DNA of 64,000 bases, taken from assembly GCA_032027145.1 (NCBI GenBank), contig JAVSMP010000001.1:2113116-2177115 (forward strand). The letters run 5' to 3'. Source of the DNA: Ignavibacterium sp. Its GTDB lineage: Bacteria; Bacteroidota; Ignavibacteria; Ignavibacteriales; Ignavibacteriaceae. The notes beneath the pieces were generated by a model, which was not told where the DNA came from, did not search any database, and saw nothing but the letters and a program-made list of their open reading frames with translations. Shown piece after piece: positions 1 to 64,000 of this stretch. Position numbers and translations under genes: made by a program. Position 1 is the stretch's first letter. The number at the start of each line of letters is the position of its first letter.

Positions 1-263
1 AACTTAACTGCAATTTCAATCCTAGTATCCAATTCAACTGCTGATGCTCTTGCAATATCCAGAAATCTTAATGTTTCTAAATTTGAGCTTCTGATATTTC
101 TCTCAGAAATATTTAAAGGAATCGAAATAGCAGCTTGCCTGATTTGAGAAGTAAGAGCAAAGTGTTCTTGTGACAGAAATTTTGAAGTAAACTTGTAAAC
201 TTCTGAAACGAGTTCAACGCTTTTTTTCCATACATCCAGTTTTTTATGACTAAGATCTAACAT
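1..263 (-). CDS. Four-helix-bundle protein, S23/IVS-like family (3' end outside window)
   Basis: The minus strand from the ATG at 261-263 stays open to the window edge (87 codons). The translation starts MLDLSHKKLDVWKKSVELVS and contains the family hallmarks: a VWK segment at residues 11-13, a SQIRQAA segment near 39-45, an IPLNISE segment near 48-54 (usually IPxNIAEG) and a ...LRFLDIARASAVELD... segment near 65-80. These define the small four-helix-bundle proteins first found in 23S rRNA intervening sequences and now seen as free chromosomal genes; their cellular role is not established. The usual length is about 115-125 residues, so roughly 30 are missing. The gene lies 57 bp downstream of the isocitrate dehydrogenase gene on the same strand, across a 7-bp repeat array. 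Confidence 0.85.
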   Translation of the reverse strand, partial: MLDLSHKKLDVWKKSVELVSEVYKFTSKFLSQEHFALTSQIRQAAISIPLNISERNIRSSNLETLRFLDIARASAVELDTRIEIAVK

Positions 264-296
264 TTATTTTCTGATTTATTTTCCTCTTGCGTTTAG

Positions 297-324
297 GTCT
301 TTCGTCTTACTTCTTTCGTCTCAC
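297..324 (-). repeat. Degenerate heptamer tandem repeat, four units
   Basis: Read on the minus strand, 324 down to 297 splits into four consecutive 7-mers: GTGAGAC (318-324), GAAAGAA (311-317), GTAAGAC (304-310) and GAAAGAC (297-303). The consensus is G(T/A)(A/G)AGAC. The TGA stop codon of the isocitrate dehydrogenase gene (321-323) is part of the first unit. A second, AT-richer heptamer array is at 21282-21356. Function unknown. Confidence 0.6.
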
Positions 325-1502
325 AATTTAGCAATTATTTCATCTGTCATTTGCTGTGTTGTGCAGGCACCTTTGCTGAATACATCAGGTCCGCCCCGCA
401 GTTTCATCATATCATAAGTTTTAACTTTTCCTTCTTCAACCACTTTAGCAATTGCTTTTTTGATTTTTTCAGATTTTTCTGTTTCACCAATATGGTCAAG
501 CATCATACAGGCACTCATAATCATTGCTATTGGATTTACGATTGAAGGATTTAACTCCTGATACTTTGGTGCACTTCCATGAGTCGGTTCAAAAACTGCA
601 ACCTCATCACCAATATTTGCACTGCAGGCAAAACCAAGTCCGCCAATCAGACCAGCAAAACCATCAGAAATAATATCTCCAAACATGTTTTCTGCAACTA
701 CAACTCCGTAATCCTCGGGATTTTTAGTAAGCCACATCATTTGTGCATCAATATTGGTATCCCACAAAGCAATTCCGGGATACTCTTTTGCTAATTCTTT
801 TCCAATCTTTAACATCATTCCTGAAGTTTCGCGAAGCACATTTGGTTTTTCACAAACGGTAACATTTTTATAGCCGAATTTTTTTGCATACTCAAAAGCA
901 GCGCGGATAATTCTTGTTGCAGCATGTTTGGTAACTATTCTTGTTGAAATTGCGAGCTCCTCATTGGGAACATCTTTAAATGCTTTCCATTTTGGATGAG
1001 ATTCAAATGCAGCACGAACATTGGCAGGAGGATTTGTCCATTCAATTCCTGCATAAAGTCCTTCTGTATTTTGTCTGAAAATAACTGAGTTGACAATCGG
1101 TTCTTCATAGCTGCCTTTACCATCTTTTCTGATAAAGTTAAGCGGGTTTCCTTTGAATGCAATACAAGGACGAATACAAATATCAAGATTAAATATTTGT
1201 CTCATAGAAACTATTGGTGAAAAATAAACATAACCTTTCCCTTTTAATGAAGGATCAAGTTCTTTATCAGCTGCATCTTTTGGTTTAGAAGTAATAGCGC
1301 CAAAAAGCCCGAGTTTATGTTGTTTTAACAAATCAATTGTACGCTGTGGAAGTGCATTTCCTTCACTGCACCAGAAATCCCAGCCAATATCTCCATGGAC
1401 ATATTCGGCTTCAAATCCGACTGCGTTTAAAACTTTGATTGCTTCTGGTAATACTGTTTTACCAATGCCGTCCCCGGGCATTGAAACGATGGTTCTCTTC
1501 AT
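321..1502 (-). CDS. icd: Isocitrate dehydrogenase, isocitrate/isopropylmalate dehydrogenase family (probably NADP-dependent)
   Basis: Oxidative decarboxylation of isocitrate to 2-oxoglutarate in the TCA cycle. The 393-residue product starts MKRTIVSMPGDGIG, the typical nucleotide-fold entry. Ser95, Arg101 and Arg111, in the block SPIVSMRQIFNLDICIRP, match the substrate-binding Ser113/Arg119/Arg129 pattern of E. coli Icd rather than isopropylmalate dehydrogenase. The HGSAPKY segment carries the Lys-Tyr pair that favours NADP in E. coli Icd. An upstream in-frame ATG at 1553 would add 17 residues, but that stretch contains a good promoter -7 box (1541-1548), and the ATG at 1502 has an AGGAA ribosome site 7-8 bases upstream, so 1502 is preferred. 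Another TCA gene, sucD, is in the window but unlinked. A different beta-decarboxylating dehydrogenase of the family remains possible. Confidence 0.85.
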   Translation of the reverse strand: MKRTIVSMPGDGIGKTVLPEAIKVLNAVGFEAEYVHGDIGWDFWCSEGNALPQRTIDLLKQHKLGLFGAITSKPKDAADKELDPSLKGKGYVYFSPIVSMRQIFNLDICIRPCIAFKGNPLNFIRKDGKGSYEEPIVNSVIFRQNTEGLYAGIEWTNPPANVRAAFESHPKWKAFKDVPNEELAISTRIVTKHAATRIIRAAFEYAKKFGYKNVTVCEKPNVLRETSGMMLKIGKELAKEYPGIALWDTNIDAQMMWLTKNPEDYGVVVAENMFGDIISDGFAGLIGGLGFACSANIGDEVAVFEPTHGSAPKYQELNPSIVNPIAMIMSACMMLDHIGETEKSEKIKKAIAKVVEEGKVKTYDMMKLRGGPDVFSKGACTTQQMTDEIIAKL

Positions 1503-1540
1503 AAAAAAAATTCCTGTATAATTAGAAAAAATTGACATCT

Positions 1541-1568
1541 CAAACTTAGCCATTTGATGATGATCAAA
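1541..1568 (-). promoter_or_regulatory. Bacteroidota-type promoter of the isocitrate dehydrogenase gene
   Basis: On the minus strand TTTG (1565-1568), a 16-base spacer and TAAGTTTG (1541-1548) match the TTTG / TAnnTTTG promoter of Bacteroidota. The predicted transcript would start about 30 bases upstream of the ATG at 1502. The spacer is one base short of the usual range. Confidence 0.55.
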
Positions 1569-1689
1569 GCAAGGATTAAAGCCCCTATTTGGCTGAAACA
1601 GGATAAGAAAATTTAGTTTTAATCGGCAAAAATATTAAATTAGTAAGGAATTTGACGATAATAAGATATAATCGAACAAAACTATCAAA

Positions 1690-4600
1690 ATGCCTGAAAA
1701 TCTATCTGAAAAATCATTAGAACAAGCTAATCTCGAATCATTATTAGATTCTTCAATTGATGTTATTATTCGGATTTCTGATAGTGCAGTTATCTATTAT
1801 TTGAGTGCTTCTTCTATTAATTTAATTGGATATTTGAATTCAGATTTATATGGTAAATCACTAATTGCGTTTATCAGTGAAGAACAAACTGAAGAGTTTA
1901 AATTGTGGCTTACAGAAGTTTTCCAATCTGATAAAACTAAAAGCTTCAGATCTGATTTAATTGACAATAAAAATAAAAAAGTTGCAGTCGAGTTTTCTCT
2001 CAAACGAATTGAGATTGATGGAAAACAATTTGCACAGGGAACAATCAGAGATATCAGAGCTCCTAAAGAAACAAAGCAAAATTTATTTAGCTCTGAAAAC
2101 ATTTTTAATTCAATCTGGAAAAACACAAAAGATGGAATGAGATTAACTGACCAGGATGGAATGGTTGTACTTTGTAATACAGCATTTGCTAATCTGTTTG
2201 GCAAACCTGCTGATGATATTATCAATCATCCAATCAGCGATCTTTATGCTGCGGAAAAAAGTGAACAGATAATTAAAAACTACAAGCGGAATTTTATTCA
2301 AAGCATGGTTAAAGATTATCTTGAAACATCTGCAACTTTATGGAATGGAAGTCAACTGTATTTTGAAGTCTCAAATTCTATAATAGATGATATTGGCGGA
2401 AAAAGATTTTTGCTTAGTATTTTCAGAGATATTGGTGAAAGAAAAGTAAATGAGAATCTGATTGATAAGAAGGGAAGGTTGCTTCAGGGAATTGCTAAAG
2501 CTTCAAATGCATTAATAACTGATTCAGAATATATAGACGGATTTAACATTGCTCTGGAAATTCTTGGCGAAGCTGCCGGTGCCGACAGGGTTTATATCTA
2601 TAAACATTTCGAAGATGATGAAACCGGTGAATTATATTTCAGCCCTCAATATGAGTGGACTGCTCCTGGGATTACATCTCAATACAAAGATTCTATATTA
2701 GGTAAGCTTTCTTATTCCAGATTTGCACCATTAAAATTTTATGAATCTTTTATAAATGGCGAATCACTAAAATTTATAATTAAAGAATTGCCTCAGGAAT
2801 TGCGTGAAGTTTTTATTGATAGAAATATCCGCTCAATTATTTTAGTTCCAATTATGATTGATGGAGCTTACTGGGGTTTTATCGGATTTGATGAATGCCA
2901 CTCTGATAGATTGTGGAGCAGCGATGAAGAGTCAATGTTAAGCGCATTGGCTGCTACTTTCGGCGAAATATTAAAGAAGAATAAGTTTCGTGATGAGCTG
3001 CTCAGGAAAAATGCCGAACTGGATAGGGCGGTAATTGAAGCACAAAACGCTGCAAAAGCCAGAAGCGAGTTTTTAGCTTTAATGAGCCACGAAATCAGAA
3101 CTCCGATGAATGGAGTTATCGGGATGACAGGATTGTTGCTTGAAACAATGCTGACTGAATCACAGAAGGATTATGTAAGTACAATAAGATTGAGCGGTGA
3201 GCAGCTCCTGGTTATTATAAACGATATACTTGATTTTTCAAAAATTGAATCTGAAAAGCTTGAGCTTGAAACACAGCCATTTGATCTTAGAGAATGTATC
3301 GAAGATTCTATGGACCTTGTATCAACAAAGGTAGCTGAGCAGGAAATCGAACTTTTTTATAATATTGATGAAAATACACCTTATGCAATTTACGGTGATG
3401 TTACAAGATTAAGACAAATTCTAACTAACCTGCTGAGTAATGCAGTAAAGTTTACAAAAAAAGGTGAAGTTGAAGTAATAGTAAAATCTGAGCAAATCGA
3501 TTATAAAGAATATTTATTGAAATTTAATGTCAGAGATACCGGCATTGGAATTCCTGCTGATAAACTTGATAAACTGTTTCAGCCTTTTAGTCAGGTTGAT
3601 TCATCAATTACCAGAAGTTTCGGAGGTACTGGTTTAGGTCTGGTTATAAGTAGAAAACTTGTTGAAATGATGGGCGGTGAAATTGGTGTAATCAGCGAAG
3701 TGGACAAAGGCAGTAATTTCTTCTTTACTATTAAAGCTGAATCTGTTACTTCTGATAAAAAAGTTTATTCTTTTGAATCCTCTTCTAAACTGATTGGCAA
3801 AACTGTTATGGTTCTTGATCAGAACTTTTCTAATGGGATGATGCTTAGAGATTTGATGATTAGATGGAAAATGAACTCAGGATTTATTAACAGTCTTACT
3901 GATTTAATTCCGAAACTTGAATCAAACAAAGACTCGGAATTGTTTATAATAAACTCACAGGGTTTTGAAAATAATATTCAAATCATAATTGAAAAAATTA
4001 AAAATACTATTAAGTCCAAAGAAATTGGATTTATCATTTTAAAAACTTATGGAAAAGAAATTGGTGTACTTGAAAATGAACGCTCCCCTTACTGTAAAAT
4101 CATTTCTAAACCAATCAGACGAAAACAATTATATCAATCAATCTTAGGTTTTTTTGAAACAGAAGTTAAAGACGAACAAATAAAACCTGCAAAAAAAGAG
4201 TTAACACAGTTTGTTCCTGTAAACAAGTTTAAGATACTTCTTGTTGAAGATAATAATGTTAATCAGATGGTTGCAACAAGAATGCTGCAAAGAATTGGTT
4301 ACATTGCAGATATTGCTTCTAATGGAAGAGAAGCAATTGAAGCATTGGAAAATATCAGTTACGATTTAATATTTATGGATATTTCTATGCCGGAGATGGA
4401 TGGGCTTACGGCTTGCTCGCTTATTCGTTCAAATAAGGAGTTAAAAAGACAGCCCGTAATTATTGCAATGACTGCAAATGCTATGCATGGTGATCGGGAA
4501 AATTATTTGAAAGTAGGAATGAATGATTACATCAGCAAACCAGTAAATATTGATGATCTGACAATGATTATTGAAAAATGGTCTGAATCAATAGCTCGTG

Positions 4601-5028
4601 AAAAGCAAAACGATGTTTCTGTTGATCAAATATCAGACATTGAACTTAAATTTATTGATGAGACGAGAATCCTGTTCTTGCAGGACTTAAAGTCTCAAGC
4701 TGATCTTGAGTTCTTTAAAGAAATGCTTGATATATATATAAATGAAATCCCGAAAAATATTGAACTGATAAGAAATGCAATTTTTCAAAATAATTCAGAA
4801 CACTTGCGTTTCTATGTTCATAAATTAAAAGGCTCATCCTTAACACTTGGAATTGAAAGTGTTCTGGAATATTTCAAGTCGCTCGAAAATATGGCATTGG
4901 AAAATAATATAACTGAAGAATCAATCGTTTTGTTCAAGAAAGTTTCTGCTCAGTTTGAAAAGATTATTGAGGATATTGTTTTGTTAAAAAGCAAATATGC
5001 AAATGTCAGTTTTCCTGATATTCAATAA
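1690..5028 (+). CDS. Cytoplasmic hybrid sensor histidine kinase: PAS-PAS-GAF-HisKA-HATPase-REC-REC-HPt
   Basis: Signal-transducing kinase with a complete internal phosphorelay (1112 residues). No signal peptide or membrane helix is visible, so the sensed signal is probably cytoplasmic. Approximate order: PAS 1 (18-120), PAS 2 (135-255), GAF (265-435), dimerization/phosphoacceptor domain with His467 in [19 protein letters not shown], HATPase domain (about 560-690) with [17 protein letters not shown] and GGTGLGL boxes, a degenerate receiver-like segment (about 705-830), a full receiver (about 850-970) with phospho-Asp897 in [11 protein letters not shown], and a C-terminal HPt domain with His1044 in HKLKGSS. 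The stop TAA shares one base with the ATG of the downstream DNA methyltransferase, indicating translational coupling. No separate DNA-binding response regulator is nearby, so the output is unknown. Confidence 0.93.
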
Positions 5029-5981
5029 TGAATCACATTAATAAAAAACGGGCACCATTAAACCGAACTTTAGATATTACCAGTAAAGAAGCTGCTCGTT
5101 TCCGGAAGTCTCTTCTGAAATTGGAAAGTAAATCTTCTGTTGAAGAAATAACCGGAAGAATAATAAATCAGGATATATTTAGTGCGGCAGAATATCTGCC
5201 TGTCAAATTTGTTGACTTATTATTTATTGACCCTCCTTATAATCTGAATAAAAATTTTTCAACTCTTAAGTTCAGGGAGATGAAAAATAGTGAATATGAA
5301 AAATGGACAGATTCCTGGCTGCAGAAAATTGTTAAAATCTTAAAACCAGATGCTTCCATTTATTTCTGCTGCGATTGGAAAACCTCAATTCCAACTTATA
5401 ACGTTTTAAAAAAATATTTTAATGTGCGTAACAGAATAACCTGGGAACGTGAAAAGGGAAGAGGCGCAAAAGATAATTGGAAGAATTCTTACGAAGATAT
5501 TTGGTACTGCACTGTTTCTGACAAATTTACTTTTAATACTGATGCAGTTAAATTAAAAAGATTAGTCCGCGCTCCTTATAAATCTGATAATGGCAATCCT
5601 AAAGACTGGAAAAAAGAGAATGGAAAAAATTTCAGAATAACTCATCCATCTAATTTGTGGAATGATATAACAATTCCGTTTTGGTCTATGCCGGAGAATA
5701 CAGATCATCCAACACAGAAACCGGAAAAGTTACTTGCTAAAATTATTCTTGCAAGTACAAATGAAAATGATTTTGTTTTTGATCCTTTTCTTGGTTCGGG
5801 AACAACTGCAGTAACAGCAAAAAAACTTAATCGCAAATTCTGTGGAGTTGAGATTGATGAAACTTTTGCTGCTCTTGCATCAAAGCGTTTAGAGTTTGCA
5901 GAAAAAGATAAATCAATTCAAGGTTACCACGATGGAGTTTTTTGGGAAAGAAATAGTTTAATGGAGCAGAAGAAAAAGTAA
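5028..5981 (+). CDS. Site-specific DNA methyltransferase (beta-class adenine-N6 or cytosine-N4)
   Basis: Transfers methyl groups from S-adenosylmethionine to an amino group in DNA. The 317-residue protein has the catalytic DPPY motif IV at residues 68-71 (FIDPPYNLN) and the SAM-binding motif FDPFLGSGTT at about 251-260, in that order, with a recognition region between: the beta-class layout. HPTQKPEKLL precedes the SAM motif, as usual. No restriction endonuclease gene is next to it, so it looks like an orphan or regulatory methylase. It overlaps the sensor kinase stop codon by one base, so the two are probably made from one mRNA. No RAMA-type C-terminal domain of the CcrM kind is visible. The recognition sequence cannot be read from the sequence. 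Confidence 0.9.
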   Translation: MNHINKKRAPLNRTLDITSKEAARFRKSLLKLESKSSVEEITGRIINQDIFSAAEYLPVKFVDLLFIDPPYNLNKNFSTLKFREMKNSEYEKWTDSWLQKIVKILKPDASIYFCCDWKTSIPTYNVLKKYFNVRNRITWEREKGRGAKDNWKNSYEDIWYCTVSDKFTFNTDAVKLKRLVRAPYKSDNGNPKDWKKENGKNFRITHPSNLWNDITIPFWSMPENTDHPTQKPEKLLAKIILASTNENDFVFDPFLGSGTTAVTAKKLNRKFCGVEIDETFAALASKRLEFAEKDKSIQGYHDGVFWERNSLMEQKKK

Positions 5982-5999
5982 TTCTGGCAGCAGTGTTTC

Positions 6000-6028
6000 T
6001 TGTTTGATAAACTAATTTTCTACATTTT
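6000..6028 (+). promoter_or_regulatory. Possible promoter of the SRP RNA
   Basis: TTG (6000-6002), 18 bases, then TACATTTT (6021-6028) is a near match to the TTTG / TAnnTTTG promoter. It would start transcription at about 6035, just before the SRP RNA. One mismatch in the -7 box makes this tentative. Confidence 0.35.
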
Positions 6029-6049
6029 TACAGCCCAACAAAATGGTTT

Positions 6050-6140
6050 TAGGGCACCGGTTAACAGGTTAATACCCAACCCCGTCAGGTCCGGAAGGAA
6101 GCAGCGGTCAGTATATAATTTGTGTAACTGTGTGCCTCTT
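6050..6140 (+). ncRNA. ffs: Signal recognition particle RNA, small bacterial type (4.5S RNA)
   Basis: The apical domain GTCAGGTCCGGAAGGAAGCA (6084-6103) is the nearly invariant binding site for the SRP protein Ffh: asymmetric loop, GGAA tetraloop and AGCAG strand. The ends close through GGCAC (6053-6057) with GTGCC (6132-6136), followed directly by a T run (6139-6144) that fits a factor-independent terminator. Size about 90 nt, without the Alu domain of the long type. It targets signal-bearing ribosomes to the membrane. The exact 5' end is uncertain and may lie up to 15 bases upstream. Confidence 0.95.
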
Positions 6141-6188
6141 TTTTATTATATCTGTTTTGTAAATTGTAAAAAGTCGTTCTGTTTGATA

Positions 6189-6665
6189 TTATACTTGTAT
6201 AGGAGGGATAAAAAACAACAACTTTCCACTGTTATATTTTATCTGACCATTAAATTCAATCCCTGCTAATGCAGCCGGTGGAAAAAAAATATTTAAACTG
6301 CCTGAATTACAGAAGTTGTTGATATGGATTGACAGATCAGGCTGATGACCAATAACAGCAATATTTTTATATTCAAGTGCATTAAGTAACTCTATCAGAT
6401 CAGAAGAGCGGCTGCCTGTTCCAAGGTTATTATCTTTTATTAAACCCTGAGCGGGGTTAAACTCGGATAGTATTATCTCAGATGTTTGAACAGCTCTTAT
6501 TAATGGTGAGGTTAATATAACATCTATATTTTTGATATAGTTTTTCCAGATTTTAACAGAATTTAATATTACTGTTTTTCCTTCTGAAGTTAGTTCACGA
6601 TCAAAGTCTTTTTTATCTATAGAGATATTTTCTGCTATACTATGCCGGATTAAGTAGAGATTCAT
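6189..6665 (-). CDS. sixA: Phosphohistidine phosphatase SixA-like (histidine phosphatase superfamily)
   Basis: Probably removes phosphate from phosphohistidine residues, as E. coli SixA does on HPt domains. The 158-residue protein begins MNLYLIRHSIAE, carrying the RH motif of the superfamily with SixA-type spacing; LTSPLIRAVQTSEI near residues 52-65 and VIGHQPDLS near 104-112 supply the further conserved Arg and His. Length and layout match SixA (about 160 residues). Its ATG overlaps the stop of the upstream small gene (ATGA). A phosphorelay kinase with an HPt domain lies about 1.2 kb away on the other strand, which makes a link conceivable but unproven. Confidence 0.8.
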   Translation of the reverse strand: MNLYLIRHSIAENISIDKKDFDRELTSEGKTVILNSVKIWKNYIKNIDVILTSPLIRAVQTSEIILSEFNPAQGLIKDNNLGTGSRSSDLIELLNALEYKNIAVIGHQPDLSIHINNFCNSGSLNIFFPPAALAGIEFNGQIKYNSGKLLFFIPPIQV

Positions 6666-6961
6666 TTTGCAAAATCATAATTGATTGAAATAACAGTTAT
6701 CATCTGATGAAAATCCATAAGTGTTTTTGCCAGTTGTTTACCTGCTTTAGAATTCATTAGCATATCCATTGTATCTTTTGATTCAAATTCTACTTCACAA
6801 TAATAAGAATACTTCTGGTCAAGCAGCAGATTACTTTCAACCTTAGCGAGTTCTGTTTTTTTACCGGAAATTTCTATAAGCAATGGAATTATCACATCAT
6901 TAAAATGCGAAAGTGCTTTGTCTTCTTCAGTTTTATGAAGGAAAAATAGTTGTTTGTACAT
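6662..6961 (-). CDS. Small dimeric alpha/beta-barrel-like protein (EthD/ABM-like), function unknown
   Basis: A 99-residue protein starting MYKQLFFLHKTEEDKALSHF, with a pattern of two short beta-alpha-beta units. The opening LFFLHKTEEDKALSHFNDV and the closing QMITVISINYDF resemble EthD-type ferredoxin-like dimeric barrels, but no catalytic motif is apparent. It is translationally coupled to the SixA-like gene by a 4-base ATGA overlap, so the two are co-expressed. I do not recognise a specific function; the fold is inferred from pattern only. Confidence 0.6.
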   Translation of the reverse strand: MYKQLFFLHKTEEDKALSHFNDVIIPLLIEISGKKTELAKVESNLLLDQKYSYYCEVEFESKDTMDMLMNSKAGKQLAKTLMDFHQMITVISINYDFAK

Positions 6962-6980
6962 TAATGATAAACTTTTGATA

Positions 6981-7727
6981 TTAATACTTTTTTGTGGTAT
7001 CGATAATTAAATTTTTGTTTGAAAAAGTTTTTATAGCTCTTATTTCCCTGATAATGAGCGAATCAAATAAGTTTTTATTACTTATAAATTTTTGGAGTCC
7101 GGCATTATAATTGAAAATATCCTTAAGGTTTCGTTCATCTTTCGGTTTTGTAAAAAATATATTTGTAACAATTGCAGTATCAGATATACCTGTAATAATC
7201 TGTTCTGCTTCTTTTTCGTCAGTACTAATGTTAGTGAATTGCCTGAAAGCAAGGTCAGAGTTGTGTTGTTCTAAAGTGTAGTATGATATCCTCTTTAGTT
7301 TTACATTTGCCTTTGAAATAAAGTCCTCTGTAATTACTGCAAAAATTCTGGAACCTGATTTTTTAAAGTTTAAATTTAGATAACCGTTAAGAGATTCATC
7401 TTTTATTAAAACATTAAGATCATCATCAACAATTGCGAAAAGATTATTGATTGGATTTTGATTTTCCATCAGTAAGGTAAAATATCTGATGTTGTTTATC
7501 AAAATGCTATCAACAAGGATTTTATTGTAACTATTTAAGGGTACATTAAAATTATGCAGTCCCTGAAAGATTTTTTTACTTGCTTCATTTCCGTTTATTG
7601 CTTCAGTAACCTGTTCAAGAAAAGAAGAACCGTTAAACACAAATGGCTCTTCCTTAATTTCTTTTTTGCAGGCAGTAAAAACGACAGCAAATATTAATAA
7701 GATTGAAGAAGAAATTTTAATAGTCAT
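6981..7727 (-). CDS. Putative lipoprotein of unknown function
   Basis: A 248-residue protein with an N-terminal hydrophobic segment ending in the lipobox FTAC (Cys at residue 20) and followed by KKEIKEE, a typical lipoprotein signal peptide. The rest is soluble, with alternating beta-type segments, and shows no motif I recognise. It is followed 19 bp downstream by the small EthD-like gene on the same strand, suggesting a short operon with sixA. Localisation to a membrane leaflet is predicted from the signal only. Confidence 0.7.
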   Translation of the reverse strand: MTIKISSSILLIFAVVFTACKKEIKEEPFVFNGSSFLEQVTEAINGNEASKKIFQGLHNFNVPLNSYNKILVDSILINNIRYFTLLMENQNPINNLFAIVDDDLNVLIKDESLNGYLNLNFKKSGSRIFAVITEDFISKANVKLKRISYYTLEQHNSDLAFRQFTNISTDEKEAEQIITGISDTAIVTNIFFTKPKDERNLKDIFNYNAGLQKFISNKNLFDSLIIREIRAIKTFSNKNLIIDTTKKY

Positions 7728-7764
7728 AATTTGCTAATAATGTTATGCTAAGATAATTAATAAT

Positions 7765-9597
7765 CTAGTGTATGGCTATAATATTTGTTTTAAAGTATTC
7801 TGTCAGTAGCTGAGTTTTCTTTTTGCCGATAACATTTTCAATTTCTTCAATGGTGGAATTTCTTATTCCATTAAGACTGCCGAATTTTTCAAGTAAAAGT
7901 TTTGCAGTTTCAGTTCCAATACCTTTTATATCTGTTAATTCAGATTTAATAATTCGTTTACTTCTTCGTTCACGATGAAATGTAATTGCAAAACGATGAG
8001 CTTCATCTCTGATTTGCTGCAGCAGCTTTAATCCTGATGAAGTTTTAGGAATCAATTCAGGATCTGATTTACCCGGCAAATAAACCTCTTCAAGTCTTTT
8101 TGCCAGCCCAATTATACTGTAGTTCTCTATCTCAAGATAATCCAAAACCTCAACGGCACTTGATAACTGTCCTTTCCCTCCATCAACCATGATCAAATCA
8201 GGCAGCGGCTGATTTTCTTTAATCAGTCTTGAATATCTTCTTTCAATAACTTCTCGCATACTTGAAAAATCGTCAGGACCGGCAACAGTCTTGATAATAA
8301 ATTTTCTATACTGACTTTTTTTAGGCTTTCCATCTTCAAAAACAACCATGCTGGCAACAGTATCGGATCCCTGCAGATTAGAAATATCAAAACATTCAAT
8401 TTTTTTTGGAAGGATTTTTAATCTTAAATCTCTTTGTAATGCTGAAACTGAATAAGAAATATTGCCAAGATTCTTCATCTTTTGAAGCTGAATCTCTTTT
8501 AACTGAAGTATTGCATTTTCTTTACACATTTTAATCAGCGATTTAAGATCCCCGCGTTGTGGTACCGTAATCTTTACTTTTTTATCCGTTTTTGATTTTA
8601 ACCACTCGATAAGTATTTCTTCATCACTTGGTTTTACTTCAAGCACTATCTCTTTTGGAATTTCTGCTGACTCACTGTAAAAATATTTAATTGCAGATGA
8701 GTAAATTTCTTCAATCTCTTCGCCATCTTCGATTGAAAGCTTCAGTTGTTTTTTCCCTATTAATTTTCCATCACGGATATTAAAAACCGCACAGGATGAA
8801 TCTTTCCCTTCAAAAGCAATTGCAAAAACATCTCTGTCTTCATAATCATCACTTACAACTTTTTGTTTAGCAGAAAGTATTTCGAGCTGATTTATCTTAT
8901 CTCTAACTTCTGCAGCTTTTTCAAACTCAAGCCTTGAAACATACTCCTCCATTTTTTGTTTTAGTTCTTTTATTAACTCATTTGTTTTACCCTTTAATAG
9001 TTTAACAACTTCGTTAACCATATCGTTATAATCTTTTGGTGGGATCAAACCTTCGCAGGGTCCATCACACTTATTAATATGATAATCCAGACATACTCTG
9101 AATTTCTTTGCGGCAATATTTTCTTCTGTAAGATCAAGTTTACAGCTTCTTACTTTAAATATTTGGTTTATGATCTTTAACGAAGTCCGCATACTCTTTA
9201 CATCAGTGTATGGTCCAAAATATTTTGAGCCGTCATTTACGACATTTCGTGTAGAATAAATTCTTGGGAATAGTTCGTTGGTAATTTTTATAAACGGAAA
9301 TGATTTATCGTCTTTAAGATTAACATTATATTTGGGTTTAAATTGTTTGATCAGGTTATTTTCAAGTATCAATGCTTCAAGTTCAGAATCAGTAACAACT
9401 AATTGAAGATCATCAATCTTACTAACAAGCGCTATGGTTTTTGCAGAGCCAGGATTTTCCTGGAAATAACTGCGAACCCTGTTTTTTAAATTCTTTGCCT
9501 TACCAACATAAATTACCTTGCCGTTCTTATTTAAGAACTGATAAACACCCGGGGATGAGGGCAGATTTTTTAGGTTGGTTTGTAATTTCTGATTCAC
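7765..9597 (-). CDS. uvrC: UvrABC excinuclease subunit C
   Basis: Makes the 3' and 5' incisions around bulky DNA lesions in nucleotide excision repair. The N-terminal GIY-YIG nuclease contains PGVYQFLNKNGKVIYVGKAK. Four Cys follow (KVRSC, RVC, KCDGPC) at the spacing of the iron-sulphur-binding cysteines of UvrC. A UVR motif lies near residue 225 (LEFEKAAEVRDKI), then the RNase H-like nuclease with SNLQGSD and MVDGGKGQL, and a C-terminal helix-hairpin-helix (LTDIKGIGTETAKLLLEKFG). Length is normal (610 residues). The start is not certain: GTG at 9597 is chosen; a TTG at 9609, directly after a stop codon, would add four residues. A TAACTTTG promoter box is at 9643-9650. Confidence 0.95.
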   Translation of the reverse strand: MNQKLQTNLKNLPSSPGVYQFLNKNGKVIYVGKAKNLKNRVRSYFQENPGSAKTIALVSKIDDLQLVVTDSELEALILENNLIKQFKPKYNVNLKDDKSFPFIKITNELFPRIYSTRNVVNDGSKYFGPYTDVKSMRTSLKIINQIFKVRSCKLDLTEENIAAKKFRVCLDYHINKCDGPCEGLIPPKDYNDMVNEVVKLLKGKTNELIKELKQKMEEYVSRLEFEKAAEVRDKINQLEILSAKQKVVSDDYEDRDVFAIAFEGKDSSCAVFNIRDGKLIGKKQLKLSIEDGEEIEEIYSSAIKYFYSESAEIPKEIVLEVKPSDEEILIEWLKSKTDKKVKITVPQRGDLKSLIKMCKENAILQLKEIQLQKMKNLGNISYSVSALQRDLRLKILPKKIECFDISNLQGSDTVASMVVFEDGKPKKSQYRKFIIKTVAGPDDFSSMREVIERRYSRLIKENQPLPDLIMVDGGKGQLSSAVEVLDYLEIENYSIIGLAKRLEEVYLPGKSDPELIPKTSSGLKLLQQIRDEAHRFAITFHRERRSKRIIKSELTDIKGIGTETAKLLLEKFGSLNGIRNSTIEEIENVIGKKKTQLLTEYFKTNIIAIH

Positions 9598-9642
9598 AAT
9601 AAAAAGCAATTATTAAAAATGTTAACTCTAAATAATTCAAAG

Positions 9643-9650
9643 CAAAGTTA
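9643..9650 (-). promoter_or_regulatory. Promoter -7 box upstream of uvrC
   Basis: TAACTTTG on the minus strand fits TAnnTTTG and would start transcription about 35-40 bases before the uvrC start. No good TTTG is found at the -33 position. Confidence 0.4.
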
Positions 9651-9805
9651 AAACAAATTGATTTTAATAAAAATGACTTTGTAACATCTTGTGATTAAAT
9701 ACAGATTTATAAATAGAAAGAAGAAAGCTAAAAGGCATATTCTGAATCCTATTCCTCAATTGGATGAGCAACAATGAATAAATAATATGAATTATTTTTT
9801 AATAA

Positions 9806-11053
9806 TTATTTACCGTCAGACACAACTAAATTTTTAGCAATTACAACAATACCGGTTTCGGTAACTGTAAATCTCTTTTTATCTTTTTCAGGATCAAATC
9901 CGATTTCGCAGCCTTCCGGAATAACAACGTTTTTATCGATTATTGCTCTTCTGATTCTTGCATGTCTTCCGATTACAACATTATTCATGATTATTGAATC
10001 AGTGATGTAGGAATAACTGTTAACCTTAACATTTGGACCAAGCAGTGATCTTTCGACCAAACCACCGGAAACAATTGTTCCATCACAAACAAGTGAATTT
10101 AAAGTTCTACCGACACGCTCACCTTCGTGCGAGACTGTTTTAGCAGGCGGAAACTGAACTTGATAAGTTCTTAATGGCCAATCAGGATCATACAGATTAA
10201 ACTCAGGTATAACGCTTATCAAATCCATATTTGCTGCATAATAACTGTCAAGCGTTCCGATATCTTTCCAATAAGGCTGACTTTTTTTGTTTTCATCTAA
10301 AAACTTATATGCAACTACTTTTAGTCCTGCCTGTATCATATATGGAATAACTTGCTGACCAAAATCATGGTTCTTAATCTTCTTTGATTCCATTTCAAGC
10401 AAAACTTCTCTAAGAATATTTGCATTGAAAACATAGATACCCATGTTTACGAAAGAATAATCAGGTTTATCTGGAATGACAGGCGGTTTAGCTGGTTTTT
10501 CAATAAAGGAATTTACAATATAATTTTCATCAACTCCTACAATACCAAATCGGGTTGCTTCATATTTAGGAATTTCTAAAGAAGCAATCGACATATCTGC
10601 AGCTTTTTCGATATGATTATCCAAAAATTTCAGATAGTCCATTTTATAAATATGATCGCCGCCAAGTATTAAAACCCATTTTGCTTTTTTATCGGAAAAC
10701 AAATTTAAGTTTTGATGAATTGCGTTCGCAGTTCCAAGATACCATTCGTTGTTTAATTTTCTTTGAGGCGGAACTGAATAAATAAACTCTCCAAGCTCCG
10801 GATTAAAAATACTCCAGGCTTCGTAAAGGTGCATATTAAGAGAATCAGATTTATACTGCGTTAATACATAGACTCTTCTAAAGCCTGAGTTTAAGCAGTT
10901 AGATAATGCAAAATCTATAATTCGATATTTTCCGCCAAATGGAACGGCTGGTTTACTTCTTACAGCAGTTAAGGGATGTAATCTTTCACCTTGCCCGCCG
11001 GCAAGAATAACTGTAATTGTATCTCTTAAAATTGATGAACCTTGAGATGGCAT
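9806..11053 (-). CDS. glgC: Glucose-1-phosphate adenylyltransferase (ADP-glucose pyrophosphorylase)
   Basis: Makes ADP-glucose from ATP and glucose 1-phosphate, the committed step of bacterial glycogen synthesis. The 415-residue protein has the nucleotidyltransferase signature VILAGGQGERLHPLT near residues 15-29, the KPAVPFGGKYRIIDFALSNC block, the WYLGTANAIHQN catalytic region, GGDHIYKMDY, and a C-terminal left-handed beta-helix with hexapeptide repeats (VNSYSYITDSIIMNNVVIG). All are diagnostic for GlgC. The start has an AAGGA ribosome site. No other glycogen gene is adjacent; it is transcribed alone, divergently from the M1 peptidase. A 6-bp inverted repeat with a 3-base loop (11094-11108) lies in the divergent region. 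Confidence 0.96.
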   Translation of the reverse strand: MPSQGSSILRDTITVILAGGQGERLHPLTAVRSKPAVPFGGKYRIIDFALSNCLNSGFRRVYVLTQYKSDSLNMHLYEAWSIFNPELGEFIYSVPPQRKLNNEWYLGTANAIHQNLNLFSDKKAKWVLILGGDHIYKMDYLKFLDNHIEKAADMSIASLEIPKYEATRFGIVGVDENYIVNSFIEKPAKPPVIPDKPDYSFVNMGIYVFNANILREVLLEMESKKIKNHDFGQQVIPYMIQAGLKVVAYKFLDENKKSQPYWKDIGTLDSYYAANMDLISVIPEFNLYDPDWPLRTYQVQFPPAKTVSHEGERVGRTLNSLVCDGTIVSGGLVERSLLGPNVKVNSYSYITDSIIMNNVVIGRHARIRRAIIDKNVVIPEGCEIGFDPEKDKKRFTVTETGIVVIAKNLVVSDGK

Positions 11054-11162
11054 ATTAAATCCTTAAATCTTTGTTGAAATATATTGAAATATCGATTGTT
11101 TGACAATCAGAGTAATAGTTAAATTAACATAAGTATTTTAAAAATTAAGTAATGATCTTTTA

Positions 11163-12818
11163 ATGGTATCTTACAGAAAACTTTCTCTTTCCTTTATTAT
11201 TATTATACTTTCGGCATCATCTGTTCTCCCTCAAGTATTTCTGAAGAATAAAGAATTTAACGATAAAAAGTACTTTGTAAGCCAACAACAAAAAGCTCTT
11301 GATATTTTATTTTATGATCTTTCAATTGATCTGGATGTTGATAAAAAAATTGTAAAAGGTATTGCAGTCTTAACTGCCGTAAAGGATCAATCCAATTATA
11401 CTGGTCTTGAATCTGAAATTGAACTAAATTTATATGATAATATGGTGATTACCAATGTTGAGATTAATAGTAAACCTGCAGAATATTATCGCAAAAAAAA
11501 CAGAATATTTATTAAAGAAACAGAAGCCAATTTTGATACTTTTAAAATCGAAATAGAATATTCCGGAACACCGCAAAGAGGGGGTTTTGATGGATTTGTT
11601 TTTGGATCAATAAAAGGTAACTCATTAGTATATAATATAAGTGAACCGGATTTAGCATCAACCTTTTTCCCGTGTGATGAAGATCCGTCTGACAAAGCTT
11701 TACTTGACATTAAAATTACCAACGACTCGCAGTTTGTTTCTGTATCAAACGGAAATTTAATTGAAATTAAAAATAAGGGAGCTAAAAAAACTTATCATTA
11801 CAAAACAGTCTATCCAATATCTCCATATTTGATTGCTGTTTATTCAGCTAAATACCAAACTTTTTCAGATACATATATCAGTCTTGATGAACAAGATACG
11901 ATGCAGATATATTATTATGTTTTACCAGAGCATTTTGATAATGCAAAAATTGATTTTGCAGGACATTTAGATTACATGAAAACTTTATCTGAGCTTTTCG
12001 GAGAGTATCCGTTTATTAAAGAAAAATATGGTGTTGCAGAATTTTTATGGAATTATGGCGCAATGGAAAATCAAACTATTACCGGAATTGGTTATAACTT
12101 CGTTAATGGTAATAATTTTTTTGAAGATACTTATGTCCATGAACTTGCTCATCATTGGTGGGGCAATTCGGTTGGACCAAAAACATGGAACGATATCTGG
12201 CTTAATGAAGGTTTTGCATCTTATGCAGAAGCTTTATACGCAGAGGCGAAGAATGGTAAAGAGGCATTGAAATCCAAGATGCTTAGTAAGTTTAGCAGTC
12301 ATTTCAGAGGGACTTTGTATGCCCCAAAAAATTTGTTCGGTGAAGCAGTCTATGATAAAGGAGCCTGGGTTTTACATATGCTGCGTGATGAAATTGGAGA
12401 CACAAATTTTTTTAACGTATTAAACAGCTATTATGAAATTTATAAATATTCAAATGCTTCGGTAGATGATTTTAAGACAGTTTGCGAAAACATTTCACGT
12501 ATAGACCTTACTAAATTCTTTGATCAGTGGATTTATAATGGAACAGAAATTATTTATTGTACTTACAGTTTTGAAACAGAAAGCAACGATGGTCTGGAAG
12601 AAATAGAATTATATATAGATCAAAAAACAAGAGATTATCCGGAATTTCATTTTAATCTTGATGTAGAAATATTTTACAAAGATGGTACATCTGAAACAAA
12701 GAGTTTTTTTATAAACAAAACAAACAACAAATTTAACTTTAACACAGACAGAAAAATTGAAGCAATTTTACCTGATCCTGAGTCTAAACTGCTGGCAGAG
12801 TTTGAAAGTGAATATTAA
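11163..12818 (+). CDS. Secreted M1-family zinc aminopeptidase
   Basis: Removes N-terminal residues from peptides. A 551-residue protein with a signal peptide (hydrophobic residues 8-23, ending near SSVLPQ). The exopeptidase motif is YGAMENQT, and the zinc site is His326-Glu327-x-x-His330 in HELAHHWWG, with Glu349 eighteen residues later in WLNEGFASYAE: the complete gluzincin pattern. It is shorter than classical aminopeptidase N (about 850 residues) and lacks the large C-terminal helical domain, like many small secreted M1 enzymes of the phylum. It stands alone between glgC (divergent) and lpxH. Confidence 0.92.
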   Translation: MVSYRKLSLSFIIIILSASSVLPQVFLKNKEFNDKKYFVSQQQKALDILFYDLSIDLDVDKKIVKGIAVLTAVKDQSNYTGLESEIELNLYDNMVITNVEINSKPAEYYRKKNRIFIKETEANFDTFKIEIEYSGTPQRGGFDGFVFGSIKGNSLVYNISEPDLASTFFPCDEDPSDKALLDIKITNDSQFVSVSNGNLIEIKNKGAKKTYHYKTVYPISPYLIAVYSAKYQTFSDTYISLDEQDTMQIYYYVLPEHFDNAKIDFAGHLDYMKTLSELFGEYPFIKEKYGVAEFLWNYGAMENQTITGIGYNFVNGNNFFEDTYVHELAHHWWGNSVGPKTWNDIWLNEGFASYAEALYAEAKNGKEALKSKMLSKFSSHFRGTLYAPKNLFGEAVYDKGAWVLHMLRDEIGDTNFFNVLNSYYEIYKYSNASVDDFKTVCENISRIDLTKFFDQWIYNGTEIIYCTYSFETESNDGLEEIELYIDQKTRDYPEFHFNLDVEIFYKDGTSETKSFFINKTNNKFNFNTDRKIEAILPDPESKLLAEFESEY

Positions 12819-12889
12819 ACAAGAACAAAAGATTAGTTTTATTTATTTCTTGTATTCAGTAAATTTCCTGTAAACAAAAACGATTCTGT

Positions 12890-13612
12890 GTGAATAAAAC
12901 TTATCTTTTCATCTCCGATATACATCTTGGTCTCCAATCAAAAGAGATCGAGAATAAAAAAGAAAGACAGCTTGTTAAGTTTCTTGAATTTGCTAAAGAT
13001 AATTGTGATGAACTGTTTATTGTAGGTGATCTTTTTGATTACTGGTTTGAGTATAAAAGGGTATATCAAAAAGGAAATTTCAGAACATTTACTGCTTTAC
13101 AGGATTTAACTGAAAAGGGAATTAAAGTGCATTACTTTATCGGTAATCATGATTTTTTCCATAAAGATTTTTTTGAAAATGAAATTGGAGTTCAATTATA
13201 TCCTGATGCGAAAGAATTCATTTTAAATGGTAAAAAATTTTTTATTGGTCACGGCGATGGACTTGTTAAAAATGATCTTGGTTATAATATTCTGAAAAAA
13301 ATATTGCGCAACCGATTTATTCAGTGGTTGTATGGACTAATTCATCCTGATATTGGTGTTGCTGTGGCAAGCAGAACAAGTAAATCAAGCAGAGATTATA
13401 CTACAAAAAAAGATTATGGTGAAGAAGATGGCTTGTTTGGAGCCGCTAAAAATTTTATTGATCATGGTAACGATTATGTTTTGTTCGGGCATTTGCATAA
13501 AAGATGCTTTTTAAATTATAAACAAGGTATTTACATTAACCTTGGATCATGGATTGAAAATCCTTGCTACGGAAAGTTTACTGATAAATTTGAAATAATA
13601 GACTGGAAATAA
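12890..13612 (+). CDS. lpxH: UDP-2,3-diacylglucosamine diphosphatase (LpxH-like calcineurin phosphoesterase)
   Basis: Probably cleaves UDP-2,3-diacylglucosamine to lipid X in lipid A synthesis. The 240-residue protein carries the metallophosphoesterase motifs in order: FISDIHLG (residues 7-14), GDLFDYWFEY, GNHDFF, GHGDGLV and FGHLHKRC. The GDLFDYWF and GHGDG forms are those of LpxH. The start is GTG (12890), with no better upstream candidate. It is 10 bp upstream of a penicillin-binding protein gene in the same orientation, so both are probably cell-envelope genes of one operon. The UDP-sugar substrate is inferred from family resemblance. Confidence 0.85.
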   Translation: MNKTYLFISDIHLGLQSKEIENKKERQLVKFLEFAKDNCDELFIVGDLFDYWFEYKRVYQKGNFRTFTALQDLTEKGIKVHYFIGNHDFFHKDFFENEIGVQLYPDAKEFILNGKKFFIGHGDGLVKNDLGYNILKKILRNRFIQWLYGLIHPDIGVAVASRTSKSSRDYTTKKDYGEEDGLFGAAKNFIDHGNDYVLFGHLHKRCFLNYKQGIYINLGSWIENPCYGKFTDKFEIIDWK

Positions 13613-13622
13613 AGAGTTTTGT

Positions 13623-15848
13623 ATGGCTAAATCTTATAAGAAAAAAAATAACAACAATAAAAAGAAATGGATAATTTGGGGAAGTATTACATTCATTTTT
13701 CTTTTACTTGCTGTTTACACGATCAGCGGGCTTCCATCTCTTGATGAACTTGAGAATCCAAAACCTGTACTTGCAAGCAGGGTATTTTCTTCAGACGGTG
13801 AATTGATTGGTCAGTTTTTTATAGAAAACCGTATAGAAACTCAGATTGACAGCCTGCCGCCTTATGTTTTAAAAGCACTGATTGCAACTGAAGACAGAAA
13901 CTTCTATGACCATTGGGGTGTTGATCTTACAAGATTTGTTAAAGCAATGATTAAAAATCTTTTTTCACTTTCTTTGCGCGAAGGTGCAAGCACTATAACA
14001 CAACAACTTGCAAAAAATCTTTACTCACTTAAGGAAGGAAGAGAAAATTTTCTTGATAAAGGTGTAAGAAAAATCAGAGAATGGATTTCTGCTGTTCAGA
14101 TTGAAAAGACATTTACTAAAAAAGAAATTGCAGAGCTTTATCTTAATGTTTCTTACTTTGGCAGAAGTGCTTATGGTATTGAATCCGCTTCTAAAGTATA
14201 TTTTAATAAAAGAGCAAAAGATTTAACCCTGCCCGAAGCAGCTTTATTTGTTGCCTTGTTAAAGTCTTCCGTTATTTACGATCCTGTTACCCGTTACGAA
14301 AGTGCATTGCAGAGAAGAAATGTTGTAATGTATAATATGGTTGAAACTGATATGCTTAGTAAAGATGAATATGATAGATTGAAACAGCAGCCTATCCAGC
14401 TTGCATCAGAAAGATTGAGCCATGTTAAATCTGAAGCGCCACACTTCCTTGAATATATCCGTCAGCAAATGACAAATTTAGCTGATAAATACGGTTACGA
14501 TCTTTACCGGGATGGTTTAAATATTTATACTTCGCTTGATATGAGAATGCAGCGAATCGCTAACCGTTCTGCAAAAAAACATATTGCTGATTATCAGATA
14601 TTGTTTGATAAAAACTGGAACTGGGACCGTAATAAAAGTCTGCTGACTGATATTATTGATAAATCAATTAAGAATGATATCAGATATAAATCTGCCGAAT
14701 CGAAAAATGACAAAGCACAAATTTATAACAAGCTGAAATATGATCTTGATTTTATTGACTCTGTTAAAAAAGTTGCTGCTAAAGTAGAAGTTGGATTTGT
14801 TGTGATTGAACCAAAAACGGGTATGATTAGAGCACTTGTTGGTGGTGAAAATCAGGACTTTGGAAGAGGATTAAACCATGTTACCGGAATAAGAAGACAA
14901 CCTGGTTCATCGTTCAAACCATTTGTTTACGCAACTGCCGTCGAAAACGGATATACTCCGGCAACAACTGTCCTCAATCAAAAATTTGATTATAACGGCT
15001 GGTCACCATCAAATGCAGGTAATGAATACAGCAGTTACGAAACTTTGAGGTGGGGACTGGCAAATTCTGTAAATGTTATTGCCGGAAGATTGACTATTTC
15101 AGATATGGCTCCGCCGTATCAGGTAGTGAAGTTTGCACAAAGAATGGGAATAAAATCTAAAATGGATGCTTATCCTTCAATTGCACTTGGAACAGTCGAA
15201 GTAACACCATTAGAAATGGTTTCAGCAATGGGCACTTTTGTTAATCATGGTGTACATGTTGACCCAATATCAATACTAAAAATTGAAGACAGAAATGGTG
15301 TAGTGATAGATGAGTTTGTTCCGGAATCTGTGCAGGCGATTTCTCCGCAAACTTCTTCAATAATTGTTGATATGATGGCTGATGTTATTAATTATGGAAC
15401 CGGAGCCGGAGTTAGAAGATACTTTCAATATCCGGCAGCAGGAAAGACCGGAACAACACAAAAATTTTCGGATGCTTGGTTTGTTGGTGTTACTCCAGAT
15501 CTTGTTGCAGGTGCATGGGTAGGATTTGATGATCATCGTGTTAAGTTTACTAATTGGTATGGACAGGGAGGCAGAGCTGCATTACCTATTTGGGCGATGT
15601 TTATGGAAGGTGCTTATAAAGAATTAAAACTGCCGCTTAAGTATTTTACCCTTGCTGATGGAGTTGAAATGGCAACATTCTGCAAAGAAACAATGGACCT
15701 TGGAGATGCCAAACTTGCTACGGATGCCTGTCCAAAAACTTATACTGACCTTATTGATGTAAGTAAAGCACCTGGATATTGTGAAATTCATAGCGGAAGC
15801 GGCGGAAGAATAATTCATGAAAACCGCGATGGTGATAGTCAATGGTAA
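13623..15848 (+). CDS. mrcA: Bifunctional penicillin-binding protein 1A (GT51 transglycosylase + transpeptidase)
   Basis: Polymerises and cross-links peptidoglycan in the periplasm. The 741-residue protein has a Lys-rich cytoplasmic start, one membrane helix (residues 17-37), a GT51 domain with catalytic Glu90 in ATEDRNFYDHWG and the GASTITQQLAKNLY block, then a transpeptidase domain with the SxxK motif at Ser429-Lys432 (PGSSFKPF), SVN in LANSVNVIAG and KTGTT. All three penicillin-binding motifs are intact. Length is typical. It sits between lpxH and the nfeD-type gene, with 39 bp to the latter. Confidence 0.95.
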   Translation: MAKSYKKKNNNNKKKWIIWGSITFIFLLLAVYTISGLPSLDELENPKPVLASRVFSSDGELIGQFFIENRIETQIDSLPPYVLKALIATEDRNFYDHWGVDLTRFVKAMIKNLFSLSLREGASTITQQLAKNLYSLKEGRENFLDKGVRKIREWISAVQIEKTFTKKEIAELYLNVSYFGRSAYGIESASKVYFNKRAKDLTLPEAALFVALLKSSVIYDPVTRYESALQRRNVVMYNMVETDMLSKDEYDRLKQQPIQLASERLSHVKSEAPHFLEYIRQQMTNLADKYGYDLYRDGLNIYTSLDMRMQRIANRSAKKHIADYQILFDKNWNWDRNKSLLTDIIDKSIKNDIRYKSAESKNDKAQIYNKLKYDLDFIDSVKKVAAKVEVGFVVIEPKTGMIRALVGGENQDFGRGLNHVTGIRRQPGSSFKPFVYATAVENGYTPATTVLNQKFDYNGWSPSNAGNEYSSYETLRWGLANSVNVIAGRLTISDMAPPYQVVKFAQRMGIKSKMDAYPSIALGTVEVTPLEMVSAMGTFVNHGVHVDPISILKIEDRNGVVIDEFVPESVQAISPQTSSIIVDMMADVINYGTGAGVRRYFQYPAAGKTGTTQKFSDAWFVGVTPDLVAGAWVGFDDHRVKFTNWYGQGGRAALPIWAMFMEGAYKELKLPLKYFTLADGVEMATFCKETMDLGDAKLATDACPKTYTDLIDVSKAPGYCEIHSGSGGRIIHENRDGDSQW

Positions 15849-15887
15849 ATTCATTTTTTTTACTCCTGAAATAAGAGAGAATTTATT

Positions 15888-17195
15888 ATGAAATATTTAT
15901 TAGCTCTTCTGATAACAGTTTCAATTTACTCTCAGCAAAAGTTAGTTTATATAGCTAATATTGATGGAGAGATAGATCTTGGATTAGCTCCTTATGTAAC
16001 ACGTGTAGTGAATGAAGCTGAAGAGAATAATGCTTCGGCTATTATTTTTAAAATTAATACTTTTGGCGGCAGAGTAGATGCTGCTACTCAAATTAAAGAT
16101 GCAATCCTTTCCAGCAAAGTATTAACTATTGGATTTATAAATAACCGTGCAATATCTGCCGGTGCTTTAATAGCTCTTTCATGCAACAAAATTGTTATGG
16201 TGCCGGGCAGTTCAATTGGTGCAGCAACAGTTGTTGATCAGTCAGGTGAAAAAGTAGGTGAAAAATATCAATCCTATATGAGGTCTGAAATGCGTTCCAC
16301 TGCAGAAAGAAACGGAAGAAGGACTGATATTGCAGAAGGAATGGTTGATGAAAGAGTTGTAATTGAGGGTTTAACTGATTCAACTCATTTGATTACTCTT
16401 ACATCTGAAGAAGCTTATAAATATAAAATTGCAGATACATTGATAACAGATTATAAAAATGTTCTTGCTGCATTCAATTTGAAAAATGCTGAAATAGTAC
16501 AGGTTTCATCTAATTGGGCAGAAGAGGTTGTAAGATTTCTTAATAATCCGATTATCTCTTCAATATTAATCATGATCGGATTCTTTGGCTTGATGGCTGA
16601 AATTAAAACACCGGGCTGGGGACTACCCGGTACAGCAGGACTAATTGCGCTCACTTTATTTTTCGGCTCTTCATATATTTTACAATTGGCTTCTATGTTG
16701 GAGATATTGCTTTTCCTTTTAGGATTAATTTTGCTGGTTGTAGAAATTTTTATAATCCCGGGTTTTGGAGTAACGGGTATATCAGGTATTACCTTAATAT
16801 TAGTTTCAATTTTTTTGGCACTTTTGGGCAGCGATCCTTTTCTGGATATGAAATCTGTTTCAATGGCAATTATTCAACTTACAGTCTCACTGGTTGCAGC
16901 TTTAACAGGAATTTTCTTACTGGCAAAGTTTCTTCCAAAGTCCACTGCATTCAGCAGGCTTGTACTAGCCGAAACACAAAATGCAGATAAAGGATTTGTT
17001 TCATTTCCATCTGACACAAATTTAATCGGTAAAACAGGAATTGCTTATACAACATTAAGACCGGGCGGCACTGCGTTAATTGATGATAAAAAGGTTGATG
17101 TAGTTGCTGATTCAGAATACATTGAAAGAGATAAAAAGATAAAAGTTATTCGTGTTGAAGGCATTAAGGTAGTTGTAACAGCCGTTAAAGAATGA
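15888..17195 (+). CDS. NfeD-family membrane-bound serine protease (ClpP-like + NfeD domain)
   Basis: Long-form NfeD protein (435 residues), related to stomatin-partner proteases that cleave membrane proteins. After a signal peptide (MKYLLALLITVSIYSQ) comes a ClpP/crotonase-like domain: INTFGGRVDAA near residue 62 and the catalytic Ser90 in NRAISAGALIAL; Lys126 is placed like the Lys of the Ser-Lys dyad of the archaeal 1510-N protease. About five membrane helices follow (about 220-350), then a soluble OB-fold NfeD domain (GKTGIAYTTLRPGGTALID). No stomatin/SPFH partner gene is adjacent. Last gene of the lpxH-pbp1A-nfeD run. Confidence 0.88.
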   Translation: MKYLLALLITVSIYSQQKLVYIANIDGEIDLGLAPYVTRVVNEAEENNASAIIFKINTFGGRVDAATQIKDAILSSKVLTIGFINNRAISAGALIALSCNKIVMVPGSSIGAATVVDQSGEKVGEKYQSYMRSEMRSTAERNGRRTDIAEGMVDERVVIEGLTDSTHLITLTSEEAYKYKIADTLITDYKNVLAAFNLKNAEIVQVSSNWAEEVVRFLNNPIISSILIMIGFFGLMAEIKTPGWGLPGTAGLIALTLFFGSSYILQLASMLEILLFLLGLILLVVEIFIIPGFGVTGISGITLILVSIFLALLGSDPFLDMKSVSMAIIQLTVSLVAALTGIFLLAKFLPKSTAFSRLVLAETQNADKGFVSFPSDTNLIGKTGIAYTTLRPGGTALIDDKKVDVVADSEYIERDKKIKVIRVEGIKVVVTAVKE

Positions 17196-17322
17196 TGAGA
17201 TTTTAGAAATCCTGTTAACTTTTCTGACTAACAGCTTCTAAGCAAAAGTTTAGCTGCACTTAATATTTGTATGTTAAACTGCCTGAATTGAAATAATTTT
17301 TTATGAGATGAAATAAAAAATT

Positions 17323-17345
17323 TAAGCCGGTGATTAGCCGGCTTA
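17323..17345 (-). terminator. Factor-independent terminator of the DUF6263-like lipoprotein gene
   Basis: Perfect 8-bp inverted repeat TAAGCCGG (17323-17330) / CCGGCTTA (17338-17345) with a 7-base loop, 11 bases after the lipoprotein stop. On the minus strand it is followed by a T-rich run (17311-17322), as expected for termination in that direction. It may also block read-through from nfeD. Confidence 0.8.
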
Positions 17346-17356
17346 ACAATTAAAAT

Positions 17357-18412
17357 TTATTTTAATAACTCTACAATGTTAGTGTTGGTAACTATGTCCG
17401 ACCTGCTGCCTTTTTGTTTACCTTGTGGAGTATTTGCTTCCATCGAATAGTTTAACTGCATGCTTGTCTTAGTCTTGGATTTAATCTGTAATCCCTGATC
17501 AACATCAAAATAAATTTTACCTTCGGCAGTAGATTTAGGTTTATCGAAATTATAAGTTACATTTCCCTGACTCAATTTTGACTGTCCTTCATAATTAAAA
17601 TTTATACTGGCATCAATTACTGCGATCCTGTGATCATCAAGCTTTTCAACATTTTCAACTTTGTATTTATTAACATAATTAATCTTATAAACCATCATTG
17701 GAACAGGTGCCTGTTTAAGTTCCCAGGTTGAATCTTTATAAACTTCTTTATCAGAAAGTTTGCGGATAATCTGAGTGATTAATGGTGCAAGAATTCCTGC
17801 AATTAATTCTTGTCTGATTGTATTGCGGTCATTTACAGAAATCGTATCGGCAGCACCTTTCAACTCAAGAAATTTATTTGATATTTTATCAGCTTTAAAA
17901 ACTTCAATCACTTCACCTTTTTTGTTGAAGGTAACACTAAAAGGATTATTGTGAAGTGAATGATACTCTGCAAACTGAATTAACTTTGAAGTATCTGTAT
18001 CTTTTCCTGATTCAAATTCAAATTTTTCTTTGTTAACATCTGCATTAAGTTTAATGGAATTAATATTTAATTCCGCTTCAGTGATTCCGTCTTTATCAAC
18101 ATCTTTAACTTCAAAATCAATCAGATAAACAATATTTTGTTCAACCCCGGAAGTAATTGTTGTATCCATTACAAGTTTTTGAATATTTTTTGAAATACTG
18201 GTTACCCTGTAAAGATGTTTATCACCTTTTTTAAACTTGTATTCCATCAAAAATGGCTTTCCGGAATTATCCATGCCTTCTGTTTTCAGGTTTGTTGAGT
18301 CAAAGCTGAATTTATTTTCACCGGATAATTCATTAGCTGGTTTACTATTTTTTTCTCCGCAGCTAATTAATAAAAATATAAATGAAATCAGGACAAATAA
18401 GTGTTTTAACAT
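17357..18412 (-). CDS. Lipoprotein, DUF6263-like, function unknown
   Basis: A 351-residue protein with a lipoprotein signal peptide (MLKHLFVLISFIFLLISC, Cys at residue 18) followed by an acidic/Ser linker and one large beta-rich domain. Segments such as MEYKFKKGDKHLYRV near residue 55 and the repeated pattern of K/D-rich strands resemble DUF6263 lipoproteins of Bacteroidota; no catalytic motif is visible. It is 9 bp downstream of namZ on the same strand and ends at a strong terminator, so it is the last gene of that operon. Family assignment is from memory and moderate. Confidence 0.7.
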   Translation of the reverse strand: MLKHLFVLISFIFLLISCGEKNSKPANELSGENKFSFDSTNLKTEGMDNSGKPFLMEYKFKKGDKHLYRVTSISKNIQKLVMDTTITSGVEQNIVYLIDFEVKDVDKDGITEAELNINSIKLNADVNKEKFEFESGKDTDTSKLIQFAEYHSLHNNPFSVTFNKKGEVIEVFKADKISNKFLELKGAADTISVNDRNTIRQELIAGILAPLITQIIRKLSDKEVYKDSTWELKQAPVPMMVYKINYVNKYKVENVEKLDDHRIAVIDASINFNYEGQSKLSQGNVTYNFDKPKSTAEGKIYFDVDQGLQIKSKTKTSMQLNYSMEANTPQGKQKGSRSDIVTNTNIVELLK

Positions 18413-18421
18413 TTCTTCCTC

Positions 18422-19654
18422 TTAATAAAGTAAATAAGTATTTCTTTTCTTCTCAAATTTAGCGAGGTTCTTTTGCCAACTGCCAAAAATTTTATCAGGT
18501 GCAGTTTTTTTCTTAATAAGTTCTTTTAATTCACTGCTTCCAGCAAGTCTGTCAAAAGAATTATTAAAGCTCATTTTTTCACCGTATAATTTATTTAACA
18601 CGTGTAATAGTTTTACACCAAATTTTACTGACTCAAATTTTTGCGGATCAGTTATTCTGATCTTAATTCCGTTGCAGGTCTTTCCTTTAAATTTCGGATT
18701 TGTTGCCATACCATCAATATCTTCAGGAATAAAAGCAACAGATTGCAATTCGGCGCCTTCGACCTTTAATAAATTAAGCTTTGAGATCACATCTTCCGAA
18801 TTAATAAACGGAGCACCAAATTGTAAAAACGGAAATTTTGTCCCTCTGCCTTCAGATATATTTGTGCCTTCCAGTAAACAAATTCCCGGATATACAAGTG
18901 CGGTTTCCAATGAGTTAATATTTGGTGATGGTGAAATCCATTTAGAATAAAACTGATTAGGAATTTCCCTTTTCCAGTTTTTGCACTTAATAACATTAAG
19001 AACAATTTTATCAGAGTTTGGTAAAAGCTTTTCACCAATAAAATAATTTGCAAGCTCGCCAACTGTCATTCCGTGTGTAATCGGAATAGGAGCTATCCCG
19101 ACAAATGATTTGAAGTTTTCATCAAGTACAGGTCCATCAACATAATTGCCGCCAATCGGATTCGGTCTATCTAAAATAATTATAGGAATATTATTCTCGA
19201 TTGCAGATTCCAAAACGTAATAAAGAGTTGAGATATAGGTGTAAAATCTAGCTCCGACATCCTGTATATCAAAAATCAGCAGATTAATATCTTTTAAATT
19301 TTCCTGAGATGGCTTTCTATTATTACCATAAATAGAAATAATTGGAACTTTTCTATACAAGCTTTTTTTATTGATAAGCTCACCGGCTTCAGCACTTCCT
19401 TTAAATCCATGTTCAGGTGTAAAGATTGCTTTTAATGTAACTCCAGACATGTTGATTAAAGTATCAACTAAGTTAGTTCCATCAGAAAGCAGCGCAGTAT
19501 GATTACAAACCACTCCAATGTTTTTGCCAGCAATAAGCTTTTGATTTTCAGAAAAAAGCAAATCGGTTCCAGTAAGTATTTGTGCTATATTTGAAACCGG
19601 GAAAACAGAAAGTATGATAAAGAATAATAATCCGAGTTTGTATTTTGATATCAT
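18422..19654 (-). CDS. namZ: Exo-beta-N-acetylmuramidase NamZ-like (DUF1343, GH171)
   Basis: Probably releases terminal N-acetylmuramic acid from peptidoglycan fragments, as the founding DUF1343 enzymes do. The 410-residue protein has a signal peptide (MISKYKLGLLFFIILSVFPV, cleavage near IAQ). DUF1343 hallmarks: GVVCNHTAL near residue 47, FTPEHGFKG near 80, FDIQDVGARFYTYISTL near 130, DRPNPIGG, and GMTVGELANYF. The envelope context (PBP1A and LpxH a few kb away) fits peptidoglycan recycling. No NagZ or MurNAc kinase gene is adjacent. Confidence 0.88.
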   Translation of the reverse strand: MISKYKLGLLFFIILSVFPVSNIAQILTGTDLLFSENQKLIAGKNIGVVCNHTALLSDGTNLVDTLINMSGVTLKAIFTPEHGFKGSAEAGELINKKSLYRKVPIISIYGNNRKPSQENLKDINLLIFDIQDVGARFYTYISTLYYVLESAIENNIPIIILDRPNPIGGNYVDGPVLDENFKSFVGIAPIPITHGMTVGELANYFIGEKLLPNSDKIVLNVIKCKNWKREIPNQFYSKWISPSPNINSLETALVYPGICLLEGTNISEGRGTKFPFLQFGAPFINSEDVISKLNLLKVEGAELQSVAFIPEDIDGMATNPKFKGKTCNGIKIRITDPQKFESVKFGVKLLHVLNKLYGEKMSFNNSFDRLAGSSELKELIKKKTAPDKIFGSWQKNLAKFEKKRNTYLLY

Positions 19655-19720
19655 TTTAAACTCCTTCTACTACTTCATAAAAACACAAATGTCCGCCTCA
19701 GCTTCCTGAAGACTGAAATT

Positions 19721-19757
19721 TAAAAATGTCACACTTCGGCAAAGATGGGTATGACAT
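19721..19757 (-). terminator. Possible terminator downstream of ndk
   Basis: On the minus strand ATGTCA (19752-19757) and TGACAT (19726-19731) form a 6-bp stem with a 20-base loop, followed by TTTTA (19721-19725), starting about 15 bases after the ndk stop. The long loop and low G+C keep confidence low; the downstream namZ gene might use its own promoter. Confidence 0.35.
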
Positions 19758-19772
19758 ACAAAAAATTAATTT

Positions 19773-20204
19773 TTACACTGGAAAATTTTCGATTAATTCT
19801 TTACTGTTAAAAAAGAATGTAATTTCTCTTGCAGCATTTTCATCGGAATCAGAACCGTGAACAGCATTAAACTGAACACTCTTAGCATATAATTTCCTGA
19901 CTGTTCCTTCTTCAGCTTTTGCGGGATCGGTTGCACCGATAAGTTTTCTATAATCTTCAACTGCATTTTGTTTCTCCAATGCAATCGGTACACAAGGTCC
20001 CGAAGTCATATATTCTACTAATTCACTGTAGAAAGGTCTTTCTTTGTGAATTTCATAAAATGCTTTTGCAGCATCTTTAGAAAGTTTAATCATTTTTAAT
20101 GCTTTAATTTTAAAACCTGCTTTATTAATCATAGAGATTATTTCTCCGATATGATTATCACTTACTGCGTCAGGTTTTATTATTGCCAATGTCTTATTGT
20201 TCAA
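19773..20204 (-). CDS. ndk: Nucleoside diphosphate kinase
   Basis: Exchanges gamma-phosphates between nucleoside di- and triphosphates. The 143-residue product shows [10 protein letters not shown] at residues 5-14, the nucleotide-binding region, and the phosphoacceptor His116 in NAVHGSDS followed by AAREI. Length is standard. It starts 9 bp after sucD, so succinyl-CoA synthetase and NDK are made together, which makes metabolic sense: nucleoside triphosphate from the TCA cycle can be interconverted at once. Confidence 0.97.
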
Positions 20205-20213
20205 TCAACGCTC

Positions 20214-21230
20214 CTATTTCTTTTTAGTTTTTATCTTATTTACTTTCTTAACCTGCTTCTTAGGCTTAACAGTTTTCTTCTTTTCAGATTTTTTCTTTGT
20301 CTTGGATTTTGAAGACTTAACTTGTTTAGTTTTTTTTGCAGTTGATTTTTTACTTTTCAGTTTTTCAATTGCTTTTAACATCGTGATCCCAATATCAGCA
20401 GGGCTTTCAATTACCAGAATTCCTGCTTTTTTCATTGCTGTCATTTTCTCCGCTGCGGTTCCTTTACCGCCTGAGATGATAGCTCCAGCGTGACCCATTC
20501 TTCTTCCCGGAGGTGCAGTTCTTCCGGCAATAAAACCAACCACAGGTTTCTTAACATTCTTCTTAATAAACTCAGCAGCTTCTTCTTCAGCACTGCCGCC
20601 GATTTCACCAATCATCACAATACCTTCAGTATCATTATCATCGTTAAACATTTTTATAATATCAATAAATCTTGATCCGATAACCGGATCGCCGCCAATG
20701 CCAACACATGTTGATTGTCCAAGATTTACATCTGTTAATTGTTTAACTGCTTCATAAGTTAAGGTACCAGAGCGCGATACAACTCCGATACTTCCTTTCT
20801 TATGAATGAACCCTGGCATAATTCCAACTTTAGCAATTCCGGGTGATATTACACCGGGACAATTTGGTCCGACAAGAATAACTTCCTTATTTCTTATTGA
20901 ATCATAAACCTTTAACATATCATTTGTTGGAATTCCTTCAGTGATGCAGATAATATATTTTATTCCGGCATTAGCGGCTTCTAATATTGCATCTGCAGCA
21001 AATGCCGGCGGTACAAATATTACTGATGTATTTGCCTTTTGAATTTTTACAGCCTCTTCAACTGTATTAAATACCGGAACACCTTGAAAATCTGTGCCGC
21101 CCTTACCAGGTGTAACTCCTGCAACTACTCTTGTTCCATATTCAATCATCTGAGATGTATGGAAAGAGCCTTCACTACCTGTAATACCTTGTACAACCAG
21201 GCGGGTATTTTTATTGATTATAATTGGCAT
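20214..21230 (-). CDS. sucD: Succinyl-CoA synthetase alpha subunit with a lysine-rich C-terminal tail
   Basis: Catalytic subunit forming succinate and ATP/GTP from succinyl-CoA in the TCA cycle. CoA-binding and ligase domains are complete: [14 protein letters not shown] near residue 11, GPNCPG at 121, and the phosphohistidine His247 in [13 protein letters not shown]. Family members usually have about 290 residues; this one has 338, because residues 290-338 form a tail in which 26 of 49 residues are Lys, mixed with Ser, Thr, Gln and Val. The core is unaltered. The beta subunit gene sucC is not in the window. Followed by ndk after 9 bp; a TATTTTTG promoter box lies upstream. Confidence 0.96.
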
Positions 21231-21261
21231 AATGATCCTTTTCTTAATTAAATTTTATGAG

Positions 21262-21269
21262 CAAAAATA
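21262..21269 (-). promoter_or_regulatory. Promoter -7 box upstream of sucD
   Basis: TATTTTTG on the minus strand matches TAnnTTTG; the predicted start is about 25-30 bases before the sucD ATG, which also has an AAAAGGATC ribosome site. No clear -33 TTTG; the heptamer repeat array lies just upstream. Confidence 0.4.
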
Positions 21270-21281
21270 AGGAAAAACTTT

Positions 21282-21356
21282 GGATAATGTTAAATGTTTT
21301 GTGGGATGTTAAATTCTAAATGTTGAAGGTTAAATGTTCGATGTTTAATTGAGAAT
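21282..21356. repeat. Degenerate heptamer tandem repeat array between GNAT and sucD genes
   Basis: On the plus strand the spacer can be cut into 7-mers: GGATAAT (21282), GTTAAAT (21289), GTTTTGT (21296), a 5-base unit GGGAT (21303), GTTAAAT (21308), TCTAAAT (21315), GTTGAAG (21322), GTTAAAT (21329), GTTCGAT (21336), GTTTAAT (21343) and TGAGAAT (21350). The consensus is GTTnAAT, and GTTAAAT occurs three times exactly. It fills almost the whole intergenic spacer between the stop of the GNAT gene and the sucD promoter box. It is not a CRISPR (no spacers, 7-bp period). Confidence 0.65.
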
Positions 21357-21361
21357 TTATA

Positions 21362-21871
21362 TTACTCTATGATTTTATAACCTATCAAATGCGTCACTAA
21401 AGTTGAACCCATCTGAAAAGGCTCTTCTTTAATAAAGACAAATCCAAGCTTAATATACCATTCCAGGGTTTTTACATTTTGTTTCATCACTCCAAGCCAA
21501 ACTTTATTATATTGTTTTTCTTTTGCTGTTGAGTAAGCGTTATTTAATAATTTCTTTCCAATCCCAAAGCCCTGAAATTCCGGAAGGACATATAAAGAAG
21601 AAACAAATAATTTTTTCTCGATATAATTATCAAATAATTTCATCCAGCCAACTGGATTTGAGTTAACCTCAGCTACTATTCCTATTGAAAAAGGATCATT
21701 AAGTATTTCTAATAATCTATTATCAGAATAAAAATCATAAAAATATTTTTCAATATCTTTTAATGGGATGAAGGAATAAGTGTTCTTCCAGGTTGTGAGT
21801 AAAATATTTTTTACGATTGAGAAGTCAGCTTTTGTCCATTGACGTATATTTATTTCAGTTTGAAATTTCAT
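21362..21871 (-). CDS. GNAT-family N-acetyltransferase
   Basis: Acetyl-CoA-dependent acyltransferase of unknown substrate (169 residues). The acetyl-CoA-binding motif A is LYVLPEFQGFGIGKKLLNNAY, at about residues 92-112 (V-x-P-x-x-Q-x-x-G-I-G-K form), and VWLGVMKQN...AxxWYxxLGF-like ending near 128-146 is typical for GNAT. Its ATG lies inside the last codons of gatA (17-base overlap), so it is probably translated by re-initiation from the gatA mRNA. The substrate cannot be guessed. Confidence 0.88.
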   Translation of the reverse strand: MKFQTEINIRQWTKADFSIVKNILLTTWKNTYSFIPLKDIEKYFYDFYSDNRLLEILNDPFSIGIVAEVNSNPVGWMKLFDNYIEKKLFVSSLYVLPEFQGFGIGKKLLNNAYSTAKEKQYNKVWLGVMKQNVKTLEWYIKLGFVFIKEEPFQMGSTLVTHLIGYKIIE

Positions 21872-23282
21872 CCTGAATGTGCTTTGCTAACTGAAATATT
21901 TTTTCTTCTTCAAATTGCTGAGATAAAATTTGCAAACCAATTGAAAGATTTTCTGAGTTCTTTCCGATTGGAATACTCATTCCGGGTATGCCAGCTAGGT
22001 TTGCAGATGTTGTGTAGATATCACTCAAATACATTTGCAAAGGATCATCAGATTTTTCACCAATCTTAAAAGCAACAGTTGGAGTAGTTGGAGTGATCAA
22101 CAAATCAACCTGCTTAAATGTATTGTCAAAATCTTCTTTAATTAATCTTCTAACTTTTTGAGCTTTGCGATAATAAGCATCATAATATCCGGAAGAGAGA
22201 ACGTATGTGCCGAGCATTATCCTGCGTTTTACTTCTTTACCGAGTCCTTCTGCTCTTGTGTTTACATACATTTCGTTCAAGTCGTTAAAGCTCTTTGATC
22301 TGATTCCATATCTTACACCATCAAATCTTGCTAAGTTTGAAGAAGTCTCGGCAGTTGTTAAGATATAATAAGCTGCAATAGTATATTCAGTTTTGGGTAA
22401 CGAAACTTCTTTAACTTCATAACCCTCTAGTTTTAGTTCATCAACAATGTTTAGGATTGCTGTTTTAATTTCTTCATCCAATCCATTTGCAAAATATTCT
22501 TTTGGAATCCCAATCATAAACTTTTTGTCTTTTGATAATGAAGAAGAAAAATCCGGAATTACTTTTTCGATAGATGTAGAATCATTTACATCTTTTCCCG
22601 AAATAACTTCCATCACTAATGCCGCATCTTCAACATTTTTTGAGAATGGTCCGATTGAATCGAAAGATGAAGCGAATGCAGTTAAGCCAAAACGCGAAAC
22701 TCTTCCATAAGTTGGTTTTAATCCAAACACACCGCAGAAAGCTGCAGGCTGACGAATCGAACCTCCAGTGTCGGTTCCGATTGAAACATCACAAAGATTT
22801 GCCGCAACTGCAGCTGCCGAGCCGCCGCTTGATCCGCCGGGCACTCTTGTTTTATCCGCAGGATTTAAAACTTTTCCAAATGCAGAGTTCTCATTTGATG
22901 AACCCATTGCAAATTCATCACAGTTTGTTTTGCCGATGATTATTGCATCTTCATCAATAAGTTTTTGTACTGCCGTAGCTGTGTAAAGTGAAGTAAAACC
23001 TTTTAAGATGTTTGATGAGCAGGTAAGCGGATGATCTTTGTAAGCAAGGACATCTTTTATTGCGATAACCATTCCCGCAAGTTTACCAGCAGAATTATTT
23101 TTTATTTTCTGCTCAACTGCTTTTGCTGTATCAATTGCTTCATCATTAAATACAAAGTTGAATGCATTAAGATCTTTTTGGTCTTCAATGTTCTTTAGAA
23201 AATGTTTTACATTATCTACAAGACCTAATTTGCCTGATCTAATAAGTTCTAATTTTTCTTTGTGGTTTTTATAAAAAGTCAT
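21855..23282 (-). CDS. gatA: Asp-tRNA(Asn)/Glu-tRNA(Gln) amidotransferase subunit A
   Basis: Amidase subunit that releases ammonia from glutamine or asparagine to convert mischarged Asp-tRNA(Asn)/Glu-tRNA(Gln). The 475-residue protein has the amidase-signature catalytic triad: Lys in MVIAIKDVLAYKDHPLTCSS, and the two Ser in the block RVPGGSSGGSAAAVAANLCD and SIGTDTGGSIRQPAAFCG. GLKPTYGRVSRFGL and ITPTTPTVAFKIGEK are further GatA hallmarks. gatB and gatC are not adjacent, which is common in this phylum. The ATG is at 23282, with an AT-rich divergent region to the antiporter gene. Confidence 0.96.
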   Translation of the reverse strand: MTFYKNHKEKLELIRSGKLGLVDNVKHFLKNIEDQKDLNAFNFVFNDEAIDTAKAVEQKIKNNSAGKLAGMVIAIKDVLAYKDHPLTCSSNILKGFTSLYTATAVQKLIDEDAIIIGKTNCDEFAMGSSNENSAFGKVLNPADKTRVPGGSSGGSAAAVAANLCDVSIGTDTGGSIRQPAAFCGVFGLKPTYGRVSRFGLTAFASSFDSIGPFSKNVEDAALVMEVISGKDVNDSTSIEKVIPDFSSSLSKDKKFMIGIPKEYFANGLDEEIKTAILNIVDELKLEGYEVKEVSLPKTEYTIAAYYILTTAETSSNLARFDGVRYGIRSKSFNDLNEMYVNTRAEGLGKEVKRRIMLGTYVLSSGYYDAYYRKAQKVRRLIKEDFDNTFKQVDLLITPTTPTVAFKIGEKSDDPLQMYLSDIYTTSANLAGIPGMSIPIGKNSENLSIGLQILSQQFEEEKIFQLAKHIQDEISN

Positions 23283-23419
23283 CTTATTTTTTTTAATAAA
23301 GATTATAGTGTTTAAAATAACACTTTTGGTCTAATTACTGAATTGTTTGTCTTTAAGCTTATAAAGAAAAAATTACAGTGTGTTTGCAGATCAGTTTAAA
23401 TGTAAGAATCAAAATATTT

Positions 23420-23453
23420 TTTGAATTATTTGAATTTATAGCATATATTTTTG
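23420..23453 (+). promoter_or_regulatory. Bacteroidota-type promoter of the NhaC-family antiporter gene
   Basis: TTTG (23420-23423), 22 bases, TATTTTTG (23446-23453): both elements match. The box covers the upstream candidate TTG and GTG start codons at 23451/23454, so translation must begin further downstream, most simply at TTG 23496. Confidence 0.55.
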
Positions 23454-23495
23454 GTGTTATTTAAACAAGTATTATTCCACTTAATATTTAATAAT

Positions 23496-25382
23496 TTGAA
23501 CAAATACATTTTTGCAGGTCTTTTTCTTTTATTTTTTTATTCAGGTGCATTTGCTCAGAAAATAACTTCGCCTTCTCTGGTGTTAAGTGATATCAGTTTT
23601 AATATAAATGGAACAGGGTTTTCCGATACATTAAAAACGATTGAAATAAAATTTATTAGTGATTCATATTCTAAAGAGATAAAAGTTGATTTAGCTGAAG
23701 GATCATTTGATACAGCTTTAACAATTCCGAATGCAGGAAAATACAAACTGATTTATTCCGGAGGTAAACAAGAAATTTCAGTAAATGTAATTCCAGGAAT
23801 ATTAAGTATTGTACCTCCAATTCTTGCTATTGTTCTTGCATTGCTTTTTAAGCAAGTGGTCATTTCTTTGATACTCGGTATCTATTCAGGCTCGTTATTT
23901 ATAAATGGTTATAATCCGCTTACTGCATTTTTAAGATTGATTGATAAATATATTATTGAAGCAGTCAGCGATGTTTCGCATACGCAGGTTATAATTTTTA
24001 CTTTACTCTTTGGCGGAGTGATTGGTTTAATTTCAAAAAGCGGCGGCACTACCGGAATTGCAAACTCTCTCTCAAAATTAGCTCGCACACGAAAATCAGG
24101 AATGATTGCAACCTGGCTTTCAGGTTTATTGATTTTTTTCGATGATTATGCGAATGCTCTTGTGGTCGGGAACCTTATGCGTCCTATAACCGATAAATTA
24201 AAAGTCTCGCGTGAAAAGCTGTCCTTTATAGTAGATGCAACTTCGGCACCGGTTGCAAGTATTTTTATAGTCAGTTCGTGGATAGGTTATGAAGTTGGAT
24301 TAATTCAGGATGGTTTAACATCCATTGGTTCATCATTAAATGCATATTCAGTTTTTCTTGATTCAATAATTTTTAGATTTTATCCAATTGCGATGTTGTT
24401 TTTTATTCTTGTTATTGCCCTTACCAATAGAGATTTTGGTCCAATGTTAAAAGCCGAACGAAGGGCGGTTAGAGAAGGGCTGGTATCATCCCCAACTTCA
24501 TCAAGCAATAAATTAATTGAGTCTAGTGAATTATTTGGGAATGAGGATAAAGCAAAATGGTATAATGGAATTGTTCCGATATTTTCATTGGTAATCATTA
24601 CAATTGCCGGTTTGATCTATACCGGTTTAAGTTCGGTAAAAGAACAAGGTTTAACTGACTACAGTGTTAAAGATATTGTCAGCAATTCTAATTCATATCT
24701 TGCCTTGCTTTGGGGAAGTTCCTCTGCGTGTTTAATTGCTGCTGTAATGATAATTGCTCAGAAGATTCTGTCAGTTAAAGAGACAATTGATGCGTGGTTT
24801 AACGGTATCCGTTCAATGCTTTTGGCAGTTCTTATATTAACACTTGCCTGGAGCATTGGTGCTGTTACAAATGAAATGCGAACTGCAGATTATATTATTA
24901 GTTTAATAAGTCAATCCATTGATCCAAGATTTCTTCCTGTTATTGTTTTTGCTGTTTGCGGACTGATAAGTTTTGCTACTGGTACAAGCTGGGGAACAAT
25001 GGCAATTATGTTTCCAATTGTAATTCCACTTTCTGCAGCGGTTACACAAATGAATAATTATTCTTCTGCTGATACACATTTAATTTTAATTGGAGTTGTT
25101 AGCTCTGTTCTGGCAGGCTGCGTTTGGGGAGATCATTGTTCACCAATTTCTGATACAACAATTTTAAGTTCAATGGCATCAAGCTGTGATCATATTGATC
25201 ATGTACGCACTCAGCTTACTTATGCTGTTTCGGTTGCTGTTGTTACAATGCTGGTTGGTGATATTTTAACGGCGTTTGGTTTATCACCCTATATTGCTTT
25301 GTTATTGATTGCATCAGTTCTAATTGGGATGATCTATTTATTTGGAAGAAGAGCAGATGATGTTTCATCAGAAGATTTTTAA
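23496..25382 (+). CDS. Na+/H+ antiporter, NhaC family, with an N-terminal extracytoplasmic domain
   Basis: Membrane antiporter with about a dozen helices from residue ~105 onward. Conserved blocks: GILSIVPPILAIVLALLFKQ, FGGVIGLISKSGG, SGLLIFFDDYANALVVGN, DATSAPVASIF, and CGLISFATGTSWGTMAIMFP with GCVWGDHCSPISDTTILSS, typical of NhaC-type transporters. Before the first transport helix there is a signal-like segment (MNKYIFAGLFLLFFYSGAFAQ when started at TTG 23496) and about 85 residues of soluble, beta-rich sequence ending NVIP, which would be periplasmic. A longer reading from TTG 23451 overlaps a promoter box and is less likely. The substrate (Na+/H+, or a carboxylate/amino acid exchange seen in relatives) is uncertain. 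Confidence 0.88.
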   Translation: MNKYIFAGLFLLFFYSGAFAQKITSPSLVLSDISFNINGTGFSDTLKTIEIKFISDSYSKEIKVDLAEGSFDTALTIPNAGKYKLIYSGGKQEISVNVIPGILSIVPPILAIVLALLFKQVVISLILGIYSGSLFINGYNPLTAFLRLIDKYIIEAVSDVSHTQVIIFTLLFGGVIGLISKSGGTTGIANSLSKLARTRKSGMIATWLSGLLIFFDDYANALVVGNLMRPITDKLKVSREKLSFIVDATSAPVASIFIVSSWIGYEVGLIQDGLTSIGSSLNAYSVFLDSIIFRFYPIAMLFFILVIALTNRDFGPMLKAERRAVREGLVSSPTSSSNKLIESSELFGNEDKAKWYNGIVPIFSLVIITIAGLIYTGLSSVKEQGLTDYSVKDIVSNSNSYLALLWGSSSACLIAAVMIIAQKILSVKETIDAWFNGIRSMLLAVLILTLAWSIGAVTNEMRTADYIISLISQSIDPRFLPVIVFAVCGLISFATGTSWGTMAIMFPIVIPLSAAVTQMNNYSSADTHLILIGVVSSVLAGCVWGDHCSPISDTTILSSMASSCDHIDHVRTQLTYAVSVAVVTMLVGDILTAFGLSPYIALLLIASVLIGMIYLFGRRADDVSSEDF

Positions 25383-25422
25383 AATATTAATCTTATTTAT
25401 ATATAGGAATATCTCTTATAAA

Positions 25423-25448
25423 ATTCCCGCTGTTTCTGAAGCGGGAAT
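25423..25448. terminator. Bidirectional hairpin between antiporter and tatA genes
   Basis: Perfect 8-bp inverted repeat ATTCCCGC (25423-25430) / GCGGGAAT (25441-25448) with a 10-base loop, located between two convergent genes. On the minus strand it is followed by TTTTATAAG. The position fits a shared terminator although the T run is short. Confidence 0.65.
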
Positions 25449-25521
25449 AAAAGATAATAAAGTCAATAAATATTAAAGATTTCGAATCAACTCGCTTGGT
25501 AGAAAAAATAACTGGTTTTAA

Positions 25522-25716
25522 TTACGACTTATCAGTTTTCTTTACATCGTCATCAGTTTTCTTAATCTCGTCTTCAACATCTTTTAAGGACTTCTTGAAT
25601 TCTCTCATGCCTTTACCTAAGCCTTGAGCAAGCTCAGGAATTTTTTTCGCACCAAATAATAAAAGGATAACAAGCACAATTATTATTATTTCACCAGTGC
25701 CTAAGTTTCCAAACAT
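25522..25716 (-). CDS. tatA: Twin-arginine translocase subunit TatA/TatE
   Basis: Pore-forming subunit of the Tat system that exports folded proteins. 64 residues: a short periplasmic N-terminus (MFGNLGTGE), one membrane helix ([21 protein letters not shown]), the [22 protein letters not shown] amphipathic hinge region and an acidic/Lys-rich tail ([13 protein letters not shown]). This is the standard TatA layout. It is the last gene of the minus-strand purC-like/psd/pssA/purS/purQ cluster, 10 bp after purQ. No tatC is in the window. Confidence 0.95.
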
Positions 25717-25726
25717 AATATCACCT

Positions 25727-26428
25727 TTAGTTTAATATATAATTTGCAATTGATTTAAATATTAATTGCCCATCAGTTCTGCCAAGAGTTGGGTCGCAAG
25801 CTCTTTCAGGATGAGGCATCATTCCCATAACATTACCGTTTTTATTTACAATTCCTGCAATGTTAAGTTGAGAACCATTTGGATTTACCTCATCATTAAC
25901 ATTTCCATCAGCATCAGAATATCTGAACAAAATCTGTTTATTTAATACAAGTTCTTCTAACAGTTTTTCATCAGCAAAATAATTACCTTCACCGTGTGCC
26001 ACAGGTATTTTAACTGATAATAAATCTTTCGTAATCTCACTTGTAAAAATTGTATCACGATTATCAACCGAAAGATAAACATCTTTACAAGTAAACTTAA
26101 GGGAATTATTGCGTATCATAACACCGGGCAGTAAACCTGCTTCTAATAAAATCTGAAAGCCATTACAAATACCAATTACAATTCCGCCTTTATTTGCAAA
26201 GCTGATAACAGAATTCATTATGGGAGAAAATCTTGCAATTGCGCCTGTGCGAAGATAATCACCGTAAGAAAATCCGCCTGGCAAAAGAACAACACTGCTT
26301 TGTTTAAGGTCTGTATCCTTATGCCACAAAAATTCAACTTTGTAATCAAGAATTTTTTTTAACGAGTAATAAGCATCGTGATCGCAATTAGATCCGGGAA
26401 AAACTACAACTCCAAATTTCAGACTCAT
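25727..26428 (-). CDS. purQ: Phosphoribosylformylglycinamidine synthase, glutaminase subunit PurQ
   Basis: Supplies ammonia from glutamine to PurL in step four of purine synthesis. The 233-residue protein is a class I glutamine amidotransferase: [16 protein letters not shown] at the start, the nucleophile Cys in [17 protein letters not shown] near residue 88, and the His/Glu pair in [11 protein letters not shown] at the end. It overlaps purS by 4 bases. purL itself is not in the window, although small-PurL systems need PurS, PurQ and PurL together. Confidence 0.97.
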
Positions 26429-26676
26429 TTTATTTCTTCCAGCTTAAACTCAAAATCTTCCATAATAGGATTAGCAAGAAGTTTTGAACAATATTCATTT
26501 ACTTCTTTTTCAGCGGCGTTCCGATCATTAACATCAACATCAAACTCAATTAGTTTACCTATCCTCGTTCCGTTAATGTTGGTAATACCAAGATGTTTAG
26601 CACCTTTTTCAACTGCAACACCCTGCGGGTCAAGAATGGAAGCCCGTCTTTTTATTAATACTGTAGCTTTAAACAC
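26425..26676 (-). CDS. purS: Phosphoribosylformylglycinamidine synthase subunit PurS
   Basis: 83-residue structural subunit that bridges PurQ and the small form of PurL. It begins MFKATVLIKRRASILDPQGVAVEKGAK, where ILDPQG and the following helix are diagnostic, and has a ferredoxin-like beta-alpha-beta layout. Its presence shows that the organism uses the Bacillus-type three-protein FGAM synthase. It sits between pssA (3 bp upstream) and purQ (overlapping), mixing purine and phospholipid genes in one operon. Confidence 0.95.
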   Translation of the reverse strand: MFKATVLIKRRASILDPQGVAVEKGAKHLGITNINGTRIGKLIEFDVDVNDRNAAEKEVNEYCSKLLANPIMEDFEFKLEEIK

Positions 26677-26679
26677 TTT

Positions 26680-27399
26680 TCACTCAGATTTTTTATTTGA
26701 GAAATAGTTAAAAATTTGTCTAAAAATACCAAATACAATCATGAAAACAAAAATGAAGAACAAACCTTTGACAGTGAAGAACACGAGTAATACAAATACT
26801 AATAGATAGACTAAAATTAAGTAAGGATTTTTTTTGAAATTTTTGAAAGCATATTTTGATAAAGTATCATATTTAACATTGCTTACCATCAGCAACGATA
26901 AACCAATAACAAGCGGAATAATAAAATGCTCTTCAACTCCACTAAATCCATTATTATAAAAACCGAGAACGAAACTTACAATTGTTAATGCTGAAGAGGG
27001 AATTGGTAAACCGGTAAAATAAGCTTTATCAAATCCAACTAGTTGAACATTAAATCTTGCAAGGCGAAAACCGCCTGCAATCATTATTATAGAAGAGAGA
27101 ATAATTCCGATAGTTTCAAACTGGTAGAAATAAGTTTTATAAAGTAAAAACGACGGAGCTGCACCAAAACTTATAATATCCGAAAGTGAATCAAGTTCAA
27201 CACCAAGTTCGCTGCTTGATTTTGTCAGACGTGCCATAAATCCATCAAGCGCGTCAAACACTGCAGCAACAATAATCAGCCAGGCTGCATATACATAGTT
27301 TTCCTGACTTGCAGAAATTATCGAAAAAAAACCGCTGAACATGTTCATAGCGGTAAACAGATTTGGTATTACAGAAGGTGTAAGTCTAAATCGATTCAT
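26680..27399 (-). CDS. pssA: CDP-diacylglycerol-serine O-phosphatidyltransferase
   Basis: Makes phosphatidylserine from CDP-diacylglycerol and serine in the membrane. 239 residues, with about seven helices. The CDP-alcohol phosphotransferase motif is complete in DALDGFMARLTKSSSELGVE followed by LDSLSD (pattern DGx2ARx8Gx3Dx3D). RLTPSVIPNLFTAMNMFSGF at the N-terminus is typical for the Bacillus-type PssA. The gene is 3 bp from psd, which acts on its product, so the two steps of phosphatidylethanolamine synthesis are co-expressed. Confidence 0.95.
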   Translation of the reverse strand: MNRFRLTPSVIPNLFTAMNMFSGFFSIISASQENYVYAAWLIIVAAVFDALDGFMARLTKSSSELGVELDSLSDIISFGAAPSFLLYKTYFYQFETIGIILSSIIMIAGGFRLARFNVQLVGFDKAYFTGLPIPSSALTIVSFVLGFYNNGFSGVEEHFIIPLVIGLSLLMVSNVKYDTLSKYAFKNFKKNPYLILVYLLVFVLLVFFTVKGLFFIFVFMIVFGIFRQIFNYFSNKKSE

Positions 27400-27402
27400 T
27401 AA

Positions 27403-28047
27403 TTAATATTCAAAAAGAATTGTTTCACCAGCAGTAACGTTATCATCCTTTTTTACTTTTACAAGCCACTGCTCCGGAACAATTATATCAACACGACTTC
27501 CAAATTTAATCATACCGAACCTATTTCCAATGGATACAGATTCTCCGATTTTTACTTCGCTGATGATTCTTCTGGCAATAAAACCGGCAATCTGAATGAA
27601 TAAAACTTTTCCAGCAGGCGAATTGATACCAATTTCATTTCTTTCATTTTGTTCCGAAGCTTTATCTTCAAAAGCAGCAATGTAATTTCCTTCGACATAT
27701 TTTAAATAGTCAACTTTTCCTGTTATCGGTATTCGGTTTACATGAACATTAAGGGGAGACATAAAGATTGATACCATTTTTGCTTTGCTGTTAAGAAATC
27801 TCTCATCAATTACGTCTTTTACAAATAAAACTCTACCATCTGCTGGTGATACAACTATATTGGACTTTTCAGGTACTTTTCTTTCGGGATCACGAAAGAA
27901 GTTAAGTGTAAAAATAGCAAGCAAAACAGCAGTAAGAATTAATGGGACTCTAATATAATTTGAACTTGAAAAAATACTCAAAACAATAAGAATGAAGACA
28001 ATAAAAAATACAACACCTATTGTATTGTAACCATATTTTGTAAACAT
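27403..28047 (-). CDS. psd: Phosphatidylserine decarboxylase proenzyme (short, PSD-B type)
   Basis: Decarboxylates phosphatidylserine to phosphatidylethanolamine using a pyruvoyl group made by self-cleavage. The 214-residue protein has N-terminal helices, VSPADGRVLFVKDV near residue 66, FMSPLNVHVNRIP near 93-105, and the cleavage motif in FGMIKFGSRVDIIVP, where Gly-Ser provides the pyruvoyl precursor. The FGS form rather than LGST is that of the short archaeal/Bacteroidota enzymes. ATG 28047 shares one base with the stop of the upstream PurC-like gene; pssA follows. Confidence 0.95.
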   Translation of the reverse strand: MFTKYGYNTIGVVFFIVFILIVLSIFSSSNYIRVPLILTAVLLAIFTLNFFRDPERKVPEKSNIVVSPADGRVLFVKDVIDERFLNSKAKMVSIFMSPLNVHVNRIPITGKVDYLKYVEGNYIAAFEDKASEQNERNEIGINSPAGKVLFIQIAGFIARRIISEVKIGESVSIGNRFGMIKFGSRVDIIVPEQWLVKVKKDDNVTAGETILFEY

Positions 28048-28724
28048 TATTTTACACTCGCAATATTAAAAAGCTGGTCTGTATATTTTCTTATTTCGGC
28101 AGCAGTTGTAAGTTTGTAAGGATTTATTGCTTTAGCAGAATCACTTTTAGGAAAAATTTTGATACTTGCTGGTGAAAAGTCTCCGGTTAAAAAAAGTTTA
28201 TCATCTGTTTTTCCAAAATGGCAGCATACTTCAGCAAGATTTTCATTTCGTCTTTCAAAAAATGATTTAAGAACAGCATTTATTTTAGAACACATTCGTG
28301 TAACTAACTTCAGATCTTCAGGGGTACAAAGATCGAAGGCAATTAAGTGACTTTCACTGATAATGCTTTCTTTACCGCATCCATAATGAAATTCAAATAC
28401 AGGCAGATTTAATTCAGCACCTTCCTTCATTCCAAAAATTTTAGAATTTCTTTTATCAGCATTATTAAGGATTTTTACTCTAAAAGACAGCTGATTACTT
28501 ACTGAAAATTTCAGTGAGTTCTCACCATCTTTTCTTAAGAATGTTGTCGGGATATGATATTCTTTTAAATAATCAAAGAAAAATGCACTGGTCAAAGCTA
28601 TTTTTTTGCCAATATCTTTAACTTTTACTTTTTTACCGTTAATCTGGTAACTATCCAGATACTCCAGCAGAAGATAATTACCTTCATCCAATGGAATATC
28701 TTTATGTAGTAAAGTTTCTACCAT
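28047..28724 (-). CDS. Divergent SAICAR synthetase (PurC)-like protein lacking catalytic motifs
   Basis: A 225-residue protein that aligns by eye along most of its length with PurC. Matching blocks: LLLEYLDSYQINGKK (PurC: LLxEFxDDxxAxxG), DYLKEYHIPTTF (LxxxGIPTxF), KIFGMKEGAELNLPVFEFHY (LGIEEGxELxPPLFDxxY), LCTPEDLKLVTRMCSKINAV with LKSFFERR, and HFGKTDDKLFLTGDFSP (EFGxxxGxxxLxDExSPD). The PurC catalytic residues are altered: the N-terminal GKAK segment is absent, R-N-x-A-A-G-S reads KILNNADKRNS, and DExSPDxxR reads GDFSPASIK. A complete PurC is encoded at 58045-58938, so this is a probably non-catalytic or re-purposed paralogue. It heads the operon with psd (1-base overlap), pssA, purS, purQ and tatA. 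Its role is unknown. Confidence 0.75.
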   Translation of the reverse strand: MVETLLHKDIPLDEGNYLLLEYLDSYQINGKKVKVKDIGKKIALTSAFFFDYLKEYHIPTTFLRKDGENSLKFSVSNQLSFRVKILNNADKRNSKIFGMKEGAELNLPVFEFHYGCGKESIISESHLIAFDLCTPEDLKLVTRMCSKINAVLKSFFERRNENLAEVCCHFGKTDDKLFLTGDFSPASIKIFPKSDSAKAINPYKLTTAAEIRKYTDQLFNIASVK

Positions 28725-28808
28725 TTTGCCTCTAAACTATAATTTTTACTTGATAAAATTTCAATTTGAAATTAGGCAAATTAAATATATAAAGTCAAAC
28801 GATTGTAT

Positions 28809-28816
28809 TATATTTG
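28809..28816 (+). promoter_or_regulatory. Promoter -7 box of ybaB-recR
   Basis: TATATTTG matches TAnnTTTG and predicts a transcript start about 35 bases before the ybaB ATG at 28858. No TTTG is present at the -33 distance. Confidence 0.4.
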
Positions 28817-28857
28817 GCTTGAAAAAACTTAAAAATTACAAAATTCAGGAGATGTTT

Positions 28858-29184
28858 ATGAAGGGCGGAATGCAGGGAATGTTGAAACAAGTGCAAAAAA
28901 TGCAGGCTGAGATGCAAAGAGTACAAAATGAACTGGGAAATATGAGTGTTACCGAAGAAGCTGGCGGCGGGATGATAAAAGCTAAGGCTAATGGGATGAA
29001 AGAACTCATTTCTATTGAAATTGACCCACAAGTGATAAATGCGGAAGAAAAGGAAATTCTTGAAGATTTAGTCGTAGCAGCAGTCAATAAAGCTTTACAA
29101 TCAGCAAATAAAATGGCTGAGGAAGAAATGGCAAAAGTTACCAAAGGGATGATACCCCCTGGCTTAAATATTCCGGGGTTTTAA
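28858..29184 (+). CDS. ybaB: YbaB/EbfC-family nucleoid-associated protein
   Basis: Small dimeric DNA-binding protein (108 residues). It starts MKGGMQGMLKQVQKMQAEMQ, a coiled helix, then GGGMIKAKANGMKELISIEIDP, the conserved strand region (GxVxVxxNGxxExxxixIdP), and ends PPGLNIPGF. An upstream reading frame without stops continues to 28726, but AGGAG at 28847-28851 sits 6 bases before ATG 28858, and the -7 promoter box lies within the upstream extension, so 28858 is the start. Followed directly by recR, the usual neighbour. Confidence 0.93.
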   Translation: MKGGMQGMLKQVQKMQAEMQRVQNELGNMSVTEEAGGGMIKAKANGMKELISIEIDPQVINAEEKEILEDLVVAAVNKALQSANKMAEEEMAKVTKGMIPPGLNIPGF

Positions 29185-29781
29185 GTGCAGATTGCAGAAC
29201 CTCTGTTAATTGCAATAGAAGAGTTGAGCAAGTTGCCAGGGATTGGAAAAAAGACTGCCCAAAGACTGTCTTTGTATATATTAAAATCTGAACAAGATTC
29301 TGTTGACAGATTAATAAAATCAATATCTGATCTTAAACTTAAATTGCATTTTTGTTCAAGGTGCTTTAATCTAGCTGAAGAAGAACTTTGTGAAATCTGC
29401 AAAAGTGTAAAACGCGATACAAGTAAAATATGTGTTGTTGAAGAAGCCAGTGATGTGATAGCTATAGAGAAATCCAATGAATATTTTGGTTTATATCATG
29501 TTTTAGGTGGGGTTCTTTCACCGCTTTCCGGTATAACTGCAAATGATTTAAAGATCAAAGAATTACTTTTAAGATTTGAAAAAGAGAATATCTCAGAAGT
29601 AATCCTTGCCTTAAATCCCGATACTGAAGGTGAAACAACTTCTCTTTATCTTGCCCGATTGATTAAACCATTAAATGTTAAGGTAACAAGAATTGCACGT
29701 GGAATTCCTATCGGTGGTGATCTTGAGTTTGCTGATGAAGCAACAATTGGCAGAGCAATGCTGAATCGAATTGATTTATAA
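29185..29781 (+). CDS. recR: Recombination protein RecR
   Basis: Works with RecF and RecO in loading RecA at gaps. The 198-residue protein has the helix-hairpin-helix LPGIGKKTAQRLSLYIL near residue 14, a four-Cys zinc finger CSRCFNLAEEELCEIC near 56-71, and a Toprim domain with ICVVEEASDV, LGGVLSPLSGI and ALNPDTEGETTS. The GTG start immediately follows the ybaB TAA, implying coupled translation. Confidence 0.97.
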   Translation: MQIAEPLLIAIEELSKLPGIGKKTAQRLSLYILKSEQDSVDRLIKSISDLKLKLHFCSRCFNLAEEELCEICKSVKRDTSKICVVEEASDVIAIEKSNEYFGLYHVLGGVLSPLSGITANDLKIKELLLRFEKENISEVILALNPDTEGETTSLYLARLIKPLNVKVTRIARGIPIGGDLEFADEATIGRAMLNRIDL

Positions 29782-30016
29782 TATAAAATTTATAGAGATT
29801 AGACATAATACTCAGAAATATTTATCTGAAATCTTTTTATGAATAATTAATTGAATAGCATCAAGTAATTCTGTCTTTTAGATTCATATCATTTATAAAC
29901 AAAATTAGAAAAAGCTCTCTGAAATACTGGAATTGATATTTAATAAACTTTAATGTTTTTTTTGATAATTAATTTAGGCATTTTACTTTGTAAAGATTGA
30001 TTTTGATTTGGAAAGA

Positions 30017-30601
30017 ATGAAAAAGATATATTTTATAATAACTCTTACTTGTTTGCTGGGAGCCTGTAATTTATTTGATACAAGAGATGCTGAAGAACCA
30101 GATAAAGGAAAATCTAATTTTATTCCTGCAGTCAGAGCAGAGGATGTCATTACTAACCTTAAAAATTCCTTTGTTGATAAAAATGTTCAGAACTACATTG
30201 CTTGTTTTGTGGATACAATTTTTGCAGATAAACAGTTTAGTTTTTCAGCCTCAAGCGAAGCTATAACACGATGGGATATATTTCTTACAGGCTGGGGATT
30301 GGTTGAGGAAAAAAGATATTTTAGCAGTGTTGTTAACAAAGTGCCGGCTGATTTTCCTATATCATTAACATTTTCTGACGAGAACTTTAGCAATTTAAGT
30401 GGTGACTCATTGATTTACACTGCCAGTTATAATATTAATCTTCCTATTTCCGGTGCTGATCCTACACCAGCTAATTATGCGGGAGTATTACAGTTTAATA
30501 TGTTAAGAGATGCGAGATCAGAATGGGTTATTTATTTTTGGAAGGACACAAGAGGTCAATCATTTCCAAGCTGGAGTGAATTAAAAGGAATATTCTATTA
30601 A
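30017..30601 (+). CDS. Putative lipoprotein of unknown function (first of a pair)
   Basis: 194 residues with a lipoprotein signal peptide MKKIYFIITLTCLLGAC (Cys at residue 17) followed by an acidic Asp/Glu linker and a soluble domain. The mature part (NLKNSFVDKNVQNYIACF ... WVIYFWKDTR) resembles a small cone-shaped NTF2-like fold, a guess from pattern only. ATG 30017 is preferred over TTG 30008 because GGAAAG lies just before it. The downstream gene encodes a second lipoprotein, and ftsX follows, all closely spaced. Confidence 0.7.
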   Translation: MKKIYFIITLTCLLGACNLFDTRDAEEPDKGKSNFIPAVRAEDVITNLKNSFVDKNVQNYIACFVDTIFADKQFSFSASSEAITRWDIFLTGWGLVEEKRYFSSVVNKVPADFPISLTFSDENFSNLSGDSLIYTASYNINLPISGADPTPANYAGVLQFNMLRDARSEWVIYFWKDTRGQSFPSWSELKGIFY

Positions 30602-30608
30602 AGAATTT

Positions 30609-31103
30609 TTGTTTATATCGTTCTTACTAATTTTATTTGGCGGTTGTACAAATCCATTTGCACCAAAGCTTGATACAAGCACTGATCAAAGTGTACTTCC
30701 TATTTCTGATCAAAAAGATATTCCAGGGGTTTTTCAGAATTTTCAGTATGCCTATTCTTTTAAAGACACAACTATTTATGGCAAACTACTTTCGGGCAGC
30801 TTTACTTTTACCTACAGAGATTATGATCAGGGATTTGATGTTACCTGGGGCAGAGATGATGAAATGCGTACAACTAACGGACTTTTTCAAAATGCACAAA
30901 GACTTGATCTGATATGGAATAATATTATTTTAAGTACACAAGATTCAGTTTCAGCCAATATTGTTAGAAGTTTTAATTTAACAATTACGTTTAATCCAAC
31001 AGATGTTGTTCACGTTGATGGAAGAGTGAATTTGTCATTAAATAAAAATCCACTAACTCAGGTTTGGAAAATAGAACGCTGGATAGATGAATCAAATTTT
31101 TAA
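30609..31103 (+). CDS. Putative lipoprotein of unknown function (second of a pair)
   Basis: About 164-168 residues. The lipobox is LFGGC. The TTG start at 30609 gives a very short, uncharged signal (MFISFLLILFGGC). An alternative start at ATT 30597, preceded by AAAGGA, would give MKEFLFISFLLILFGGC, a better signal peptide, with an ATTAA overlap with the stop of the preceding gene. The soluble part (GVFQNFQYAYSFKDTTIYGKLL ... WKIERWIDES) shares the W-K/I-E-R-W type ending and general layout of the preceding lipoprotein, suggesting the two are distant paralogues. It is 9 bp from ftsX. Confidence 0.65.
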   Translation: MFISFLLILFGGCTNPFAPKLDTSTDQSVLPISDQKDIPGVFQNFQYAYSFKDTTIYGKLLSGSFTFTYRDYDQGFDVTWGRDDEMRTTNGLFQNAQRLDLIWNNIILSTQDSVSANIVRSFNLTITFNPTDVVHVDGRVNLSLNKNPLTQVWKIERWIDESNF

Positions 31104-31112
31104 GAAAGACTT

Positions 31113-31976
31113 ATGATTAAATTCTGGCTCAAAGAAGCAATTAAACTGATTGCAAGATCAAAGTTCTCATTTTTTCTTTCGCTTGTTTCGATTACACTTT
31201 CTGTAATACTTATTACTTTATCTGTATTTATTATTCAATTCTCAAATCATTTTGAACAGGATTTAAAGAGCAATATTGTTATAAGTGTTTTTATTAAAGA
31301 TAAAATTGCAAAGACGGAAATTGATTCGATTAAAAGTGAACTGGAAAGCTATAACTTTCTTAAATCTGTTGATTATGTCAGTAAAGATGAAGCTGCAGAA
31401 ATATTTGTTAAAGAAACAGGAGAAGATTTTAGAAAAATTCTTGACTATAATCCATTGCCAGCTTCCTTTAATCTGAAGCTGAAAGGTGATTATGCAGTTA
31501 ATGATTCAATAAAATTAATCATACAAGATTTATCAAAACTAAGCTGGGGCGATGATGTAGTTTTCAGGCAGGATTTTTATCAGAAGATTTTAGCCTACAT
31601 AGATAAAGGTAAAGTATATGTTTTTGCATTAACCGGATTGATATTTCTTGTTTCAATGTATCTGGTTTATAGTACAGTAAGATTAATATTAAACTCCAAA
31701 TACTCTGAATTAGAAACGATGAAATTTGTTGGTGCAAAACTTTCAACCATTAAAATGCCGATAATTCTTAATAGTGCTCTAGCCGGACTAATTGCCGGTA
31801 TTACTGCCTTAGCTATTTTAATTCTGTTATATTATTATGCAAGCGAGTATTTATTTTCGTTTGATCAAATAATCAAAGACAAGTATTTGTTTATAGGGAT
31901 ACTATTATGTATTGGACCACTTATCGGAGTATTCGTTACAATAGTATCCTTAAGAAAGATATCATTAAAAATTTAG
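31113..31976 (+). CDS. ftsX: FtsX-like ABC transporter permease (cell division protein FtsX)
   Basis: Membrane partner of the FtsE ATPase; transmits a signal to peptidoglycan hydrolases during division. The 287-residue protein has the FtsX layout: cytoplasmic start, helix 1 (about 20-42), a periplasmic domain with SVFIKDKIAKTEIDSIKSEL and YVSKDEAAEIF and NPLPASFNLKLK (diagnostic for FtsX), then three helices with MKFVGAKLSTIKMPIIL. ftsE is not adjacent, so the pair is split. The two lipoproteins upstream may be functionally linked, but this is unproven. Confidence 0.93.
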   Translation: MIKFWLKEAIKLIARSKFSFFLSLVSITLSVILITLSVFIIQFSNHFEQDLKSNIVISVFIKDKIAKTEIDSIKSELESYNFLKSVDYVSKDEAAEIFVKETGEDFRKILDYNPLPASFNLKLKGDYAVNDSIKLIIQDLSKLSWGDDVVFRQDFYQKILAYIDKGKVYVFALTGLIFLVSMYLVYSTVRLILNSKYSELETMKFVGAKLSTIKMPIILNSALAGLIAGITALAILILLYYYASEYLFSFDQIIKDKYLFIGILLCIGPLIGVFVTIVSLRKISLKI

Positions 31977-31992
31977 TGTCATAGAGAATATC

Positions 31993-32024
31993 TTTCAATA
32001 ATTATTATCTATTTATTAACTTTG
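31993..32024 (+). promoter_or_regulatory. Promoter of the surface-polysaccharide operon
   Basis: TTTC (31993-31996), 20 bases, TAACTTTG (32017-32024): a full -7 match and a 3/4 match at -33. The box includes the candidate TTG start at 32022, so translation of the first gene probably starts at TTG 32052. Confidence 0.5.
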
Positions 32025-32051
32025 CAGCACTTAAATAAACTTGGTTACAAA

Positions 32052-33635
32052 TTGATAAGCAAAATAATATCATCTGTTATTTTATTTCTTTTACTTTTTA
32101 ATAATTCATATTCACAGATACTTCCTACATATCCAGAAAGATCTTTCCGTTCATTTACCGATAGTTCATTTTCAAATTATATGCAGGCATCAGAAGGTGT
32201 GATAAATCCTGATGAATATAAAGTAGGACCAGGCGACAAAATATTTATTTCGATTAGTGGAGTGGAAGAAAGAATTTTTAACTTACTGATCAATCACGAA
32301 GGATATTTATATATTCCCAGAGTTGGCGCAGTTGATTTAAGAAATAAATCACTTGCAGAAGCGAAACAAAGTATTTTAGAAATACTTAATAAAAATTTCA
32401 GAAATGTTGATATCTACATTGCCCTGGCAGATGTAAGGAAAATAAAAGTATCCTTAATCGGCGATGTAGTTAAACCAGCAACATATACTCTAACCTCCAA
32501 TTCAAGATTATTAGATCTTATTAAAACATCTCCGGGTTTAACGTCAACCTCAGATATAAGAAATATAAAAATAATAAACAGAGATAATGATACACTAAGT
32601 ATTGATTTCCTTTCTTTTCTTAGATTGGGTAAAATTGAAAACAATCCTTTTTTAATAGATGGAGATGCAGTAATTGTTGACAAAGTTGATAAAACAGTTT
32701 TTATTAACGGACAAATAAAATATCCGGCTAATTATGAATTCAGAGAAGGTGAATCTATTTATGACTTTATTAAACTTGCTGGCGGATTAAAATACAAAGC
32801 AAAAACAGATTCGATTGAAGTGGTTAGTTTTGATAAAGATGGAAAAAAACAAGTAAGCCGTTTCTATTCAATTGAATATCTGAAGAATAATAATGTCCAT
32901 CTGCAATTTAGTGATCAGGTTTTAGTCAGAGAGATAAGCGAGTATTATGATGAGCAGTGGGTTACAATAAGTGGTTTTGTAAAATATCCTGGTATTTATA
33001 AGATTATTAAAGATCAGACAACTCTAAGTGAATTGATTAATCAAGCTGGCGGATTTCTTAAAGATGCTGGTTTGGTTGATGCTTCAGTTTTCAGAACAGA
33101 TGCCGATTCAAGCTATGATCCGGAATTTGAAAGATTAAAACTAATACCGCGTGCAGATATGACCGAAGATGAATATGATTATTTAAAAGCAAAATCAAGA
33201 CAGCGCTATGGAAAAGTTGTAGTTGATTTTAGAGCTTTGTTTTTTAGAAATCAATTAAGCGAAGATATTGTTCTTAAACGAAATGATGTAATTACAATTC
33301 CCGAGAGAAGAAATTATATTACTTTAATCGGGCAGATAGTTAATCCTGGTAATATCGTCTATGATTCAAAATTATCAGTTAAGGATTATATTGCTTTAGC
33401 CGGCGGCTTTAGTTGGAGAGCAATTGAAAGCGATGTAAGAGTAATTAAAGTAAATACCGGCGAATGGATTGATGCAGATGATGTTGAACAACTGGATCCA
33501 GGAGACACTATCTGGGTTTTAGAAGATCCACCAGGTCCAAAATTCTGGGAAATATTTACAACAACTATTTCAGTACTCGGACAAGTAGCGGCAGTAATTG
33601 CAGCTACTGTTGCGGTAATTGTTGCAACGAGGTAA
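32052..33635 (+). CDS. Polysaccharide export outer-membrane protein (Wza-like, Poly_export + SLBB domains)
   Basis: Exports capsule or O-polysaccharide across the outer membrane. The protein (527 residues from TTG 32052) has a signal peptide (MISKIISSVILFLLLFNNSYSQ), a polysaccharide-export domain starting YKVGPGDKIFISISG and several SLBB repeats marked by V.L.G.V..P.TY, VFINGQIKYPANYEFREGES, VTISGFVKYPGIYKI and ITLIGQIVNPGNIVYD. It ends in a hydrophobic segment (VLGQVAAVIAATVAVIVAT) that could be a membrane anchor. No lipobox Cys is seen at the expected site, unlike E. coli Wza. It is the first gene of the locus, followed 3 bp later by the Wzz-like gene. Confidence 0.9.
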   Translation: MISKIISSVILFLLLFNNSYSQILPTYPERSFRSFTDSSFSNYMQASEGVINPDEYKVGPGDKIFISISGVEERIFNLLINHEGYLYIPRVGAVDLRNKSLAEAKQSILEILNKNFRNVDIYIALADVRKIKVSLIGDVVKPATYTLTSNSRLLDLIKTSPGLTSTSDIRNIKIINRDNDTLSIDFLSFLRLGKIENNPFLIDGDAVIVDKVDKTVFINGQIKYPANYEFREGESIYDFIKLAGGLKYKAKTDSIEVVSFDKDGKKQVSRFYSIEYLKNNNVHLQFSDQVLVREISEYYDEQWVTISGFVKYPGIYKIIKDQTTLSELINQAGGFLKDAGLVDASVFRTDADSSYDPEFERLKLIPRADMTEDEYDYLKAKSRQRYGKVVVDFRALFFRNQLSEDIVLKRNDVITIPERRNYITLIGQIVNPGNIVYDSKLSVKDYIALAGGFSWRAIESDVRVIKVNTGEWIDADDVEQLDPGDTIWVLEDPPGPKFWEIFTTTISVLGQVAAVIAATVAVIVATR

Positions 33636-33638
33636 AAA

Positions 33639-34766
33639 ATGAGCTGGCATGAAATTCTAAATGTTATTTTGTTTAATATAAAAACTATTCTTAAAATTAC
33701 TATACTTAGCACCCTCTTTCTCTTTTTGATTTTATGGTTAATCTATCCTAGAACGTACAGTGCTAATGTTTCTGTCATGCCGCCCGAAAAACAGGAAAAC
33801 ATTGGTGGATTAAGCTCATTATTTAGCGGAGGAAATTTTTCAAGTATTTTAACAGGTGGAATGGCAACTGCTACCTCACAATTGTATGTCGAAATATTAA
33901 AAAGTAGAAGTGCAGCTTTATATGTTGTTGATAAACTGAACCTTACAAAGCTATATAATACTGAAGATAGAATTGAAGCCGCAGAAAAATTAATCGACAG
34001 ATTAAATACTAATATCTCAAAAGAAGGGATAATAACATTAAATGTAGATGTTAAGTCAACTTTAATACCTATGTTGTTCAGTGATGAAGATTCATTGAAG
34101 GAACTTAGTGCAAGAATTTCAAATACATACATTGCTGCATTGGATTCAATTAATAAAGAGAAACTTTCTTCGAAAGCTAAAAGCGCCAGACAGTATATTC
34201 AGGAACAAATAGTTCAGACTAAGGCTTTACTAGATTCAGCCGAAACTGCTTTGATGGAATTTCAAAGTAGAAACAAAACTATAGCAATGACTGATCAAAT
34301 TAAAGCGGCGATTGAAGGTTCTACTCAGCTAAAAACTGAGATAATAAAAACCGAAATTGAACTTGGGTTAGTTAAAACTGATGCAGGAGAAAGTAATCGG
34401 TTATATAATTCCTTATACAAAAAACTTCAGGAACTAAAGGAGCAATATTCAAATTTCGAAATCGGCAGTACAGATTATCTTTTAGCTTTTAAAGATGTAC
34501 CAGTTTTAGGAAAAAAACTTGCGGGGTTATATAGGGAAGTCAGAATCCAGAACGAAGTTTATGTCCTATTACAACAACAATTTTATCAGGAAAAAATTCA
34601 GGAAAATAAGGATATCCCAACTGTTCAGGTATTGGATGAAGCGATACCACCAAAGAAAAAAAGTGAGCCAAAAATAGTTTTGAGTACTTTTACAGGATCA
34701 ATATTAATAATGATAATCTCCATTTTTATACTACTCATTTCTAAAAAGAATAATTATAGTAAATAA
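33639..34766 (+). CDS. Wzz/chain-length determinant family inner-membrane protein
   Basis: Regulates polysaccharide chain length together with the Wzy polymerase. The 375-residue protein has an N-terminal helix (about 18-35), the motif YPRTYSANVSVMPPEKQ, a long periplasmic coiled-coil region (residues ~165-290, QYIQEQIVQTKALLDSAETAL ... LYKKLQELKEQY) and a second helix near the end (LSTFTGSILIMIISIFILLI) with the preceding Pro-rich DEAIPPKKKSEP. No cytoplasmic tyrosine-kinase domain is attached, so it is of the Wzz/short GumC type. Confidence 0.88.
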   Translation: MSWHEILNVILFNIKTILKITILSTLFLFLILWLIYPRTYSANVSVMPPEKQENIGGLSSLFSGGNFSSILTGGMATATSQLYVEILKSRSAALYVVDKLNLTKLYNTEDRIEAAEKLIDRLNTNISKEGIITLNVDVKSTLIPMLFSDEDSLKELSARISNTYIAALDSINKEKLSSKAKSARQYIQEQIVQTKALLDSAETALMEFQSRNKTIAMTDQIKAAIEGSTQLKTEIIKTEIELGLVKTDAGESNRLYNSLYKKLQELKEQYSNFEIGSTDYLLAFKDVPVLGKKLAGLYREVRIQNEVYVLLQQQFYQEKIQENKDIPTVQVLDEAIPPKKKSEPKIVLSTFTGSILIMIISIFILLISKKNNYSK

Positions 34767-34850
34767 TATTTCGAGTGGATCAGCATTAGAATTTTTCTTA
34801 ACTATGAGCTTTTGTAGAACCCAATTCAAGAGTGCAGATTAAAAATCAAA

Positions 34851-36392
34851 ATGAAACACAAATTTTTATCTACAATAAGTGGAGCTACTTTATACATCTC
34901 TTTTATTTTAATATTATCTAAAGGTATTGGGTTTATTAGAGAAATCGTATTTGCTGGATATTATGGTACAGGAGTACAGTACGATATCTACTTAGTATCA
35001 AGTGTAATTCCATTAACTCTGAATATTATTGTTTTCTTTGTTGGACAAAATTACTTTATCCCTTCGTTGAGTAAATACTCAAATTTCGGAGAGAAGAGTG
35101 AGATAAAATTTTCTAAACAGGTATTTGTAAGTTATATATTATTGACATTCATACTTATTATACCATTGTATTTTTTTTCAGAATGGTTTCTTGAAATTTT
35201 TTTCAGTTTACCACAAAAGGAAATTAGTAGTACTCCTAAGTTAATCTTCCAAATCTTATTACTAACTGTCCCTCTTTCAGCTGGAATATCAATACTGACC
35301 TCTTATTTACAATCTAAGTTAGAGTTTAAATCCCCGGCTATTTCTCAATTATTTATTAATTTTTCAATTATTATCCTTATAGTATTGTATTCAAGTAGTT
35401 TAGGAAATATTTCTATTGCTCTGGGATATCTAATTGGTACACTTCTACAATTTGTTTATTTATTAAGGAAAACATTCGGAATCAGGGCATTTATTTTAGA
35501 AACAAAAAGTTTATTACCTGAAAAAATCAGATCAGTTTTATATTTAAATATTATTTACATTGTTCTGATTGAATCAATAGGACAGCTTTATTCAATAATT
35601 GACAGGATCTTTTTCGCAGAACTACCGGAAGGTGGAGTGGCTTCAATCTATTATGCACAAAGCTTGTTTCTTTTTCCGATATCAATTTTTACTTTTGCAT
35701 TAAGCACAGTAATATTTCCCAGAATATCAAAGTCATTTTCAGAAAATAATCTTTTTGAGGTTAATGAAATCCTTTCACGTAGCAGCAGAGTTACCGTATT
35801 AATTTTTACACCAATTAGTTTGGTTTATTTATTTTATAGTACCCCATTGATAAAGCTAGTTTTTGAACGTGGTAAGTTTTCAAATGAAGGTACATTAATG
35901 ACCAGCGAGGCTTTAGGTTTGTTTACGATAAGTTTAGTGTTTTATGCAATATATTCTATTTTAAATAAAGTTTTCTATAGTGCAAATTTATCTAAACTGT
36001 TACTTCTGCTTACTATAATAGGAATTTGTTTGAAGTATTTACTTAACTATCAACTGGTAGCTTATTTTGCACAGGCTGGCTTGGCTTTAAGTACTTCGAT
36101 TACTTATATAGTATTTTTTATCATAAGTCTTTATTTAATCAAACTAAAACTAAACGTCAGCCTTGATAAAAAAGTCTGGTTAGAATTATTACTTAATGTC
36201 TTTAACGGAATATTTTCTTACATTTTTGTAGAAGCATTCTTTTACATATTTAGTTTTACTGATATTATTCTTGTAAAACTATCTTTTTATTTATTTGTTT
36301 ATATGATTAATAACCTTTTGATTGAATATGAGACTATCAAATTTATTAAACAAAATCTTTTTAGAAACCAATTATTCTTTAATTTAAAATAA
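34851..36392 (+). CDS. MurJ/Wzx-type lipid-linked saccharide flippase
   Basis: Polytopic membrane protein (513 residues, about 14 helices) of the MOP exporter superfamily. It starts MKHKFLSTISGATLYISFIL; GIGFIREIVFAGYYGTGVQYDIYLVS is the MurJ-type first segment (K-x-x-G-x-x-R-E-x-x-x-A-x-x-F-G). IDRIFFAELPEGGVASIYYAQSL and IFPRISKSF are also typical. Its place between the Wzz-like and Wzy-like genes points to a repeat-unit flippase rather than the housekeeping lipid II flippase. A decayed fragment of a related gene is at 38987-39235. Confidence 0.88.
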   Translation: MKHKFLSTISGATLYISFILILSKGIGFIREIVFAGYYGTGVQYDIYLVSSVIPLTLNIIVFFVGQNYFIPSLSKYSNFGEKSEIKFSKQVFVSYILLTFILIIPLYFFSEWFLEIFFSLPQKEISSTPKLIFQILLLTVPLSAGISILTSYLQSKLEFKSPAISQLFINFSIIILIVLYSSSLGNISIALGYLIGTLLQFVYLLRKTFGIRAFILETKSLLPEKIRSVLYLNIIYIVLIESIGQLYSIIDRIFFAELPEGGVASIYYAQSLFLFPISIFTFALSTVIFPRISKSFSENNLFEVNEILSRSSRVTVLIFTPISLVYLFYSTPLIKLVFERGKFSNEGTLMTSEALGLFTISLVFYAIYSILNKVFYSANLSKLLLLLTIIGICLKYLLNYQLVAYFAQAGLALSTSITYIVFFIISLYLIKLKLNVSLDKKVWLELLLNVFNGIFSYIFVEAFFYIFSFTDIILVKLSFYLFVYMINNLLIEYETIKFIKQNLFRNQLFFNLK

Positions 36393-36421
36393 TAGAATAA
36401 AATAAGTGATTAGGTAATTAA

Positions 36422-37147
36422 ATGGAAAATGATTTTAGACAAGTATTTTATAAAGTATATAATTCCAAATTTAAACACGATCCTATTCATTCTGTTGAAA
36501 TAGAGAAAAAAAACGAATGGAAGCATTTTGACTTTAAAATTTTCCCACTGATTAGAGATTTTTCAAAAACTGTAAGTATTCTCGAAATTGGATGCGGAAG
36601 GGGAACTTTACTTGAATATTTGAGAAATAAAAAATTTACAAACGTTATCGGAATTGATATTTCAAAAGAGCAAGTTGATTTAGCACAATCCAGGGGACTT
36701 AATGCAGTTGAATCTGATATTCTAAGTTTTCTTTCAGATTCAAATTCAAATTATGACATAATCTTTGCAATTGATATTGTAGAACATTTTGATAAGTCGG
36801 AATTAGTCGAGTTATTTAATGCTCTCTACAATAAATTGAATTGTAACGGTGTATTAATTATTCAAACGCCTAATGGACAGGCGATGTTTCCGGGTAGAAT
36901 TATCTATGGAGATTTAACTCATCTTACAATTTTTACTCCCAATTCATTAGCACAAATCTTAAAATTAGCAAATTTTAACGGAATTGTTTTTTATGAAAAA
37001 GGTCCTGTAATGAAAAACCTTAAAGGTGTAATCAGAACTATTCTTTGGGAGATTCAAAAATTTATTTACAATATTCTACTTTTGATCTATTGTGGCAGAG
37101 GAGAAAAGATATTATCTCAAAATTTTATCTGCAGAGCTAGAAAATAA
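36422..37147 (+). CDS. SAM-dependent methyltransferase (class I)
   Basis: 241-residue methyltransferase, probably acting on a sugar or lipid-linked saccharide. Motif I is ILEIGCGRGTLLEYL near residues 50-64, followed by FTNVIGIDIS (acidic loop), NYDIIFAIDIVEHF (motif II/III) and LNCNGVLIIQTPN. Such a layout is shared by many small-molecule methyltransferases. The C-terminal tail (about 185-240) may contact the membrane: WEIQKFIYNILLLIYCG. It is inside the polysaccharide locus, 29 bp after the flippase. Specific substrate unknown. Confidence 0.85.
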   Translation: MENDFRQVFYKVYNSKFKHDPIHSVEIEKKNEWKHFDFKIFPLIRDFSKTVSILEIGCGRGTLLEYLRNKKFTNVIGIDISKEQVDLAQSRGLNAVESDILSFLSDSNSNYDIIFAIDIVEHFDKSELVELFNALYNKLNCNGVLIIQTPNGQAMFPGRIIYGDLTHLTIFTPNSLAQILKLANFNGIVFYEKGPVMKNLKGVIRTILWEIQKFIYNILLLIYCGRGEKILSQNFICRARK

Positions 37148-37449
37148 CTTAGAATCATAGAATCTGATTTATCAATATCTGAGAACAATCTAAGACAATC
37201 ATTCAAAATGCTGGAATCTTTATGAGTTATCTTTAAGTTTTTAATTATTAGCTTTTACTTTTATGGTAGTTTTAAGATGATTGCTTTGTATAATAATGAT
37301 GATATTACTTAAAGATATCTGAAAAATTTTTAAAATTTATGTTTGATTATAGTAAAAAATGATTTCATGTTTGATTGATGTTCTTTAGAAGTTTGATAAA
37401 ATTAATGATTAAATATTCAGAATATTCACTACTGGAATATCTTAATTAA
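37148..37449 (+). other. AT-rich intergenic gap, 302 bp, no gene seen
   Basis: No open reading frame, hairpin with T run, TAnnTTTG box or recognisable relic was found on either strand. Stop codons are frequent in all frames. It may represent a former gene. Confidence 0.5.
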
Positions 37450-38853
37450 ATGATTAAAGTTTTTGATTTAAGTACTAAAGAATTTTTAATAATCTCTTTA
37501 ACCTTTGCACTGATGTTATTATTTATTCCAACTATTATAGTCGTTGGGGTAGCCATTCTACTTTTAATCGTATTTTTGTATAAGATTAACAATCGCATCA
37601 TTTTGCCTCTCGTAATTGTTTCTTTTTTAACAATGTCATCAGACTACTTAGGGGATTACCGAATATTTATAAGCTTATTTTTAACACTTTTACTTGTAAT
37701 TATCTTTTTAATTGATCATGGTTTTGAATATGCTAAATATCCAAGATTACCTATTGGTATAATAAGATTTGTGATATTCTTATTGATAACTCTCATTTGC
37801 TCAACAGTGTTTTCATTTTACATTAATTTAAGTTTTATTGCTACAATAAGAGTAATGACTTTTTTAGTTATTTGTTATTTGATTTATTCGTTAATTAAAG
37901 AGAAAATAGAAATAAATATTCTGATTTACTCACTTATTGTTGTTATGATTCTATCAGGCATTTCTATGTTTATTGATTTATATCAATTAGGACTACAAAA
38001 ATTTTTTATCAGAGGTGTTTTAGAAGATAAATATACCTTAATTGCACCTAAAGGGTTTACTGGAGAAACAATCTTTTTTATCTCATTTACTTTGTTAATT
38101 GCATTGTTATTTAAAAATGAAAGAAAAAGTTTCTATTCAAAGTTAGTAATTTGGCTTCTGATATTGGTGAATGGTATTCTTTTGATTTTGGCTAATTCAA
38201 GAGGTGGAATTTTAGCTGCAGTTATAGCTACAGCTGTGTTTTTATTAATAATAAAACCAAAAATATTTTTTAAGTTGTTTCTAATAATTGTATCTCTTTT
38301 AATAGTACTTTTTGTATTATCAAGTAACTTTAAGGATACATTTGAAGCATATATGAGATTGGAAACTGTTGATCAAAGATTAGTTTACTGGAATATGGGA
38401 CTTGAAATTATCAGGGATAATCCAGTTTTTGGAGTTGGTCCAGACACTTTTCACAAACAATTTTTTAACTATATACCAAGCTCATTTATTCGTTTTCTTA
38501 ATCCAGAACTTTCAAATCTTGGTAGTCCTCATCCACATAATTTCTTCATATATTTTTTCGCAGAGAATGGGATTCTTGGTCTATTAACAGCAATATTATT
38601 TTTTATAATGTTTTTCTACTATGCTGTAAAAACTTTTAATAAATCTAGAAAATTAAATTCAGAGTTTTACATTTTTACTGCTGTAATATTATCAATCGGT
38701 ATTGGTATCTTTATAAGGTCATTTCTTGAAATAACTGGGTATCTTACATATGGTTATATAAAAACAGATTTGCCTTTCTGGTTATTATTTATCACTTTGT
38801 TAAAAATTAATGTGCAACTAAGTGATGAAACTATTTCAGAAATGAGAAGGTAA
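37450..38853 (+). CDS. O-antigen polymerase/ligase-like membrane protein (Wzy/WaaL family)
   Basis: Polymerises repeat units or joins them to a carrier in the periplasm. The 467-residue protein has about 11-12 helices. The hallmark is the large periplasmic loop of the Wzy_C domain: LANSRGGILAAVIAT, then RLVYWNMGLEIIRDNPVFGVGP, FGVGPDTFHKQF and NPELSNLGSPHPHNFFIYF, where Arg and His residues match those essential in WaaL-type enzymes. The gene is isolated by 302 bp upstream and 630 bp downstream of non-coding DNA. Polymerase versus ligase cannot be decided from the sequence. Confidence 0.85.
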   Translation: MIKVFDLSTKEFLIISLTFALMLLFIPTIIVVGVAILLLIVFLYKINNRIILPLVIVSFLTMSSDYLGDYRIFISLFLTLLLVIIFLIDHGFEYAKYPRLPIGIIRFVIFLLITLICSTVFSFYINLSFIATIRVMTFLVICYLIYSLIKEKIEINILIYSLIVVMILSGISMFIDLYQLGLQKFFIRGVLEDKYTLIAPKGFTGETIFFISFTLLIALLFKNERKSFYSKLVIWLLILVNGILLILANSRGGILAAVIATAVFLLIIKPKIFFKLFLIIVSLLIVLFVLSSNFKDTFEAYMRLETVDQRLVYWNMGLEIIRDNPVFGVGPDTFHKQFFNYIPSSFIRFLNPELSNLGSPHPHNFFIYFFAENGILGLLTAILFFIMFFYYAVKTFNKSRKLNSEFYIFTAVILSIGIGIFIRSFLEITGYLTYGYIKTDLPFWLLFITLLKINVQLSDETISEMRR

Positions 38854-38986
38854 TTTCCTTTAATACTATAATTATAAATCTGCTATTAGTAAAATATTAC
38901 TTCGTTATTCTTGCAATCAAAATATGGTAATAAAATTATTTGATGAAGCAATCTTATCTCCTTTGATAGACTGAAGACATATTAAT

Positions 38987-39235
38987 AATGTTAACATTTT
39001 AACTATACCAAACTCAAGAGCTTTGGCAGTAGTTTTTGCCCATTCAAACAACAAAAAATCTATGTACCTACATTAGCAGCAATCATTCAAAAACATTGCA
39101 GTTTTTATTTTTATACTCCTTGTTAATAGGTTTTGGGAGGTAGCCTAAATTGCTATCGGATATCTAATTGGAACTACTATTCAGCTTATATATGTTCAGT
39201 ATAAATCAAAAATTAGTATAAAAATTTTTCATTGA
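38987..39235 (+). pseudogene. Frameshifted relic of a second MurJ/Wzx-type flippase
   Basis: Three pieces in different frames read as one flippase segment: NILTIPNSRALAVVFAHS (about 38993-39046), then KQQKIYVPTLAAIIQ (about 39047-39090), then IAVFIFILLVNRFWEVA, a TAA stop, and IAIGYLIGTTIQLIYVQY (about 39094-39207), ending at TGA 39233. The corresponding intact gene of the locus reads LTVPLSAGISILTSYLQSK ... IALGYLIGTLLQFVYLL, and the two share the 14-base string GGATATCTAATTGG. At least two frameshifts and one stop are needed, so the gene is dead. It covers roughly 80 of some 500 codons. Confidence 0.7.
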
Positions 39236-39485
39236 ATAAAGTAATGTTTTGTAATTGATCAAAGACATCGAGCCGATTACCGATTTTAATTATTATTATT
39301 AAATTTGTAGCATAATTAATAATTCCAAGTAGTTTTTTTTTCTTATTTTGATTCTGGAAGCGTTTTAGTCGAAATATCTTTATTTCTAAGTCTTTTTATT
39401 GTTAGCTATAGTCTAATAAACCCTAAGATAATTTCAATAATATCCGCTTATTTATAATATATTACTAAAAACAAGTATCATTCTA
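39236..39485 (+). other. AT-rich non-coding stretch, possible tail of the flippase relic
   Basis: No intact gene. One frame is open at about 39355-39457 and reads VEISLFLSLFIVSYSLINPK followed by IISIISAYL and a stop; its hydrophobic make-up could be the C-terminus of the decayed transporter. This is a weak suggestion. The start of the GT9 gene follows 28 bases later. Confidence 0.35.
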
Positions 39486-40583
39486 ATGACATTAAAAGAA
39501 AAGATTGATAGTTCTAAACTTTTAAATTGGATTGTTGTTTACTTTTGTGATTTCCTTTTCTCATTGATTCGAATAGTTAGCAGAAGAAAAACTGAAATTA
39601 CAGGGAAAGTTCTTTTGATTTCACTACATAAATTGGGTGATACAGTATTCACGATTCCGGCTATTAAGGCGCTGTTAAGAGAAAAAAATATTTCTATAAC
39701 TATTGTGTGCTTTTCTCATTCAGAAATTATTTATAAGAAACAGTTAGACTTTGTGGAATATATTATTGTTGATTATGATGAGTTTATCTTTGGTGGGCGG
39801 ATTGCTTCGAAGAGATTAAGAAAAAAAATAAAAAATCTTCAGGTTGACTCAATTGTTGATATGAAAGGAAGTGTTATCTCCGCCAGCATGATTTTTAATC
39901 ATCGTTGCAGCCTAATTTACGGCATAAATGAGATTTACTATAGAAAAATATATAGTACTTTTATTCCGATAAGAAACAGCCCGCATCAAATCGATCTTTA
40001 TTTTGATGCTGCTAAAGCTTTTAATCCTGAACTCAATACAAGTTTTAACGGATTTCAACCGAAAAGAATATTACAGGATGAAATTTATATCATTCCCCTG
40101 GCTGGTTGGTCTGCAAAAGAATGGGGACTTAATAATTTCATTTCTTTATATAAAATGCTTATAGAAAAATATAAAGTCAGTTTTGTATTTCCGCAAAATG
40201 CTATATCTGATGACATCATCTCTGAATTGAGGTATCAAAATATTAAAGTGATTAACAGTGAAGATATTGAACATTTTTTTCAGCTTCTGGAAACCTGTAA
40301 ATTACTCATTTCGAATGATTCAGGACCGATACAGATGGCTGCAATGATAGGAATACCTACATTTACTATTTATGGTCCTACCAATCCAATCTTTCACATG
40401 CCATTAGGGAAAAATAACCATTTTATTAGGAAAGAATTGGACTGCTCACCCTATACAACAAAAGTTTGTTATGCTGATGCAGGGGAATCTTGTGGTCATA
40501 GGTCTTGTATGAATCAGTTAAATATTTATGATGTTTTTAATCAGATTGAGCTTTTAATTAAAGATATTGATAGTGATAAGTAG
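39486..40583 (+). CDS. Glycosyltransferase family 9 (heptosyltransferase-like)
   Basis: Adds a sugar, typically a heptose, to a lipid-linked acceptor. The 365-residue protein has VLLISLHKLGDTVFTIPAIKALL near residues 41-63 (the GT9 N-terminal motif GDxxxxTPxxxxL) and the C-terminal nucleotide-sugar pocket LISNDSGPIQMAAMIGIPTF then IYGPTNP (GT9 motif D[ST]GxxHxAxxxxxPxxxxFGpT; the usual His is Gln here). Several Cys near the C-terminus (CSPYTTKVCYADAGESCGHRSC) resemble the Cys cluster of other GT9 proteins. Only one heptosyltransferase-like gene is present. Expected location: cytoplasmic face of the inner membrane. Confidence 0.87.
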   Translation: MTLKEKIDSSKLLNWIVVYFCDFLFSLIRIVSRRKTEITGKVLLISLHKLGDTVFTIPAIKALLREKNISITIVCFSHSEIIYKKQLDFVEYIIVDYDEFIFGGRIASKRLRKKIKNLQVDSIVDMKGSVISASMIFNHRCSLIYGINEIYYRKIYSTFIPIRNSPHQIDLYFDAAKAFNPELNTSFNGFQPKRILQDEIYIIPLAGWSAKEWGLNNFISLYKMLIEKYKVSFVFPQNAISDDIISELRYQNIKVINSEDIEHFFQLLETCKLLISNDSGPIQMAAMIGIPTFTIYGPTNPIFHMPLGKNNHFIRKELDCSPYTTKVCYADAGESCGHRSCMNQLNIYDVFNQIELLIKDIDSDK

Positions 40584-41070
40584 TTATTTAAAATTAAACC
40601 TTTTACATAGTTAAAACATTTGTATATAATATTAATTTTAATACTGAGAGTCCTTTCGCTTAAATAATACTTTTATTTGTCTTATACATATAAAGTTTTG
40701 TTATAAAATTTTTAAGTTCAAGCTAATCCTATCTCCTAAAAGTGAATTATAAGTTAAGCAACTTTTTCAATTAAATCTCTCCTGTTTTTTGCTTCAAATT
40801 AAACTGCGAACAAATATCTTAAAGTTGAATAATATCTTTTTCAGTTTTATTCATTAATAAAACATCAGAATTTTGTCTCGTTTATTAGTACTTTAGGCAT
40901 TATCTTTACGCTTGTTTCATAAAATTATCTGCTTAATTAATTGATTAATTAAACACTTGTTTTCGCACGAATATTTGGTTAGTGAATTTTAATTGTTTAG
41001 TATCAAGGCTTTTATATAATACATTCAAATTAAAAAATCGTTGTTTTATTAAACTAAAAAAACTAATAAA
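40584..41070 (+). other. AT-rich intergenic gap, 487 bp, no gene seen
   Basis: All frames are closed by frequent stops. The only structure noticed is an 8-bp repeat pair TTAATTAA (40933-40940) and TTAATTAA (40945-40952) around a 4-base TTGA spacer, which is palindromic but pure AT. There is no recognised promoter box. Likely decayed DNA, as in the other gaps of this locus. Confidence 0.45.
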
Positions 41071-41994
41071 ATGGGAAATAATTTTATTGAAAGGTTTGAG
41101 TCTTATTTTGAACAACAACATATCAAATATTCAAAACTTGGTAATACTCTTTGGTATGATTATAATCGAGCCTTAGTTCCCATTGGTCCGGCAAAATTTG
41201 ATTATAGGCTCAGTGAAGATCAATCAAAACAGTTATTATCAATGTTTCCTAAAACTCTTTTTATTAGATCGAACAACGGATTTCAGAAATTGAATTCTGC
41301 TCAATCATCATTGTGGTATGCTGTTATTAAAAATTCCTTCTTAGAAAGAGAGGAAATAAAATCTTATGAATCCAGGAAGAAAATCAAAAGAGGATTGGAA
41401 TTTTGTAAGGTAGAGAGAGTTGATGCGGATTTTATAGCAAAAAAAGGTTATGATATACTTTATGCAGCAGTCAAAAGTTATAAAGGTAGAGTTAAAATAT
41501 ATACTGATGAAAAAGGGTTTTCTCAAAGAAATAGTGTACGAAATTTTTATCCTGAGATTTTTCACTATTGGGGGGTTTTTCATAATTCAAAACTAATTGG
41601 ATATGCTGAAAATCTTATTTTTGATTCAATTGAAGCTTCTTATTCAACTATGAAATTTTTACCTGAAAAATTTTCTCTTTTCCCAACCTATGCTCTTGTT
41701 TATACTATGGATGAATATTATTTAAAAAAAAATAATTTTGAATATGTTAATGATGGCTTTAGAAATATTCTTCATGATACAAATATTCAAGGGTTTCTTA
41801 TAAAGAATTTTGATTTTTTTAAACAGCCTACAGAGTTATATCTTTATTACAAGCCAATTATGAATTTGATAATTCAAACTATTTACCCGTTCAGAAACTT
41901 AATAACTTATGATAGAGGTATATTCCAAAAGATAAAAGCTATGGTTAAGTTAGAAGAAATTAGAAGAAACAGTTTAGTAAAAAAAATAATTTAA
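41071..41994 (+). CDS. FemAB/GNAT-like acyltransferase-fold protein in the polysaccharide locus
   Basis: 307 residues without signal or membrane helix. The middle part (about 105-235) has FemAB/GNAT-like features: RKKIKRGLEFCKVERVDADF (the R-x-x-x-x-R-G segment that precedes a GNAT-type core in FemAB-like proteins), HYWGVFHNSKLIGYAENLIF (strand pair with a G-Y/L-A-E bend) and ASYSTMKFLPEKFSLFPTYA. No certain acetyl-CoA motif could be found. In such loci proteins of this kind often acylate or peptidylate amino-sugars. The assignment is by pattern and genomic context, so moderate. The start ATG 41071 has no clear ribosome site. Confidence 0.6.
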   Translation: MGNNFIERFESYFEQQHIKYSKLGNTLWYDYNRALVPIGPAKFDYRLSEDQSKQLLSMFPKTLFIRSNNGFQKLNSAQSSLWYAVIKNSFLEREEIKSYESRKKIKRGLEFCKVERVDADFIAKKGYDILYAAVKSYKGRVKIYTDEKGFSQRNSVRNFYPEIFHYWGVFHNSKLIGYAENLIFDSIEASYSTMKFLPEKFSLFPTYALVYTMDEYYLKKNNFEYVNDGFRNILHDTNIQGFLIKNFDFFKQPTELYLYYKPIMNLIIQTIYPFRNLITYDRGIFQKIKAMVKLEEIRRNSLVKKII

Positions 41995-42011
41995 TAAAAT
42001 TGTGTTGTGTT

Positions 42012-42773
42012 ATGAATAATAAAAATGTATTCAGCTCAAAAGAATTTGATAACTGGTTAGATAGAGATGGGTTGCAACCAGAAGAAAAAAAACTGATTGT
42101 AGATTATTTGGATAAAAATAAATCTACTCTCGAGGCAGGTACAGCTAGTGGAAGAATTTTGTTTGCAATGGAAAAGCTCGGGTTTACTAATTTATCTGGT
42201 TATGATTTTATTAGTGAATATATAAGTGCTGCCAAAAAAAAAAATACCAATTCAACAATTAATTTCTCAGTGCAAGACGCTACTAAATTAGATTTTGAGA
42301 ATGAATTGTTTTGTCAAATTATATATCTTCAACAGATTGTTTCAACAATTGAAGAACCTGAAATGCGATTGACTGCACTTAAAGAATCATATAGGATATT
42401 GAAAAAGGGAGGCACTGCGATATTTTCATTCTTAAGTTATGAAAGCAAAAAAAACGATAGAGTATTCAAATTCATTTCACCTGTTATTAATTTTTTTAGA
42501 TTCTTTAAATCAAATAAACTAAGTGAGCAATATATCCCATGGTTAAAATTTACAGGTAAAGTTAATTTTAAAGCTTTATTTGATATTGGACCCTTCAATT
42601 ACTGGTTTCGTAAGCAGGAGATAATTGAATTATTAGAGAGTGTTGGATATAAAATTGAGTTTTATGGTTACCCCCAAAATATATTAAGTAATAATTCTTC
42701 CACTGAAAGTACTTTTAGAAAATGCATTGAAGAAGTCGGACATTTTTATGTGGTGTGTAAAAAAGTGTCATAA
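42012..42773 (+). CDS. SAM-dependent methyltransferase (class I)
   Basis: 253-residue methyltransferase. Motif I is TLEAGTASGRILFAMEKLG near residues 38-56, then FTNLSGYDFI (acidic Asp after strand 2), FSVQDATKLDF, FCQIIYLQQIVSTI and YRILKKGGTAIFSFLSY, a complete Rossmann methyltransferase core. The G-T-A-S-G form of motif I is slightly unusual (normally GxGxG). ATG 42012 is preferred to TTG 42000. It lies between the FemAB-like gene and a GT4 gene; substrate unknown, probably a sugar. Confidence 0.83.
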   Translation: MNNKNVFSSKEFDNWLDRDGLQPEEKKLIVDYLDKNKSTLEAGTASGRILFAMEKLGFTNLSGYDFISEYISAAKKKNTNSTINFSVQDATKLDFENELFCQIIYLQQIVSTIEEPEMRLTALKESYRILKKGGTAIFSFLSYESKKNDRVFKFISPVINFFRFFKSNKLSEQYIPWLKFTGKVNFKALFDIGPFNYWFRKQEIIELLESVGYKIEFYGYPQNILSNNSSTESTFRKCIEEVGHFYVVCKKVS

Positions 42774-42791
42774 ATTTTTTAATTAATAGAT

Positions 42792-43889
42792 ATGAAAGTA
42801 TTATTACTATCTGATTCAGATTCACCACACACTCTTAGATGGGCTAAATCATTGCATAGTAGAGGTATAATGGTAGGAATTTTTTCAATTCATCGACCGA
42901 ATCCCAAACTATACTTTGACTATCCTGATCTAAAATTATTTTCATTAAATATTTCGAGAAAAATTCAAGACAAAGCAGAGACAAACTTATCAAAACTAGT
43001 CTACCTGAAAGCAATAAGCGAGGTTAAAAAGACAATTGCTATATTTAAGCCTGATATCGTTCATGCACATTATGCTTCCAGTTATGGGTTTTTAGGGGCT
43101 ATGACTAACTTTCATCCGTTTTTTATTTCAGTTTGGGGGAGTGATGTTTTTAGATTTCCAAAGTACTCTTTTTTACATAAATTTATTTTTACATTTTCAA
43201 TATCAAGGGCTGATAAAATATTTTCTACAAGCAGGGTGATGAAAGCCGAAATTGAAAAGTATACTGATAAAAAGATTTTTGTTATACCTTTTGGTATTGA
43301 TGTAGAAAGATTCAGACCAATTCAAGTTGAGAAAGTTTCTAATGATGATTGCATCTTGATTGGAACAATTAAAACTCTTGAGACAAGATACGGAATTGAA
43401 TTTTTAATTCGTGCTTTTTCAATCTTGAAGGAAAAAAAACTGGGGAAAAAAATCAAGCTGTTAATTTGTGGTAAGGGTACTTTGCTTGATGAACTTAAGA
43501 AACTAACAGTTGAATTAGGTTTACAAGATGATACTATATTTACAGGGTACATTAATCATGATGATGTGCAGATTTATCATAATAAATTGGATATTTACGT
43601 TGCCCCATCTTTAGAGGAGAGTTTTGGTGTTGCTATACTCGAAGCCAGTGCGTGTAATAAACCAGTCGTTGTGTCCGATGTAGGCGGATTGCCTGAGGTT
43701 GTCGATCATGGAGTAACTGGTTTTATCGTTGAACCAAAGAATCCAGTTCACTTAGCTTCAGCTATTGAACAATTGATTATTGATCCTGAGTTGCGATATG
43801 AAATGGGTCGAAAGGGAAGAGAGAAGGTAACTGAAGAATATGATTGGAATAAATGTGTATCAGATATGGTGGAGCATTATGACATTTAA
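42792..43889 (+). CDS. Glycosyltransferase family 4 (retaining)
   Basis: 365-residue GT-B enzyme transferring a sugar to a lipid-linked chain. It starts MKVLLLSDSDSPHTLRWAKSLHSRG, then DIVHAHYASSYGFLGAM, FISVWGSDVFRFPK, FVIPFGIDVERFRP, LICGKGTLLDELK and APSLEESFGVAILEASACNKPVVVSDVGGLPEVV: the E-x7-E motif (EESFGVAILE) and the GGLPEVV end are hallmarks of family GT4. Length and motif order are normal. The specificity is unknown. Confidence 0.93.
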   Translation: MKVLLLSDSDSPHTLRWAKSLHSRGIMVGIFSIHRPNPKLYFDYPDLKLFSLNISRKIQDKAETNLSKLVYLKAISEVKKTIAIFKPDIVHAHYASSYGFLGAMTNFHPFFISVWGSDVFRFPKYSFLHKFIFTFSISRADKIFSTSRVMKAEIEKYTDKKIFVIPFGIDVERFRPIQVEKVSNDDCILIGTIKTLETRYGIEFLIRAFSILKEKKLGKKIKLLICGKGTLLDELKKLTVELGLQDDTIFTGYINHDDVQIYHNKLDIYVAPSLEESFGVAILEASACNKPVVVSDVGGLPEVVDHGVTGFIVEPKNPVHLASAIEQLIIDPELRYEMGRKGREKVTEEYDWNKCVSDMVEHYDI

Positions 43890-43908
43890 AAATAAATAAA
43901 TTTTGAAA

Positions 43909-44391
43909 ATGAGCATCGCTGAATTTTATTATCGTCTACTCAAGAAACCTGTACCATACTATGCCAAATATCCACTATGGTTAATAGTCTGGAAACCAAT
44001 CAGGAAATATATAAATGTAGTAATAATACCAAACACACCATTTTCGAACTTGCGTATTTTATTGTATAGGTATTTAATTGGCTACAAGATTGGTAAAAAT
44101 GTTTTTATTGGCATGAAATGCTACTTGGATGATCTTGAACCAAAAAATTTTACTATTGAAGATAATGTAACAATATCTTGCTGGTGCTATTTTGCTTATC
44201 ACCAGATTGGACAAAAGTATTCAGGCATAAAAATTTGTAAAGGATGATATATTAGCATGCGTTTAAATATAATGGCTGGTAATGAAGGGATGATTTTTGT
44301 AGAAAACAGCATAATTGGAGCTGCTTTTTTAATAAATAAAAATATGCTATCAGATTTAAAAGCAGTTGCTGTACCAACTGAAATAATTTAG
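43909..44391 (+). pseudogene. Hexapeptide (left-handed beta-helix) sugar acetyltransferase with an in-frame TGA
   Basis: The reading frame from ATG 43909 is colinear with a LbH acyltransferase of about 160 residues but is interrupted at codon 113 by TGA (44245-44247). After it the same frame continues for 47 codons to TAG at 44389-44391, and the GT2 gene begins 11 bases later. Before the stop: SNLRILLYRYLIGYKIGKNV and FIGMKCYLDDLEPKNFTIEDN; after it: YISMRLNIMAGNEG, ENSIIGAAFLINKN and KAVAVPTEII, which match the usual YIGMRxxIxxG / IIGAGALVxKDxP / AVGVPAKII. Several conserved Gly are replaced (GAGA became GAAF, GVPA became AVPT), so beyond the nonsense codon the helix turns also decay. The N-terminal 112-residue piece lacks most of the catalytic beta-helix. 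Confidence 0.75.
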
Positions 44392-44402
44392 CTGATATTT
44401 GT

Positions 44403-45416
44403 ATGGTAAAAATCTCTGTCATAATTCCATGTAGAAACGAAAAAAAATACATTATCGATTTTCTGGAAAGCGTTTTTAAGAACGATTATCCAAAAGAACT
44501 ACTTGAAGTATTTATAATTGATGGCAAAAGTGTTGATGGCACTACAGAAATTCTGCAAAGATTTATTAAAGACTTTCCTATTTTTACGTTGTTAACTAAT
44601 GAAAAGAAAACTGTTCCATATGCTTTGAATCAGGCAATTAAAAAGTGTACAGGTGATTACATAATTCGACTTGATGTGCATAGTAAAATTCCAGAAAATT
44701 ATTTCTCAAAGTTAATTAAATCTGCAATTGAAATGGGAGCAGATAACATTGGTACAATTTGTATCACTGAAGTCAAAAACAAGAATCCCAAATCCCATGC
44801 TATTAAAAAAGTTTTAAGCAACAAAATCGGTGTTGGTAATTCATATTTCAGGATTGGTACCAAAACAGCCATTGAGGTTGATAATGTTCCTTTTGGTTGT
44901 TATAAAAAGAATGTTTTTAAAAAATATGGTTTGTTCAATAATCAATTAGTCCGAAATCAAGATATTGAACTGAATAAAAGAATAATTAAAGGCGGGGGAA
45001 AAATAATACTCTTACCTGAACCATATAGTATTTATTATGCGCGTGAAACATTTAATGATCTGGCAAAAAATAATTTTGCTACAGGATTATGGAATATCTT
45101 AACTATCTACATTACTAAAAATTTTAATTCTGTTAGTCTTAGGCATTTTATTCCATTAATATTTTTACTGTCATTATTGGTTCCACTTATTATGACTATT
45201 CTTAATGAATACTTTGGATTAATATCGTTATTAAGCTTGATAAGTTACTTTATCTTAATAATAACTGTAAGTTTAAAAAATAAAGATAATACAACAACAC
45301 TTTACAACTTGATTGTTTCATTTATCGTCTTACACTTTTCATATGGTTTTGGTTCTTTGTCAGGCTTATTCAGACTGTATCTTCTATTTAAGAAAAATGA
45401 AATCGAATATTTATAA
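44403..45416 (+). CDS. Glycosyltransferase family 2 (ExoA-like, membrane-associated)
   Basis: 337-residue GT-A enzyme. It starts MVKISVIIPCRNEKKYIIDF; the nucleotide-sugar pocket shows VFIIDGKSVDGTTEI near residue 38 and the metal-binding D-x-D-like RLDVHSKIPENYF. KYGLFNNQLVRNQDIELNKRI (the E-D/QD-x-E acceptor block) is typical. Two or three helices in the C-terminal 100 residues (FIPLIFLLSLLVPLIMTIL and following) would anchor it in the inner membrane, as in succinoglycan GTs. It overlaps the aminotransferase gene by 20 bases. Confidence 0.9.
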   Translation: MVKISVIIPCRNEKKYIIDFLESVFKNDYPKELLEVFIIDGKSVDGTTEILQRFIKDFPIFTLLTNEKKTVPYALNQAIKKCTGDYIIRLDVHSKIPENYFSKLIKSAIEMGADNIGTICITEVKNKNPKSHAIKKVLSNKIGVGNSYFRIGTKTAIEVDNVPFGCYKKNVFKKYGLFNNQLVRNQDIELNKRIIKGGGKIILLPEPYSIYYARETFNDLAKNNFATGLWNILTIYITKNFNSVSLRHFIPLIFLLSLLVPLIMTILNEYFGLISLLSLISYFILIITVSLKNKDNTTTLYNLIVSFIVLHFSYGFGSLSGLFRLYLLFKKNEIEYL

Positions 45417-46542
45417 AAAATCAATTGCTTCTTTTTTAGAATGTAACCCTGAGAGAATATTCCTTTATTGGAAGGGAAGAGTTGCATTATATGCAATACT
45501 TAAAGCAATGGAATTAGATAACGATAGCGAGGTTATAATACCTGCTTTAACTTGTGTTGTCGTTCCAAATGCTTTATTATACGCTGGATTAAAACCTGTT
45601 TATATTGACGTTGAAAAAACAACTTTCAACATGAATGTATCATTGATTGAATCAGCGATTAGTAAGAAAACAAAAGTTATTGTTTGCCAGAATACTTATG
45701 GACTTTCATCAAATATTGATGAGATATTAACCATTGCAAAGAAATACAATCTTTATACTATAGAAGATTGTACACACGGTTTTGGTGGATATTACAATGG
45801 CAAACCAAATGGTTCTTATTGTGATGCTGCATTTTATTCGACTCAATGGAATAAACCATTTTCAACAGGGATAGGTGGTTTTTTGTATGTCAGTAATGAT
45901 GAATTATTTTATAAGATTAAAAAACTTGAGCCTGAAAAAATAAAACCAGGAACAGCTGAGATCAGTTTATTAAGATTCTTATTAGTGTTCAGAAAATTTG
46001 CTATTAATAAATTTACTCAACCGTTATTGGTTGCATTTTACAGATTTTTAAGTAATAAGAATTTAATTCTTGGCTCAAATCAAGGAAACGAGTTAAATTC
46101 TATAGAGAAACCTGAATCGTATTTTAAAGATATTTCAAAAACACAGATTAAAGCTGGGATTAAGAGCCTTGCCCATCTTAAAGAAATAAACGAATTAAGA
46201 CTGAAAAATGCAAAAGACTACACAGATTTCCTTAAATCCGAGAATAAGAATCATGTTGAAGAAAGTTACTTCAAAAATCATATGTTTCTGAAATATCCAT
46301 TATTAGTAAAAAATAGAAAATTATTTAATGAATCAGCTAGAAAGATGAAAATTACTTTAGGTGATTGGTTTATATCTCCTTTACATCCAGTTGAAGATGA
46401 TTTAAGTAAATGGTTTTTTGAGAGTACTAAATATCCGGTCGCCTCTCAAATCTCTAAGATCATTATCAACCTACCAACAGATATAAGAAATAATAACGGA
46501 GTTATTAAGTTTCTAAAGAAAAATTTAGAGAATATCTATTGA
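45397..46542 (+). CDS. DegT/DnrJ/EryC1-family PLP aminotransferase (1)
   Basis: Converts a keto-sugar nucleotide to an amino sugar. 381 residues from ATG 45397 (a longer reading frame opens at 45313, but 45397 is the natural start at the end of the GT2 gene). Motifs: VALYAILKAMELD, EVIIPALTCVVVPNALLYAG, YIDVEKTTFNMN, ILTIAKKYNLYTIEDCTHGFGG and the PLP-Lys region TQWNKPFSTGIGGFLYV, where Lys153 is the likely Schiff-base Lys. The C-terminal region is less conserved than in the second aminotransferase. Part of the polysaccharide locus. Confidence 0.85.
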   Translation: MKSNIYKKSIASFLECNPERIFLYWKGRVALYAILKAMELDNDSEVIIPALTCVVVPNALLYAGLKPVYIDVEKTTFNMNVSLIESAISKKTKVIVCQNTYGLSSNIDEILTIAKKYNLYTIEDCTHGFGGYYNGKPNGSYCDAAFYSTQWNKPFSTGIGGFLYVSNDELFYKIKKLEPEKIKPGTAEISLLRFLLVFRKFAINKFTQPLLVAFYRFLSNKNLILGSNQGNELNSIEKPESYFKDISKTQIKAGIKSLAHLKEINELRLKNAKDYTDFLKSENKNHVEESYFKNHMFLKYPLLVKNRKLFNESARKMKITLGDWFISPLHPVEDDLSKWFFESTKYPVASQISKIIINLPTDIRNNNGVIKFLKKNLENIY

Positions 46543-46580
46543 TATTGATTTTTTATTACAATAAAACTCCATAAGACAAT

Positions 46581-46610
46581 TTTGAAAAATTAAATATATT
46601 ATTATCTTTG
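46581..46610 (+). promoter_or_regulatory. Internal promoter before the second aminotransferase gene
   Basis: TTTG (46581-46584), 18 bases, TATCTTTG (46603-46610): a complete match to the Bacteroidota consensus, about 95 bases upstream of ATG 46705. This suggests the aminotransferase and priming transferase genes form their own transcription unit. Confidence 0.6.
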
Positions 46611-46704
46611 ACTTCATTTTTGAGGAATACTAAATTATTAAGAAGTAACTTTTACTTACAGAATCTTATTATTATCTTATAACTGTAATTACAACAAAAC
46701 TTTT

Positions 46705-47865
46705 ATGAACAAAGATTACTTATTATTCCACAAACCATTTATATCTGAAGAAGAAATTAATGAAATGGTTGATACTTTACGTTCTGGCTGGCTTAGCATG
46801 GGACCCAAGACTATCAAGTTTGAAGAAGAATTTAATAAGTATATTGGTGCGAAAAAATCTGTTGCTGTTAACTCTTGGACGGCTGCTGGGCATTTAACAT
46901 TAGAGGCTTTTGGAATTGAAAAAGGTGATGAAGTTATTGTCCCCACAATGACTTTTCCTGCAACAGCAGAAATTGTTTGTTATTTTGGTGCAAAACCAGT
47001 TATTGTTGATGTTGATGAAGATACTTTGAACATTTCTCTTAAAGAAATTGAAAAAGCAATAACACCAAAAACAAAAGCGATTATTCCAGTTCATTATGGC
47101 GGGCAACCCTGTGACCTTGATGAAATACAACAAATTGCAAAAGCACATAATCTTAAATTGCTCGAAGATGCTGCTCATTCCTTACCAGCAACTTATAAAG
47201 GGAAAAAAATCGGAACAATCTCAGATGTTACCTGTTTTAGTTTTTATGCCACCAAAACTCTTTCTACCGGAGAAGGTGGAATGATTTGTACCAATGACCT
47301 GGAGATTGCAGAGCGTTGTGCAATTATGCGTTTACATGGCATAAACCGAGATGCATGGAAAAGATATAGTGAGTCGGGTTCTTGGTATTATGAAGTTGTT
47401 GCTCCGGGTTACAAATATAATTTCACCGATTTGCAGGCTTCGCTTGGATTACCACAACTCAAGAAAGTTGATATGATGTGGGAATCAAGGAAGAGTATTG
47501 CAGCAAAATATTTTGAAGCGTTCAAGGATTTAGATCTAATAACATTACCTGTAATAAAAAGCGATAGAGAATCATCCTGGCATCTTTTCCCAGTCAGGTT
47601 AAATCTTAATATGTTGACAAAAAATCGTGCTCAGATTATTGAAGAATTAAAAGCTAATAATGTTGGTGTTGGTGTTCATTTTATGCCTGTTCATCAGCAT
47701 CTTTATTATAGTGAAACATTTAATTTGGACGATAAAAATTATCCAGTAGCATCTGCAGCTTTCCCAAGATTAGTATCTTTACCAATATATCCCGGTATGA
47801 CTGAACAAAGTGTAGAAAAAGTTATTACAGTAGTTAGAGAAGTTTTAAATAAGTATAGAAGATAA
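46705..47865 (+). CDS. DegT/DnrJ/EryC1-family PLP sugar aminotransferase (2)
   Basis: 386-residue enzyme forming 4-amino-4-deoxy or 3-amino sugar nucleotides. It opens HKPFISEEEINEMVDTLRSG with LSMGPKTIKFEEEF, typical of PglE/ArnB relatives. GDEVIVPTMTFPATAEIV, PVHYGGQPCDLDEI, EDAAHSLPATYKGKKIG and the PLP-Lys block FSFYATKTLSTGEGGMICT (Lys184) are intact. It is followed 10 bp later by the short phosphoglycosyl transferase, the same pairing as in bacillosamine-type pathways. No dehydratase of such a pathway is in the window. Confidence 0.93.
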   Translation: MNKDYLLFHKPFISEEEINEMVDTLRSGWLSMGPKTIKFEEEFNKYIGAKKSVAVNSWTAAGHLTLEAFGIEKGDEVIVPTMTFPATAEIVCYFGAKPVIVDVDEDTLNISLKEIEKAITPKTKAIIPVHYGGQPCDLDEIQQIAKAHNLKLLEDAAHSLPATYKGKKIGTISDVTCFSFYATKTLSTGEGGMICTNDLEIAERCAIMRLHGINRDAWKRYSESGSWYYEVVAPGYKYNFTDLQASLGLPQLKKVDMMWESRKSIAAKYFEAFKDLDLITLPVIKSDRESSWHLFPVRLNLNMLTKNRAQIIEELKANNVGVGVHFMPVHQHLYYSETFNLDDKNYPVASAAFPRLVSLPIYPGMTEQSVEKVITVVREVLNKYRR

Positions 47866-47875
47866 ACTTTCTTTT

Positions 47876-48451
47876 ATGGGAAAACAGGGAAGTTCCTTAA
47901 AAAGATTTACTGATATAGTTATTAGTATATTAACTATTATTATTACGTCGCCAATCTTATTAATTTCTGCATTAATAATAAAAATTGATTCTAAAGGTCC
48001 GGTGTTTTTTTTCCATGAACGAACAGGTCTGAATGGTAAGCCATTTAAGATGATGAAATTTCGTGGAATGATTGACAATGCGTTATTGCACGGTCCAGGT
48101 ATCACACAAGTTAATGATCCAAGAATTACAAGAGTTGGCAAAATTTTAAGAAGAACTAGTATTGATGAATTACCTCAGCTTTTTAATGTATTAAAAGGAG
48201 AGATGAGTATAATCGGACCAAGACCTGAAATTACAAGCATAACATCTTCATATTCAAAAGAGCATCAAAAAGTATTTGACTTTTTACCAGGCATAACCGG
48301 CATATCACAGATCAATGGAAGACAGACTTTAACACCTGAGCAAAGAAATAAAATGGAGATTGAGTATTACAGTAATGAAACATTCTGGAAAGATCTCAGG
48401 ATATTCTTTGTAACATTTTGGGTAATTGTAACAAACAAAGGAAATATTTAA
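47876..48451 (+). CDS. Priming phosphoglycosyl transferase, short PglC/WcaJ-like type
   Basis: Transfers a phospho-sugar to undecaprenyl phosphate and thereby starts the repeat unit. The 191-residue protein has the monotopic PGT layout: KRFTDIVISILTIIITSPIL (reentrant membrane helix), KGPVFFFHERTGLNGKPFKM, LRRTSIDELPQLFNVLKGEM, in which Asp-Glu is the catalytic dyad, and IGPRPE near residue 120. FLPGITGISQINGR is also typical. Last gene of the locus, before the palindromic terminator. An acyltransferase or dehydratase partner is lacking, which leaves the sugar unknown. Confidence 0.92.
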   Translation: MGKQGSSLKRFTDIVISILTIIITSPILLISALIIKIDSKGPVFFFHERTGLNGKPFKMMKFRGMIDNALLHGPGITQVNDPRITRVGKILRRTSIDELPQLFNVLKGEMSIIGPRPEITSITSSYSKEHQKVFDFLPGITGISQINGRQTLTPEQRNKMEIEYYSNETFWKDLRIFFVTFWVIVTNKGNI

Positions 48452-48507
48452 TTTCTAATGATCATTAGGTCATTAAAGGGTATATCAGTTTTTTTTGACC
48501 TTGTTTG

Positions 48508-48532
48508 GGTTTTATATAAAACCTAATTTTTT
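48508..48532 (+). terminator. Terminator at the end of the polysaccharide locus
   Basis: Perfect 16-base palindrome GGTTTTATATAAAACC (48508-48523) followed by TAATTTTTT. Stem of 7-8 bp with a minimal loop and mostly A-T, so moderate. It is 57 bases after the priming transferase stop and 39 bases before the next gene. Confidence 0.5.
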
Positions 48533-48570
48533 ACAAACCTTATTAACTTTATTTATTCGGGCAAACAATT

Positions 48571-51500
48571 ATGAAAAATTATCTTATTATACTTTTGTCT
48601 ATTTTATTTTTTCAAAATGTTGTACTCTGTCAGTCGTTATCTCGAGATTATAAAGTAATTGAATCCAATGAAGATTATTTAATTCTGGAATTCAATTTTG
48701 AAAATGATTTTAATATAGAAGATTTTTTCATTGATGGAATAAAATTCACAAAAATTATCGACCCGATATATCCGATTCAAGACCCTGGCAATCCTTATTT
48801 ACCCACAAGATATTATAATATTGGTATCCCTTTGAATTCTGATGCTAAGGTTACGATTCTTGATGAAAAAAAGGATTTTATTAAAGATAAATTCATAATT
48901 GCTGTTCCTGATTCTGCTGATCAACCCTACAAAAACCTACGATACAATCAAAACGTTTACGGTGTCAATAGTTATTTTCCTGCTAATTCAGTGAGCATTA
49001 ATTCAACAGCAATTTTCAGATATTTAAAGACGGCTTCGTTATTCATTTCTCCTTTCCAATTCAATCCGGTTGAAAGAACATTAATTCATAATAAATGGAT
49101 CCGTATAAGGATTGATTATAAACAGGATATTTCAATTACAGAAAATATTATCCCTGTTCATGATAATATGACTGATGACTACATAAGATATAATTTGGTT
49201 AATCCTGATGCAGCTTTAACTTTTACCGGAAAAATTAATCAATCTGCAAATAGAATCACTGATAATTATTGGTACAGTCCAAATAAAAACTATTATAAGA
49301 TTTATCTAAACAAAAAAGGTGTTTACAGAGTAACCTATGATCAACTTATCGCTGCAGGAATTTCTCCTTCAAGTGGAATACAAGATGGAAAACTTGAGAT
49401 TTATAACGATGGTTTATCTTTACCAATAGATATTGTTGATATTCAACAAGATGGTGTATTCAATTCTGGAGACTATTTTCAATTTGTTGGAAAACCAGCT
49501 ACACCAGTTGATCAATACACAAGGATGAATATTTATAATACTTCAAATGTCTATTGGTTCTCTTATCAAGCTGATTCAGTAAATAATTATAAACATAAAC
49601 AAGCTCATGGTAGTAGTAATATTACTCCTCTTATTACAAATACTGTTGAAACACTTCGTTGGGAAAAGGATACACTGTATCAAAAATTAGGTTATGCTGA
49701 TGATAATAAAAGAGATTATTGGTTTTGGAACTGGGCTTCGGCGAGGTATCGTGCTCCTTTTAGAGATTTTGCATATTGGATTACCGACAGTCTGGCTTAT
49801 AGAATTGTTGACTCTAAACCTCAATCGAAAATAAGAGTTGGTATGCATGGCTTAAGCAATGTTAGTTGTGTTGGAGGAAATGGTCATGATGCTTCAATAA
49901 AACTTAACGGTGTTACACTTGGTGTGCAGCAGTGGAATGGACAAAAATCAACTGTATTTGAGAAAGATATATATTTGGCTAGGTTTTCTTCTGTAGGAAG
50001 CGATACAGTTCAACTTAATTCGGATTCTCAAAAATTTGAGGTAATACTTTATGGAAATATATGTCCAGATGTATCCTTTGATGAAGTTTTAATTAATTAT
50101 TTTGAGATAGATTATTGGCGTTGGAACAGAACTTATCCGAACTATTATTACTTTAAAAGCCCTCCAAATGATTTTCAGGAAAACAGATATTATCTTTTTG
50201 GATGGCAAAGAGATAATATGAAGATATATGTACCTTCGCGAAGTACTTTGTTAGTTAATCCATATATACCAAATGATAATGATAAAAGTGCTTACTTTAA
50301 TGATACAATAACAGTTCAAACTGAATATTATTGTATAGCTGATGATTATTACTTAAGTGTAGATTCAATAAGACAAAGCTATTCATCAGACTTACGAAAT
50401 ACTAATAATGGTGCAGATTATATAATAATAACTCACAAGAATTTTTTACCAGCAGCCGAAAGACTTGCCGACTACAGATTGAATAATATTAAAGGTATAT
50501 CAGAACCGAGGACGAAAGTTGTTGAAATTACAGATGTATATAATGAATTTTCTTATGGTTTATTGAATCCCTGGGCTTTGCAAAATTTTGTTAAATATGC
50601 TTACGAAAATTGGCAGTCTCCTGCTCCCCAATATATAGTACTTATGGGAGACATGAGTTATGATTATCGAAAGATTTTTCCAGAAAGCAAAGAAAATTTT
50701 ATACCTTCCATTCCTTATCACTCAATGTTATATGGGCAGGCTCCAAGTGATAATGCTATTGTTACAGTTGTGGGTAATGATATTGTACCGGATTTAGCTA
50801 TTGGTAGAATTTCCTGTGAAACTCTGGAAGAGGCAAATGTTTTAGTTGATAAAATAATCAACTATCCTGCTGATCCAGGTAAAGAGTGGAAACAAAACGT
50901 TTTGCTTTTATCTTCAGGTCTATCAGCAGAAGATGAAAATCAATTTGGATTTAACGACAAAAACATCATACTTGAAAACACATATTTGAAACCAAGTGGT
51001 ATAAAAGCTACTAAAATATTCAGATATCCAAACAAACCAGATTATATCCCATTCCAGGGAGAAGGTCCGGATATCAGGAGAGAAATTGATAATGGAGCAG
51101 TTGTTGTTAGTTATTATGGGCATGGCGGGGGATTGCAATGGGATCTTGTCTTCACTAACAATGATATCCTTGAACTTAGGAATGGAAATAAAATGCCTTT
51201 TGTTGTTAGCGTAACATGTTATACAGCCCATTATGATAATCAGGAAATTTTTGGTGAAATCTTTAACTCATTACCTGATAGAGGCAGTATTGCATTTTTT
51301 GGTAGTTCCGGAGTTACGTTTTGGCCAACCACTGCAAATTTTAATCAGGAACTTTTCAACCATATCTTTACTCAGAAAGAATATATTATTGGTAAGGCAA
51401 TTAACCATGCTAAATTAAATCAATCTTATGGTGCTATGATTGCGCTTTTAACTTTACTTGGTGACCCAGCCTTGGAATTAGCTTTACCCGACAAACCTGA

Positions 51501-54327
51501 TTTTGTTATAAAATCCTCAGATATAAAAATTGATCCAACTAATCCGCTCGTTAATGATTCTGTTTCTGTTAAATTAACTATACATAATTTTGGCAGATCA
51601 TTTCCTAATGATACATTAACAGTAAAATTGTATGAAAATATAATATCAGATACTACTGTAATTGACACTTATTACTTGTCAAATTTCGGAGAAGTGGATT
51701 CAACTATTTTTGTGTGGGTTCCAACTGAGCCAGGATTAAAAACATTGATAGCAACAGTTAATGAGGATAATAGAGTCCTTGAAGATGATCATTCTGATAA
51801 CACAGCTTCAAATTCATTTAGTGTGTTTGATTTTGGTGAACCTAATATTATTAAACCTGTAAACGGATATTTTTCAAATGATGACAGCCTAGAATTTGTA
51901 ATTGCAGATATTGGACTATACTTCGATAGAGATTTTAATTATTTGATTCAGATAAATAACAACTTAAATTTTGCTGGTCAGTTACTAATACAATCACCAG
52001 TATTAAAAGCTACTAATGGGATTGTTCGATGGAAATCTGGTTCTTTTGCTCCAGGTGAATATTTTTGGCGGGCAGTTATTTATGATAATGTTGATACTAA
52101 TTTTAACTCTCCAAGAATCTTTACCATTACAAATCAACAAGGGAAAGGATATATAGCTCAAGTTGAACAATTAAAAATGTTTGATGTTGTGAACATGGAT
52201 TATTCGGAAAGTTTTGCAGGACTGATTCTTAATACTCAGCTTAAACCTCCCTATCCAAGTCCAAAGTTTTTGTTGGATTCAATTTACTTTGATATTCCTC
52301 CTGATGATACTAAACCATCAATCTTTACAACTGATGGTTCCTATTTTTATTTTGGTACATTGCCCCCGTTTAATAATTGGTCAAAAACAAAAATATACAA
52401 AATTGGAACCGGAATTAATGGCACGAATGCCGGAGAAAATTATGGACCGATACCCAATTTGGAGTTATACATATATGGGAATTTAATGGTTCATCAAGGT
52501 TTTCTTTACAGTTGTACTGGAGCAACTGATAGGTTAACTAAAATTGATATAAATTCCGGTGACACCTCAATCGTTATAATTCCTGATAGTCTCTTGGTTT
52601 CTCTAAATAAACCAACACAAATTGGTGGAGTCTATCTTTATTCTGACGGGCAGTATGTATATAATTTGGGTATAGGTACTTGGAAATACCCTGGTAAATT
52701 CGTTTTGCGAAAATTTGATCCTCAGAATAGTTGGAATATTGTTGGGAATGATCTTGTTTTAGGTGGATTTACAATGCCATTAGTTGTTAGTTTTATTATA
52801 AGTCAAAATCACATTATAATATATGAAAATCAGAACCTCAAAACACTACAGAGATATAGTTTAGTTGATGGTTCATTTGAAGACGAATGGGTATATGCAC
52901 TGAAGATCAAAGATTTTTATGCGATTTCCTATGATCATCAGAATGATTTTGTTTACTTTAATACTTTCAGACCAGGTAATACCCCTTACATTCCTGCGTT
53001 CTTTAAATATCATGGAACTTATGTAGAAGCCAATGGCAGGATTACTTCGCAAGAAATTGGTCCAGCTTCTAAATGGAATAATTTGCTGTTTAATATAGAT
53101 CAAACTAATTCAAACGGTGTTTACAAATCTTATTTATTAGGGAAAAGAAAAAGCAACTCTGAATGGGTGATGATTGATTCATTATTTCAAGCTGGTTATG
53201 ATTTATCAAATATTAATGTTAATGACTTTAATTTCATCAAGCTCAGATTTGATCTTGCAGACTCTTCTTTTGGAGCCGGTGAACCTATGAAGTTCAATTC
53301 ACTTAAAGTGAACTATGAATATTTACCCGAGATTTCGGTAATTCCGAATAATTTTACATTCATACCGGACTCTATGCTGCACGGTTTACCTGTTCAAATG
53401 GACTTTAAAGTTAATAATGTTGGTTATATAAAGGCTGATAGTGTAAGATTGGATTTCTATCATAATCTTACTGATACAATTTTCTATTCAACTTATGTAA
53501 ATGTTGACGCTGATTCTTCTTCAAGTATAACACACACTATATCAACAAATAATTTATTATATACTGCACCTGTTTCTACAATTGACGTTAAAGTAATTGC
53601 CACACCTAAACACGAAGAATACTACACATTTAATAATATGACTAATAATTATTTTTATGTGATTAGAGATTCTGCTAAACCAATATTCAATATTACATTT
53701 GATGGAAAAGAAATTATAAATGGAGACATTATTTCATCTGAGCCAGAGGTTGTTATAACTCTTGAAGATAATAGTCCACTACAACTTGATAGTACATTCT
53801 TTACAATAGTTCATACTTTTAAAAATGTACCTAAGATCATTAAAATACCAGGACCCGATATTAAATATGAATATACTCCATTCCCAAACTCTAAGGCTGT
53901 TGTAACATGGACTCCAAAATTAGAAGACGGAAGACATGTTCTTGAAGTATTAGCTAAAGATGCCTCAGGCAACTTCTTTGATTCTACTTCTTCAAGGTCT
54001 GTATTTAATGTTTATAACAATCCCGATTTGTTACAAGTTTACAACTATCCAAATCCATTTTCGGACAATACCTATTTTACATTTGAGATAAGAGGTGCTA
54101 TGCCGCCAGAAGAATTAAAAATTAAAATTTTTACTGTGGCAGGAAGATTGATAAAAGAATTTGATCTTAACTCATCAGCTTTACAAATTGGGTTTAACAG
54201 GATCTTTTGGGATGGTAAGGATCAGGATGGTGATGATATTGCGAATGGTTTATATTTTTATAAAATTATCTCAAAACATGGTGATGAAACCAAAACTACT
54301 ATTCAAAAGCTGGCTAAAGTTAAGTAG
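48571..54327 (+). CDS. Giant C25 (gingipain-type) cysteine peptidase with T9SS sorting domain
   Basis: 1918 residues. Signal peptide MKNYLIILLSILFFQNVVLC, then an N-terminal region with C25 propeptide-like strands (about 60-260). The C25 peptidase core covers about 600-970: GDMSYDYRKIFPESKENFIP, VPDLAIGRISCETLEEANVL, the catalytic His851 in VVSYYGHGGGLQWD and Cys883 in VVSVTCYTAHYD. Two CARDB-like Ig modules follow (about 975-1075 and 1585-1690) around a long region of unknown fold. The C-terminus is a type A T9SS sorting domain that begins YNYPNPFSDN (about 1823) and ends ANGLYFYKIISKHGDETKTT. Predicted export: Sec, then type IX secretion to the cell surface. PorU, the T9SS sortase, is also C25 but shorter. 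A weak promoter box TAACTTTA is at 48544-48551. Confidence 0.9.
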   Translation: MKNYLIILLSILFFQNVVLCQSLSRDYKVIESNEDYLILEFNFENDFNIEDFFIDGIKFTKIIDPIYPIQDPGNPYLPTRYYNIGIPLNSDAKVTILDEKKDFIKDKFIIAVPDSADQPYKNLRYNQNVYGVNSYFPANSVSINSTAIFRYLKTASLFISPFQFNPVERTLIHNKWIRIRIDYKQDISITENIIPVHDNMTDDYIRYNLVNPDAALTFTGKINQSANRITDNYWYSPNKNYYKIYLNKKGVYRVTYDQLIAAGISPSSGIQDGKLEIYNDGLSLPIDIVDIQQDGVFNSGDYFQFVGKPATPVDQYTRMNIYNTSNVYWFSYQADSVNNYKHKQAHGSSNITPLITNTVETLRWEKDTLYQKLGYADDNKRDYWFWNWASARYRAPFRDFAYWITDSLAYRIVDSKPQSKIRVGMHGLSNVSCVGGNGHDASIKLNGVTLGVQQWNGQKSTVFEKDIYLARFSSVGSDTVQLNSDSQKFEVILYGNICPDVSFDEVLINYFEIDYWRWNRTYPNYYYFKSPPNDFQENRYYLFGWQRDNMKIYVPSRSTLLVNPYIPNDNDKSAYFNDTITVQTEYYCIADDYYLSVDSIRQSYSSDLRNTNNGADYIIITHKNFLPAAERLADYRLNNIKGISEPRTKVVEITDVYNEFSYGLLNPWALQNFVKYAYENWQSPAPQYIVLMGDMSYDYRKIFPESKENFIPSIPYHSMLYGQAPSDNAIVTVVGNDIVPDLAIGRISCETLEEANVLVDKIINYPADPGKEWKQNVLLLSSGLSAEDENQFGFNDKNIILENTYLKPSGIKATKIFRYPNKPDYIPFQGEGPDIRREIDNGAVVVSYYGHGGGLQWDLVFTNNDILELRNGNKMPFVVSVTCYTAHYDNQEIFGEIFNSLPDRGSIAFFGSSGVTFWPTTANFNQELFNHIFTQKEYIIGKAINHAKLNQSYGAMIALLTLLGDPALELALPDKPDFVIKSSDIKIDPTNPLVNDSVSVKLTIHNFGRSFPNDTLTVKLYENIISDTTVIDTYYLSNFGEVDSTIFVWVPTEPGLKTLIATVNEDNRVLEDDHSDNTASNSFSVFDFGEPNIIKPVNGYFSNDDSLEFVIADIGLYFDRDFNYLIQINNNLNFAGQLLIQSPVLKATNGIVRWKSGSFAPGEYFWRAVIYDNVDTNFNSPRIFTITNQQGKGYIAQVEQLKMFDVVNMDYSESFAGLILNTQLKPPYPSPKFLLDSIYFDIPPDDTKPSIFTTDGSYFYFGTLPPFNNWSKTKIYKIGTGINGTNAGENYGPIPNLELYIYGNLMVHQGFLYSCTGATDRLTKIDINSGDTSIVIIPDSLLVSLNKPTQIGGVYLYSDGQYVYNLGIGTWKYPGKFVLRKFDPQNSWNIVGNDLVLGGFTMPLVVSFIISQNHIIIYENQNLKTLQRYSLVDGSFEDEWVYALKIKDFYAISYDHQNDFVYFNTFRPGNTPYIPAFFKYHGTYVEANGRITSQEIGPASKWNNLLFNIDQTNSNGVYKSYLLGKRKSNSEWVMIDSLFQAGYDLSNINVNDFNFIKLRFDLADSSFGAGEPMKFNSLKVNYEYLPEISVIPNNFTFIPDSMLHGLPVQMDFKVNNVGYIKADSVRLDFYHNLTDTIFYSTYVNVDADSSSSITHTISTNNLLYTAPVSTIDVKVIATPKHEEYYTFNNMTNNYFYVIRDSAKPIFNITFDGKEIINGDIISSEPEVVITLEDNSPLQLDSTFFTIVHTFKNVPKIIKIPGPDIKYEYTPFPNSKAVVTWTPKLEDGRHVLEVLAKDASGNFFDSTSSRSVFNVYNNPDLLQVYNYPNPFSDNTYFTFEIRGAMPPEELKIKIFTVAGRLIKEFDLNSSALQIGFNRIFWDGKDQDGDDIANGLYFYKIISKHGDETKTTIQKLAKVK

Positions 54328-54368
54328 TTTTTGCTGAAATAATTTCAAATTAAGGAGTAACTTTTTAG

Positions 54369-56201
54369 ATGTGTGGAATTGTTGGTTATGTGGGCAGTAA
54401 GAATTGTGTCCCAATCTTAATTAACGGATTAAAAAGACTTGAGTACCGCGGATACGACTCTGCTGGTATTGGTATTGTTAACCATAATTCTATAACTATC
54501 GTCAAAAACAAAGGGAAAGTTAGTCTGCTTGAACAAAAGGTTGATAAGTTAGATCTGGGATCAGAAATTGGACTTGGGCATACAAGATGGGCAACGCATG
54601 GTATCCCAAATGAATTGAATGCACACCCGCACTCGAATGAAGATCAGACAATTTTTTTAATCCATAATGGAATAATTGAAAACTATCAGGTACTTAAAAA
54701 AGGGCTGCAGTCTTTTGGCTATGAGTTTAAAAGCGAAACTGATTCTGAAGTATTAGTACATCTGATAGATAGTTTTACAAAGCGCGGTCACGATATAACT
54801 AAATCTGTTCAACTTGCACTTCACGAAGTTGAGGGGACTTATGGATTGGCTGTAATCTCATCTAAAGAACCTGATAAAATAATTGCTGCCCGAAAAGGCT
54901 CTCCTTTGGTTGTTGGTATTGGAGATAATGAAAATTTTTTAGCATCTGATGTTTCGGCTATACTTTCTTATACTAAACAAATTGTATATCTGGAAGATGG
55001 TGAAATTGCTGTTATCAAAAAAAATGAGTTTACAGCTAAAACAGCCTTTGATAATGAAATTGAAAAAGAAATACATGAAATCTCTATGACACTTGATGAG
55101 ATTGACCGGGGCGGCTATGCTCATTTTATGTTAAAAGAGATAATGGAACAACCGGAAGCTTTGCGCAATTCAATTAGAGGAAGAATTATTGATGAAGATG
55201 GTAGGGCAATTTTAGGCGGATTGAGAGATGTAGTTGATAAACTTGCGGATTCTAAAAGAATTATTCTTACAGCCTGTGGCACATCCTGGCATGCAGGATT
55301 AGTTGGTGAGTATATGTTTGAACAATTTTGCAGGGTTCCAACAGAAGTTGAATATGCTTCCGAATTCAGATATCGTAATCCTGTTATTGAAAAAGAAGAC
55401 GCAGTATTTTTCATCTCTCAAAGCGGTGAAACAGCTGATACTTTAGCTGCATTAAAAGAAGCAAAAATTAAAGGAGCATTAGTTTTAGGAATTTGCAATG
55501 TTGTAGGCAGTTCAATAGCAAGAGAAACTCAAGCCGGTGTTTATACACATGCCGGTCCAGAAATTGGCGTAGCTTCTACAAAAGCATTTACTACACAATT
55601 GACAGTATTAGCCTTAATTTCTCTTTTAATTGCACGAAAGAAAAATTTGAGTAAAGTTGATGGACAGCAGATTGCAAGTGAATTAAAACTTATACCAGAA
55701 AAGGTGGAAGAAATTTTAAAGTTAAATCTGCAAATTGAAAAGATAGCTGAAGAATTTAAGGATGCATCAAACTTTCTTTATCTTGGCAGAGGATACAATT
55801 TTCCGGTTGCATTGGAAGGTGCACTGAAATTAAAAGAAATTTCCTATATCCATGCTGAAGGTTATCCGGCAGCGGAAATGAAGCATGGACCAATTGCGTT
55901 GATTGATGAAAATATGCCAGTTGTATTCATTGCCCCCAAAGACTCAACTTATGAAAAGATTGTCAGTAATATTCAGGAAGTAAAAGCAAGAGGTGGTAGA
56001 ATAATTTCAATTATTACTGAAGAAGATGAGCATATAAATAAATTAGTTGATTATAAAATTAAAATTCCAAGTACTATTAGAATGCTAATGCCAATCCTTA
56101 CTGTCATTCCTCTTCAATTATTAGCCTACCATATTGCAGTTAAAAAAGGATTAAATGTAGATCAACCAAGAAATCTTGCAAAAAGTGTAACAGTTGAATA
56201 G
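54369..56201 (+). CDS. glmS: Glutamine-fructose-6-phosphate aminotransferase (isomerizing)
   Basis: Makes glucosamine 6-phosphate from fructose 6-phosphate and glutamine, the entry to UDP-GlcNAc, peptidoglycan and amino-sugar synthesis. The 610-residue protein starts MCGIVGYVG with the glutaminase nucleophile Cys2. It has RLEYRGYDSAGI, LGHTRWATHG and NGIIENY, then two SIS domains with ILTACGTSWHAGLVGEYMFE and SQSGETADTLAAL, and ends QPRNLAKSVTVE. Normal length. AAGGAG ribosome site 12 bases upstream of the ATG. No glmS ribozyme fits in the 41-base spacer. Placement after the polysaccharide locus suits precursor supply. Confidence 0.97.
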   Translation: MCGIVGYVGSKNCVPILINGLKRLEYRGYDSAGIGIVNHNSITIVKNKGKVSLLEQKVDKLDLGSEIGLGHTRWATHGIPNELNAHPHSNEDQTIFLIHNGIIENYQVLKKGLQSFGYEFKSETDSEVLVHLIDSFTKRGHDITKSVQLALHEVEGTYGLAVISSKEPDKIIAARKGSPLVVGIGDNENFLASDVSAILSYTKQIVYLEDGEIAVIKKNEFTAKTAFDNEIEKEIHEISMTLDEIDRGGYAHFMLKEIMEQPEALRNSIRGRIIDEDGRAILGGLRDVVDKLADSKRIILTACGTSWHAGLVGEYMFEQFCRVPTEVEYASEFRYRNPVIEKEDAVFFISQSGETADTLAALKEAKIKGALVLGICNVVGSSIARETQAGVYTHAGPEIGVASTKAFTTQLTVLALISLLIARKKNLSKVDGQQIASELKLIPEKVEEILKLNLQIEKIAEEFKDASNFLYLGRGYNFPVALEGALKLKEISYIHAEGYPAAEMKHGPIALIDENMPVVFIAPKDSTYEKIVSNIQEVKARGGRIISIITEEDEHINKLVDYKIKIPSTIRMLMPILTVIPLQLLAYHIAVKKGLNVDQPRNLAKSVTVE

Positions 56202-56217
56202 AATATTTGAGATATTT

Positions 56218-56248
56218 TTTGTGATTTTGCAGATTTTCCATATTTTTA
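56218..56248 (+). promoter_or_regulatory. Promoter of tRNA-Phe
   Basis: TTTG (56218-56221), 19 bases, TATTTTTA (56241-56248): one mismatch from the TAnnTTTG consensus, at the last base. The predicted transcript start is 10-16 bases before the tRNA. Confidence 0.5.
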
Positions 56249-56264
56249 CGCCACTAATTTTTAA

Positions 56265-56337
56265 GGGCAGGTAGCTCAGTCGGTAGAGCAAAGGACTGAA
56301 AATCCTTGTGTCGGCGGTTCAATTCCGTCCCTGCCCA
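56265..56337 (+). tRNA. tRNA-Phe (GAA)
   Basis: A 73-nt cloverleaf. The acceptor stem GGGCAGG (56265-56271) pairs with CCTGCCC (56330-56336), with discriminator A at 56337. D arm GCTC/GAGC, anticodon stem AAGGA/TCCTT with loop CTGAAAA, anticodon GAA (Phe), and T arm GGCGG/CCGTC with loop TTCAATT. The CCA end is not encoded. Confidence 0.97.
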
Positions 56338-56419
56338 CATCTTATAATTGAGAATTATTATCACTCCAGATCTAATGATTATTATTTGTTAGACTTTTAT
56401 ACTCTGAAAATGGTTAAGG

Positions 56420-57907
56420 ATGTTTGAAAGAGTTTTTGAAAGTATTAAAAAAGATAAGAATCTGATTTTTATTCCTTTTCTCACGTTCTTTGTTAGGGCA
56501 ATTATATTTTATTTTATTCCTAACACCTATGAAGACGCTTTTATAACATTTAAATATTCTGAAAATCTTGCAAATGGCTTTGGGTTGGTTTATAACATTG
56601 GTGAAAAAGTATATGGAACAACGACACCATTTTTTGCAATAATACTTGCTTTCTTTAAATATTTTGGCATTTCTTGTATAATTTCTTCTTTGGTGATAAA
56701 CCTGATATCCGAAAGTATTACTTCTTTATTCGTGTATAAATATCTTAAGAACTATACAAATGAATTAATTTCATTTTTTATTACACTACTTTTCGTTTTT
56801 TCACCTTCAAATATTAGTTGGTCCATTCAAGGAATGGAAACCGCATTTTTCGGAATGTTAATAGCAGCTTCATTTTTTTCACTTTACAAAAAAAAGTTGT
56901 TTTTAGCTTTTCTCTTTGCATTTTTGAGTGCGATAACAAGAATTGATGGATTAAGTGTTGTATTTATTATTTTTCTTTTTTCGTTTATCGAGAATAAATT
57001 TTCTATCTTCAAGTTTTTCACTGTTCCATTTCTAATCTTTATAGCTTGGTTGATTTTCTTACAAATATATTTTGGTAATTTTCTCCCTAATTCAATGTTA
57101 GCAAAACTAATTTTATATTCAGGGCACAGTAAATCGATGCTTCCGAATTTAAGTGTTGTATTATCAAAGTATTTTTTATCAGGTTATTATTCGAGCGCTC
57201 TTATTACTGTTCTTTTTATTACTGGAATTTACTTTACTTTAAAAAAAAGAATCAAACTTTTACCTATGATAGCTTGGTTCTTTATCTATTATTCTGCCTT
57301 GATAATATCTAAAACACAAATACATGGCTGGTATTTAATTCCACCTTTATTTGTTTTTCTTATTGTTTCAGGAATTGGAATTTTTTCTATATATAACATT
57401 TTGTTAAAAAACTTTTCCAGATATCAAAAACTATTGAATGCTTTTGTTGTTGTATTTGTTATTTTATCTTCTGCGTTTGCTCTGAAGTTGAAGATAGAGC
57501 AAATGAACTTTGAATTAAGCTATGAAGAAACTGTTAGGATACCTATTGGAAAATATCTTAATAAATATACACCAATAAGTTCTACTGTATTTTTAGAACC
57601 GATAGGAGTTATCGGATATTATTCAAATAGATACATATATGACGATAGTGCTCTGATCAGTCCAATATTTTTAGAAATAAATCGTCTTACATACAACGCA
57701 TCTTCAGTTTATAAGAAAATTGAGTTGGTAAAACCTGATTATTTGGTTCTTCGTAATAGAGACCTTGAGGATTTTTACACCTCAACAAATCTCCTCAAAG
57801 AATATGAAAAGATTAAGAGTTTTAAAGATACCGTGTGGTTTAAAGAAAATTCTCCCCTTAGTATGACTATTTTTGAAAGAATTATTAAAAATAACCAAGC
57901 TAATTAA
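56420..57907 (+). CDS. Polytopic GT-C-type glycosyltransferase/membrane protein
   Basis: 495 residues, about ten to eleven membrane helices. The first periplasmic loop reads YEDAFITFKYSENLANGFGL then VYNIGEKVYGTTTPFFAII, a form shared by GT-C enzymes that use polyprenyl-phosphate sugars (acidic E-D followed by an F-x-Y-x-x-N-L segment). Later landmarks are ITRIDGL, GNFLPNSMLAK and HGWYLIPPLFVFLI. The soluble C-terminal part (from about 370) is periplasmic and ends SPLSMTIFERI. Neither the sugar nor the acceptor can be read. It is single, between tRNA-Phe and purC; it might modify the surface polysaccharide made nearby. Confidence 0.75.
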   Translation: MFERVFESIKKDKNLIFIPFLTFFVRAIIFYFIPNTYEDAFITFKYSENLANGFGLVYNIGEKVYGTTTPFFAIILAFFKYFGISCIISSLVINLISESITSLFVYKYLKNYTNELISFFITLLFVFSPSNISWSIQGMETAFFGMLIAASFFSLYKKKLFLAFLFAFLSAITRIDGLSVVFIIFLFSFIENKFSIFKFFTVPFLIFIAWLIFLQIYFGNFLPNSMLAKLILYSGHSKSMLPNLSVVLSKYFLSGYYSSALITVLFITGIYFTLKKRIKLLPMIAWFFIYYSALIISKTQIHGWYLIPPLFVFLIVSGIGIFSIYNILLKNFSRYQKLLNAFVVVFVILSSAFALKLKIEQMNFELSYEETVRIPIGKYLNKYTPISSTVFLEPIGVIGYYSNRYIYDDSALISPIFLEINRLTYNASSVYKKIELVKPDYLVLRNRDLEDFYTSTNLLKEYEKIKSFKDTVWFKENSPLSMTIFERIIKNNQAN

Positions 57908-58044
57908 TTGAATTTTCTGTTTTATAGTAAATAACCTTTTGTACTTATTTTATCTATATTCTATTGTTCCTTAAAAAAGCTAATAACTGATTGATAAGTT
58001 CTTACTACCTACATATATTTATCTATCAATTACAATGGATTTAA

Positions 58045-58938
58045 ATGAAAGATAATGTAATCCTCGAAACAAATTTCCCTAACCTAAAGTTCTTTAAAAA
58101 AGGTAAAGTTAGAGACCTTTATGATTTAGGTGATTATTATTTAATAGTTTCAACAGATCGTTTGTCTGCATTTGATGTGATAATGGCACAGGGAATTCCT
58201 TTTAAGGGAAAAGTACTTAACAGGATTTCTGAGTTTTGGTTTAATCATACCAAACAAATTATTAAAAACCATCTTATAACTACTGATGTAAATAAATTTC
58301 CTGATGAATGTCTTCAGTATTCTGATGTTCTTAAAGGCAGAAGTATGCTTGTTAAGAAAACACATATAATTCCAATTGAGAGTGTAGTCAGAGGTTATAT
58401 CACAGGCTCCGGCTGGGCAGATTACAAAAAATCCGGTGAAGTATGTGGAATTAAATTACCCGAAGGAATGGTAGAATCAGAAAAATTTTCAGAACCGCTA
58501 TTTACTCCTTCAACCAAAGCTGAAATTGGCTTACACGATGAAAATATTTCAGAACAAAAGGCTGTGGAAATTGCTGGTGCTGATACAATAAAGTTTATCA
58601 AAGAAAAGACGATTGAGATTTATAAAAGTGCTGTTAATTTTGCCCTTGGTAAAGGTATTATAATTGCCGATACGAAAATGGAATTTGGAAGAGTTGGAAA
58701 TGAAATAATCTTGGTGGATGAGTTATTAACTCCCGATTCTTCAAGATTCTGGCCTTTGGATAAATATGAAAAGGGAAAATCACAGGAAAGTTTTGATAAA
58801 CAATTTGTACGTGATCATTTGGTATCAGTTAAATTTAATAAACAACCACCGCCGCCGATGCTGCCACAAGTTATTATAAATAAAACAAGTGAAAAATATC
58901 TGGAAGCACTTAAAATGCTTACTGGTGAAAGTTTGTGA
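58045..58938 (+). CDS. purC: Phosphoribosylaminoimidazole-succinocarboxamide synthase (SAICAR synthetase)
   Basis: Step eight of purine synthesis, ligating aspartate to CAIR with ATP. The 297-residue protein is of the long, yeast-like type. All motifs are intact: KGKVRDLYDLGDYYLIVSTD, RLSAFDVIMAQGIPFKG, SVVRGYITGSGWADYKKSG, FTPSTKAEIGLHDENI, TKMEFGR and LVDELLTPDSSRFW. It heads an eight-gene run with 0-12 bp spacing or overlaps. The degenerate PurC-like protein of 28047-28724 belongs to the short-type branch and differs in exactly these positions, so this is the functional enzyme. Confidence 0.97.
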   Translation: MKDNVILETNFPNLKFFKKGKVRDLYDLGDYYLIVSTDRLSAFDVIMAQGIPFKGKVLNRISEFWFNHTKQIIKNHLITTDVNKFPDECLQYSDVLKGRSMLVKKTHIIPIESVVRGYITGSGWADYKKSGEVCGIKLPEGMVESEKFSEPLFTPSTKAEIGLHDENISEQKAVEIAGADTIKFIKEKTIEIYKSAVNFALGKGIIIADTKMEFGRVGNEIILVDELLTPDSSRFWPLDKYEKGKSQESFDKQFVRDHLVSVKFNKQPPPPMLPQVIINKTSEKYLEALKMLTGESL

Positions 58939-59253
58939 ATGCAGCCTAAAAAAATAAAATTAATTGATGGAACTAATCTGAAGATTCTTTGGAGTGATGG
59001 AGTTGAAGAATCTTTAAGTTTAAAAGAATTAAGGAAACACTGTCCTTGTGCTACTTGTACTGCGGAAAGAGATAAACAAGGGAAAAAATTTATACCATTG
59101 TATGTTGAAAATCAGGTGAGTGTCAGATCTATCAGCCAGGTAGGAAATTATGCAATTCAAATAAGATGGCAGGATGGGCATGATACAGGAATTTATGAGT
59201 ACAAATTTTTAAGAAGTTTTAACTCTGCTGGAGCAAGATATGACTCTGCCTAA
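58939..59253 (+). CDS. DUF971 domain protein
   Basis: 104-residue protein of the DUF971 family, known also as the N-terminal domain of gamma-butyrobetaine hydroxylases. It starts MQPKKIKLIDGTNLKILWSD; then LRKHCPCATCTAERDKQGKK has the conserved Cys-rich motif CPCATC, which could bind a metal or Fe-S cluster, and a final W-x-D-G-H-D-T-G-I-Y segment is also conserved. No enzymatic activity is known. It begins immediately after the purC stop and overlaps pgsA by 14 bases. Confidence 0.88.
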   Translation: MQPKKIKLIDGTNLKILWSDGVEESLSLKELRKHCPCATCTAERDKQGKKFIPLYVENQVSVRSISQVGNYAIQIRWQDGHDTGIYEYKFLRSFNSAGARYDSA

Positions 59254-59845
59254 TCAACTAACAATATTAAGAATCATATTAACACCAGTGTTCTTATTTT
59301 TTTTTCTTTCAGATGATAGCACTTATATTCAAATTTCTTTGGGGATATATATAATCGCTGCTCTTACTGATTGGTATGATGGATGGCTTGCAAGAAAATT
59401 TAATTATATAACTGAATGGGGAAAATTTTGGGATCCGCTTGCAGATAAGATTTTAACATCTGCTGCATTCATTGGATTTGTTTTAGTTGGCTTTTTGCAA
59501 TTATGGATGGTGGTCCTGGTAATTATTAGAGATTTATTGATAACGTTATTAAGAATATATGCTGAAAACCGAGGCTATAATTTTGTTACAAGCTATTATG
59601 CAAAATGGAAAACTGTATTTCAAATGGTGTTCCTTTATTATCTGCTTCTTCTTTATGTTGGATTACATACTACACAGATTGTGAATGATTATCAGGATCT
59701 TCTTAAAATCCTTTCAAATCATAAATTTATCTATTCTACAATGCTGATAATCACTGTTATTACTGTTCATTCAGGTGTATCTTACATAGTGAAAAACAAA
59801 CACTTAATTGCAAAGTTATTTAATGAAACCAATAAACTTGTTTGA
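59240..59845 (+). CDS. pgsA: CDP-diacylglycerol-glycerol-3-phosphate 3-phosphatidyltransferase
   Basis: Makes phosphatidylglycerol phosphate in the membrane. The 201-residue protein starts MTLPNQLTILRIILTPVFLF, typical for PgsA, and has the CDP-alcohol phosphotransferase motif in DWYDGWLARKFNYITEWGKF followed by WDPLADKILT. Six helices are expected. pgpA, which dephosphorylates its product, overlaps it by 23 bases, so the two steps to phosphatidylglycerol are coupled. Confidence 0.95.
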   Translation: MTLPNQLTILRIILTPVFLFFFLSDDSTYIQISLGIYIIAALTDWYDGWLARKFNYITEWGKFWDPLADKILTSAAFIGFVLVGFLQLWMVVLVIIRDLLITLLRIYAENRGYNFVTSYYAKWKTVFQMVFLYYLLLLYVGLHTTQIVNDYQDLLKILSNHKFIYSTMLIITVITVHSGVSYIVKNKHLIAKLFNETNKLV

Positions 59846-60281
59846 AAAAATTGTTGGTTCAGGTTTGTATACCGGTTATGTCCCATTTGCTTCAGGAACT
59901 TTTGGAAGCATAGTTGCTGTCCTGTTTTATCTTATTCCAGGTTTTGAAAATTATTATGTTATTATTCCGTCAATAATAGTTTTATTTATTTATGGTATCT
60001 ATGTTTCAGGCAAATTTGAAAAACAATATGGTAAAGACCCTTCTCAATGTACAGTAGATGAAATTGTCGGTACCTGGATTTCATTTACTTTACTTCCCAA
60101 AAAAATACTAGTAATTGTGTTTGCATTTTTCTTATGGCGTTTATTAGATATCGTTAAACCTTTTCCTGCCAGAAATTCTGAAAAATTATCCGGAGGTTTG
60201 GGAATTATGTTAGACGATGTTATTTCAGGTATTTATACTCTAATAATTATTCATTTAACTGTTTACTTTGGAGTACTATAA
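59823..60281 (+). CDS. pgpA: Phosphatidylglycerophosphatase A
   Basis: Removes phosphate from phosphatidylglycerol phosphate. 152 residues from ATG 59823; a TTG five codons upstream is less likely. GLYTGYVPFASGTFGSIVAV near residues 14-33 and CTVDEIVGTWISF near 76-88 (acidic D-E) are PgpA hallmarks, as are KPFPARNSEKLSGGLGIMLDD near 115-135. The protein has three to four membrane helices. It starts inside pgsA; cinA follows 2 bases after its stop. Confidence 0.94.
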   Translation: MKPINLFEKIVGSGLYTGYVPFASGTFGSIVAVLFYLIPGFENYYVIIPSIIVLFIYGIYVSGKFEKQYGKDPSQCTVDEIVGTWISFTLLPKKILVIVFAFFLWRLLDIVKPFPARNSEKLSGGLGIMLDDVISGIYTLIIIHLTVYFGVL

Positions 60282-60283
60282 AA

Positions 60284-61540
60284 ATGAAAGCTTATTTAAT
60301 CTCAATTGGGGATGAATTATTAATTGGTCAAACTGTAAATTCAAATGCTGCCTTTATAGGCGCTCAGTTATCCGAAAATAATGTTTCAATTATTAAGTCA
60401 TCGGTAATCAGCGATGATATTAAAACAATTATTAATGAAATTAATCTTGCGGTATCCACTGCAGATTTAGTAATATGTACCGGCGGTCTTGGTCCCACAG
60501 TTGATGATGTAACCCGATCAGCAGTTGTTCAATATTTTAATACCGAATTAGTCTTCAATGAACAAGCCTTTGAAGATATTAAATCTATGTTTGAAAGAAG
60601 AGGCAGGGAATTAAAGGATGTTCATAAAGATCAGGCAATGGTTCCTAAAAACGCAATTATTATCAGAAATGAGAAAGGAACGGCACCTGGATATTGGATT
60701 GAAGAAAATAGTAAGATCATAATTGTAATGCCCGGTGTACCTTATGAAATGAAGGCAATGGTTACAAATTTTATTATTCCAAAACTGGTTGATTATATTG
60801 GTAAACCAAATGAATACATTAAGAAAATTACACTTCAAACTACTGGATTACCGGAATCTTCTTTGGCTGAAAGACTTGGAGATTTAAACGAACTGCTCGG
60901 TGAAGCCAAGCTGGCTTTTTTACCTAATCAATACGGTGTCAGACTTAGAGTAACCGTTAAATCAACTGAAGAAGAAATTGCAAATAATTTACTTTCCGAA
61001 ATTGAGCAAAAGCTTAGAAGTAAAATTGGACGTTATGTTTATGGCAGAGGTGATGATACACTCGAAGAAGTTGTTGGAAGACTGTTAAAAGAGCGTGAAC
61101 TTAGAATTGCAACTGCTGAATCCTGCACCGGCGGCGGGTTGGGTGATAGAATAACCAATATCAGCGGAAGCAGCAAATATTATGAAAGAGGAGTAATAAC
61201 TTACAGCAATGCTGCTAAGGTTGAATTGCTAAAAGTTAATGAAGATATTATGGCTGAAAAAGGTGCAGTTTCGGCTGAAGTTGCAATGCAAATGGCTGAA
61301 GGTGTAAAATCTGTAAGCGGCTGTGATATAGGAATTTCTTTAACCGGAATTTTGGGACCTTTGGGAGGTGTAACCGGTAAACCTGTGGGAACTGTGTATA
61401 TCGGTTTTTGTGATGATAAACTGTGTACTGCAAAACGATTTCAGTTTGGTGAAGACAGAATTTTAAATAAAAACCGTGCAACACAAGCTGCACTCGAAAT
61501 GATTCGAAGAAGTTTACTTGGAATTCCATTTGATGAATAG
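60284..61540 (+). CDS. cinA: CinA: competence/damage-inducible protein, NMN deamidase type
   Basis: 418 residues with the two CinA domains. The N-terminal MoaB/COG1058-like part starts MKAYLISIGDELLIGQTVNS and contains LVICTGGLGPTVDDVT. The C-terminal NMN amidohydrolase domain has ATAESCTGGGLGDRITNISG with the conserved Ser-Cys-Thr-Gly-Gly motif, then SLTGILGPLGG, KPVGTVYIGF and a QAALEMIRR end. It recycles nicotinamide mononucleotide in NAD metabolism. Usual neighbour order cinA - thpR - recA is preserved. Confidence 0.95.
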   Translation: MKAYLISIGDELLIGQTVNSNAAFIGAQLSENNVSIIKSSVISDDIKTIINEINLAVSTADLVICTGGLGPTVDDVTRSAVVQYFNTELVFNEQAFEDIKSMFERRGRELKDVHKDQAMVPKNAIIIRNEKGTAPGYWIEENSKIIIVMPGVPYEMKAMVTNFIIPKLVDYIGKPNEYIKKITLQTTGLPESSLAERLGDLNELLGEAKLAFLPNQYGVRLRVTVKSTEEEIANNLLSEIEQKLRSKIGRYVYGRGDDTLEEVVGRLLKERELRIATAESCTGGGLGDRITNISGSSKYYERGVITYSNAAKVELLKVNEDIMAEKGAVSAEVAMQMAEGVKSVSGCDIGISLTGILGPLGGVTGKPVGTVYIGFCDDKLCTAKRFQFGEDRILNKNRATQAALEMIRRSLLGIPFDE

Positions 61541-62078
61541 ACTTTTTATTTCATTAAATATTCCCAATAATGTGATTGATAAGCTTACTGAATTAAAAAA
61601 TTTATGTTCAGATGAAAAAGAATTGAAATGGGAACCGAAAGAAAAACTTCATTTAACTTTGAGATTCATTGGAAATGTTGATCAGGAAAAGACTACTGAA
61701 TTGATAGACCGGTTAAAGATTATTAGTGATTGTTCGGCTATTAAATGCTCTCTTGAAAAATTTGATTTCTTTTTCAGAGATTCTGTTCCATCAATTCTAT
61801 GGGCTGGATTAAAAATTGATGAAACTATAATAAAGGTGATCAGACAAATAGATGGTGTTCTTGAAAATCTTTCCATCAGTTTTGATAAAAAGAAATTTAT
61901 GCCACATATTACATTAATCAGATTTAGAAAAGATCCTGGAATTAACTTTGTTAACACATTCAAAAACTTTAGTTTTGAACCAATTGTATTTCAGGCGAAT
62001 TCAATTACACTTTTTAACAGTGTCTTAAAACCAAAAGGCTCTGTTTATTATGAAATGAAAAAATACTTTTTAAAATAA
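61533..62078 (+). CDS. thpR: RNA 2',3'-cyclic phosphodiesterase
   Basis: 181 residues from ATG 61533, overlapping the cinA stop by 8 bases; TTG 61518 is the alternative. Two-histidine (2H) phosphoesterase motifs are HLTLRFIG near residue 37 and HITLIRF near residue 125, both needed for 2',3'-cyclic phosphate hydrolysis. Start [18 protein letters not shown] and end [13 protein letters not shown] are typical (the family was once called LigT). The physiological role in bacteria is open. Confidence 0.93.
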
Positions 62079-62089
62079 TTGGAGATAAT

Positions 62090-63148
62090 ATGGCTTCTGA
62101 CAGAGAACAAAAATTAAAAATTATAGATGACGCAATTGCCGGTATTGAAAAAACATACGGCAAAGGTGCAATTATGAAACTTGGCGATGGAGTTATCAGT
62201 GATATTGAAGCAATCCCAACGGGTGCACTTTCGTTGGATATTGCATTAGGAATTGGCGGAATTCCCAGAGGAAGAATTATTGAGATATATGGTCCCGAAT
62301 CAAGCGGAAAAACAACCCTTTGTTTGCATATCATTTCTGAAGCACAAAAAATGGGCGGACTTGCTGCTTTTATTGATGCCGAACATGCACTTGATGTTAA
62401 CTATGCAAAAAAATTAGGCGTTGATACTGCTAATCTATTAATATCACAACCTGATTATGGTGAACAAGCTCTTGAAATTGCTGATACATTGGTAAGAAGT
62501 AATGCACTTGATATTATTGTTATTGATTCTGTAGCGGCACTTGTACCGCGTTCTGAAATTGAGGGTGAAATGGGCGATGCTACTATGGCAGTTCAGGCAA
62601 GATTAATGTCGCAGGCATTAAGAAAATTAACCGGCGCAATTTCAAAATCAAAAACTTCAGTCGTTTTTATCAATCAGCTTAGAAGTAAAATTGGTGTAAT
62701 GTTTGGCAATCCCGAAACAACAACAGGAGGTAATGCATTAAAGTTTTATGCTTCTGTTAGAATTGATATTAGAAAGATTGCAGCAATTAAAGAAGGTGAT
62801 GAAGTAATTGGCAACAGAACAAAAGTAAAAATTGTAAAAAGTAAAGTTGCACCGCCGTTTAAACAAACTGAAATAGATATCTTGTATAATGAGGGTATAA
62901 GTAAAACAGGTGATGTTCTTGATCTTGCAACTGAATTAGGCATTATAAAAAAAGGCGGCGCCTGGTTTACTTATGGCGAAGAGAGAATTCAGGGAAGAGA
63001 ACAGTTCAGACAGAAATTAATTGAATTTCCTGATATGTACAAAAGTATTGAACGCGATATAAAACAAAAGCTTGGCATTCTTAAAGAACCAGCATCTGCT
63101 CAGACTGAAGAAAAAGCTGAGGATAAATCCAAAACAAAAAAGAAATAA
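62090..63148 (+). CDS. recA: Recombinase RecA
   Basis: Strand exchange and SOS co-protease. 352 residues. The N-terminal oligomerisation helix is followed by [20 protein letters not shown], the Walker [23 protein letters not shown], Walker [13 protein letters not shown] and [19 protein letters not shown]. The C-terminal domain ends in an acidic and Lys-rich tail. GGAGATAAT precedes the ATG. No clear LexA-type palindrome was recognised upstream, so transcription may come mainly from the purC promoter. Confidence 0.98.
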
Positions 63149-63160
63149 TAATTTAGATGT

Positions 63161-63802
63161 ATGAGGATTATCAGCATAAGAAAAAAGGATGATGAAAACG
63201 TAGTAATTAAATTTGATGATTCACAACAGCTGATTATATCAGTTGATACTTTATTTAAAAGCGGTCTTAAAAAAGATGATGAAATTTCTGAAGACCGCTT
63301 TGCTTTTTTAATTGAGAGTAATATATCCTATTATATCAAAAAGAAAGCCTTATCATTTTTAGCCAGAAGAGCACACACTGAAAAGGAGTTATTTTTAAAA
63401 CTTAAAGCTAAATCCTATGACGAAGGTTTAATCAAATCGGTTATTAAAGAACTTCGCAATCTGTCATTTATTGATGATAGAGAATTTGCTGTTCAGTTTG
63501 TAAATGAAAAATCTTTCAGGAATAAATGGGGCAGATTAAAAATCAAATCTGCATTAATAAGCCGGGGGATTAACCACAAAATTATTGACCAAGTGTTATC
63601 TGCCTCCAGGTTGAAAGAACTGGAATCACAACAAATAAATGAATTAGCAGTAAAAAAGTATTCTATCTTAAAAAAAAGAGAAACTGATGAAAAAAAAATA
63701 TTCCAAAAACTTATTTCTTTTCTGTTGAGTAAAGGTTACGATTATGATTCGGCATCAAATACTGTTAAAAAAATTATTAAAGCAGATATTATTGATTCTT
63801 AG
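63161..63802 (+). CDS. recX: RecX-family regulatory protein
   Basis: Modulates RecA filament stability. 213 residues; the three-helix repeats of the family are seen in KKALSFLARRAHTEKELFLK, FIDDREFAVQFVNEK and WGRLKIKSALISRGINHKII. It is 12 bp after recA, as usual. The 3' end runs 14 bases into a convergent Nudix gene. Confidence 0.92.
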   Translation: MRIISIRKKDDENVVIKFDDSQQLIISVDTLFKSGLKKDDEISEDRFAFLIESNISYYIKKKALSFLARRAHTEKELFLKLKAKSYDEGLIKSVIKELRNLSFIDDREFAVQFVNEKSFRNKWGRLKIKSALISRGINHKIIDQVLSASRLKELESQQINELAVKKYSILKKRETDEKKIFQKLISFLLSKGYDYDSASNTVKKIIKADIIDS

Positions 63803-64000
63803 TTAGTTGTTCAAAAAGATTTTTTACAAGTTGTTTGATTTTAACATTATCACTTGCTTCAATCACCTCATTTAATTTCATCCATTTTTTTCTCCTTAAA
63901 TTCTTTTCAGGAAAGTCATTTAATTCTTCAGCTACTTGCATTGAAAAAACTTTTACTAAACATTTTTCATCATTTTTAACTATAATAAATGAGCCAAGTT
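63789..64000 (-). CDS. C-terminal part of a Nudix hydrolase (5' end outside window)
   Basis: The minus-strand frame that ends with TAA at 63789-63791 is open to the right edge (about 70 codons). It reads SFIIVKNDEKCLVKVFSMQV, then LNDFPEKNLRRKKWMKLNE and KIKQLVKNLFEQL. The E-K-N-L-R-R-K-K-W segment and following helix are typical for the C-terminal half of diphosphoinositol-polyphosphate-type Nudix proteins (WPExxxRxxxW). The Nudix box itself would lie outside the window, so the call is by the tail only. Confidence 0.6.
   Translation of the reverse strand, partial: LGSFIIVKNDEKCLVKVFSMQVAEELNDFPEKNLRRKKWMKLNEVIEASDNVKIKQLVKNLFEQLTKNQ

Follow-up and report, generated by a model that had tools for sequence, protein, structure and literature searches.

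A PurC-like gene with lost catalytic residues and a derived basic helix face precedes psd in Ignavibacteria

The PurC-like gene and its operon

The window analyzed here is a stretch of 64,000 nucleotides from Ignavibacterium sp. (assembly GCA_032027145.1, contig JAVSMP010000001.1, positions 2,113,116 to 2,177,115 of the forward strand), considered at its full length. On its reverse strand it encodes a PurC-like protein of 225 residues, here termed D, whose open reading frame is preceded by the sequence AGAGG and followed by the genes psd, pssA, purS, purQ and tatA (Table 1). This gene order had been given in a preliminary description made from the sequence, and it is borne out by matches to Pfam and TIGRFAM-type models; the one-base overlap that was described between D and psd is likewise present as TAATG. 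Between tatA and gatA the window carries, on the opposite strand, a gene for a large membrane transporter-like protein (23451-25382, +), which is also found beyond tatA in loci L034 and L035; in L037 gatA directly follows tatA (throughout, G and L denote genomes and loci, and f1, f2 and so on denote families, in the genome set used). Elsewhere in the window a protein of 338 residues, which we take to be succinyl-CoA synthetase alpha-like, possesses a lysine-rich C-terminal tail of about 45 residues (20214-20350, -).

Table 1. Features of the D operon and the second PurC gene in the window
Feature	Coordinates	Strand	Basis
tatA	25522..25716	-	TIGR01411 70.3 bits, cut-off 53.9
purQ	25727..26428	-	NF002957 317.8 bits, cut-off 212
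purS	26425..26676	-	PF02700 E 3.3e-26
pssA, CDP-diacylglycerol-serine O-phosphatidyltransferase	26680..27399	-	TIGR00473 142.6 bits, cut-off 107
psd, phosphatidylserine decarboxylase	27403..28047	-	PF02666 E 6.1e-45
D, gene of a probable PurC-like pseudoenzyme, 225 aa	28047..28724	-	PF01259 E 4.9e-15; PurC fold Z 19.8; 1/17 catalytic/ligand columns kept
Stop codon of D, last base shared with first base of psd ATG (TAATG)	28047..28049	-	sequence
D codons for residues 181-189 (GDFSPASIK), in place of DExSPDxxR	28158..28184	-	alignment
D codons for residues 139-159, conserved basic helix face (K139, R143, K147, K153, R158, R159)	28248..28310	-	K/R counts, 65 D-family rows vs 20 canonical
D codons for residues 86-93 (LNNADKRN), in place of substrate loop RNxAAGS	28446..28469	-	alignment
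Canonical long-type PurC, 297 aa	58045..58938	+	PF01259 E 9.8e-75, 251.8 bits

The relationship to PurC, which had been proposed from an alignment by eye, is significant in profile searches: D matches the Pfam SAICAR_synt model (PF01259) with 56.4 bits against a cut-off of 20, and recovers PurC chains from the PDB both with phmmer (E down to 2.1e-13) and with a profile (E 3.4e-25), the homology with short-type PurC covering most of its length. Its score against TIGR00081 (purC) is 26.2 bits, well under the equivalog cut-off of 189.9. An AlphaFold model of D adopts the SAICAR synthetase fold, aligning 202 residues with 3nua_A at Z 19.8 and rmsd 3.3. PurC structures as a group are matched at Z 14.7-19.8, and all other chains listed fall below 6, among them succinyl-CoA synthetase, D-Ala ligase and the RIO/Bud32 kinases. 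The model was built with 15 sequences and has a mean pLDDT of 75, dropping below 50 at residues 1-15 and 90-120, and the five models ranged from 33 to 75.

In addition to D, the 3.67 Mb genome, which is assembled in one contig, encodes one PF01259 protein over the cut-off, namely the complete second PurC already noted in the preliminary description, which proves to be of the long type. A third match elsewhere in the same genome (C1:1562717-1562980, L003) is weak (13.6 bits, E 0.067), lies under the cut-off and falls within a frame of 970 residues. Since the PurC at 58045-58938 is of the long type, and D aligns best with short-type chains, an origin of D as a recent duplicate of that gene was rejected. 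The closest named relative is 'Ignavibacteriota bacterium isolate IGN3' (95% identity).

Conserved linkage to psd and distribution of D

The psd gene follows D in all 53 loci of a first set (45 distinct sequences), in all 20 loci from families f5, f8, f14, f51 and f54-f58, and in all 23 further loci, two of which duplicate the records L039 and L047; a recount places psd after D for all 86 distinct D proteins read. The two genes overlap or are at most 30 bases apart in 94 of 96 loci; they are separated by 98 bases in L049 and by 208 bases in L129, where the psd match is partial. The one-base overlap is the arrangement in the genus of the window. The pssA gene was seen in 51/53, 19/20 and 23/23 of these loci, the misses (L007, L036 and L133) being stretches cut by contig ends. 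The genes purS and purQ lie beside D in most of the loci with flanks long enough to show them, though their linkage is looser than that of psd: in L018, L049 and L051, where D retains psd and pssA, tatA comes directly after pssA, and purS and purQ are not adjacent. Of the psd and purS linkage that was to be followed across orthologues, the psd part is therefore universal among the 86 distinct proteins, whereas the purS/purQ part breaks down in these three loci.

A single-sequence search recovered D in 39 of 59 genomes, comprising the window's own, 33 of the 36 other genomes of f1, all five of f3 and none of the 17 of f2. Of the f1 genomes without a match, G010 is 76% and G027 87% complete, and psd was also not found in either; the third, G012, is 98% complete and lacks D, and its psd is immediately preceded by ybaB-recR. 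When the class was searched with a profile built from 45 D proteins, 110 of 294 genomes gave a match. Judged by their score and family, 63 of these matches are D-type (E < 1e-33), distributed over 11 families (f1, f3, f5, f8, f14, f51, f54, f55, f56, f57 and f58), and all 39 that lie outside f1 and f3 were read. The remaining 47 (E > 1e-31) belong to f13, f15 and f16; 12 of them were read, and all twelve are canonical short PurC. When 296 genomes of the phylum were searched with a profile, nothing outside the class scored better than E 1.0e-28, and the matches there (one per genome) are taken for canonical PurC by score, the eight that were aligned being canonical.

Loss of catalytic residues and gain of a basic helix face

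Conservation of the active site was scored at 17 columns, which correspond, as matched by motif, to contacts named for human PAICS (PMC9376930) and for E. coli PurC (PMC3261824) in the accessible parts of these papers. The alignment comprised 65 D-family rows (45 from f1 and f3 and 20 from other families) and 20 canonical PurC rows. Canonical proteins keep 16-17 of the 17 columns, D proteins from the other families 2-12, those of f1 and f3 0-4, and D of the window a single one. The preliminary description had allowed that orthologues might carry the catalytic residues at shifted positions; the full set is present in none of the 65 D-family rows, and a mere shift was rejected on this alignment of 65 D-family and 20 canonical proteins.

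In D of the window the three altered motifs are as first described: the GKAK sequence is absent, the columns of G16, K17 and K19 in the GKxK ATP loop being occupied by T, L and H, NNADKRNS stands for RNxAAGS, and GDFSPASIK for DExSPDxxR. The ATP and metal columns lost are G16, K17, K19, E97, E193 and D207. At the columns of the Mg and aspartate contacts E97, D137, K191 and K228 (human numbers, motif-matched), as given in the accessible part of PMC9376930, D has R, E, C and I. The CAIR/ADP contacts R94, S100, D175, E179 and R199, listed for E. coli PurC in the accessible part of PMC3261824, are replaced by L, R, E, H and K; none of these five is kept in 43 of the 45 f1/f3 rows, and all five are kept in 4 of the 20 rows from other families. 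The least changed D proteins (L129, L130 and L132, from f56, f57 and f51) keep the RN-AAGS loop, E193 and R215, and have lost K17, E97, D137, K191 and K228. Pocket residues vary among the D families; within f1 and f3 the DKRxxKIF loop, SESHL and DFxPxSLK are well conserved, as are K189 (38/45) and R92 (34/45). As judged from the alignment, the catalytic residues would have been lost stepwise across the D families, with intermediates still alive. Given that up to 12 of the 17 columns are kept, and that four of the 20 rows have all five E. coli residues, residual ligand binding or activity is possible in some members outside f1 and f3.

The D proteins have in turn acquired a distinctive surface feature, in that one face of the long helix 135-157, together with its end, is basic. 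Positions 139, 143, 147, 153, 158 and 159 bear K or R in 61, 65, 65, 64, 65 and 65 of the 65 D-family rows, as against 3, 5, 10, 12, 7 and 18 of the 20 canonical rows. Position 158 is R in all 65 D-family rows and in none of the 20 canonical ones, and R159 is invariant across the same 65. On a helical wheel 139, 143, 147 and 158 share an arc of no more than 100 degrees, and A150 and S154 lie between them. The pattern recurs in 23 loci outside the set in which it was found (two are repeats, leaving 21 new, and many come from genera already represented among the rows). K147, R158 and R159 occur in 23/23, and R143 in 21, the other two having K there. The variable and mostly polar character of positions 139, 143 and 158 in canonical PurC suggests that the basic face of D is solvent-exposed. 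The columns that are otherwise at least 88% conserved over the 65 D rows are either conserved in PurC (N87, H126, P185) or only partly derived (P59, K147); those common to all 65 are mainly structural and shared with PurC, plus the basic helix.

Origin, selection and possible functions

Among the families with canonical matches (f13, f15 and f16), 11 of 12 loci have a canonical short purC immediately preceding psd, and in the twelfth (L143) psd is found about 3.6 kb beyond it. The adjacency of a canonical purC with psd and pssA is also seen in four genomes of f19, which belongs to another class (L058, L059, L061 and L065), implying that this cluster of purine and phospholipid genes is older than D. 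In a tree of 60 sequences, midpoint-rooted and with several long branches, the 20 canonical PurC rows are set apart from all 40 D-family rows with support of 100/98, and the least changed D families branch nearest to canonical PurC. The position of the canonical gene upstream of psd in those 11 loci indicates that D probably decayed in place: a short-type purC at the head of the operon would have been displaced by a long-type PurC encoded elsewhere and would have diverged where it stood, once. The initial characterization of D as a degenerate paralogue would accordingly need amending, for D would better be regarded as the short-type purC that originally belonged to an old purC-psd-pssA operon.

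This decay has not been that of a pseudogene. Measured against L034, the closest relative, the dN/dS values of D, psd, pssA and recR are 0.052, 0.080, 0.080 and 0.027, and against L035 they are 0.059, 0.070, 0.069 and 0.045; in more distant pairs silent sites are near saturation, and the D protein is slightly less conserved than Psd (59% versus 65% in L040). None of the 39 D carriers of the single-sequence search has an internal stop, and a stop was seen inside one weak match from f15 (G379), which is not D-type. D is thus under purifying selection, and a pseudogene was rejected on the intact frames and the dN/dS values of the two closest pairs. The combination of lost catalytic residues and purifying selection is that of a selected pseudoenzyme.

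The persistence of D in genomes without most purine genes bears on what is being selected. In G031 (99% complete) PurH, PurS and PurE were not found, PurD was not over the cut-off, and the only PF01259 match is D itself; G028 (96% complete) yielded no PurC apart from D, no PurS or PurE and no PurD over the cut-off, and has a PF01808 (PurH-type) match. Both retain D-psd-pssA (L051 and L018, respectively). As PurC, PurS, PurE and PurD were not found over the cut-off there, D serves something other than purine synthesis at least in these two genomes, and its role is probably a new, non-purine one. The two organisms are possible purine auxotrophs in a family otherwise making purines. In G005 the only PF01259 match is again D; this genome keeps PurE and PurD, so that an assembly gap is the likely cause.

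Taken for itself, the proposition that D is a PurC-derived pseudoenzyme is one that we hold with high confidence. An accessory or regulatory pseudoenzyme is favored because the pocket drifts while one surface is fixed and psd-pssA remains a constant neighbor. We envisage that a short-type purC headed an ancestral purC-psd-pssA operon, that a long-type PurC took over purine synthesis, and that the old gene then lost catalysis stepwise and was kept as a folded pseudoenzyme. Not the old pocket but the exposed, basic side of the long helix (K139, R143, K147, K153, R158 and R159) would probably be its working part. Made next to psd by translational coupling, D would most likely serve phosphatidylethanolamine synthesis as an accessory or regulatory subunit, and would bind Psd, PssA or acidic phospholipid through this face. 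This account as a whole, from former short-type purC to a folded pseudoenzyme acting in lipid synthesis through its basic face, we consider evenly poised. That D is specifically a non-catalytic subunit or lipid-sensing regulator of this pathway, its function having moved from the active site to the newly fixed basic helix, is put forward as a tentative suggestion.

Several considerations temper the account as a whole. Firstly, the lipid link is drawn from gene order, which D would have inherited from the canonical operon; psd adjacency being ancestral, the linkage could reflect operon inertia. Secondly, D is lacking in all 17 f2 genomes and in G012, the latter with psd kept, so that Psd can function without it. 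Thirdly, no column of Psd or PssA convincingly tracked the presence of D. The co-variation filter was passed by only S131 of Psd (aspartate in 9/9 f2) and 15 columns of PssA, the clearest of which, G122 (numbering of the window's PssA), is D or N in 9/9 f2 and D in G012; as it is G in 8/9 other genomes lacking D, this co-variation was judged uninformative. The possible residual activity outside f1 and f3, the PF01808 match in G028, the slightly lower conservation of D than of Psd in the more distant pairs and the small number of sequences behind the AlphaFold model also weigh against the account.

Among the alternatives, a new enzyme, in which the PurC pocket has been rebuilt to use ATP on another substrate (e.g. 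as a ligase or kinase with a phospholipid head group, supplied by the neighboring genes, as its target), appears unlikely. It would account for the retention of the PurC fold and for the motifs and residues well conserved within f1 and f3; the lost ATP and metal columns of the window's D speak against it, as does the variation of pocket residues from family to family, with little beyond structural positions and the basic helix common to the 65 rows. The preliminary description had left the choice between a pseudoenzyme and a new ligase made from PurC; with the ATP and metal columns lost and the surface helix fixed, the former is favored over the latter.

It is doubtful, and somewhat more so, that D is a regulatory pseudoenzyme of purine synthesis that binds canonical PurC or PurS/PurQ, in the manner of dead paralogues that control an active relative. 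The frequent proximity of purS and purQ and the presence of long-type PurC in most D carriers would fit such a role, which is at odds with the persistence of D in G031 and G028 and with the three loci in which purS and purQ are not beside it. We consider equally doubtful a regulator that uses the basic helix to bind nucleic acid (RNA or DNA, such as that of its own operon): a K/R face with small residues between (A150 and S154) in a protein encoded at the operon head could suit this function, though nothing specific supports it and the strong fold matches are to PurC only. Finally, a decaying relic kept only because psd translation needs an upstream reading frame, which the tight or overlapping D-psd junction, the ancestral position upstream of psd and the clean loss in f2 and G012 might suggest, is highly improbable given dN/dS values lower than those of psd in the two closest pairs, matched genes free of stops in every carrier listed, and the invariance of R158 and R159.

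As a kind, dead paralogues of enzymes that have taken on new roles are already known. D shares with short-type PurC (SAICAR synthetase, EC 6.3.2.6; PF01259, TIGR00081; PDB 3nua, 2gqr) its homology, predicted fold and operon place upstream of psd, and differs from it in keeping one of 17 columns, in scoring far under the equivalog cut-off, in its new basic helix face and in coexisting with a full long-type PurC. The extra purC-like genes of archaea, as covered in the accessible part of PMC3261824, resemble D in being second PurC-like genes of doubted activity; they are sometimes truncated, are presented as recent duplicates or possible transfers, and lie near purine genes or away from them, and that part of the source describes neither a class-wide family with a derived surface nor a psd link. 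The AdoMetDC prozyme of Trypanosoma brucei, a catalytically dead paralogue that activates the enzyme (PMC5201418, accessible part), is comparable in that selection has retained a dead enzyme fold for a new role, but it partners its own active paralogue, whereas the operon partner of D, Psd, is of another family. A search of the full-text literature, limited to open-licence papers, found among the papers listed no description of a PurC-derived pseudoenzyme family of this kind.

Most D proteins score over the Pfam SAICAR_synt cut-off, and metabolic reconstructions should not take them for PurC; G031 and G028 would wrongly appear to possess PurC, since their only match over this cut-off is D. At a single operon position the D families seem to preserve living stages of the passage from a working enzyme to a pseudoenzyme, and they show a clear residue signature for the putative new function. 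If the lipid role is true, D would be an unrecognized regulator or subunit of phosphatidylethanolamine synthesis.
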